This document shows, one piece after another, positions 1-32,170 of a stretch of DNA of 32,170 nt (positions within the stretch are counted from its first letter, which is position 1; each line of letters opens with the position of its first letter). A program made the position numbers and the translations under genes. This DNA is from a bacterium (GTDB lineage Bacteria > NPL-UPA2 > JAGMAN01). The stretch is from assembly GCA_023130215.1 (NCBI GenBank), contig JAGMAN010000030.1, positions 1 through 32,170 of the forward strand, read 5' to 3'. The notes beneath the pieces were generated by a model. That model searched no databases. It had not been told where the DNA came from and saw only the letters and a list, made by a program, of their open reading frames with translations.

Positions 1-134
1 ACGCCAAGAACTACAATTAAGGTCATTACCCCCAGGGCCACTCCCGCTATGGAGATAAGGGCAATGACCGAGAGAAACCTGCGCTTCGGTCTTGACTTCA
101 GATACCTTCTGGTGATGAACCACTCAAATTTCAT
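1..134 (-). CDS. Lipoprotein-releasing system permease (LolC/LolE family), N-terminal fragment
   Basis: Only the first 44 codons lie in the window; the gene runs off the left edge. The translated start (MKFEWFITRRYLKSR, then a basic stretch and a long hydrophobic segment with SIAGVALGVM) matches the N-terminus typical of LolC/LolE permeases, the inner-membrane subunits of the ABC transporter that releases lipoproteins toward the outer membrane. The ATG shares an ATGA with the lysS stop, and a GGAG lies 6 nt upstream, so it is probably translationally coupled to lysS. A MacB/FtsX-type permease is the main alternative, because the diagnostic C-terminal part is missing. If the Lol call is right, the cell has an outer membrane. 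Confidence 0.72.
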   Translation of the reverse strand, partial: MKFEWFITRRYLKSRPKRRFLSVIALISIAGVALGVMTLIVVLG

Positions 135-1555
135 AGCTTCTCCGGCCTGAGTTGGGGGAACAATATCACCTCTCTGATAGAAGGAGAGTCGGTGAATAGC
201 ATGATGAGGCGATCTATACCTAAACCCAGTCCTCCAGCGGGGGGCATACCATATTCTAATGCCCGGATGAAGTCTTCATCTATTATTTTTTCCCCCTCAT
301 CCCCCTTCTGTTCCTCAAACCGGTCTCGCTGTTCTATGGGGTCATTTAGCTCCGAGTAGGCATTGGCTAACTCACATCCACCAATGAATAGTTCAAATCG
401 CTCAGCTATCTCATCGTCCTTCTTCTTGGCCAGGGGGCAGAGGAAGGCCGGATAGTCAATGACAAAAGTGGGGGAAGTTGAGCTGAGGGATTTCTCCAGT
501 AACCTTATCAGCGCACTGCGGGTCACCTTCTCCCCTTCCAATTTCACTCCTGCTGAGCGAATCTTCTCCGTTAGACTCTCTATATCCTCTTCTTCAATGT
601 CAACTCCGTGCATCTCTTTCATTGTCTCGTGGAAGGTAATCTGTCTCCAGGGACGAGTCAAATCAATCTGTTTTCCCTGATAGGTGAACTTTTTTCCCCC
701 TAACAGGCTCTCTGCTAAATGAATGATAAGTTCCTCAACTAACTTCATCATGTCCTGGTAATCAGCATATGCCTGGTAGACTTCAAGCATGGTGAATTCC
801 GGATTGTGGCGGGTGGATATTCCTTCGTTGCGAAAACTGCGATTAATCTCATAAACTTTCTCAAAACCTCCAACCAGTAGTCTCTTTAAATATAGCTCAG
901 GAGCAATTCTCAAATATAGGTCCATCTCCAGGGTATCCTGATGAGTCTTGAAAGGCTTCCCGGCGGCTCCTCCCGGGATGGGCTGGAGCATGGGGGTCTC
1001 CACCTCTAAGAATCCACGCTCATCCAGCCATTGCCTCGCTAGTTTAATAAGGGAACTTCTAAGATTAAATATCTTCCTCACCTCTTCGCTGGCTATCAAA
1101 TCAAGGTAGCGCTGGCGGTATCTTATTTCTACATCCTTGAGCCCATGCCACTTCTCCGGAAGTGGCCTTAATGACTTGGACAGAATGGTGAAATCTTCCA
1201 CCTTAATCGTCCGCTCTCCTGTCTTCGTCTTAAAGACTTCTCCTTCTACTCCCACAAAGTCACCGATGTCCAGTTTCCCGAATAGATTGTATCTTTCCTC
1301 GCCCAAAAGGTCAAAACTTATATATATCTGAATCTGGCCACTTCCGTCCCTGAGGTCAGCGAAGGTAGTCTTCCCATGGCGGCGCAAAGCCATTATCCTT
1401 CCAGCTACCTTCACCTTAGCTTTAACCTCTACTGCTTCTCCAAGACAGTGACTTCGTTGGAACCTGCCGCCGTAGGGCTTTATTCCACTCTCCCTTATCC
1501 CCTCCAGCTTACTGCGGCGTTCCTTAACTAGCTCATTCACTTCTGCCATATGCAT
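131..1555 (-). CDS. lysS: Lysyl-tRNA synthetase, class II
   Basis: Charges tRNA-Lys with lysine in the cytoplasm. The 474-residue product has an N-terminal OB-fold anticodon-binding domain (about residues 45-130, with VAGRIMALRRHGKTTFADL) and a class II catalytic core: motif 1 near FLEVETPML (182-190), motif 2 FRNEGISTRHNPEFT (241-255), and motif 3 GLGLGIDRLIM (about 442-452). Length is slightly short of the E. coli enzyme (505). Two starts are close together, ATG at 1555 and ATG at 1549 (MAEVNE). Neither has a Shine-Dalgarno, and a good promoter placed just upstream would start transcription at about the second ATG. The gene sits 49 bp downstream of prfB and overlaps the lolC-type gene by 4 bp, so it is the middle gene of a prfB-lysS-lolC operon. 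Identity is secure; the exact start is not. Confidence 0.97.
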   Translation of the reverse strand: MHMAEVNELVKERRSKLEGIRESGIKPYGGRFQRSHCLGEAVEVKAKVKVAGRIMALRRHGKTTFADLRDGSGQIQIYISFDLLGEERYNLFGKLDIGDFVGVEGEVFKTKTGERTIKVEDFTILSKSLRPLPEKWHGLKDVEIRYRQRYLDLIASEEVRKIFNLRSSLIKLARQWLDERGFLEVETPMLQPIPGGAAGKPFKTHQDTLEMDLYLRIAPELYLKRLLVGGFEKVYEINRSFRNEGISTRHNPEFTMLEVYQAYADYQDMMKLVEELIIHLAESLLGGKKFTYQGKQIDLTRPWRQITFHETMKEMHGVDIEEEDIESLTEKIRSAGVKLEGEKVTRSALIRLLEKSLSSTSPTFVIDYPAFLCPLAKKKDDEIAERFELFIGGCELANAYSELNDPIEQRDRFEEQKGDEGEKIIDEDFIRALEYGMPPAGGLGLGIDRLIMLFTDSPSIREVILFPQLRPEKL

Positions 1556-1556
1556 T

Positions 1557-1586
1557 ATTCTAATATGCTTCTATCATATATGTCAA
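1557..1586 (-). promoter_or_regulatory. Putative sigma-70 promoter for lysS, possibly leaderless
   Basis: On the minus strand TTGACA (1586-1581) is followed after 18 bp by TAGAAT (1562-1557, 5 of 6 matches to TATAAT). Transcription would start near 1550-1549, essentially at the second lysS ATG. There is no ribosome-binding sequence before either start, which fits a leaderless mRNA. Inference from sequence only. Confidence 0.45.
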
Positions 1587-1604
1587 CAAATTCCAACTCT
1601 AACT

Positions 1605-2700
1605 CTAACGCTTAGTCCTCAGGTAAGCCTCTATGAATGAGTCAATCATCCCGTCCATCACTGCATTCACATTGCCTGTTTCTACATTGGTGCGGTGATC
1701 CTTGACCATCTGATAAGGCTGGAAGACATAACTACGGATCTGGCTTCCCCAGGCGATTTCTTCCTTCTCTCCCCTCTGTTTAACCATCTCTTCTTCTTGC
1801 TTCTTCCGGTAATATTCAAAGAGGCGAGCCCGCAGAACCTTAAGGGCAGTAGCCTTATTCTGATGCTGAGACCTCTCATTCTGACACTGAGAGGTGATCC
1901 CTGTAGGGAGGTGGGTAATTCTCACTGCCGAGTCGGTGACATTTACATGTTGACCTCCGGCTCCGCCAGCCCGGTAAGTGTCTATTCTTAAGTCCGAATC
2001 CACAATCTCAGCCTGGACTTCATCCTCAACCTCGGGAATGACATCTACCGATGAGAAAGAGGTATGGCGGCGACGTCCGGCATCAAAAGGGGAGATACGC
2101 ACCAGGCGATGCACTCCTATCTCTGCCTTCAAGCGGCCATAAGCATACTCACCCCTCATGAGCACAGTGACGTTCTTTACTCCCGCCTCTTCCCCCGGGA
2201 GGATGTCAAGAATTTTAGCTTCATACCCTTTCCCTCCCCCCCACCTGAGGTACATCCGCAGGAGCATATTGGCCCAGTCACAGGATTCAGTTCCTCCCGC
2301 CCCGGCATGAATGGTGAGAATGGCACTGTGGCGGTCATATTGGTCACTGAGGATGCTCTTAAGTTCTAAATCCCCTAAACCCTTCCTTAGCTTCTCTTTT
2401 CTCTCCTCGAGCTCACTTAAAAGGCTCTCCTCTTCCTCTTCCCGGGCTAATTCAAGGAGCTCTGAAAGCTCCTCCTCCTCCATCTTTAGATCCTGCCAGG
2501 AGGTAACCTCCCCCCTTAAATTATTAACTTGCTTAATGACATCCTGTGCTTTCTTCCTGTTATCCCAGAAGGAGGATTTAGACATCTCCTCCTCAAGTTT
2601 GCTTATTCTGGTCTCCTTATTAGACAGGTCAAAGATAGCCTCTCATCTCTTGCAATTTCTTCCTGACCGAGGCCAACTCCTTAGCTAATTCATCAAACAT
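1605..2700 (-). CDS. prfB: Peptide chain release factor 2, with programmed +1 frameshift
   Basis: Release factor reading UGA and UAA stops. The gene is in two overlapping frames. From ATG at 2700 (strong GGAGG upstream) 23 codons read MFDELAKELASVRKK... to GGC TAT CTT and then an in-frame TGA (2631-2629). The shift site CTT TGA C is preceded by an internal Shine-Dalgarno-like GAGAGG. Skipping the T at 2631 joins this to the downstream frame, starting DLSNKETRISKLEEE. The total is 364 residues, close to the E. coli 365. The downstream part holds the SPF stop-recognition tripeptide (about 203-205) and the catalytic GGQ (about 248-250) that triggers peptide release. The frameshift is the known autoregulatory switch: low RF2 slows termination at UGA and favours shifting. 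Annotating only the frame beginning at 2585 would lose 38 N-terminal residues. First gene of the prfB-lysS-lolC operon. Confidence 0.97.
2628..2646 (-). promoter_or_regulatory. RF2 programmed +1 frameshift signal
   Basis: The internal Shine-Dalgarno-like GAGAGG, then CTAT, then CTTTGAC on the minus strand form the classical prfB recoding site. The slippery codon is CTT (2634-2632), the in-frame stop TGA (2631-2629), followed by C, the favoured poor-termination context. The frames before and after it translate to the two halves of RF2. Confidence 0.93.
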
Positions 2701-2727
2701 ACCCTCTCCTCCCTTCTACTTTTGGCA

Positions 2728-2756
2728 AATATACCATATCCAATCACTAATTTCAA
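2728..2756 (-). promoter_or_regulatory. Putative sigma-70 promoter of prfB operon
   Basis: Minus-strand TTGAAA (2756-2751), a 17-bp spacer, and TATATT (2733-2728). The predicted start near 2721 gives a leader of about 20 nt containing GGGAGGAGAGGG before the prfB ATG. Confidence 0.6.
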
Positions 2757-2776
2757 TAAAAACCACTGTAAATGGT
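2757..2776 (-). terminator. Weak intrinsic terminator after the rhomboid gene
   Basis: On the minus strand ACCATT-TAC-AGTGGT forms a 6-bp stem with one G-U pair and a 3-nt loop, followed by TTTTATT. It lies 56 bp past the rhomboid stop and immediately before the prfB promoter, a sensible place for a terminator. The stem is short and AT-rich, so efficiency is doubtful. Confidence 0.35.
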
Positions 2777-2831
2777 GAGTAATAGTTATGGAAAGCGTCC
2801 TCTCAAAATCTCAACTACACCAATTTCCCAA

Positions 2832-3512
2832 TCATTTCTTTTTGAAGAGGTGAATGAGCAGCAGACCAGTTAGAAAACCTCCGATGTGGGCGGACCAGGC
2901 TACGGCGCTCATCTCCTTGGGGACAGTATGGGCATACCAGAACTGTAGAGCAATCCACAGTCCAAGGAAGATGAGAGCCGGGAGACGGATGAAGCGGGGG
3001 AAGATCCAGATAAAGAATAGACAGAGTATTCTGGCTCGGGGGAAGAGTAAAAGGTAAGCTCCCATAATTCCAGCGATAGCTCCACTGGCTCCAATCAGGG
3101 GCACCGGTGAACTGGGGTCAGTGGCAATATGGGTTAAGGTAGCCACTAATCCGCAGATGGGATAAAACAGTATAAACCGCAGATGCCCCATCCTGTCCTC
3201 AATGTTCGGCCCGAAGATCCACAGGTAAAGCATATTCCCAATAATATGGAGGAATGAGCCGTGAAGAAACATACAGGTAATCAGGGTAGCTAAGGTGGGC
3301 AGAATAATCCATCTCTCAGCCCCGCGGTATATAATCAATTTAAATGGTTTGGAGGTAATCCGGGAGGCAACTGCTCCAAGCTCTCCAGTGAAGTTGTGCT
3401 CCTGAGCTACCGGGGAAAGCTGATAGGCGAAGACAAGGGCATTGGCTAAAATTAACAATATGGTTATTAAAGGGAAAGTGCGGATAAGATTATTCGACTT
3501 GAGCGGTATCAT
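2832..3512 (-). CDS. Rhomboid-family intramembrane serine protease
   Basis: Predicted six-helix membrane protease (226 residues) that cleaves transmembrane substrates within the bilayer. The first hydrophobic helix is at about 12-30. The rhomboid core follows: HGSFLHIIGNMLYLWIFG (84-101, holding the oxyanion-region Asn93), the catalytic serine in GASGA (Ser143), and the partner histidine in SAHIGG (His209). A Ser-His dyad is therefore intact. The start at 3512 is supported by GAGGT 7 nt upstream. The gene stands alone, divergent from mraZ and upstream of the prfB operon. Substrates cannot be predicted. No extra domains are visible. Confidence 0.92.
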   Translation of the reverse strand: MIPLKSNNLIRTFPLITILLILANALVFAYQLSPVAQEHNFTGELGAVASRITSKPFKLIIYRGAERWIILPTLATLITCMFLHGSFLHIIGNMLYLWIFGPNIEDRMGHLRFILFYPICGLVATLTHIATDPSSPVPLIGASGAIAGIMGAYLLLFPRARILCLFFIWIFPRFIRLPALIFLGLWIALQFWYAHTVPKEMSAVAWSAHIGGFLTGLLLIHLFKKK

Positions 3513-3739
3513 TAAATTACCTCAAAAAAATCCGTGTTGATGAACTTAGTTTAGCAGGTAGAAAGAATAATGTCAAAGAAGAAATTTTTATGGGGCGGAA
3601 ATGGGAAGGGAGAAGAATCCCCCTATGCATTTTATGGTGGGGGAATGACCTGTAAGCAACAATATGTTGGGCTGAGAAGGCATAGAGAACCAATTTTTTG
3701 AAATAATTTGAGTAGATGGAGGAAAAATAGCCGTTTTTC
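3513..3739. other. Divergent intergenic region upstream of the mraZ promoter
   Basis: This AT-rich spacer between the rhomboid gene and the mraZ promoter holds the rhomboid promoter on the minus strand. On the plus strand there is a 43-codon open frame (3570-3701) with only a weak ribosome-binding site. TTTTATGG occurs twice (near 3596 and 3631) before G-rich stretches. I see no tRNA, terminator or strong hairpin in it. Confidence 0.5.
3548..3576 (-). promoter_or_regulatory. Putative sigma-70 promoter of the rhomboid gene
   Basis: Minus-strand TTGACA (3576-3571), a 17-bp spacer, and TAAACT (3553-3548, 4 of 6 matches). The predicted start near 3541 gives a leader of about 28 nt with a GAGGT ribosome-binding site. 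Confidence 0.5.
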
Positions 3740-3769
3740 TTGACAAGTTCTTATAGAAAGGGGTATAAT
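3740..3769 (+). promoter_or_regulatory. Consensus sigma-70 promoter of the dcw cluster
   Basis: TTGACA (3740-3745) and TATAAT (3764-3769) are both perfect consensus hexamers separated by 18 bp. The predicted start is near 3776, about 66 nt before mraZ. It is the obvious main promoter for the whole forward cluster. Confidence 0.88.
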
Positions 3770-3777
3770 TAGCCTGG

Positions 3778-3807
3778 AGTGGTAGGAAGTGGAGGGGAGT
3801 GGGGGAA
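3778..3807 (+). promoter_or_regulatory. Probable MraZ operator: three 10-bp-phased AGTGG repeats
   Basis: AGTGG recurs at 3778, 3788 and 3798, exactly one helical turn apart, starting at the predicted transcription start. MraZ proteins are known to bind tandem G-rich TGGG/GTGG-type boxes with 10-bp spacing in their own promoters, so this fits autoregulation of the dcw operon. Repeat and phasing are seen directly; binding is inferred. Confidence 0.75.
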
Positions 3808-3841
3808 ACTCGCCTTAACCTGGGCTTAGGGGGTTACATCA

Positions 3842-4288
3842 GTGTTTTACGGAGAATACGAACATACCATTGACAGGAAGGGGAGAGTTATCGTTCCATC
3901 TAAGTTCCGGGATGCTCTCAAGGATAAGTTTGTAGATACATTCATGGTGACCAGAGGTTATGAGAAATGTCTCTTCGTCTTCCCACCCGATCAGTGGCAA
4001 GCCTATGAGCAGACTCTGAGAGCTCTCTCTCCCCACAAAGCCGATCCACGGGCCCTGAGCCGCATGTTCTATGGAGGGGCCAACCAGTGTCCCTGTGACC
4101 GGCAGGGAAGAATAAACATACCTAAGATTCTTCTGAACTATGCCACTATTAACAAGGAGGTAGCCATCATCGGAGTTTCCACTCGCTTTGAGATCTGGGA
4201 TAAAGAGAGGTGGAACAAGTATAGAGAGGCAGAGGAGAAAGCATTAGAAGAAAGAGCGGAGAAGATAGGGGAGATCAGGATAGAATGA
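3842..4288 (+). CDS. mraZ: Transcriptional regulator MraZ
   Basis: DNA-binding regulator of the dcw operon that assembles as a ring-shaped oligomer. The 148-residue protein has the two tandem SpoVT/AbrB-type half-domains: DRKGRVIVP at 11-19 and DRQGRINIP at 86-94. The start is GTG at 3842, 8 nt after AGGGGG. It is the first gene of the dcw cluster and lies directly behind the phased AGTGG boxes it probably binds, so autorepression is likely. Length and order (mraZ then rsmH) are typical. The C-terminal helix is rich in Glu/Lys/Arg, as is common in the family. Confidence 0.97.
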   Translation: MFYGEYEHTIDRKGRVIVPSKFRDALKDKFVDTFMVTRGYEKCLFVFPPDQWQAYEQTLRALSPHKADPRALSRMFYGGANQCPCDRQGRINIPKILLNYATINKEVAIIGVSTRFEIWDKERWNKYREAEEKALEERAEKIGEIRIE

Positions 4289-4295
4289 GAAACTG

Positions 4296-5225
4296 ATGGA
4301 GCATATCCCGGTGTTAGTTAAGGAAGCACTCAGGTTCCTTAATTGCCGGCCCGGTGGTATATATGTTGATTGCACCGTGGGAGAGGGAGGTCATGCCAAA
4401 GCCATGTTAGAACGGCTGGGAGGGCAAGGAAAGCTCATCGGGATAGACCAGGACGGGGAAGCAATAAAGAGAACTGCTGAGAGATTAAAGAAATATAGAA
4501 ACCTCACCTTAATCCAGGATAACTTCAGGAATTTATCGCCCCTCCTTAAGAAACTTGCCTTGCACGCTCCGCGAGTAGACGGTCTCCTTTTTGACTTAGG
4601 TGTTTCATCTCTTCAATTGGATAGCCCTGAGAGGGGTTTCAGTTTTAGATTTGAACCCCTGGATATGCGAATGGATACGAGGATTTCATCTACCGCTACC
4701 GCGGCCCATTTAGTCAACCGTCTCTCCCGGGAGGAGTTAATAAAGATTCTAAAGGAATTTGGAGAAGAAAGATGGGCCCGCAGAATTTCCAAACTCATTG
4801 TGGAAAGGAGAAAAGAAGAGCCAATCAGAACTGCAGGTCAATTGGTAGAGATTATCAAAGAGGCTATTCCCCGGTTAGGTGGAAGAATTCATCCGGCTAC
4901 CAGAACTTTTCAAGCTCTGAGGATAGCCGTTAATCAGGAATTGGAAGCCTTAAAAGAGGGCCTGGAAGGTGGGATTAAAGTGCTGAGTTCGGGTGGGAGA
5001 ATCTGTATCATTTCCTACCATTCCCTGGAGGATCGGCTCGTCAAGGAGCAACTTAAGCGGTGGGCTAATCCCTGCCAGTGTCCTCCCCGGTGGCCGGTCT
5101 GCCGATGCCAGGGAAAGCCAGTTCTTAGAATTCTAACCAAAGGTCCAGTTAGGCCAGGCCAGGAGGAAATATTGAGGAATCCCCGCTCTCGCAGCGCCAA
5201 ACTGCGAGCAGGAGAAAAAATTTAA
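4296..5225 (+). CDS. rsmH: 16S rRNA (cytosine-1402-N4)-methyltransferase
   Basis: Methylates N4 of C1402 in the ribosomal P site, using S-adenosylmethionine. At 309 residues it has the normal family length. The start MEHIPVLVKEAL is characteristic. The SAM-binding site is VDCTVGEGGHAKAML (about 24-38), followed by LLFDLGVSSLQLD (about 98-110), and YHSLEDRLVK (about 246-255) lies in the catalytic region. A Cys-rich stretch near 264-276 is usual in many RsmH proteins. It begins 7 nt after mraZ and is co-transcribed with it. This gene is historically named mraW. Confidence 0.97.
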   Translation: MEHIPVLVKEALRFLNCRPGGIYVDCTVGEGGHAKAMLERLGGQGKLIGIDQDGEAIKRTAERLKKYRNLTLIQDNFRNLSPLLKKLALHAPRVDGLLFDLGVSSLQLDSPERGFSFRFEPLDMRMDTRISSTATAAHLVNRLSREELIKILKEFGEERWARRISKLIVERRKEEPIRTAGQLVEIIKEAIPRLGGRIHPATRTFQALRIAVNQELEALKEGLEGGIKVLSSGGRICIISYHSLEDRLVKEQLKRWANPCQCPPRWPVCRCQGKPVLRILTKGPVRPGQEEILRNPRSRSAKLRAGEKI

Positions 5226-5238
5226 CAAAGAGAGTCCC

Positions 5239-5664
5239 ATGGGAACGAGAAAGAAGAACAAAGCCAAGAGAAATAAAGGCAAGAGAAAGAATCTTTTCAT
5301 TTTTAAATATCTTCTCCTGGCTTCCCTCTGTCTGGGTATAGTCCTGTTCTATGTCTGGGAAAGGGTGGAGCTTTTAGAGGCTGGATATAAGATAAAAGAA
5401 AGGGGGAAGAGGAAAGAGAAGCTAACTGAGGAGAGAGAAGCTCTTCTTCTGAGAGTGGCTCGCCTCAAATCTCCTCAGCGCTTGGAAAGGATAGCCGGGG
5501 AAGAAATAGGGCTAATTGCCCCACGACCGGGACAATCTATTCGCACAATAAAATATCAAATACCAAAATCCAAAATCGCTTTTAGCTCTCAGGTATTTAT
5601 TCTGAACTACCGAAAGCTGAAAAAATGCTTTTTGAATTTTAGAGGGTTATCTTATGGTAACTAA
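5239..5664 (+). CDS. ftsL: Cell division protein FtsL/DivIC-like, with an A-rich repeat-derived tail
   Basis: Small bitopic protein of the divisome, expected to pair with FtsQ and a DivIC/FtsB partner. The 141 residues comprise a strongly basic cytoplasmic N-terminus (1-19), one membrane helix (about 20-41), and a periplasmic heptad-like coiled coil (about 42-85), then an IAGEEIGLIAPRPGQ motif typical of FtsL/DivIC. Identification rests on topology and position between rsmH and ftsI; the sequence itself is poorly conserved. The last 35 or so residues are unusual: they begin with an A-rich repeat (5548-5578) and then read through low-complexity coding sequence, extending the protein beyond the usual 100-120 residues. 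It overlaps ftsI by 11 nt. Confidence 0.82.
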   Translation: MGTRKKNKAKRNKGKRKNLFIFKYLLLASLCLGIVLFYVWERVELLEAGYKIKERGKRKEKLTEEREALLLRVARLKSPQRLERIAGEEIGLIAPRPGQSIRTIKYQIPKSKIAFSSQVFILNYRKLKKCFLNFRGLSYGN

Positions 5665-7336
5665 GTGGCATAAGTTTCGCACCTTTCTCGTTCTCTTCAC
5701 TCTCACCGTTTGCTTCATCTACCTCCTCCAGCGTCTACGCCAGATTCAGTTAGTTGCCGGGGAAACCCTGGCCCAGGAGGCCAGGGCCCAGCACCAGCTA
5801 AATTTCCAGCTTTCTCCTCGGCGGGGAAATATTTATGACCGAAATGGAAAAGAGTTAGCAGTGAACGTCCCCGTTGATTCCATCTGTGCCTGGCCGAAAA
5901 AGACAAGGTCTATAGAGAAAGATGTGGATAAACTTTCATCTATTTTGGGAATACCTGCATCTACCCTGTTAGAAAAATTGTGCAGCCGAAAGTCCTTCGT
6001 CTATCTGACCAGGAAGGCAGAGAAAGGGAAGGGAGCGCAGGTCCGGAATCTCAATCTTCCCGGAGTTGGCTACCTGAAAGAGGTGAAGAGATTCTACCCA
6101 AAGGGTCAGTTAGCTGCTCACCTCTTAGGATTCGTAGATGTAGATGGTGTTGGACTGGAGGGGTTGGAACTTTACTATAATAGATATCTTCGGGGGACTC
6201 CTGGCTGGTGTCAGGCGGAGAAGGATGCCCGGGGCCGGGAGATTCTTCCCTTCCGCTCCAACCATGCTCCCCCCACGGATGGCTGCCATTTGGTCTTAAC
6301 CATAGATGAAGTCATCCAGCACATCTCCGAGCGGGAACTGGAAAGGACATTTCAGGAAAGGAAGGCAAAGGGGGCGACTATCGTGGTCATGAACCCCAGA
6401 ACAGGCGAGATTTTAGCTCTGGCCAACCGACCCACCTTCAACCCCAACTCCTTTAAGGGCGATGAAGTTAGTTCCCGTCGGAACCGAGCCATTACTGATA
6501 CCTTTGAACCTGGCTCCACATTTAAGGTTATTACAGCTGCCGCTGGCCTGGAAGAGGGGATATTCCAACTGAAAGACAAAATCTTCTGCGAGGAAGGCTC
6601 CTACCGATTGTGTGGGCACACCATTCGTGATGTTCATCCCCATGGATGGCTCAGTTTTAAAGAGGTGATAGAGGTCTCCAGCAATATCGGCGTCGTCAAG
6701 ATTGGCCAAGCCCTGCAGAAAGAGAGACTCTACCGCTACATCCGTGCCTTTGGCTTCGGGACGAAGACCGGCGCCGATCTTCCGGGAGAGGTGAAAGGGT
6801 TGATAAGACACCCCCATTCGTGGTCAAAACTTTCCCTGGGAGCCATTCCCTTTGGACAGGAGATAACGGTCAATGCGGTGCAGTTAGCTACCGCCCTCTC
6901 AGCCATTGCCAACGGTGGGATCTTAATGCGGCCAATGGTGGTAGATTCCGTTCTGGATGGGGAGGGAGAAGTAGTGAGGAAATTTGAGCCGCAGGCAGTT
7001 GGAAGAGTTATCTCTTCTCGGACCGCTAAGCAGTTAACCAATATTTTAGTGGGTGTAGTGGAGAAGGGAACGGGAAAGATGGCTGGCCTGAAGGAATACA
7101 GGGTGGCTGGTAAGACAGGGACTGCCCAAAAGGTTGAGGAAGGAAGATATTCACACACTAAATTCATTTCCTCCTTCATGGGCTATCTGCCGGCCGGGGA
7201 TCCAGAGATAGTTATCCTAATAACTGTGGATGAACCCCGGGGGGATTACTACGGGGCGATGGTGGCTGGTCCTACTTTCCGCCGGGTAGCTGAAGGGGTC
7301 ATGACCTATTTAGCAATTTCAAAAATCAAAAATTAA
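5654..7336 (+). CDS. ftsI: Septal peptidoglycan transpeptidase FtsI (PBP3, class B)
   Basis: Cross-links septal peptidoglycan in the periplasm and works with FtsW. The 560 residues have an N-terminal membrane anchor (about 9-25), the class B dimerisation region with RRGNIYDRNG (56-65), and a transpeptidase domain with all three active-site motifs: STFK (288-291, catalytic Ser288), SSN (342-344) and KTG (about 487-489). There are no PASTA repeats. The start at 5654 overlaps ftsL and has GAGGG upstream. The C-terminus ends in ISKIKN, encoded by an A-rich stretch resembling those in ftsL and ftsW and probably not ancestral. A SpoVD-type role is less likely given the neighbours. Confidence 0.97.
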   Translation: MVTKWHKFRTFLVLFTLTVCFIYLLQRLRQIQLVAGETLAQEARAQHQLNFQLSPRRGNIYDRNGKELAVNVPVDSICAWPKKTRSIEKDVDKLSSILGIPASTLLEKLCSRKSFVYLTRKAEKGKGAQVRNLNLPGVGYLKEVKRFYPKGQLAAHLLGFVDVDGVGLEGLELYYNRYLRGTPGWCQAEKDARGREILPFRSNHAPPTDGCHLVLTIDEVIQHISERELERTFQERKAKGATIVVMNPRTGEILALANRPTFNPNSFKGDEVSSRRNRAITDTFEPGSTFKVITAAAGLEEGIFQLKDKIFCEEGSYRLCGHTIRDVHPHGWLSFKEVIEVSSNIGVVKIGQALQKERLYRYIRAFGFGTKTGADLPGEVKGLIRHPHSWSKLSLGAIPFGQEITVNAVQLATALSAIANGGILMRPMVVDSVLDGEGEVVRKFEPQAVGRVISSRTAKQLTNILVGVVEKGTGKMAGLKEYRVAGKTGTAQKVEEGRYSHTKFISSFMGYLPAGDPEIVILITVDEPRGDYYGAMVAGPTFRRVAEGVMTYLAISKIKN

Positions 7337-7337
7337 A

Positions 7338-8819
7338 ATGAAATTAAAGGAGCTCTTAAAGAACTTAGAGATAAAGTCAATTCATGGCAGCAATGACCGG
7401 GAAATTTCCTCCATTGCCTATGACTCAAGAAAGGCTGAGAAAGGCTCTCTCTTTACTTGTCTGAAGGGCTATCGTCTGGATGGGCACGCCTTTATCTCCG
7501 AAGCCATAGAGAGAGGGGCAGTAGCTTTACTGGTTGAGGGCGGCAGGATGGACAGAGGAGATATCACTTATGTAGTAGTGCAGGATACCCGGCTTGCCCT
7601 GGCCAGGATAAGCGATAATTTCTATGGACATCCTTCTGGAAGAATTAAAGTCATTGGAGTCACCGGAACTAATGGAAAGACGACCACTACTTATCTCACT
7701 GAGTCCATTCTTAAGACAGCCGGGGACAAGGTTGGTTTAGTGGGAACCATAAACTACCGCTGGGGAGAGAGAATTCTTCCCGCTGGAAATACTACTCCCC
7801 AATCACTCGATCTACAAAGGATGCTCAGTGAAATGGTTAAGGCTGGATGCAGTTATGCCGTCCTGGAGGTATCCTCCCACTCTCTGGACCAGCATCGAGT
7901 CGACTTCATTGAATTCGATGTGGCCGCATTTACTAACCTGAGCTTAGATCACTTAGATTACCATGGCTCATTTTCCCATTACCTGAAGGCTAAGAGTAAA
8001 CTCTTCCAGCAACTGAAAGATGAGGGAGTAAAGAAAGAAGAGAAAACTTCCTTGATCAATATAGATGACCGCTATCGTCGCCATTTGCTTAAGGTGGCAG
8101 GCGGTAAGGTCCTCACCTATGGTATAAGACGAAGAGCCGACATTAGAGCATCCCGGATAAGCTCTCACTTGTCTGGTCTTTCTTTTCAGGCGGAAACTCC
8201 AGACGGAGCTTTTCCTGTGAAAATGAAACTCATCGGCACAGTTAATGTCTATAATGCCCTGGCCGCCATTGGAGTGGGAATAAGCCAGGGGATAAAATTG
8301 GACTGCATTAAAGAGGGATTAGAGACTGCCCAGGGGGTCCCCGGAAGGTTTGAGTTCATTGACTGCGGGCAGGACTTTACCGTCATTGTGGATTATGCTC
8401 ACACACCCAGTGCCTTAGAAGACCTTTTGATGCTCGCCAAGAGCATGGCTAATGGGATGGCCAGGGGAAGGGTTATCACCGTCTTTGGCTGCGGTGGGGA
8501 TAGGGACAAGCGCAAACGCCCTCTCATGGGTAAGATATCCTCCCGCTACAGCCACCTTTCCATTCTAAGCTCGGACAATCCCAGGAGCGAGGAGCCAGGA
8601 ATGATTATCAGTGAGATTCGGCGTGGATTTGGGCGCAGACGCAACTACCTGGTAGTTGAAGACCGATTTCAAGCCATAAAGGAAGCTCTTGCCCGGGCCA
8701 GGAAGGACGATGTGGTAATAATAGCTGGCAAGGGGCACGAAAGTTATCAGGTGCTAAAGGATACGGTGGTTGCCTTTGACGATCGAGAGGTAGTGAGAAA
8801 GATACTGGCCGGCAGTTAA
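7338..8819 (+). CDS. murE: UDP-MurNAc-L-Ala-D-Glu:meso-diaminopimelate ligase
   Basis: Adds the third residue of the stem peptide in the cytoplasm, using ATP. The 493-residue product has the Mur-ligase three-domain plan: an N-terminal UDP-binding domain (1-100), the ATP-binding loop GVTGTNGKTTTT (107-118), and a C-terminal domain containing DNPR (about 413-416). DNPR with a following SEEP is the known signature of meso-diaminopimelate rather than lysine selection, so the peptidoglycan is predicted to be DAP-type. The start is 1 nt after the ftsI stop, embedded in an A-rich sequence, so coupling is likely. Confidence 0.97.
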   Translation: MKLKELLKNLEIKSIHGSNDREISSIAYDSRKAEKGSLFTCLKGYRLDGHAFISEAIERGAVALLVEGGRMDRGDITYVVVQDTRLALARISDNFYGHPSGRIKVIGVTGTNGKTTTTYLTESILKTAGDKVGLVGTINYRWGERILPAGNTTPQSLDLQRMLSEMVKAGCSYAVLEVSSHSLDQHRVDFIEFDVAAFTNLSLDHLDYHGSFSHYLKAKSKLFQQLKDEGVKKEEKTSLINIDDRYRRHLLKVAGGKVLTYGIRRRADIRASRISSHLSGLSFQAETPDGAFPVKMKLIGTVNVYNALAAIGVGISQGIKLDCIKEGLETAQGVPGRFEFIDCGQDFTVIVDYAHTPSALEDLLMLAKSMANGMARGRVITVFGCGGDRDKRKRPLMGKISSRYSHLSILSSDNPRSEEPGMIISEIRRGFGRRRNYLVVEDRFQAIKEALARARKDDVVIIAGKGHESYQVLKDTVVAFDDREVVRKILAGS

Positions 8820-8823
8820 TGCG

Positions 8824-10203
8824 ATGGAGAAGGTAACTGTGGCGGAGATTGTTGAAGCAAGCCAGGGAGATTTAATAGCTGGTGACCTTCAACTGGTTGT
8901 TCCTAACATCTCCATCGATTCTCGTACTATAAAGGAGGGAGAATTATTTCTGGCTTTGAAGGGGCGAAGATACGATGGGCACGATTTTTTGGGGGAGGCA
9001 CTGGGGGAAGGAGCTATGGGGGCCATTCTCAGCCACCGGCCCCGAGGCTTCGGTCAGAAGGCACAAGCTACTATTATCCAGGTTAGCGATACCTTAAAAG
9101 CTCTCCAGGATATCGCTCATTATTATCGGAAAAAGTTTGACCTGCCCATAGTGGCGGTAACGGGGTCGAACGGCAAGACGACTACCAAGGACATGATAGC
9201 AGGCATCCTGTCTAAGAGGCTCCACACCTTGAAAGCACAATCCAGCTTCAATAACCATGTGGGGGTCTCTTTAACCTTACTTCACCTCTCGAGCTCGCAC
9301 CAGGCAGCAGTTTTAGAGATAGGGATGAGTGCTCCAGGCGAGATTGCTCAACTTGCCGGACTGGTCGAGCCAACTATGGGAGTGATCACCAATGTGGGGC
9401 CAGCCCATTTGGAACTGTTTACCGATATCGAGGAAATTGCTGAGGCCAAAGGAGAGTTGGTGGACAGTCTAAGCGAGAAGGGGACAGTCATCTTGAATAG
9501 AGACGATGATCGGGTCTGGGCTATGGCCGGGAGGGTTAAAGGAAACCTGATCAGCTTCGGGATAAGGCGCAAGGCTGACTTTCAAGCGACTGAGATCAGA
9601 TGCCTGCCGGATGGGCGATCTGAATTTACCTTGAACGGAGAAGTGAGGATTAAATTGCCCCTCCTCGGATATGTTAATATTTACAATGCTGTGGCTGCTG
9701 CAGGGGCCTGTTCTCTCTTTCGGCTGGATTTGAGTGTAGTTAAGGAAGGGTTGGAGAGCTTCAAGGGGCCGGCCATGCGAATGCAGATTCTTTCCCTGGG
9801 CAAAGTCAAAGTCATTAACGATGCCTATAATGCTAACCCGGAATCGATGAAGATGGCTCTTCAGTTCCTCAGTGGTCTTCACACTGGCGGGAGGAAGATA
9901 GCCGTCTTAGGAGATATGCTGGAATTAGGGAAATGGGGTAAGAGAATGCACCGGGAACTGGGAAAATTAGCCGCGACATCTTGTCAGGTTTTAGTCACCG
10001 CAGGCAAACTTTCTCAAGAATTAGCTGAGGAGGCAACTGCATCCGGTATGAAGGATGTCTTCATCTGCCGGAATAGTGAAGAGGCAGGGAAGAAACTTGC
10101 TGAAATTATTGAGTTAGGTGATACTATCTTAATCAAGGGGTCAAGGGCAATGAGGATGGAGGAAGTTATCAATGTTCTATCATCTCTATCCGCTTCTACG
10201 TGA
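8824..10203 (+). CDS. murF: UDP-MurNAc-tripeptide:D-Ala-D-Ala ligase
   Basis: Joins the D-Ala-D-Ala dipeptide made by Ddl to the UDP-MurNAc tripeptide. The protein has 459 residues with the N-terminal NISIDSRTIKEGELFLALKG segment, the ATP-binding loop AVTGSNGKTTTKD (111-123), and the characteristic INDAYNANPESMKMAL near 337-352 that distinguishes MurF from MurE. The start lies 4 nt after murE. The 3-prime end overlaps mraY by 32 nt. Confidence 0.97.
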   Translation: MEKVTVAEIVEASQGDLIAGDLQLVVPNISIDSRTIKEGELFLALKGRRYDGHDFLGEALGEGAMGAILSHRPRGFGQKAQATIIQVSDTLKALQDIAHYYRKKFDLPIVAVTGSNGKTTTKDMIAGILSKRLHTLKAQSSFNNHVGVSLTLLHLSSSHQAAVLEIGMSAPGEIAQLAGLVEPTMGVITNVGPAHLELFTDIEEIAEAKGELVDSLSEKGTVILNRDDDRVWAMAGRVKGNLISFGIRRKADFQATEIRCLPDGRSEFTLNGEVRIKLPLLGYVNIYNAVAAAGACSLFRLDLSVVKEGLESFKGPAMRMQILSLGKVKVINDAYNANPESMKMALQFLSGLHTGGRKIAVLGDMLELGKWGKRMHRELGKLAATSCQVLVTAGKLSQELAEEATASGMKDVFICRNSEEAGKKLAEIIELGDTILIKGSRAMRMEEVINVLSSLSAST

Positions 10204-11278
10204 AGTTTTTTCTCCCTTAAATGTCCTGCGCTATATCACTTTTCGGGCTGCCCTGGCCGCGGTAACTGCTCTCTTCTTGAGTCTTGTCTTAGGACCTTTG
10301 GTCATAAGGAAACTGGGCAAGTTCAAAGTGAGGGAGAGAATCGGCAAGGAAGCTTGCCCGGAGCTTCGCGCTCTTCATCAGGGCAAGGAAGGGACTCCCA
10401 CCATGGGCGGAGTTCTCATATTGTTGAGCCTCCTCTTCCCCACCCTCCTCTGGGCAGACCTCAGCAACAGGTTCATTCTCTTAATTTTAGCCTGCACTGT
10501 CTGGTTAGGTATTTTAGGGTTCATTGATGACCGGATAAAATTGGTTAGCGTAGCTAAGGAGCGCTCCCGCGGGTTAAGGGCGGCCACTAAGCTTACCGGT
10601 CAGCTTGGATTAGGCCTGCTCATTGGCTTATATCTTTATTATCATCCTCTTCACCCGGAGCACGGAACTGAGCTTACCTTCCCCTTCTTAAAGAATTTAT
10701 TCCTCCCCTTAGGCTGGCTTTACATTCCCTTCGTTATGTTAGTCATTGTAGCTACCTCAAATGCAGTGAATCTCACCGATGGGTTAGATGGTTTGGCCAT
10801 CGGCTGTGTGGCAGTGGCCGCGGCGGCCTATGCTGGGATGAGCTATGTATGCGGACATGTTAAGTTCAGCGAGTATCTGAATATAGTCCACATCGTCGGC
10901 AGCGGGGAGCTGAGTATCTTCTGCGCCGCTGTCGTTGGAGCCGGGCTTGGTTTCCTCTGGTTTAATAGCTATCCGGCCCAGATCTTCATGGGGGACACTG
11001 GTTCCCTGGCTTTGGGTGGAGCATTAGGGGTAGTTGCCATTGTCATTAAACATGAAATATTGTTGTTAGTGGTGGGCGGAGTCTTCGTCCTGGAAGCCCT
11101 CTCGGTGATCATCCAGGTGGTCTCCTATAGGTTTCGGCGCAAGAGGGTATTCATGGTGGCGCCCTTACATCACCATTTTGAACTGCGGGGCTGGGCTGAA
11201 CCGAAAGTTATCGTTAGATTCTGGATCTTAGCCGTCATCCTGGCCCTGCTTAGTTTGAGCACTCTGAAACTGCGATGA
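10172..11278 (+). CDS. mraY: Phospho-N-acetylmuramoyl-pentapeptide transferase
   Basis: Integral inner-membrane enzyme that transfers phospho-MurNAc-pentapeptide to undecaprenyl phosphate, forming lipid I. The 368-residue protein has about ten hydrophobic helices. Conserved elements are visible: GTPTMGG (about 73-79), FIDDRIKL (about 116-123), NLTDGLDGLA (200-209), NSYPAQIFMGDTGSLALGG near 267-285, and APLHHHFELRGW near 331-342, which together carry the known catalytic Asp and His residues. The upstream start at 10172 inside murF is preferred, because LREVFSPLNVLRYITFRA aligns with the usual MraY N-terminus. Confidence 0.98.
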   Translation: MFYHLYPLLREVFSPLNVLRYITFRAALAAVTALFLSLVLGPLVIRKLGKFKVRERIGKEACPELRALHQGKEGTPTMGGVLILLSLLFPTLLWADLSNRFILLILACTVWLGILGFIDDRIKLVSVAKERSRGLRAATKLTGQLGLGLLIGLYLYYHPLHPEHGTELTFPFLKNLFLPLGWLYIPFVMLVIVATSNAVNLTDGLDGLAIGCVAVAAAAYAGMSYVCGHVKFSEYLNIVHIVGSGELSIFCAAVVGAGLGFLWFNSYPAQIFMGDTGSLALGGALGVVAIVIKHEILLLVVGGVFVLEALSVIIQVVSYRFRRKRVFMVAPLHHHFELRGWAEPKVIVRFWILAVILALLSLSTLKLR

Positions 11279-12657
11279 TAGAGCTTCAAGGTGAGAGGGC
11301 AACGGTGATTGGCTTAGGCAGAAGTGGTTTGGCCGCCGCTAAGCTTCTTCATGATCTGGGGGCCAGGGTTACTGTCACTGAAAATAGTGAGAACGAAGAG
11401 ATTAAAAAAAGAGTTAGGGAACTCAGGGGAAAAGGCATCCAGGTAGAAATAGGAGGACATAGCCGGGAGGTAGTCTTAGGGTCCGCTCTTATAGTGGCCA
11501 GTCCGGGAGTTCCTCCGGATTCAGCTCCTCTTCAATTGGCCAGGGAGAAGGGCGTTGAGGTCATCAGCGAGCTGGAATTGGGTGCCCGTTTCTGTCCGGG
11601 TCGCATTATCGGCGTTACGGGCACCAATGGTAAGTCAACGACAGTCACGCTAATTGCGGAAATCTTTAAGGCAAATGGTGGCCGGGCACTGGTAGCTGGC
11701 AACATCGGAATCCCCATATGCAGTTTAGCAGATAGAATTAGGGAGGAGGATATAGTGGTGCTTGAGGTGAGCAGTTTCCAATTAGAGACAATAAAAGATT
11801 TTAAACCCTTTGTCTCCGTTCTGCTTAACCTGACTCCAGACCATCTAAACAGATATAATGGTTCCTTCTCTCAGTATTTGGAGGTGAAGAAGCGCATTTT
11901 CACCAATCAAGATGGGGAAGATTTCGCCGTGCTTAACCGGGATGATACCGGGGTCCGTAGCCTTTCCTCCCAAATAAAGACCAGGGTCGTCTTCTTCAGT
12001 CAGCGCGAGGAGCTTAGGGAAGGAGCATTCTTGAAAGGAGGTATAATCACCGTTAGATGGGACGGGAAAGAGGTAAATATTCTTCCTCTTGAGGAGATAG
12101 GACTTCATAATTTAGAGAATGCACTTGCGGCAGCGGCGGTGGCTATCATCCTCGGGCTGAATCCAGTGGGGATAGGTCAAGGTTTGAGAGGATTTTCTGG
12201 TTTAGAGCACCGATTAGAGCCGGTGGCCGAAATTAAAGGAGTTAAATTTATAAATGACTCTAAAGGGACCAATGTGGGAGCGGTAGCCAGGTCTTTGGAG
12301 AGCTTGACCGGGCCAGCGATCCTCATTGCTGGAGGACGTGATAAGGGAGCCGATTATTCTGTTTTGAAGACATCCGTTGAGGAGAGGGTGAAGGCTCTCA
12401 TTCTTTTAGGTGAGGCCAAGACTAAGATTAAAAAATCCTTGGCCGGGACTGTTCCCATTGCGGAAGTGGACTCCATGAAAGAGGCGGTCAAACTTTCCTG
12501 CTCCTTAGCTCAGCCGGGAGATACTGTGCTCCTTTCCCCTGCCTGCTCCAGCTTCGATATGTTCAAGAACTTTGAGGAAAGAGGAAAGGTCTTTAAAGAA
12601 CTGGTCAAGAGACTCAATGAAGAAAAACCTCACATAATTTGCCATGACCAAAAGTAG
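11275..12657 (+). CDS. murD: UDP-MurNAc-L-alanine:D-glutamate ligase
   Basis: ATP-dependent cytoplasmic ligase adding D-Glu to UDP-MurNAc-L-Ala. Residues 1-100 form the Rossmann-type UDP-binding domain with VIGLGRSGLA (11-20). The ATP loop GVTGTNGKST is at 113-122. NDSKGTNVGA (about 325-334) and the C-terminal LLSPACSSFDMF (about 424-435) are MurD hallmarks. The length of 460 residues is normal. The ATG shares ATGA with the mraY stop, and the end overlaps ftsW by 14 nt. Confidence 0.97.
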   Translation: MIELQGERATVIGLGRSGLAAAKLLHDLGARVTVTENSENEEIKKRVRELRGKGIQVEIGGHSREVVLGSALIVASPGVPPDSAPLQLAREKGVEVISELELGARFCPGRIIGVTGTNGKSTTVTLIAEIFKANGGRALVAGNIGIPICSLADRIREEDIVVLEVSSFQLETIKDFKPFVSVLLNLTPDHLNRYNGSFSQYLEVKKRIFTNQDGEDFAVLNRDDTGVRSLSSQIKTRVVFFSQREELREGAFLKGGIITVRWDGKEVNILPLEEIGLHNLENALAAAAVAIILGLNPVGIGQGLRGFSGLEHRLEPVAEIKGVKFINDSKGTNVGAVARSLESLTGPAILIAGGRDKGADYSVLKTSVEERVKALILLGEAKTKIKKSLAGTVPIAEVDSMKEAVKLSCSLAQPGDTVLLSPACSSFDMFKNFEERGKVFKELVKRLNEEKPHIICHDQK

Positions 12658-13759
12658 TTGTTTACTTTTTCTCCTTACCTTCACCTTGGTGAGCATTGGA
12701 CTGGTGGCCATCTACTCTACCAGTGCAATTTCCGCTGAGGAGAAATATGGGGACAGCGCCCATTTTTTGAAGAGGCAACTCATGTGGACGGGATTGGGTT
12801 TAGCTTTTATGTTGATAGCCATGGTGACTAAATATGAGCTCCTTAAGGTTTTGAGCAAACCATTGCTTCTTCTGTCTGTGCTTCTTCTCATCATGGTCCT
12901 ACTGCCTCAGTTCGGGAAAGAGGCGGGAGGAGCCAGACGGTGGCTGAGGTTAGGGAGGTTTAGCTTTCAGCCATCAGAGATGGCCAAACTGGCTCTCATC
13001 CTCTATCTTTCTGCGTATTTAGCCAGGAAACAGGACAGAGTCAAGGAGCTTTGGCGAGGGCTGCTTGCGCCTCTGTTGGTTCTGGGAGTGGTAACCGGAC
13101 TTATCCTGCTTCAGCCAGATCTGGGAACCGGTCTCCTTATAGGGATGGTCTCTCTTATACTCCTCTTCGTGGCTGGAGTGAGGATAATTTATTTGGCCGG
13201 GATAGGCTTCTCTTCGCTGCCCGCTCTCTATCTCTTAATCTTCCGGGTCCCTTACCGTCAGCGCAGAATCTTAGCTTTCCTGGATCCCTGGAAGGACCCA
13301 AAGGGCGCTGGCTATCAGATCACTCAATCATTTATGGCTCTTGGTTCTGGAGGACTGGATGGAATTGGTTTGGGAGAGAGCCGGCAGAAGCTATTTTATC
13401 TTCCGGCTGCCTACACTGATTTCATCTACTCCATCATCGGGGAGGAACTGGGCTTCATGGCAACGGCAGCCATCGTTATTCTCTTTCTGCTCTTCATCTG
13501 GACGGGGATGAGGATTGCATTTCGGGCCCCTGACCTATTTGGTCACTTATTGGGAGTCGGGATTACCGCGGCCATTGGCGGACAGGCAATTATCAATATG
13601 GGAGTGGCTACCGGCTCACTGCCCACCAAAGGAATCCCTCTTCCTTTCATCAGTTTTGGGGGCTCTTCTCTTCTGATGAATATGGTGGGAGTGGGACTGC
13701 TGATGAATATATCTCGGCATTCAGGAGTTTCAAAATTAAAGACTAAAAACCAAAAGTGA
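12644..13759 (+). CDS. ftsW: Lipid II glycan polymerase FtsW (SEDS family)
   Basis: Polytopic membrane glycosyltransferase that polymerises septal glycan strands with FtsI. The 371-residue protein has about ten hydrophobic segments and SEDS signatures: RWLRLGRFSFQPSEMAKLAL (about 100-119), QPDLGTG (about 154-160), SRQKLFYLPAAYTDFIYSII (about 246-265) and GIPLPFISFGGSSLL near 332-346. The position between murD and murG favours FtsW over RodA. The C-terminus (SKLKTKNQK) is encoded by an A-rich stretch at 13728-13757, like the tails of ftsL and ftsI. It starts 14 nt before the murD stop. Confidence 0.95.
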   Translation: MTKSSCLLFLLTFTLVSIGLVAIYSTSAISAEEKYGDSAHFLKRQLMWTGLGLAFMLIAMVTKYELLKVLSKPLLLLSVLLLIMVLLPQFGKEAGGARRWLRLGRFSFQPSEMAKLALILYLSAYLARKQDRVKELWRGLLAPLLVLGVVTGLILLQPDLGTGLLIGMVSLILLFVAGVRIIYLAGIGFSSLPALYLLIFRVPYRQRRILAFLDPWKDPKGAGYQITQSFMALGSGGLDGIGLGESRQKLFYLPAAYTDFIYSIIGEELGFMATAAIVILFLLFIWTGMRIAFRAPDLFGHLLGVGITAAIGGQAIINMGVATGSLPTKGIPLPFISFGGSSLLMNMVGVGLLMNISRHSGVSKLKTKNQK

Positions 13760-13778
13760 TTTCAACTGGTGAAAGTCT

Positions 13779-14963
13779 GTGACTTTGAAAATAGTGATTG
13801 TGGCTGGGGGGACGGGAGGGCATCTATTCCCTGGCTTGGTCATAGCTGAGAAGCTGAAGCAGGGGGAAGTAGGATGCGCCATTACCTTCATCGGGAGGAG
13901 GAGAGGTTTGGAAGCCGAGACTGTGCCCAGGGAAGGATTTGCATATCTTAATATATTGGGCGAGGGATGGTTGGGGAAATCTCCGGGAAGGCTTCTTTCA
14001 TCTGTGATAAAGACCCTCTTGGGATTTTTCCAATCTATCTATATCTTGTTAAGGCTTCGGCCGAATGTCGTCGTGGGAATGGGGGGATATCTATCCGGAC
14101 CATTCGTCTTGGCAGCCTCTCTCCTTGCCAGGCTGTCACGAAACCCGTTCCAGCCAAGGCGGCACTTTCACGGCGTCCTATTTCACACCTTGATCCATGA
14201 GCAAAACCTGATGCCGGGTATTACCAATCGCATCCTGAGCAGGTTTGTTAATGAAGTCAATGTAAGTTTTGCTGAGTCAATGCCGTTTTTCCCAAATGGA
14301 AAAGCAGTCTTTACCGGCAATCCTGTTCGCGGTGAAATCGTCCGGAGTCAAAAAAGGAAGAGTGAAAGTGCAAAGACGATATTAGTAATGGGAGGAAGTC
14401 GAGGGGCACATCGGATAAATGTATCTATGTTGGAGGCGGTTAATTACTTGACACGTAAGAGTGCTGCCTTTAGGGCTGTCCGCAGGACGTCCTTTAGGGC
14501 TGCAAGCGAAGAAAAGGTGGGGTCTTATAGTGTAATTCACTTAAGCGGCAGGGAAGATTATCAACTTGTGGTGGAGACCTATAAAAAGGCTGGGGTAGAA
14601 GCAGTGGTCTATCCATTCCTTCACCGGATGGAAGAGGCATACAGTCAGGCTGACCTGGTCATCTGCCGGGCTGGTGCCACTACCTTAGCTGAAGTTACTG
14701 CCTGTGGGCTGCCGGCTATTCTTATCCCTTACCCATGGGCTACCCACCATCATCAGGAGCAAAATGCCCGCTGGCTGGAAGGCAGTGGGGCAGCAGTGAT
14801 AATAGAGGACTGGGAGTTAACCGGGGAGTGCTTAGCCGGGGCCATTTTGAACTTATTGGCCGAGGAGGGGAAACTCTCCCGGATGGCTGAGAACAGCCGT
14901 CGGTTAGGTAGACCGAAAGCGGCTGAAAAAGTGGTGGAGAGAATCCTGCGCCTGGCAAGTTAG
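13779..14963 (+). CDS. murG: Lipid I GlcNAc transferase MurG with two lineage-specific insertions
   Basis: Peripheral membrane GT28 enzyme that adds GlcNAc to lipid I, making lipid II. The N-terminal domain has the GGTGGHLFPGL loop (about 10-20). HEQNLMPG (about 144-151) and the C-terminal UDP-GlcNAc site with CRAGATTLAEV (about 300-310) are intact. At 394 residues it is about 40 longer than the usual 355. The excess falls in two places: a basic, aromatic stretch RNPFQPRRHFHGVLFH (about 120-136) before HEQN, and residues 224-244 (TRKSAAFRAVRRTSFRAASE), encoded by the interspersed repeat described below, in a loop before VIHLSG. Both leave the frame open and the motifs intact, so the enzyme is probably functional. 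The start is GTG at 13779. The cluster is interrupted right after this gene. Confidence 0.93.
   Translation: MTLKIVIVAGGTGGHLFPGLVIAEKLKQGEVGCAITFIGRRRGLEAETVPREGFAYLNILGEGWLGKSPGRLLSSVIKTLLGFFQSIYILLRLRPNVVVGMGGYLSGPFVLAASLLARLSRNPFQPRRHFHGVLFHTLIHEQNLMPGITNRILSRFVNEVNVSFAESMPFFPNGKAVFTGNPVRGEIVRSQKRKSESAKTILVMGGSRGAHRINVSMLEAVNYLTRKSAAFRAVRRTSFRAASEEKVGSYSVIHLSGREDYQLVVETYKKAGVEAVVYPFLHRMEEAYSQADLVICRAGATTLAEVTACGLPAILIPYPWATHHHQEQNARWLEGSGAAVIIEDWELTGECLAGAILNLLAEEGKLSRMAENSRRLGRPKAAEKVVERILRLAS
14448..14511 (+). repeat. Interspersed coding repeat, copy 1 (inside murG)
   Basis: Full-length copy of the roughly 60-bp element. It contains GCTGCCTTTAGGGCTG, a GTCC-GCA-GGAC hairpin overlapping the palindrome AGGACGTCCT (14484-14493), then a second CCTTTAGGGCTGC. 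It encodes SAAFRAVRRTSFRAAS in frame with murG. It is nearly identical to copies at 17267-17327 and 23330-23389, and its left flank (TTGACACGTAAGAG) is identical to the shortened copy in rpoD. Confidence 0.92.
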
Positions 14964-14990
14964 CTCGGCTATCGCCTCGCAACTTACTAT

Positions 14991-15019
14991 CGTATGGGAA
15001 ATTTATAATTTCCTATACG
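14991..15019. repeat. 13-bp inverted repeat between murG and the glycan cassette
   Basis: CGTATGGGAAATT, a 3-nt loop TAT, then AATTTCCTATACG pair along 13 bp with one G-T mismatch. No T-run follows, so it is not a normal terminator. A TATAAT (15004-15009) spans the loop and could be a -10 element. It lies at the boundary where the dcw order is interrupted. Confidence 0.7.
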
Positions 15020-15042
15020 GCAAGAAAATGTTAAATACGATG

Positions 15043-15056
15043 AGGCAGTACTGCCT
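15043..15056. promoter_or_regulatory. Perfect 14-bp palindrome upstream of the GH130 operon
   Basis: AGGCAGTACTGCCT reads the same on both strands and ends 19 bp before the first GH130-like start codon. Its size and place suit an operator for a dimeric repressor, but no regulator gene is adjacent. The palindrome is seen; its function is inferred. Confidence 0.4.
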
Positions 15057-15075
15057 ATGGCTGTATTGATGAATC

Positions 15076-16122
15076 ATGATCAGGCATAAAAAGAATCCAC
15101 TTATTACCCCACACATGGTCGCACCGACTGTGCCCGAGCTTGAAGTAATGGGAGCTTTCAATGCGGGGGCAACTGTTTACCGGGACCAGGTTATACTGCT
15201 TGTGCGAATTTCCGAGCGATGCAAGGTAGAGCCAGGGGGCATCGGTGTTCCACTTTACCGTTTCGAAGATAGCAGGAGCAGACTTGAGATCGCCCGTTTC
15301 AAGCATGGCGATCCTGACGTTCAACTTAAGGATACTCGTGGTGTTGTATATAAGGGCATTGATTATCTCTCGACGCTTAGCACAATCCGTGTCGCCAGAA
15401 GTGCTGACGGGATTAATTTTAGCGTTGACGCTCAGCCGCTTCTGTATCCCTGTACGCCGAGTGAGCAGTACGGGTGCGAGGATGCGCGAGTAGTGAAGAT
15501 CGAAGGCGAGTATTACATTAACTACACAGCAATATCCCGAGACGGGTGGGCCACAGCGCTGTGTACTACGCAGGATTTCAAATCCGTTTTTAGGAAAGGT
15601 ATTATCTTCTATCCGCCGAACAAGGACGTTTGCCTCTTTCCGGAAAAAATCCGAGGAAGGTACTGGGCGCTACACAGGCCGCACAACGAAGGTTTCGGCA
15701 AGCCATCAATATGGATTTCATCATCGCCTAATCTTCTTGACTGGGGAGAACATCAGTGCCTGATCCGCCCGCGGAACAACGAGTGGGAACGGATAAAGAT
15801 AGGGGGTGGCGCCGCTCCCATAAAGACAGACAAGGGTTGGCTCGAGATATGTCATGGCAAAGGCGACAATTCTGTGTACTACCTGTTCACGCTCCTGCTT
15901 GACCTGGAAGATCCAGCGCGGGTTGTCGCAAGAGGCGAGAAACCGTTTCTGGCTCCTGAAGAGGATTATGAAACCAGTGGGTTCTTCCCCAACATCGTTT
16001 TCTCGAACGGGCTTGTTGAGCGCCCGAATGGAGAGATCTACCTCTACTACGGTGCGTGCGACGAAACTACGAATCTGATTATAACCAGCGTTGACGAGTT
16101 GCTGGCAGACTTGAATACGTAA
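15076..16122 (+). CDS. GH130-family glycoside phosphorylase/hydrolase, paralogue 1
   Basis: Predicted cytoplasmic five-bladed beta-propeller enzyme (348 residues, no signal peptide) of glycoside hydrolase family 130, whose members phosphorolyse or hydrolyse beta-mannosides. Visible family traits are KKNPLITPHMV at the N-terminus, FNAGATVYRDQVILLVRIS (28-46), CEDARVV (134-140) containing the Asp136 expected to act as general acid, FPEKIRGRYWALHRP (about 196-210) and ISSSPNLLDWG (about 216-227). Substrate and the choice between phosphorolysis and hydrolysis cannot be fixed from sequence reading. It is the first gene of a four-gene cassette inserted between murG and murC; codon use (GCG, CGC, CGT) looks different from the mur genes, suggesting transfer. 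No clear ribosome-binding site is seen; the start is chosen from homology of the N-terminus. Confidence 0.85.
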   Translation: MIRHKKNPLITPHMVAPTVPELEVMGAFNAGATVYRDQVILLVRISERCKVEPGGIGVPLYRFEDSRSRLEIARFKHGDPDVQLKDTRGVVYKGIDYLSTLSTIRVARSADGINFSVDAQPLLYPCTPSEQYGCEDARVVKIEGEYYINYTAISRDGWATALCTTQDFKSVFRKGIIFYPPNKDVCLFPEKIRGRYWALHRPHNEGFGKPSIWISSSPNLLDWGEHQCLIRPRNNEWERIKIGGGAAPIKTDKGWLEICHGKGDNSVYYLFTLLLDLEDPARVVARGEKPFLAPEEDYETSGFFPNIVFSNGLVERPNGEIYLYYGACDETTNLIITSVDELLADLNT

Positions 16123-16137
16123 TGTGAGGGTGGAAAG

Positions 16138-17265
16138 ATGAGAATAGGAATAGTATCAACATATCCGCCAATCGAGTGCGGGATAGGGACTTACTCTCAG
16201 TACTTGACAGGCGCATTGAGGCAGATAGGAAATGAAGTATATATTTTCAGTCAGTACGGGGGTAAAGGTGATTATGTTTTCGGCACCTACTCACCGCAGG
16301 AGGAGAGCATCGCGGCGGAGATTTTCGAGATGGCTTCTAAGATGACGCCGGACGTGCTTCATGTTCAGCATGAGTTTGGTCTTTACGGCCACCCCAGCAG
16401 GAAACAGGTTGTGGAGCTGGTCCTTATGTCCCGCCGTGTCACCGATCTCCCGACAGTGGTGACGTTTCACACCGTGCGTGAGAAGTTTATACCCGAGCAG
16501 GAGCAGGTCGTCAGTTTAGTAATGCAGGAAAGCAGTGCGATTATTGTTCACGAAGAGTATTACAAGAAAATACTGACTGAACACTTCGGGCATGCTGACA
16601 AGATTCATGTAATTCCGCATGGCGTACGCGAAATGGAGGAAGTTACTGACGCGCGCAAGAAAATAGGTGTTGAAGGAAAGAAGGTTATTCTCCTGTGCGG
16701 GTACCTGCGTGAGACTAAACGTTTCGACAGGGTTGTGAAAATTTTTCCGAAGGTAGCCAAAGCTGTGGATGACGCCGTTCTGGTTATTGCGTCTAAGTCG
16801 CGCAGTGTGGATCATCCGGAGTATCAGAGAAAGCTGTACAGGATGATTGAAGAATCACCCGCGACTGACAGGATTATGGTTCTTCATGGGCAGTTTCCGC
16901 AGCACATCTTTGACACGATAGTGTCCGCGGCACACGTTGTGCCCTTCCCCTATGAAGCGGGCGGGCAAAGCGGTACTATGGCGCATTGCTTTGCGTTCAG
17001 GAAACCGGTGGTTACTTCCGACCTCAGGTCTTTTAAGAATTGGATTGAGGAGTCACAGGGCGGTCTTGTGGCCAGTTCCGACGAAGAACTCGCAGATCAC
17101 ATCATCAGAATATTGACGGACGATAAGTTGAGCGAGTCTCTGCGCAGAAACATTGACAGGTTTGTCAGCAAAAAGGTTTCGTGGAGGATCGTGGCCGGCC
17201 AGCATATTGATGTTTATGAGAAATACGCGTGGCGGCCCACGCCCAGGTCGAGGTATTTCGGGTAG
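16138..17265 (+). CDS. GT4-family glycosyltransferase
   Basis: Predicted cytoplasmic GT-B retaining glycosyltransferase (375 residues). The N-terminal Rossmann domain begins MRIGIVSTYPPIECGIGTYS with the donor/acceptor loop GIGTY. HVQHEFGLYG (about 75-84) and VVTFHTV (about 107-113) are typical of GT4 enzymes. The C-terminal nucleotide-sugar domain has LLCGYLRETKRFD (about 185-197) and YEAGGQSGTMAHCFAFRKPVV (near 277-297). The second Glu of the usual E-x7-E motif is not obvious. GGTGG precedes the ATG. Flanking GH130-like genes suggest a mannosyl donor such as GDP-mannose, but this is inference. The product probably elongates or decorates the glycan that the neighbouring enzymes remodel. Confidence 0.88.
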   Translation: MRIGIVSTYPPIECGIGTYSQYLTGALRQIGNEVYIFSQYGGKGDYVFGTYSPQEESIAAEIFEMASKMTPDVLHVQHEFGLYGHPSRKQVVELVLMSRRVTDLPTVVTFHTVREKFIPEQEQVVSLVMQESSAIIVHEEYYKKILTEHFGHADKIHVIPHGVREMEEVTDARKKIGVEGKKVILLCGYLRETKRFDRVVKIFPKVAKAVDDAVLVIASKSRSVDHPEYQRKLYRMIEESPATDRIMVLHGQFPQHIFDTIVSAAHVVPFPYEAGGQSGTMAHCFAFRKPVVTSDLRSFKNWIEESQGGLVASSDEELADHIIRILTDDKLSESLRRNIDRFVSKKVSWRIVAGQHIDVYEKYAWRPTPRSRYFG

Positions 17266-17266
17266 A

Positions 17267-17327
17267 ACATGTCCGAGTGCTGCCTTTAGGGCTGTCCGCA
17301 GGACGTCCTTTAGGGCTGCAAGCGGAG
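17267..17327 (+). repeat. Interspersed repeat, copy 2 (upstream of second GH130 gene)
   Basis: Full-length copy beginning 2 nt after the GT4 stop and ending with GCGGAG. The sequence differs from the murG copy by only a few bases. Here it is not inside a recognised gene body; the final bases with the next ones give GGAGGA, the ribosome-binding site of the following gene. Confidence 0.92.
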
Positions 17328-17336
17328 GAACTTCAG

Positions 17337-18281
17337 ATGTTCAGAAGAAAAATGACACAAAGAGATGTTGTTCACAGGTGGGAGGGTAATCCTCTTATCA
17401 GGCTTCAAGACTTGGATTTTCAGTGCGCAGATGTATGGTCTGCAGGTGTGGCGTCTTACCAGGATGACATCATTCTTCTTGTTACCATCGAGCATCTTGC
17501 GGGATTTCAGTCCATACATCTTGCCGGGAGTGATGAGAAGGGCCGTTTCCATGTGAAGGAGGAACCATTCATTGGCGCCCGCAGGGATCCTCTTGAATTT
17601 GGACTGCATGAGTCGCGTGGCGTCATGGATGCCAGGGTGACCTTGATAAACGGAGTTTATTACATTGTCTACCTCGCCAGCGGTGAGCATGGCTTCCGGC
17701 TGGGACTGGCAACAACGAGGGATTTTGTCAAAGTCGAGCGACATGGCCTTATTTCAGAGCCTGATACGAAAACCGGTGCGCTCTTTCCCGAAAAGATCAA
17801 GGGACGCTATGCGAGACTATGCCGTCCTCGGGAAGGGAACAGCATCTGGGTCAGTTACAGTCATGATCTTATCTACTGGGGTGACAGTGAACTTCTTCTG
17901 TCACCGAGAGCAGGCTTCTGGGACTCATCACGCGTTGGGGCAGGTCCCCCTCCGATGAAAATTCCCCAGGGGTGGCTGTTGATATATTACGGAGTCAAGG
18001 AGACCCAGGCCGGCCCTCTGTTCCGGCTGGGCGCGGCTATCCTAAGCGGAGAAGACCCTGTAAAGATTGTCAGCCGCTCAAATATCCCAATCCTGTCACC
18101 GCGTGAGGACTATGAGCGTATCGGCGACTTGAGTAATATCGTGTTTTCTACCGGCGCATTGGTCAAGAACAACAACGAAATGGATATCATTTACAGCGGA
18201 GCCGACAGTTGCATTTGTCTCGGAAGTACAACCGTTGAGGAAATTGTGGAAACCTGTTCTATGAGCAAGGAGGAATTCTAA
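17337..18281 (+). CDS. GH130-like protein, paralogue 2, with altered active-site motifs
   Basis: 315-residue cytoplasmic beta-propeller protein related to paralogues 1 and 3. It shares HRWEGNPLIRLQDL (13-26) with paralogue 3, and FPEKIKGRYARLCRP and VSYSHDLIYWG with the family. Two otherwise conserved positions differ. The strand motif reads LLVTIE (47-52) where the paralogues have VRIS or LRVE, losing an Arg at residue 50. The general-acid motif reads GVMDARVT, with Met97 replacing Glu before Asp98. The Asp itself remains. Activity may be changed, or the protein may be a regulatory or binding partner. The start at 17337 is 8 nt after GGAGGA; an open frame extends upstream through the repeat to 17229, but that would overlap the GT4 gene. 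Confidence 0.82.
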   Translation: MFRRKMTQRDVVHRWEGNPLIRLQDLDFQCADVWSAGVASYQDDIILLVTIEHLAGFQSIHLAGSDEKGRFHVKEEPFIGARRDPLEFGLHESRGVMDARVTLINGVYYIVYLASGEHGFRLGLATTRDFVKVERHGLISEPDTKTGALFPEKIKGRYARLCRPREGNSIWVSYSHDLIYWGDSELLLSPRAGFWDSSRVGAGPPPMKIPQGWLLIYYGVKETQAGPLFRLGAAILSGEDPVKIVSRSNIPILSPREDYERIGDLSNIVFSTGALVKNNNEMDIIYSGADSCICLGSTTVEEIVETCSMSKEEF

Positions 18282-19214
18282 GTGATGCCCCGACGGCCTA
18301 TGGGCAGAGACCTGTTACATCGATGGGAGGGCAATCCGGCCATCAGGATGGAGGATATTCCTTTCCGGGCCAACACGGTGTTCAACGGCACGCCGATAGT
18401 GACTAAGGAAGGCGTGTTACTCCTGTTAAGGGTTGAGGGACAGCAGGGATATTCCATGTTCGCCCTGGCACGAAGCCGGGATGGTCTGCGCTTCAAGGTT
18501 GATGAAAGGCCGGTAATGATGCCGGATAAAAGCGGACCTTTCGCAGAGTACGAATTGAGAGGCATAGAAGATCCACGCGCGACGTTCCTGGAAAACACCT
18601 GCTATATAGTCTACACGGCTGTAGGTAAATGCGGTCCGCGAATTGCCATCGCGAAAACCAGAAATTATGTCAACTATGAGCGCATCGGGCTTGTTTCCGA
18701 GCCGGGGAACAAAGACGGTGTCCTGTTTCCCAGGAAGATTAAGAGCAGGTACGCCAGACTTGACAGACCGATAGGTGGCGGTCGCGGCAGCATCTGGATA
18801 TCGTATTCGCCAGACCTGCTAAATTGGGGTGATTCTGAAATTGTAATGACGCCTCGGACCGGTTACTGGGATGACTTTCGCATCGGCGCCTCTGTGCCTC
18901 CGATAGAGACCTCTCAGGGCTGGTTGGAAGTTTATCACGGGGTCAAGTTAACCTCTGCCGGCGCGATTTACCGCATCGGAACCGCCCTGCTTGATCTTGA
19001 TGACCCATCGAAGGTCATCAAGCGCAGTTCTACGCCAGTCCTGTCGCCGCGTGAGCACTATGAGCGGATCGGCGACGTTCCGAACGTGTGCTTTGCCTGT
19101 GGCGCCGTAGTTGATCCCGACGGCAGGATGAAAATTTACTACGGAGCGGCGGACACGTCCATTTGCGTGGCGCTCTGCACGCTGGAGCAGGTTCTCACGG
19201 AGAGTTTCGATTAA
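18282..19214 (+). CDS. GH130-family glycoside phosphorylase/hydrolase, paralogue 3
   Basis: 310-residue cytoplasmic protein, closest in the window to paralogue 2 but with canonical motifs: LLLLRVEG (46-53), RGIEDPRAT (93-101, Asp97 the likely general acid), FPRKIKSRYARLDRP (about 150-164), and ISYSPDLLNWG (about 174-184). It starts with no gap after paralogue 2. AGGAGG is 8 nt before GTG 18282 and 11 nt before ATG 18285; either may be used. The GH130 type suggests release of mannose 1-phosphate from a beta-mannoside if phosphate is the acceptor. It is the last gene of the inserted cassette; murC follows 38 bp later. Confidence 0.87.
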   Translation: MMPRRPMGRDLLHRWEGNPAIRMEDIPFRANTVFNGTPIVTKEGVLLLLRVEGQQGYSMFALARSRDGLRFKVDERPVMMPDKSGPFAEYELRGIEDPRATFLENTCYIVYTAVGKCGPRIAIAKTRNYVNYERIGLVSEPGNKDGVLFPRKIKSRYARLDRPIGGGRGSIWISYSPDLLNWGDSEIVMTPRTGYWDDFRIGASVPPIETSQGWLEVYHGVKLTSAGAIYRIGTALLDLDDPSKVIKRSSTPVLSPREHYERIGDVPNVCFACGAVVDPDGRMKIYYGAADTSICVALCTLEQVLTESFD

Positions 19215-19252
19215 TAGGCAGCACAGAACTTTAGTTAACCAAGGGACTATAC

Positions 19253-20635
19253 ATGTTAGAGGGGATTAAGAACATTCATTTCATTGGTATTGGCGGAGCG
19301 GGAATGAGCGCTCTGGCCCAGGTTTTACTGGAACTGGGCTATAGGGTGAGTGGTTCAGACATAAAGATGAACCTGATTACCAAACGCCTTGAGGAGCGAG
19401 GAGCAGTGGTTCACCACGGCCACGGGGAAGAGAACTTAGCTCAAGCCGATTTAGTGATATTCTCCTCAGCCATTCCTTCTATCAATCCCGAACTGAAAGC
19501 AGCCCGCCTGCGGGGTCTTTCCGTCCTCTCCCGGGGAGAGATGTTAGCTGAGCTGATGAGGGAGAGGAATGGAATTGCTGTGGCCGGAACGCATGGGAAG
19601 ACCACCACCACTTCCATGGTCGCCTCTATCCTCTCCGAAGCTGCGCTCGATCCAACTATAGTTATTGGAGGAGAGCTAAATGACATTGGAGGAAATGCCA
19701 GACTTGGGCATAGCTCGTACTTAGTAGCTGAGGCTGATGAGAGCGATGGCTCTTTCCTGAAACTATCTCCTGCCTTGGCCGTAGTCACCAACATCGAAGC
19801 TGATCACCTGGAGTATTATCATAACCTGCCTGCTATCATTGAGGCTTTTAGAAGGTTTGTCGGAAGGGTCTCCGATGACGGATGTCTAGTCCTATCTGAC
19901 CATCCAAATGTTAGGAAGATAACAGGGAAAAACGAAAAACGAAAAACGAAAAACGTTAGGATATTGACCTATGGTATTAAGCAGGGAGTTGACCTGGTAG
20001 CTAAGGAAGTGAAGTTCCGGGGATTGGGATCAGAATATGAGGTCTTTCATCGAGGGGAGAGGTTAGGCAAGATCAAGCTCGGGGTGCCGGGCAGACACAA
20101 TATCTACAATTCGCTTGCGGCCATTGGGGTTGCATTAGAGGTAGGGGTTGGGTTTGAGAAAATAAGCTCTGCTCTGACTAATTTCCATGGGGTCCAGAGG
20201 CGCTTTGAGATAAGGGGTGAAGTTAAGGACATTGTGGTAGTGGATGACTATGCTCATCATCCCACTGAGATAAGAGCTACTCTAAAGGCTGCCCGGCAGT
20301 GGAGAGCGAAGAGAATAATCGGAATATTCCAGCCGCACCGCTATACCAGGACAAAATTCTTAAGAAAGGATTTCTCCTCGGCCTTTGAGGAAGCAGACTT
20401 CCTGGTCATAACTGAGATCTATTCGGCTGGTGAGGAACCTCTGCCCGGGGTAAGCGGGCGGGACATATACGAGGCGGTTCGAGACATTGGCCAGGAAAAC
20501 GTCGAGTTCATTCCAGACAAATCAGAGATTGCTGACCGGGTAATGAACATCCTTCAGCCAGGAGATACGGTGATTACTATGGGAGCAGGGGATATTGATA
20601 CGGTAGCCGGGGAAATAGTGCAAAGGTTAAGGTGA
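19253..20635 (+). CDS. murC: UDP-N-acetylmuramate:L-alanine ligase
   Basis: First Mur ligase of stem-peptide assembly, cytoplasmic and ATP-dependent. The protein has 460 residues, with the N-terminal IHFIGIGGAGMSALA (8-22), the ATP loop AGTHGKTTTT (111-120) and the C-terminal VVDDYAHHPTEIRAT and FQPHRYTRT segments typical of MurC. AAGGG lies upstream of the ATG. A tandem array of four GAAAAAC heptamers (19927-19954) encodes a short Lys-rich loop near residues 225-234 between the ATP domain and ITYGIKQG, probably a lineage-specific insertion. The gene resumes the dcw order after the glycan cassette. Confidence 0.97.
   Translation: MLEGIKNIHFIGIGGAGMSALAQVLLELGYRVSGSDIKMNLITKRLEERGAVVHHGHGEENLAQADLVIFSSAIPSINPELKAARLRGLSVLSRGEMLAELMRERNGIAVAGTHGKTTTTSMVASILSEAALDPTIVIGGELNDIGGNARLGHSSYLVAEADESDGSFLKLSPALAVVTNIEADHLEYYHNLPAIIEAFRRFVGRVSDDGCLVLSDHPNVRKITGKNEKRKTKNVRILTYGIKQGVDLVAKEVKFRGLGSEYEVFHRGERLGKIKLGVPGRHNIYNSLAAIGVALEVGVGFEKISSALTNFHGVQRRFEIRGEVKDIVVVDDYAHHPTEIRATLKAARQWRAKRIIGIFQPHRYTRTKFLRKDFSSAFEEADFLVITEIYSAGEEPLPGVSGRDIYEAVRDIGQENVEFIPDKSEIADRVMNILQPGDTVITMGAGDIDTVAGEIVQRLR
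19927..19954 (+). repeat. Heptanucleotide tandem repeat (GAAAAAC)x4 inside murC
   Basis: Four perfect GAAAAAC units. As seven is not a multiple of three, gaining or losing one unit would shift the murC frame. Confidence 0.95.
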
Positions 20636-20639
20636 AAAT

Positions 20640-21560
20640 ATGAGTTTAGCTAAAGAAATTACCCGGATTGTGAAAGGCAAGATAAAATTCAATGAGCCGT
20701 TGAGTAAACATACTTCACTTCGCATCGGCGGCCCGGCTGATTACTGGGTAGAACCCAAAGATTTAGAGGATTTGAGAGTAATCCTTGAGTTTGCTTTAGA
20801 CAGGCACCTACCCTGGAAAGTTCTGGGAGAAGGGACGAATATCCTGGCCCGGGATAGAGGATTTCGGGGGCTGATTATAAGCTTGAGAGGTGACTGTTTC
20901 CAGAAACTTGAATTTAATGAGGAAAAGGTAGCGGCGGGGGCTGGAGTTCTCTTATCTAAGCTGACCTCGGAAGCAGGCGAGCGTGGCTTGGGAGGATTGG
21001 AATTTGCTGTTGGTATTCCGGGGACAGTGGGAGGCGGAGTGGTCACGAATGCGGGAGCTCAATCGGTCTCGGTGGGAGATGTCACCAGTTCGGTAAAGGT
21101 TCTCAACCCATCCAGGGGAATCTCTCTTCTGAAGAAAGAAGACTTGAAGTTTGACTACGGTGAAACAGTGCCCTTCGGGTATCGCACCTGCAACCTTGGG
21201 AAAGATGAGGTAGTCTTAGAGGCGGAGATGGAGTTCAAGAAGGAAGATAAGGACGAGATTGCTAATTTAATGAAGGAGCATTCAAGGAAAAGAAAAGAAA
21301 CCCAGCCTCTCCGCGAGGCGAGCGCGGGATGTATCTTTAAGAATCCTTCTCACGTTTCAGCGGGAGAATTGATTGATAAAGCAGGCTTAAAGGGCAGGAG
21401 GGTAGGAGATGCCCAGGTTTCTACCAAACATGCCAACTTTATCATCAACCGGGGAGGAGCTAAGGCAGAAGAAGTATTTAGTCTCATGGAGACAGTCAGA
21501 GAAGAAGTCCTCAGGAAGATGGGAATAAGATTAGAACCAGAGATTGAAATTATTGGATAG
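20640..21560 (+). CDS. murB: UDP-N-acetylenolpyruvylglucosamine reductase
   Basis: FAD-dependent enzyme reducing UDP-GlcNAc-enolpyruvate to UDP-MurNAc. The 306-residue length and lack of the extra loop suggest the type II form. FAD-site elements are HTSLRIGGPAD (24-34), GEGTNIL (63-69), and GLEFAVGIPGTVGGGVVTNAGA (about 119-140). The proton-donor segment reads AGCIFKNP, placing Cys231 where many MurB proteins have Ser; Cys variants are known to occur in the family. EPEIEI near the end carries the conserved Glu. AAGGTGA precedes the ATG, 4 nt after murC. Confidence 0.96.
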   Translation: MSLAKEITRIVKGKIKFNEPLSKHTSLRIGGPADYWVEPKDLEDLRVILEFALDRHLPWKVLGEGTNILARDRGFRGLIISLRGDCFQKLEFNEEKVAAGAGVLLSKLTSEAGERGLGGLEFAVGIPGTVGGGVVTNAGAQSVSVGDVTSSVKVLNPSRGISLLKKEDLKFDYGETVPFGYRTCNLGKDEVVLEAEMEFKKEDKDEIANLMKEHSRKRKETQPLREASAGCIFKNPSHVSAGELIDKAGLKGRRVGDAQVSTKHANFIINRGGAKAEEVFSLMETVREEVLRKMGIRLEPEIEIIG

Positions 21561-21566
21561 TGTTCA

Positions 21567-22544
21567 ATGGTAAAGACGAATCAAATAGCTAAGAAAAAGA
21601 TTGGCGTGCTTATGGGTGGGCCTTCCAGCGAGAGGGAGATCTCATTCAAGTCGGGAAGAGCGGTGGAGGAGGCTCTGCGGGGAAGTGGTCTGAATGTGGT
21701 GGCTATCGATGTGGATAAGGATATAGAGGAGAGGTTGAAGGAGGAAGGGGTGGAGGTAGCCTTTATCGCCCTTCACGGAAGATATGGGGAGGATGGCACC
21801 ATCCAGGCCCTATTAGAATCATTGGCCATTCCCTACACTGGCTCCGGAGTGGAGGCAAGCCGCATGGCTATGAATAAGGTTGCCTCCAAAGAAGTTTTCT
21901 TAAGGGATGGGATACCCACTCCGGATTTCTATGTCTTAGAGAGAGAGAAGGATAAGGATAAGGATAAGGATAAGGATAAGGAGGTAGTCATCTCTCAGCC
22001 TCCTCGCCATTCCACCATAAAGGTTCCAGTAGTCATCAAGCCGGCTCGAGAAGGGTCAACCATCGGGGTATCAGTTGTTAAGGAGGAAGAAGATTTCCTG
22101 CCGGCATTGGATAGAGCTTTTCGATACGATGATAAAATTTTAGTGGAGGAGTATATAGATGGAAGGGAGGTAACCGTCAGTATTTTGAATGGATCGGCAT
22201 TACCTGTTATTGAAATCGTTCCTAAGCACGAATTTTTCGATTTCGAGGCCAAGTATACAAACGGCTTAACTAAGTTTAAGGTTCCAGCTCCTCTTAGTAA
22301 GGAGCTCTACGGCAAGACTCAGGAAGTTGCTCTGCAGGCACATCGGGCCTTAGGCTGCAGGGGTATGTCCCGGGTAGATATGAAGGTGAGTCAGGAAGGA
22401 AAGCCTTATGTATTTGAAGTGAATACCATCCCGGGGCTAACCTCCATCAGCCTCCTGCCCAAGGCCGCCCAGGTGGCTGGAGTTAGTTTCCCACAGCTCT
22501 GCAGGAAGCTAATTGAGATTGCCTTGAGGGAGAAAGCAGGATGA
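21567..22544 (+). CDS. ddl: D-alanine:D-alanine ligase
   Basis: ATP-grasp enzyme making the D-Ala-D-Ala dipeptide used by MurF. The 325-residue product shows KIGVLMGGPSSEREISFKSG (11-30), HGRYGEDGTIQ (70-80), YTGSGVEASRMAMNK (90-104), VVIKPAREGSTIGVS (155-169) and FEVNTIPGLTSISLLPKAA near the C-terminus, so ATP, Mg and D-Ala sites look intact. An acidic/basic DKDKDKDKDK run (129-138) comes from five GATAAG hexamers at 21951-21980 in the loop before VVIKPA. It overlaps ftsQ by ATGA. Confidence 0.97.
   Translation: MVKTNQIAKKKIGVLMGGPSSEREISFKSGRAVEEALRGSGLNVVAIDVDKDIEERLKEEGVEVAFIALHGRYGEDGTIQALLESLAIPYTGSGVEASRMAMNKVASKEVFLRDGIPTPDFYVLEREKDKDKDKDKDKEVVISQPPRHSTIKVPVVIKPAREGSTIGVSVVKEEEDFLPALDRAFRYDDKILVEEYIDGREVTVSILNGSALPVIEIVPKHEFFDFEAKYTNGLTKFKVPAPLSKELYGKTQEVALQAHRALGCRGMSRVDMKVSQEGKPYVFEVNTIPGLTSISLLPKAAQVAGVSFPQLCRKLIEIALREKAG
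21951..21980 (+). repeat. Hexanucleotide tandem repeat (GATAAG)x5 inside ddl
   Basis: Five perfect units encoding (Asp-Lys)5. Slippage would change loop length without shifting frame. Confidence 0.95.
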
Positions 22545-23392
22545 GAGGAAATGGTCAGATAAGGACGAGGAAGAAGCTCGGGGAACGCAGAAGAGAGAAA
22601 AGGAAGAAGCTCTTTAAGGGATTGGGTAAGTTAACTCTAATCCTTTCCCTTATAGCTGGACTTGCTTTCGCCGGGAAGAAGGCAGAAGATTTCCTTCTCA
22701 CCTCCCATTTCTTCCGGATTAAGGAAGTAAATTTCAAGGGAGCTACCTTCCTTAGGCAGGAGGTCTTGGAGAAATTAGCCAATATCAAGCTGGGTAAGAA
22801 TATATTCCGGGTCAATTTAAGGGCAATCCAGGAGCGTCTGGAAAGGAATCCCCGGGTTAGAGAGGCTATTATCTCTCGAGCTTTCCCCAATGCGGTCACA
22901 GTTAATATTAGGGAGAGGGAAGCAGTTGCTCTCTTTGAAAGCGGCGGCGAAGCCTATCCGGTTGATAAGGAAGGAGTGGTGTTGCCCCGCCCTGGGCGGG
23001 CTAATCCTTTCTCCCACTCTCTTCCCCTCATTAAGGGAGTGAAGGGGTATCGGCTGAAGGTGGGAGAGAAGCTTCAGTGTCCGAAATTGACGGTGGCCCT
23101 GGAGCTATTAGCTGCTTTAGCCTCATCCGGTCTAAAAGTAAATTCCTATGGTATAAATTTAGGAGGGCCGGAGTTAATTCTGGCCAATAAGAGAACAAAG
23201 GTCTTATTGGGAGAGCTAAGTAAAGAGAAATGGATGAGAGAGTTAAAACTCATTCTGTCTGACCTAACCGAGAGGGAAGAGGAAGCAGAATATATAGATT
23301 TGAGGTTTTCCAGACCAGTGGTGAAGCTTACACGTCCGAGTGCTGCCTTTAGGGCTGTCCACAGGACGTCCTTTAGGACTGCAAGCGAATGA
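22541..23392 (+). CDS. ftsQ: Cell division protein FtsQ with repeat-derived C-terminus
   Basis: Bitopic divisome protein linking cytoplasmic and periplasmic components (283 residues). It has a very basic cytoplasmic N-terminus (1-26), one membrane helix (about 27-45), a POTRA domain beginning FRIKEVNFKGA (58-68), and the FtsQ/DivIB beta domain with REREAVALFESGG and VDKEGVVL. The native domain seems to end near VVKLTR. The last 20 residues (264-283, about TRPSAAFRAVHRTSFRTASE) are encoded by the interspersed repeat. The ATG overlaps the ddl stop and the TGA overlaps the ftsA ATG. Confidence 0.93.
   Translation: MRGNGQIRTRKKLGERRREKRKKLFKGLGKLTLILSLIAGLAFAGKKAEDFLLTSHFFRIKEVNFKGATFLRQEVLEKLANIKLGKNIFRVNLRAIQERLERNPRVREAIISRAFPNAVTVNIREREAVALFESGGEAYPVDKEGVVLPRPGRANPFSHSLPLIKGVKGYRLKVGEKLQCPKLTVALELLAALASSGLKVNSYGINLGGPELILANKRTKVLLGELSKEKWMRELKLILSDLTEREEEAEYIDLRFSRPVVKLTRPSAAFRAVHRTSFRTASE
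23330..23389 (+). repeat. Interspersed coding repeat, copy 3 (ftsQ/ftsA junction)
   Basis: Full-length copy with a few substitutions (GTCCACAGGAC, TAGGACTGC). It encodes the ftsQ C-terminus in the same frame as the murG copy and ends right at the first base of the ftsA ATG, thereby forming the ftsA translation-initiation region. Confidence 0.92.
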
Positions 23393-24627
23393 AAAAGCAA
23401 GAATTTGTGATTGGATTGGACATTGGCACCACCAAGATCTGTGCTATGATCGGCCGTCATAACGAGGATGGGGATGTAGAGATAACGGGAACCGGAGTTA
23501 CTCCCTCCAAGGGTCTTCGGAAAGGAGTGGTAGTAAATTTAGAGAGTACCATTGACTCAGTGGAAAGAGCTATTGAGAAAGCAGAAGAAGAAGCAGGAAT
23601 CGAGGTGGTCAAAGTCTTCACTGGAATAGCCGGAGGGCACATCAGGGGCTTTAACAGCCGAGGGGTGGTGGGTATCTCCCGGACCTCAAGGGAGATTAAG
23701 TGCCGGGATGTAGAGAGGGTAATTGATGCCGGCAAAGCGGTGGCTATTCCCCTGGACCAAGAGGTCATTCACGTTATTCCTCAGGAGTTCACGGTTGATG
23801 ACCAGGATGGGGTGAAGAATCCGGTAGGGATGTGGGCCAACCGCTTAGAGGCAGAGGTTCATATCGTCACCGGGGCGGTCACTTCTGCCCAGAATATCAT
23901 TAAGTCGGTGAACCGGGCTGGATTTGAGGTAGAGGACATCGTCCTGGGACCCTTAGCCTCAGCAGAAGCAGTGCTCTCTACTGAGGAGAAGCACTCAGGA
24001 GTAGTCCTTATTGATATTGGGGGAGGAACTACCGATATGGTCATTTTCTCCAGGGGAAGTATTCGGCACAGTGAGGTTTTAGCCTTAGGAGGGGACCATG
24101 TGACTAACGATATTTCGGTCGGGTTACGCACCTCCCCTCAGCAGGCAGAGGATGTGAAAAAAGATTATGGTTGGGCTACCCCCTCTTTAATCAAGAGGGA
24201 AGAGTTTTTCCACTACCCGGGGGTGGGAGGTAGGCGTGGAGGCAAGGTCTCTCTCTCCCAGCTCTGTGAAATCATTGAGCCAAGAATTGAGGAGCTATTT
24301 TCCTTGGTTAACGCTGACATAGATAGGACTGGCCTGGCCCGCTCCATCTCGGCAGGAGTGGTCTTAACCGGAGGTGCATCCCTGCTTCGCGGTCTTCCGC
24401 AGATGGCTGAGCAGATATTGGATCTTCCGCTCAGGCTTGGAAAACCCAATGGGAGTGTAAAAGGATTAGGTAAAGATAAGGATAGTCCCATCTATGCCAC
24501 GGCAGTAGGGCTGGTCCAATATGGGCTGGCCTATAGAAGGCAGAAGAAGATGGCTCGCTTTAAGGGGCGCAACCTCTTCAGCCAGGTAGCACTCAGGATG
24601 AAGGAATGGTTGGGAGAATTCTTTTAA
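23389..24627 (+). CDS. ftsA: Cell division protein FtsA
   Basis: Actin-like ATPase that tethers FtsZ to the membrane. The 412-residue protein has GLDIGTTKICAMIG (9-22), the FtsA-specific 1C subdomain (about 85-165), LIDIGGGTTDMVIF near 205-218, and VLTGGASLLRGL near 325-336. The C-terminal RMKEWLGEFF is an amphipathic membrane-targeting helix like that of E. coli FtsA. The start overlaps the ftsQ stop (ATGA) with no Shine-Dalgarno, so translation probably depends on coupling. Confidence 0.97.
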   Translation: MKKQEFVIGLDIGTTKICAMIGRHNEDGDVEITGTGVTPSKGLRKGVVVNLESTIDSVERAIEKAEEEAGIEVVKVFTGIAGGHIRGFNSRGVVGISRTSREIKCRDVERVIDAGKAVAIPLDQEVIHVIPQEFTVDDQDGVKNPVGMWANRLEAEVHIVTGAVTSAQNIIKSVNRAGFEVEDIVLGPLASAEAVLSTEEKHSGVVLIDIGGGTTDMVIFSRGSIRHSEVLALGGDHVTNDISVGLRTSPQQAEDVKKDYGWATPSLIKREEFFHYPGVGGRRGGKVSLSQLCEIIEPRIEELFSLVNADIDRTGLARSISAGVVLTGGASLLRGLPQMAEQILDLPLRLGKPNGSVKGLGKDKDSPIYATAVGLVQYGLAYRRQKKMARFKGRNLFSQVALRMKEWLGEFF

Positions 24628-24638
24628 AGGAGGACAAA

Positions 24639-25790
24639 ATGTTAGATTTTGAAAGGGAATTTGACTGCCATGCTGATATAAAGGTTATTGGAGTAGGAGG
24701 AGGAGGGTCGAATGCCGTTGACCATATGGTGGAGGAGGCCGGGCATAACGGCATCGACTTTATTGCTGTCAATACTGATACTCAAGCTTTAAAGAAGAGC
24801 ATCTCTCCTCAAAAGATACAGATTGGCCGAAGGTTAACCAAAGGATTAGGTTCAGGGGCTAATCCTGAGGTTGGACGCAAAGCGGCTGAGGAGAGTCGGG
24901 AAGAGATTACCGCCGCTTTAGCCGGGGCAGATTTAGTCTTCATTACTGCTGGATTAGGAGGAGGAACTGGAACTGGAGCCAGCCCGGTAATTGCTCAGGT
25001 TGCCGAAGAAGTGGGAGCGTTGACAGTAGCTGTGGTTACCAGGCCTTTCCTCTTTGAAGGGCGAAAGCGTAGCATCCGGGCAGAATCCGGCCTGAAGGAA
25101 TTAGGGGACAGGGTCAATGCCCTGATCTGCATTCCTAATCAGAAGCTCTTCAGTTTAGCCGGGAGAGAGGCCTCCTTCTTAGATGCTTTCAGGATGGCTG
25201 ATAACATCCTCCTTCAGGGAATTAAAGCCATTTCAGATCTTATCACAGTTCCCGGGTTAATAAATTTAGACTTAGCTGATGTGAGAACAATTATCGCTGA
25301 AGCGGGGGGAACACTTTTGGGAGTGGGTTTTGGAAGGGGAGTAGATCGGACCAGGGAAGCAACTCAAGGAGCCATTACCTGTCCCCTATTGGAAAAGGTA
25401 GATGTAGCCGGAGCCAGGGGAGTGTTAATTAATATTACCGGTGGAACGGATCTTAGTCTGAAGGACGTGGATGAGGTAACGGCAGCTATTTACGAAACAG
25501 TTGACCCCAATGCCAATATCATATTCGGGGCAGTCATTGACAAATGTTTAAAGGGCGAAATGAGAGTGACAGTTTTGGCTACCGGACTTAGAGATGGCCG
25601 CCAGGAGCAGCTCAGCCTCAAACTGGAGAGTCCAGTAGAGTTGCCTTCAATAGGGGAAACTACGCAGACAAGGTCTGCTCTTTTCAGGAGGAAGAGGCGA
25701 AAGGGGGTGAGGGCCCCTGAGGGGTTTATTGAAGAATCATCTTTGAATGACGATTTGGATACTCCCACATTTCTAAGGTGGGGGAAGTGA
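24639..25790 (+). CDS. ftsZ: Cell division GTPase FtsZ
   Basis: Tubulin-like GTPase that forms the Z ring. The 383-residue protein carries GVGGGGSNAV (18-27), NTDTQAL (45-51), the GTP-binding signature GGGTGTGASP (107-116), and the T7 synergy loop in NLDLADV. The C-terminal peptide DTPTFLRW, which binds FtsA, follows a short linker. The start at 24639 is chosen over an upstream in-frame ATG at 24606, because AAAGGAGG lies 5 nt before it and the upstream codon lies inside ftsA. Confidence 0.98.
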   Translation: MLDFEREFDCHADIKVIGVGGGGSNAVDHMVEEAGHNGIDFIAVNTDTQALKKSISPQKIQIGRRLTKGLGSGANPEVGRKAAEESREEITAALAGADLVFITAGLGGGTGTGASPVIAQVAEEVGALTVAVVTRPFLFEGRKRSIRAESGLKELGDRVNALICIPNQKLFSLAGREASFLDAFRMADNILLQGIKAISDLITVPGLINLDLADVRTIIAEAGGTLLGVGFGRGVDRTREATQGAITCPLLEKVDVAGARGVLINITGGTDLSLKDVDEVTAAIYETVDPNANIIFGAVIDKCLKGEMRVTVLATGLRDGRQEQLSLKLESPVELPSIGETTQTRSALFRRKRRKGVRAPEGFIEESSLNDDLDTPTFLRWGK

Positions 25791-25823
25791 AAGTAGGAAT
25801 AGGGAGGAAAAGGAGGGGGAAAA

Positions 25824-26618
25824 ATGGTTAATGTTTTGGAAGTGGAGGAGAAGATGGAAACGGAAAAGATTTCCTGGAGGGAGAGGGAAGGGATAAAATA
25901 TCTGGTCTTTCCCCGGTTTGAGGAGACTGACCTCGTCATCCATGCCTTTACCTCGCGCCCACTTGACCTAAGATTTGGAAGACGGCCGAGGGAGGGGATT
26001 CTCAGGGACAGGAGGCAAGTATGCCATATTTTAGGAGTAAACTTTCTCTGCTTGACCGCCGGGGAACAGGTCCACCGAGCTGAAGTGAGCACTGTCGGGC
26101 GGGAGGATGAAGGAAGGGGAGCCTTGACGCAGGAAGGGGCCATTCCTGAGGTGGATGGCTCAGTCAGCGATGTGTCTGAGGTTCCTTTAGTCCTCTTCAC
26201 AGCAGACTGCGTTCCTCTTTTCTTCCTCGACCCGGTTAAAAGGGCTATCGGCCTTGCCCATGCCGGCTGGAGAGGAACACTGGCCAGGGCAGCCGGGAAG
26301 GTAGTGAGTCAGATGGAGGAGGTATATGGCACAAGACCGGAGGACCTTCTGGTTATCTTAGGACCTTCCATCGGCCCCTGCTGCTATGAAGTGGGGGAAG
26401 AAATAATTAACCTTTTCCATCATCGCTTTTCTGATGGCCGGAGGTTGAATCTCTGGGAGGCTAACCGGGAGGAGTTGCTCAGTGAGGGTGTCAAAGATGA
26501 GAACATCGTTAACTCTGAGATCTGCACCAGTTGCCACAATGACATTTTCTTTTCTGAACGCCGGGATGGCTCTCCCACCGGCAGAATGATGGCTCTTCTC
26601 ATGCTCAGTTCGAATTGA
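25824..26618 (+). CDS. pgeF: PgeF/YfiH-family (DUF152, laccase-domain) protein
   Basis: Member of the multicopper-oxidase-like family now linked to purine nucleoside phosphorylase activity and, in E. coli PgeF, to editing of wrong peptidoglycan precursors. The 264 residues include QVHRAEV with His84, FTADCVPLFF with Cys129, HAGWRGTLA with His146, and GPSIGPCCYEV near 182-192; these His/Cys residues match the known metal site. The position directly after ftsZ is common (ylmD of Gram-positives). GGAGG precedes the ATG. Precise substrate unknown. Confidence 0.9.
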   Translation: MVNVLEVEEKMETEKISWREREGIKYLVFPRFEETDLVIHAFTSRPLDLRFGRRPREGILRDRRQVCHILGVNFLCLTAGEQVHRAEVSTVGREDEGRGALTQEGAIPEVDGSVSDVSEVPLVLFTADCVPLFFLDPVKRAIGLAHAGWRGTLARAAGKVVSQMEEVYGTRPEDLLVILGPSIGPCCYEVGEEIINLFHHRFSDGRRLNLWEANREELLSEGVKDENIVNSEICTSCHNDIFFSERRDGSPTGRMMALLMLSSN

Positions 26619-26643
26619 CTTTTCCTATGGAGGGTGAATTAGT

Positions 26644-27345
26644 ATGGCTAAGAATCACACAACCCATGAAGACCGGGAGCTGCTGAGGGCGGCTAAAGCA
26701 AAAGAAGATTTTACCAAGACTGACCCCTGGCGAGTATTAAGGATTCAAGGTGAGTTTGTAGAAGGGTTTGATACTCTATCCAAAGTAGGGCCGGCGGTAG
26801 CCATTTTCGGGTCATCCCAGTTCAATAAGGAGAGTCCTTATTACCAGGCAGCGGCCAAAACAGCAGAAACCTTATCACGGGCGGGGCTGGCCATCATTAC
26901 CGGCGGCGGTCCCGGCATTATGGAAGCCGCCAACTGGGGAGCGCACCGGGCTGGCGGTATCTCGGTAGGTTGCAACATTGACCTTCCAAACGAGCAGGAA
27001 CCCAACCCCTACCAGACCATAGAGCTACATTTCCGTTACTTCTTTGTGCGGAAGATGATGTTCATCAAATACTCTGTGGCTTTTATCATCTTCCCGGGCG
27101 GTTTCGGCACCATGGACGAACTTTTTGAATCTCTTACCCTTGTTCAGACAGGAAAGATCAAACATTTCCCGGTTGTCCTCTTCGGGTTGCGCTATTGGAG
27201 GAAATTTCTACAGTGGATGCAAAATTGTATGCTAAGGGAAGGATGTATTTGTGATGATGACCTGTCACTCTGCACTATCACAGATGACCCGGAGCAAGCA
27301 GCTCAGATCATTATTGAGAATTCTAAGAGGCACGGATATATTTAG
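26644..27345 (+). CDS. LOG-family protein (TIGR00730-like nucleoside monophosphate phosphoribohydrolase)
   Basis: Rossmann-fold protein of the lysine-decarboxylase-like/LOG family (233 residues). AIFGSSQF (53-60), GGGPGIMEA (87-95) and PGGFGTMDE (151-159) are the family signatures, the last containing the phosphoribohydrolase catalytic residues known from plant LOG enzymes. Bacterial members cleave nucleoside 5-prime-monophosphates to a base and ribose phosphate; the native substrate here is unknown. It is preceded by GGAGG, and its stop overlaps the convergent GCS2-type gene stop. Confidence 0.92.
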   Translation: MAKNHTTHEDRELLRAAKAKEDFTKTDPWRVLRIQGEFVEGFDTLSKVGPAVAIFGSSQFNKESPYYQAAAKTAETLSRAGLAIITGGGPGIMEAANWGAHRAGGISVGCNIDLPNEQEPNPYQTIELHFRYFFVRKMMFIKYSVAFIIFPGGFGTMDELFESLTLVQTGKIKHFPVVLFGLRYWRKFLQWMQNCMLREGCICDDDLSLCTITDDPEQAAQIIIENSKRHGYI

Positions 27346-28325
27346 CAGTTCTCCCTCCATGTCTTCCAGATGGTATAGGGGAGTTTTGGGATGTAGTAGC
27401 CAGCTATCCCGGCTAAGATGAGAGCCAAGTTTCGTCTACACTTTGGCACCTCCCTGGGCTGAAAGGTACCGTTTCGGTAAGCGTTATCCAGAGCGCTGTA
27501 GGTTTTGAGAAGACCGTTGCCCTCAAAGCAGTGGCGCACCCTATCTGAGGCTGTTTCCCGCAGAAACTCCTCGGGAAGAGGATAAATCTCCTTTAGCTCC
27601 TGATAAAGGGCTTCGCTCTCCCGGTTGTATCCAAAGAGAGCAACTGAGCCGCGTATCTTTTTATATTGGTTTCTATTTAGGGGAAGCTCCTCCTTTAAGT
27701 TGACGATTCTGTCTATGGCTTCTAAGAGTGCTCTGATGCGATTTAGGTCCCAGACCGGGTCAAAGATTCTGAGTTCTATTGTCCCCAATCGCATGGAAAA
27801 AATCATATCCTGAAATCGGTACCATCGGTTATCTCGCAATGGACCAATGAAAGGGGAGTGGTAGATGCGGCAGGACTGCCCGAAATATTGCCCTGCCCTG
27901 TAAGGCGAGTTCACCGTCAATAGAGAAAGCAAGGGAAGGAAGTGGGCTAAATTTGAGTAAGCCCGTCTTTTATCCGGGAGATTGCCAATGTGGACATGCA
28001 GGGCACAGGTCTTGGAATAAGATTTAAGGTCTATAAGGTGGCCAATGGGCAGGATTAGCCCGGGACAGGCCCCGGATAGTTCCTTTCTTCTACTGCTCAA
28101 ATCTTCCATCAACTTATGGACATCTTCCGAGACGCGGGTGGCTAATTCAATTCCAGCCATCAGCCCGGTGCCAATATCGGGGAGGTGGGAAAGGTTGGAG
28201 GCAGTGTAAAAATAGTTAAATAGAGGGTTATGAAAGAGAAGTTTGCTTAGATAGAAAAGAGATTGTAGAGTTGGCCTTCTATCCTCAACTACGAAGACTT
28301 CCTCCTCAATACCGTAGGTGGGCAC
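27342..28325 (-). CDS. Glutamate-cysteine ligase family 2 (GCS2/YbdK-like) carboxylate-amine ligase
   Basis: Predicted ATP-dependent ligase of 327 residues. YGIEEEVFVV (4-13) with its acidic metal-binding cluster, CALHVHIGN (about 111-119) and GTIELRIFDP (about 188-197) are hallmarks of the GCS2 family. Family members make gamma-glutamyl or similar amide bonds; bacterial YbdK-type proteins often have weak or unknown activity. GTG start, 10 bp after rpoD. It is the last gene of the minus-strand dnaG-rpoD operon and converges on the LOG gene, sharing stop-codon bases. Confidence 0.82.
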   Translation of the reverse strand: MPTYGIEEEVFVVEDRRPTLQSLFYLSKLLFHNPLFNYFYTASNLSHLPDIGTGLMAGIELATRVSEDVHKLMEDLSSRRKELSGACPGLILPIGHLIDLKSYSKTCALHVHIGNLPDKRRAYSNLAHFLPLLSLLTVNSPYRAGQYFGQSCRIYHSPFIGPLRDNRWYRFQDMIFSMRLGTIELRIFDPVWDLNRIRALLEAIDRIVNLKEELPLNRNQYKKIRGSVALFGYNRESEALYQELKEIYPLPEEFLRETASDRVRHCFEGNGLLKTYSALDNAYRNGTFQPREVPKCRRNLALILAGIAGYYIPKLPYTIWKTWRENC

Positions 28326-28335
28326 AGGGTTGTCG

Positions 28336-30090
28336 TTATCCTTTTTTCTCTGCCAGCTCTGACTCTAAGAATCCTTCTAATTTCCTGCTTCGCTTTGGAT
28401 GGCGAAGTTTCCCCAGGGCCTTGGCTTCAATCTGGCGCACTCTCTCCCTGGTCACTTCGAAGATTGTCCCCACCTCTTCCAGGGTGCGTGGGTAACTATC
28501 TCCAATGCCAAACCGAAGCCGCAGCACCTTCTGTTCCCTCTCCGTTAAAGTGGCTAGCACCTTCTCCATCTGCTCCTTGAGCATGAGGAAGGCAGTAGCA
28601 CTGGCCGGACAGATTGCTTCTTTATCCTCAATGAAGTCGCCGAAGTGGCTGTCTCCTTCATCTCCAACCGGGGTCTCTAAGGATATTGGCTCCTGGGCAA
28701 TCTTCAGTATTCCTCGGACCTTATCCGATGCCATCTTCATCACCTCAGCTAACTCTTCGGCCGCCGGTTCCCGTCCATATTCCTGGACAAGATAGCGGGA
28801 AGCTCTAATCAACTTATTGATGGTCTCAATCATATGAACAGGAATGCGAATGGTTCGGGCCTGGTCGGCAATGGCCCGGGTTATAGCCTGTCTAATCCAC
28901 CAGGTAGCATAGGTGGAGAACTTATATCCTCGACGATACTCAAACTTATCTACTGCTCTCATCAGGCCGATGTTTCCCTCCTGAATGAGGTCAAGGAAGG
29001 ATAAGCCCCGGCTAGTATAGCGCTTGGCGATTGACACTACCAGGCGGAGATTGGCTTCCACAAGCATCTTCTTGGCTTTATCTAACTTCCTTTCCTCTTC
29101 CTTTGCCAAACGGAGGAATCTGCGAATTTCATCCTTGGTTGTCCTTCCTTCCCTCTGCATCCTTCGAATCTTTTTCTGCCCGCTTCTAATTTCTCGGTAG
29201 AAACTGCTAATCTCCTCCCGCCCGAGGCCGCTCTGCCGGACTGCCTTCCTGGCCTCCCGGGGACCCTTAGCTACTCTTCGAGCTAATTGGCCAATCTCCT
29301 TCATTTTTAGACCAGCTTTTCTTTCCACTTTTTTAATATGGCTTTCTGCTTTCTCCATCTTCGCCAACAAATCCTTGAGCTGGGAGATAACTCTGCTCAT
29401 TTCTTCTTGGCTCAGATTAAATTCCTTCTCGGCCTGGATGATTTTCTCCTTCGCTCTCGCCCTCTTTGCTGAAAGCTTCTCCCTTTCCTTAAGGGGCAGA
29501 GTCTTTTTTTTCAACTGTCTCTTGAGGCTGGATAGTTCAGTTTCCCCCTTCTTCAACCTATCCATAAGCCTGGGAAGCTTTCTCAAGAGTCCTTTAGTAG
29601 CCTGAGGCGACCTCTCTTCACCTACCCCCTTTAATTTAGGCCCTCCTTCGCTTGCAGCACTCTTACGTGTCAATATCTTTTGCCCCAGGTTCCTCAGCTC
29701 CTTAGCGGTGAAGTCAGCATCCAGGACCAGGTTCCTTAAGTTTTCCTTAGCTCCTTCTATCTCCTTAGCCAATCGTATCTCCTCTTCCCGGGCCAATAGG
29801 GGCACCTGTCCCATCTCCCTGAGATACATTCTCACCGGGTCTTCTACTCTAACCTCTTCCGGGAGGACCTTCTCCTCTTTCACCTTAGCTGCTTTTTTCT
29901 TCTTATAGGATTCCTCGGTGGGGACAATCTCTATATCCATATCCCCAAGCATGACCAGGATGTTATCGATCTCCTCCGAGGAGATGACATCCTGAGGGAG
30001 AATGTCGTTCACCTCAGCGTAGGTGAGGTGACCTTTCTCCTTTCCCTTCTCAATGAGCTTCTGGACCTCTTCTCTTCTTTCCACTTTCAA
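28336..30090 (-). CDS. rpoD: Primary sigma factor RpoD (sigma-70/SigA)
   Basis: Main promoter-specificity subunit of RNA polymerase (584 residues). Region 1.1 covers about 1-60, and region 1.2 holds [16 protein letters not shown] (84-99). A long Lys/Arg/Glu-rich non-conserved insert (about 140-335) follows. Regions 2.1-2.4 include [21 protein letters not shown] and [17 protein letters not shown], region 3 follows, and region 4.2 ends with [14 protein letters not shown] (about 546-559). The shortened interspersed repeat lies at the start of the insert (residues 140-149, [10 protein letters not shown]). The start is TTG directly after the dnaG TAA, with GGGGTGAG upstream; a GTG two codons on is possible. 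dnaG-rpoD is the classical macromolecular synthesis order. Confidence 0.97.
29646..29673 (-). repeat. Shortened copy of the interspersed repeat inside rpoD
   Basis: On the minus strand TTGACACGTAAGAGTGCTGC is followed directly by AAGCGAAG. Compared with the murG copy, exactly 36 bp between two GCTGC direct repeats are missing. The reading frame is the same (KSAASEG against KSAA...SEE). Confidence 0.85.
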
Positions 30091-31896
30091 TTACTCACCC
30101 CTTTTCTTCACCAGGAGTTGCTGATACTCAAGCTGTAGATTCTTTACTAAGTCTTTCTGCCCTTGCCCCTCAGCCTCTCTTATTCTCTCAGTAAGCTCCC
30201 TCTTTTTGCTTTTCTTCCCTTCCTCTTTTATTCTGTTTATGCAATCCTCTATCGCTTTCGTCTTATCCTGGTAGGGGCTCTGCTCCATCACTAACCGGGA
30301 GACTGTGGCAGACAACTCTTCATCCTGAAGATAATTTATTACCTCCCCTATCCGGACTGGTTTACTTTCTTCCTTCTTTAAGTGAAAGATGACTTTTGCC
30401 AGTTGGCTGTATTTTTCATCTCGAAAATCGCTTGCTCTTAGTTTCTTCTTCACTTCCCCAACCAGCTCTTCTTCCTGAAGCATTATCTGGAGAAGGTCTC
30501 TCTCTGCTCGCGCTGAGCCGGCCTCCGGGGAAGGGATAGGTGAAGGAGTGCGGTCTTTCCCGCCGGGGCGAATTCGGAGGGCAGGTCTCCTCAGCTTCTG
30601 AAGTTCAGTCAGTATCCATTCCTCCCCTGAAGTAATTCTTCCCCTCAAATCCAGCTCCTCAGCCAACCTCTTAATGTAGCCTTTCTTCTCAATAGCATTT
30701 TGGAACTTATCAATAGTGGGAAGCATTCTCTTAACTATCTCGGCTGGACCTTCCACGGAATCTCTATTATATCGGGTGCTAAGAAGGTTTAGCTTATAAT
30801 CGAATAATCCTTCAGCCTCTTCTATCTTCCTCCGAAAAACCTCTTTTCCTTCCCGGCGAACGAACACATCTGGGTCCTGGCCAGGAGGCAGGGAGACTAC
30901 CTTAACATGCATTCCTTCCTCAACTAGCAGGTCCAGTCCCCTCAGGGTAGCTTCAACTCCAGCCGTATCACTATCGTAGACCATGACAACATCCTGTCCA
31001 TATCTGCGAAGAAGCCGGACATGGCCCGAGGTAAGAGCAGTCCCCAGGGAGGCAACCACATTACCGATTCCTCCTTGAGCGGGAGTAATAGCATCTAAAT
31101 AACCTTCTACCACAACCACCTTTCCTTCTCTTAAGATATGTTCCTTGGCCAGGTTTAATCCATATAGATTAGCGCTCTTATGATAGATAGCGGTCTCGGG
31201 AGAATTCATATACTTGGGGTCCTTCCCGTCCAGGGTTCTTCCCCCGAAACCAAGCACCTTGCCAGTCACGTTGAAAATGGGGAAGATGATACGATTGCGA
31301 AAGCGGTCATAGAAACCTTCTCCGTCCTTACGACTGAGAGCTAATCCAGCTTCCTCTAAGATAGAGGGGGAAAAACCTCGTTTGCCTGTTTCCCTCAACA
31401 AGCTGTCCCAGGAGGTGGATGCATAGCCCAGGCTGAACCTGCCAATTGTCTCCTTAGAGAGCCCTCTCCCCTCTAGTAAGTATCTTAGGGCTTTTGCCCC
31501 TTCCTGGCTCTTGAGGCAGCTCTGGAAGAATCTAACAGCCAGCTCATTTAGCTCAAATAGCCTCAGGTTCTTCCCTCCATCCCCTTCGGGTCCGGTCATC
31601 TCAGGCAGGCTAACCCCTGATTGGTCAGCTAACATTTTCAGGGCCTCCAGGAAAGTCAGGCTTTCGTGCTTCATCAGGAAGGAGAATACATTCCCTCCCA
31701 CCTGGCAGCCAAAGCAGTTAAAGATCTGCCTCTCGGGGCTGACCATGAAGGAAGGAGTCTTCTCCTGATGGAAGGGACAGAGAGCCTTAAAGTTCTTTCC
31801 AGCCGGCTTCAAAGGAAGATATTGGGAGATGACCTCAACGATATCTGATCGATTCTGGACCTCCTGAATTATCGAATCGGGAATACGATTAGACAT
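30091..31896 (-). CDS. dnaG: DNA primase
   Basis: Synthesises RNA primers at the replication fork (601 residues). The N-terminal zinc-binding domain has Cys40, His43, Cys61, Cys64 (CPFH...CFGC). The catalytic core follows, with FGGRTLDG near 217-224, and the TOPRIM segment contains VVVVEGYLDAI and MVYDSDTAG with the metal-binding acids. The C-terminal helicase-binding domain (about 460-601) is Lys/Glu-rich and less conserved. AAGGA lies 6 nt before the ATG. It follows the NIF3-like gene by 13 bp and abuts rpoD. Confidence 0.97.
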   Translation of the reverse strand: MSNRIPDSIIQEVQNRSDIVEVISQYLPLKPAGKNFKALCPFHQEKTPSFMVSPERQIFNCFGCQVGGNVFSFLMKHESLTFLEALKMLADQSGVSLPEMTGPEGDGGKNLRLFELNELAVRFFQSCLKSQEGAKALRYLLEGRGLSKETIGRFSLGYASTSWDSLLRETGKRGFSPSILEEAGLALSRKDGEGFYDRFRNRIIFPIFNVTGKVLGFGGRTLDGKDPKYMNSPETAIYHKSANLYGLNLAKEHILREGKVVVVEGYLDAITPAQGGIGNVVASLGTALTSGHVRLLRRYGQDVVMVYDSDTAGVEATLRGLDLLVEEGMHVKVVSLPPGQDPDVFVRREGKEVFRRKIEEAEGLFDYKLNLLSTRYNRDSVEGPAEIVKRMLPTIDKFQNAIEKKGYIKRLAEELDLRGRITSGEEWILTELQKLRRPALRIRPGGKDRTPSPIPSPEAGSARAERDLLQIMLQEEELVGEVKKKLRASDFRDEKYSQLAKVIFHLKKEESKPVRIGEVINYLQDEELSATVSRLVMEQSPYQDKTKAIEDCINRIKEEGKKSKKRELTERIREAEGQGQKDLVKNLQLEYQQLLVKKRGE

Positions 31897-31909
31897 AAAT
31901 ATCCTTAAT

Positions 31910-32170
31910 TTATCTTTTCCTCCGTCTCTTAGTGGCTCCTCTTTCCATCCTTCTAAATCCAGAACATGGAGTTATCTCTAAACGCTCTTCTCTCACCAAA
32001 TGGTCTATGAGAAGGTTCATCCCTAAGGTATCACTGGCCATATGCCCGGCAATGACCACATTGATATGGTGCTTCTCTGCCTCCTTGAGGTTCTCCTCCC
32101 CCATGTGCATGCCAACGATGGTCCCAATCCCGGCCTGGGACATCTTTTCCAGTAGCTCCTTCGCTCCCTC
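31910..32170 (-). CDS. NIF3-like protein, C-terminal fragment
   Basis: The frame is open to the right edge, so only about 86 C-terminal residues are seen. INVVIAGHMASDTLGMNLL followed by ITPCSGFRRMERG resembles the C-terminus of bacterial NIF3-like (NGG1-interacting factor) proteins, a metal-binding family of uncertain function. The very basic tail TKRRRKR is notable. It is co-directional with dnaG and probably in the same operon. Identification is from motif memory only, as the diagnostic N-terminal part is outside the window. Confidence 0.5.
   Translation of the reverse strand, partial: EGAKELLEKMSQAGIGTIVGMHMGEENLKEAEKHHINVVIAGHMASDTLGMNLLIDHLVREERLEITPCSGFRRMERGATKRRRKR

Follow-up and report, generated by a model that had tools for sequence, protein, structure and literature searches.

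A 21-nt interspersed repeat with nested fillers in and between genes of candidate phylum NPL-UPA2

In mycobacteria the MIRU are coding repeats at gene junctions which keep the frame of the neighbouring genes, and in fungal mitochondria the double-hairpin elements are small mobile elements made up of two adjacent mini-hairpins. On REP sequences the HUH enzyme RAYT acts in trans. REP units measure 20-40 nt (PMC3733652). The palindromic elements of Rickettsia (RPEs) and of Wolbachia form several families of short in-frame repeats in unrelated, often essential protein genes, where they are tolerated in unstructured segments (PMC10969869, PMC2996958). In yeast mitochondria, GC clusters (GC42, GC18) are tiny hairpins 18-42 nt in length. 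A given homologous site may hold one of them singly or fused with others, and the units merge and are shuffled (PMC4478555).

The window, i.e. the whole stretch of 32,170 nt analysed here, stems from the candidate phylum NPL-UPA2, a lineage of uncultured deep-groundwater bacteria. Three related draft MAGs (69-90% complete) of this lineage bear the repeat, namely the window's genome (G000) and G006 and G007, the sister species used for the orthologous comparison. As described in the original prediction, the window contains three long copies (14451-14508, 17267-17324 and 23330-23387, plus strand) and a short one (29649-29670, minus strand), each lying within an unrelated gene or next to one, and oriented with its host gene. 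An 81-nt query retrieved both other long copies of the window at an E value of 4e-21; together with the rarity of the exact 22-mer among species genomes (see below), this excludes chance. The mobile unit, initially proposed to be a palindrome of about 60 bp, turned out to be a composite of a 21-nt core, element A, and an optional filler.

Element A comprises exactly 21 nt (CACGTAAGAGTGCTGCAAGCG), its start and end being fixed across dozens of unrelated sites. It has no terminal inverted repeats, as its ends (ACACG... and ...AAGCG) are not mutually inverted. The clean empty sites in relatives that the original prediction had suggested looking for were found: 21 of 30 comparisons between filled and empty orthologous sites, representing 14 distinct sites, revealed a net gain of exactly 21 nt plus filler, and none of these 21 showed a target-site duplication. 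The insertion point lies 3' of an A in the preferred context A^NANG, which is present at 34 of the 49 sites detected vs 1.7% of positions. At the junction, CACGTAAGAGTGCTGCAAGCG follows a base already present in the target, nearly always A, and G in a single copy with a G target. The preference is alike in all frames, on both strands and in non-coding copies (R2=A at 44/49 sites, R4=G at 41/49). Element A inserts between the target A and the bases following it, and the context of the site existed before the insertion. An A-like palindrome (ACACGAAGGAGTGCTCCCC...GGGGAGCACTCCTTCGTGT) was encountered in one instance (L113 in G007); a parent element with long inverted ends was rejected, there being just a few ACACGAAGGAGTGCTC copies.

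The copy inside murG (14451-14508) consists of the first 16 and the last 6 nt of A enclosing a 36-nt B-type filler (CCTTTAGGGCTGTCCGCAGGACGTCCTTTAGGGCTG; 14467-14502, plus strand), which sits in the middle of A (GCTG^CA). It adds TRKSAAFRAVRRTSFRAAS to MurG, which has about 30 residues where the solved homologue 3s2u has about 10; at the orthologous site of G006, A encloses a C-type filler of 39 nt instead. The copy at 17267-17324, a variant of A (ACATGTCCGAGTGCTG...CAAGCG) with a 36-nt B filler, lies in the GT4/GH130 spacer as predicted, its position being refined to right behind the GT4 stop codon; its orthologous site was not found in G006 or G007. At the 3' end of ftsQ a further variant (ACACGTCCGAGTGCTG...; 23330-23387) with a 36-nt B filler extends the FtsQ terminus, directly followed by the ATG of ftsA. 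This site is empty in G006 (AAGCTTAAATAATGAAG; net +54 nt). The short copy in rpoD (29649-29670, minus strand) is a pristine element A without filler adding TRKSAAS; the site is empty in G007 (ATATTAAAAGGAGGG), the net difference being exactly +21 nt, and the insert is absent from G006 too. Furthermore, the window itself contains an empty murC site (19923-19941, plus strand) that matches a filled site of G006 (L041) and differs from it by a net 21 nt. At one coaE site G006 is empty while G000 and G007 both carry the insert, a pattern that requires loss, transfer or parallel insertion. Downstream of murG, a hairpin with TAC...GTA ends (TACGATGAGGCAGTACTGCCTATGGCTGTA; 15037-15066, plus strand) may belong to a related class, judging from its resemblance to free-standing C-class arrays of G006 and G007 (match to L174).

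A census based on pattern matching and BLAST in the genomes and on retrieved stretches counted 57 copies of element A at 49 sites in the three MAGs. The copy number is about 10-30 per genome instead of the hundreds originally predicted. Some MAG contigs (C48, C87, C119) terminate within repeats, as might be expected from an assembly, adapter or binning artefact. Such an origin can practically be dismissed, since three separately assembled MAGs share insertions at orthologous sites with flanks diverged by about 10-16% and with different fillers. Six other genomes of the phylum contain no copy of element A. A scan of 84,980 species genomes for the exact 22-mer yielded matches in only two other species genomes and none in Rickettsia. 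Within these sets the repeat is confined to one genus. Viral carriage was rejected in view of the absence of any exact A, B or C unit from IMG/VR (0 matches). A literature search on NPL-UPA2 found no report of repeats, and the phylum's first genome paper mentions neither repeats nor palindromes nor insertions.

About 88% of the sites are located within genes, including those encoding EF-G, L15, L25, sigma-70, MurG, MurC, CoaE, FabD and MnmE (identities by Pfam). Since the reading frame of the host genes stays open through the insert, element A should, as far as can be read from the sequence, yield a linker of 7 residues on translation (TRKSAAS, HVRVLQA, NTKECCK or ACSTLTC). The frame had been predicted to be always SAAFRAVRRTSFRAAS, but the genus as a whole uses forward frames 0, 1 and 2 of A (23, 10 and 4 of 43 genic sites) as well as its minus strand (6 sites), the copies in frame 2 carrying a stop-free GAA variant. 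Frames are used in proportions far from those of the targets, and an explanation of the repeat therefore has to include selection or a strand-coupled insertion. The over-representation of forward frame 0 (TRKSAAS) would suit an ancestral or lineage-specific protein segment under selection at the peptide level. However, identical DNA is also read as HVRVLQA, NTKECCK, ACSTLTC and others, and the peptide is absent in sister species and, at that point, in the solved homologues of MurG and EF-G. The diversity of frames and the empty sites refute this explanation, to which we assign next to no probability. Small hairpin-bearing inserts within essential genes might alternatively be skipped by the ribosome. 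Such bypassing is exemplified by gene 60 of phage T4 and the byps of yeast mitochondria. It seems very improbable here, as a 21-nt core, fillers that are all multiples of 3 and the stop-free variant in frame 2 form the pattern of read-through. The notion of a recoded RNA likewise is unsupported because insertions within genes preserve the frame.

At the seven sites shared between species, element A is identical at 153 of 154 nt vs 1215 of 1394 (87%) in the flanks (Fisher p 8e-8). Third codon positions within A are identical in 47 of 48 cases vs 277 of 378 (p 2e-5) despite the copies being read in different frames. This near-perfect conservation may result from homogenisation between copies, by gene conversion or re-insertion, or from selection at the nucleotide level. 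It is also what a functional signal kept by selection would show, such as a protein-binding DNA site or an mRNA element whose mobility is secondary. Yet sister species differ freely in whether an orthologous site contains A, its few copies per genome are scattered over unrelated genes without a common position, and gene conversion would yield equal conservation. Taking this into account, it seems unlikely that A is primarily such a signal.

The fillers are lineage-specific mini-hairpins of 12-84 nt nested at the centre of A. The lengths observed, including bare A, are 0, 12, 24, 36, 39, 48, 51, 54, 60, 63, 72 and 84 nt, all 24 non-zero fillers are multiples of 3, and the longest copy found measures 106 nt. 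The 36-nt filler of the window contains a second element, B, which occurs stand-alone in adk of G007 and probably in infA too. Filler types are B in the window's genome and C in its sisters, with differing lengths at the same orthologous sites and the frame always kept. In murG, coaE and others the filler differs by species, and at the ychF site G000 and G006 contain bare A where G007 contains A+51, indicating growth in place.

The fillers, being mini-hairpin strings that lengthen, shorten and exchange at a given position, are in line with hairpin-driven template switching or repair patches: while DNA is replicated or a break mended, short palindromes would be copied in from other loci, and selection would retain those that preserve the frame. 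Hairpin loops are known slippage spots, and this remains a good explanation for the fillers. As an account of the whole system it appears doubtful. Dozens of unrelated sites carry an identical 21-nt element A, and its fixed ends and target preference without shared flanking homology fit a defined insertion reaction better.

The suggested folding of the RNA gave a moderate result for the 58-nt form of A with B filler (-23.2 kcal/mol, z -1.87). Bare A forms no stable hairpin (z about +0.7 for both DNA and RNA, no better than shuffles), and the C form folds no better than shuffles either, so a single stable RNA or DNA structure of the element was rejected. An origin from a known RNA family or a tRNA was discarded since the window matches no Rfam family and no tRNA. 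A reverse transcriptase was rejected as mover since no RVT_1 match was detected in G000, G006 and G007, an absence that is not final in drafts of 69-90% completeness. An IS200/IS605-type Y1 transposase also fails as mover: Y1_Tnp is absent in G000 and G006, and the single RAYT-like gene of G007 is flanked by AAATAGGGACAGCGACC inverted repeats unrelated to A.

Taken together, the repeat most probably represents a set of very small mobile elements, non-autonomous and nested within each other. An enzyme acting in trans and able to join ends without cutting the target in a staggered way (single-strand, HUH-like or similar) would catalyse the insertion. Of the resulting inserts, purifying selection would leave only those that preserve the frame and lie in protein loops or at gene ends. 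Points against this reading are that, to our knowledge, 21 nt lies below the size of any known mobile element, that bare A lacks a stable hairpin, that the searches for a mover were negative and that the MAGs are drafts. A more far-reaching version can be offered tentatively: A might be a 21-nt unit, recognised as DNA or RNA, that an undescribed enzyme inserts at A^NANG without duplication; no smaller coding mobile element would be known. Homogenisation or selection would keep it identical across species, it would serve as landing site for frame-keeping hairpin cassettes, and essential proteins throughout the genus would bear a nested insert that grows and differs by species.

The existence of mobile coding repeats has been established since the description of the RPEs; element A is far smaller than these and has an insertion rule of its own. 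With their exact before/after pairs, the three sister genomes fix the unit length at exactly 21 nt, define a target rule and show growth in stages, by which the mobilisation mechanism of coding repeats becomes testable. They also illustrate the uptake of foreign peptide by highly constrained proteins (EF-G, RpoD, ribosomal proteins L15 and L25) and call for caution when genomes of uncultured phyla are annotated and structures predicted from them.

In contrast to MITEs, element A has neither target-site duplication nor terminal inverted repeats. Unlike for REP sequences, which are extragenic hairpins, no Y1 transposase with ends matching A was found in G000, G006 and G007. The ftsQ/ftsA junction and the ATG^ACACG copies are reminiscent of MIRU, but most A copies are inside genes and length, sequence and target differ. 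The fungal double-hairpin elements, compared by their general description only, share the mini-hairpins and are organellar. Like the GC clusters, the hairpin units merge and shuffle at one site; however, the GC clusters mostly lie between genes and have AG or ACT duplications on their flanks, whereas A lacks a duplication, is predominantly genic, differs in sequence and resides in a bacterium. The predicted parallel to RPEs as mobile coding elements is well supported by the empty sites in sister species, the in-frame insertion in many unrelated protein-coding genes (43 genic sites with assigned frame) and the absence outside one genus. It does not extend to size, palindrome and single peptide: RPEs are palindromic units of about 150 bp (roughly 100-150 bp) and encode a conserved peptide each, whereas the A core measures 21 nt (106 nt in the longest copy with filler) and is non-palindromic by itself. 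It is read in several frames on both strands, follows a sharply defined target rule and harbours secondary elements nested inside it. The element A system resembles the RPEs and the GC clusters of yeast mitochondria in the way it works, yet lacks features that define each of them.

The repeat described in the original prediction as a single unit of about 60 bp consists of a fixed 21-nt unit, termed element A, which inserts precisely and without duplication at a preferred sequence context and is enlarged by nested, frame-keeping additions. All four copies, three long and one short, were found within a few bases of their predicted positions; the 60-bp sequence is present, not as one unit but as a 22-nt frame with a 36-nt filler at its centre. 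All copies have ACACG(T/A)AAGAGTGCTG ... CAAGCG in common. The halves of A are directly joined in 33 of 57 copies, and fillers otherwise measure 12, 24, 36, 39, 48, 51, 54, 60, 63, 72 or 84 nt, every length being a multiple of three. Related fillers exchange single bases while their sum stays divisible by three (12+12 vs 11+13).

The fillers of G000, the genome containing the window, are built of CTGTCCGCAGGACGTCCTTTAGGGCTG (type B), and those of G006 and G007, two sister metagenome-assembled genomes, are chains of CACAGCCGAAG, CACCGCAAAG, CAGTGCCGATTCTCAGG and CAGTGCCGTAAGG (type C). The C unit, counted 26 times in G006 and 20 times in G007, also occurs free-standing in both with the ends TACGGTGAA...GGCAGTAC; none was detected in G000. 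In G007, adk contains type B as a stand-alone copy without A. The infA gene of G000 is split between contigs C87 and C48, whose ends share an overlap of 20 nt of B, and we infer a putative B insert in IF-1 that is not contained in any single contig.

G000 is a draft genome (1.01 Mb, 136 contigs, 90% complete), of which the window represents the entire contig C61, syntenic with G006 and G007 at a nucleotide identity of 82-92%. In the genome collection its genus has two further members, G006 and G007, and the phylum sample comprises only nine genomes. The first described member of the phylum originates from serpentinised groundwater, and the paper describing it makes no mention of repeats (PMC6305446). 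The hundreds of copies predicted for the genome did not materialise, as BLAST of G000 gave nine matches. The left-end pattern matched 15 times in G000, 32 times in G006 and 38 times in G007 (reversed control: 6, 1 and 8), and after locus fetching 57 copies with both ends (10, 21 and 26, respectively) were assigned to 49 distinct sites. The copy counts, that from BLAST included, are lower bounds because three contigs (C48, C87 and C119) terminate within the repeat sequence. Among 84,980 species genomes the exact 22-nt pattern occurred in only two besides its own, BLAST detected no element in the six other genomes of the phylum, and no IMG/VR contig carries the exact 21-mer. Element A is confined to one genus.

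Clean empty sites in the relatives, as anticipated for a mobile element, were found at rpoD (filled in the window, empty in G007 and G006), the ftsQ/ftsA junction (empty in G006), murC (filled in G006, empty in the window and G007) and elsewhere. In 30 filled-versus-empty comparisons, obtained by flank-joined searches and systematic alignment, the net gain was the filler plus exactly 21 nt in 21 cases representing 14 distinct sites, and no target duplication was observed. The 21 nt, CACGTAAGAGTGCTGCAAGCG, enter directly 3' of a pre-existing base, which is A at nearly all sites and G in a PSP1-family gene, whose copy reads GCACG. The exceptions are explicable: 22 nt were gained at the end of a gene for a UVR-motif protein (L056), where a frameshift does no harm, 18 nt at ftsQ, and the remainder are sites with other indels nearby. 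At moeA, G000 has an empty site, G007 carries A+51 and G006 only the first 12 nt.

The 49 distinct sites give the consensus A^(A)A(R)G: 47 have A at L0, 44 have A at +2 and 41 have G at +4. The search pattern partly conditions the first of these counts but has no bearing on the other two. A^NANG is matched by 34 of the 49 sites vs 1.7% of window positions. Since the preference is alike for all reading frames, for either strand and for non-coding copies, it is a property of the insertion step and not of coding selection.

An assignable frame within genes was obtained for 43 of the 49 sites, which is near the expectation for random placement in a dense genome. Pfam-confirmed hosts include ribosomal proteins L15 and L25, EF-G, YchF, trigger factor, MoeA, MurC, CoaE (two sites), FabD (two copies), thymidylate kinase, a class II tRNA synthetase, Mfd, MnmE, a T2SS K protein, a histidine kinase and sigma-54 regulators. 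Compared with solved homologues, the alignments of MurG and EF-G break or gap at the insert, and the stretch surrounding the rpoD insert lacks an aligned counterpart. The predicted single coding frame was not borne out, as forward frames 0 (TRKSAAS), 1 (HVRVLQA) and 2 (NTKECCK) and the minus strand are all used (23, 10, 4 and 6 sites). Reading in forward frame 2 would encounter TAA; in every genic frame-2 copy the GAA variant is present. Relative to the genic distribution of A.A.G, frame 0 is over-represented and antisense under-represented (chi-square p 2e-13, with an approximate background). Post-insertion selection for a harmless peptide is the simplest reading of this bias; coupling of the insertion to one strand is another. 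In mnmE of G007 (L052) and G006 (L068) a long C-type array contains A on the minus strand, the insert length differing between the two.

A comparison of seven independent sites shared by two species shows identity at 153 of 154 positions for A vs 1215 of 1394 for the 100-nt flanks (Fisher p 8e-8), and at 47 of 48 vs 277 of 378 third codon positions (p 2e-5). A search bias alone does not account for this, since the search accepted copies with two to three mismatches in the left 16 nt, and alignment by the flanks alone showed sites that were either intact or empty, apart from a single partial one. Selection at the protein level fails to explain the conservation, since the reading frame varies from copy to copy; homogenisation among the copies or selection acting on the nucleotide sequence can do so. 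At ychF, G000 and G006 have bare A and G007 has A+51, murG holds filler B in the window and C in G006, and filler lengths at other shared sites differ between species (24/63, 54/84, 24/0). Element A was thus inserted first, and the fillers reached the centre of this older insertion later and in a lineage-specific manner. Template switching is a fair rival as their source.

The insertion would be performed by an enzyme acting in trans. No reverse transcriptase was found in the three genomes of the genus, and a Y1 transposase is absent from G000 and G006. The RAYT-like Y1 transposase gene of G007 (L184 on contig C78, 887-1641) was rejected as mover, its flanking inverted repeats, AAATAGGGACAGCGACCATTT, being different from A. 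In G006 a similar repeat, AATAGGGACAGCGACTATTTTT, is located 3' of mfd (L047).

Further repeats were observed. One of about 74 nt (CAAGTTAGCTCGGCTATCGCCTCGCAACTTACTATCGTATGGGAAATTTATAATTTCCTATACGGCAAGAAAAT, window 14956-15029) begins at the murG stop codon and contains a long AT-rich palindrome, with one more identical copy in G000 (L006, 761-834) and five relatives in G007. TACGATGAGGCAGTACTGCCTATGGCTGTA (window 15037-15066) is a possible stray member of a TAC...GTA class of hairpins, abundant in both G006 and G007, whose C units are absent from G000. Three GH130-like genes and a GT4 gene (window 15076-19214) lie within the cell-wall/division cluster between murG and murC, a stretch without BLAST match in G006 and G007. 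Tandem repeats occur in murC (GAAAAAC x4, 7-nt unit, window 19927-19955), adjoining the G006 insertion point, and in ddl (AAGGAT x6, encoding KDKDKDKD, window 21948-21982). An A-related form, ACACGAAGGAGTGCTCCCCTTTC(G/A)GGGAGC, is present in a sigma-54-type regulator of G000 (C120:726, L106) and of G007 (C5:851-901, L113), in the latter enlarged to a near-perfect 51-nt palindrome with A-like ends. The G006 repeat CCCAGGGG(T/C)TTCCCC...TTACCCCTTAAGGGGAACCAGATTGTTCCCCTTAACACAGCCGAAGGCAGTGCCGTAAGGCAACCC (L194, L196, L198, L212, L220) is a longer conserved block with C units at its end.

Element A is neither a MITE, lacking duplication and inverted ends, nor a RAYT-linked repeat, not being tied to the RAYT found in G007. 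The proposed parallel to the Rickettsia palindromic elements, which are about 150 bp long, inserted in-frame and encode a conserved peptide (PMC10969869), holds for the mode of working, whereas their size, palindrome and single peptide are not shared. Merging and shuffling resemble the GC clusters of yeast mitochondria (PMC4478555), although their flanking duplication is missing here. We file the system as a new form of a known kind, the mobile coding repeat.
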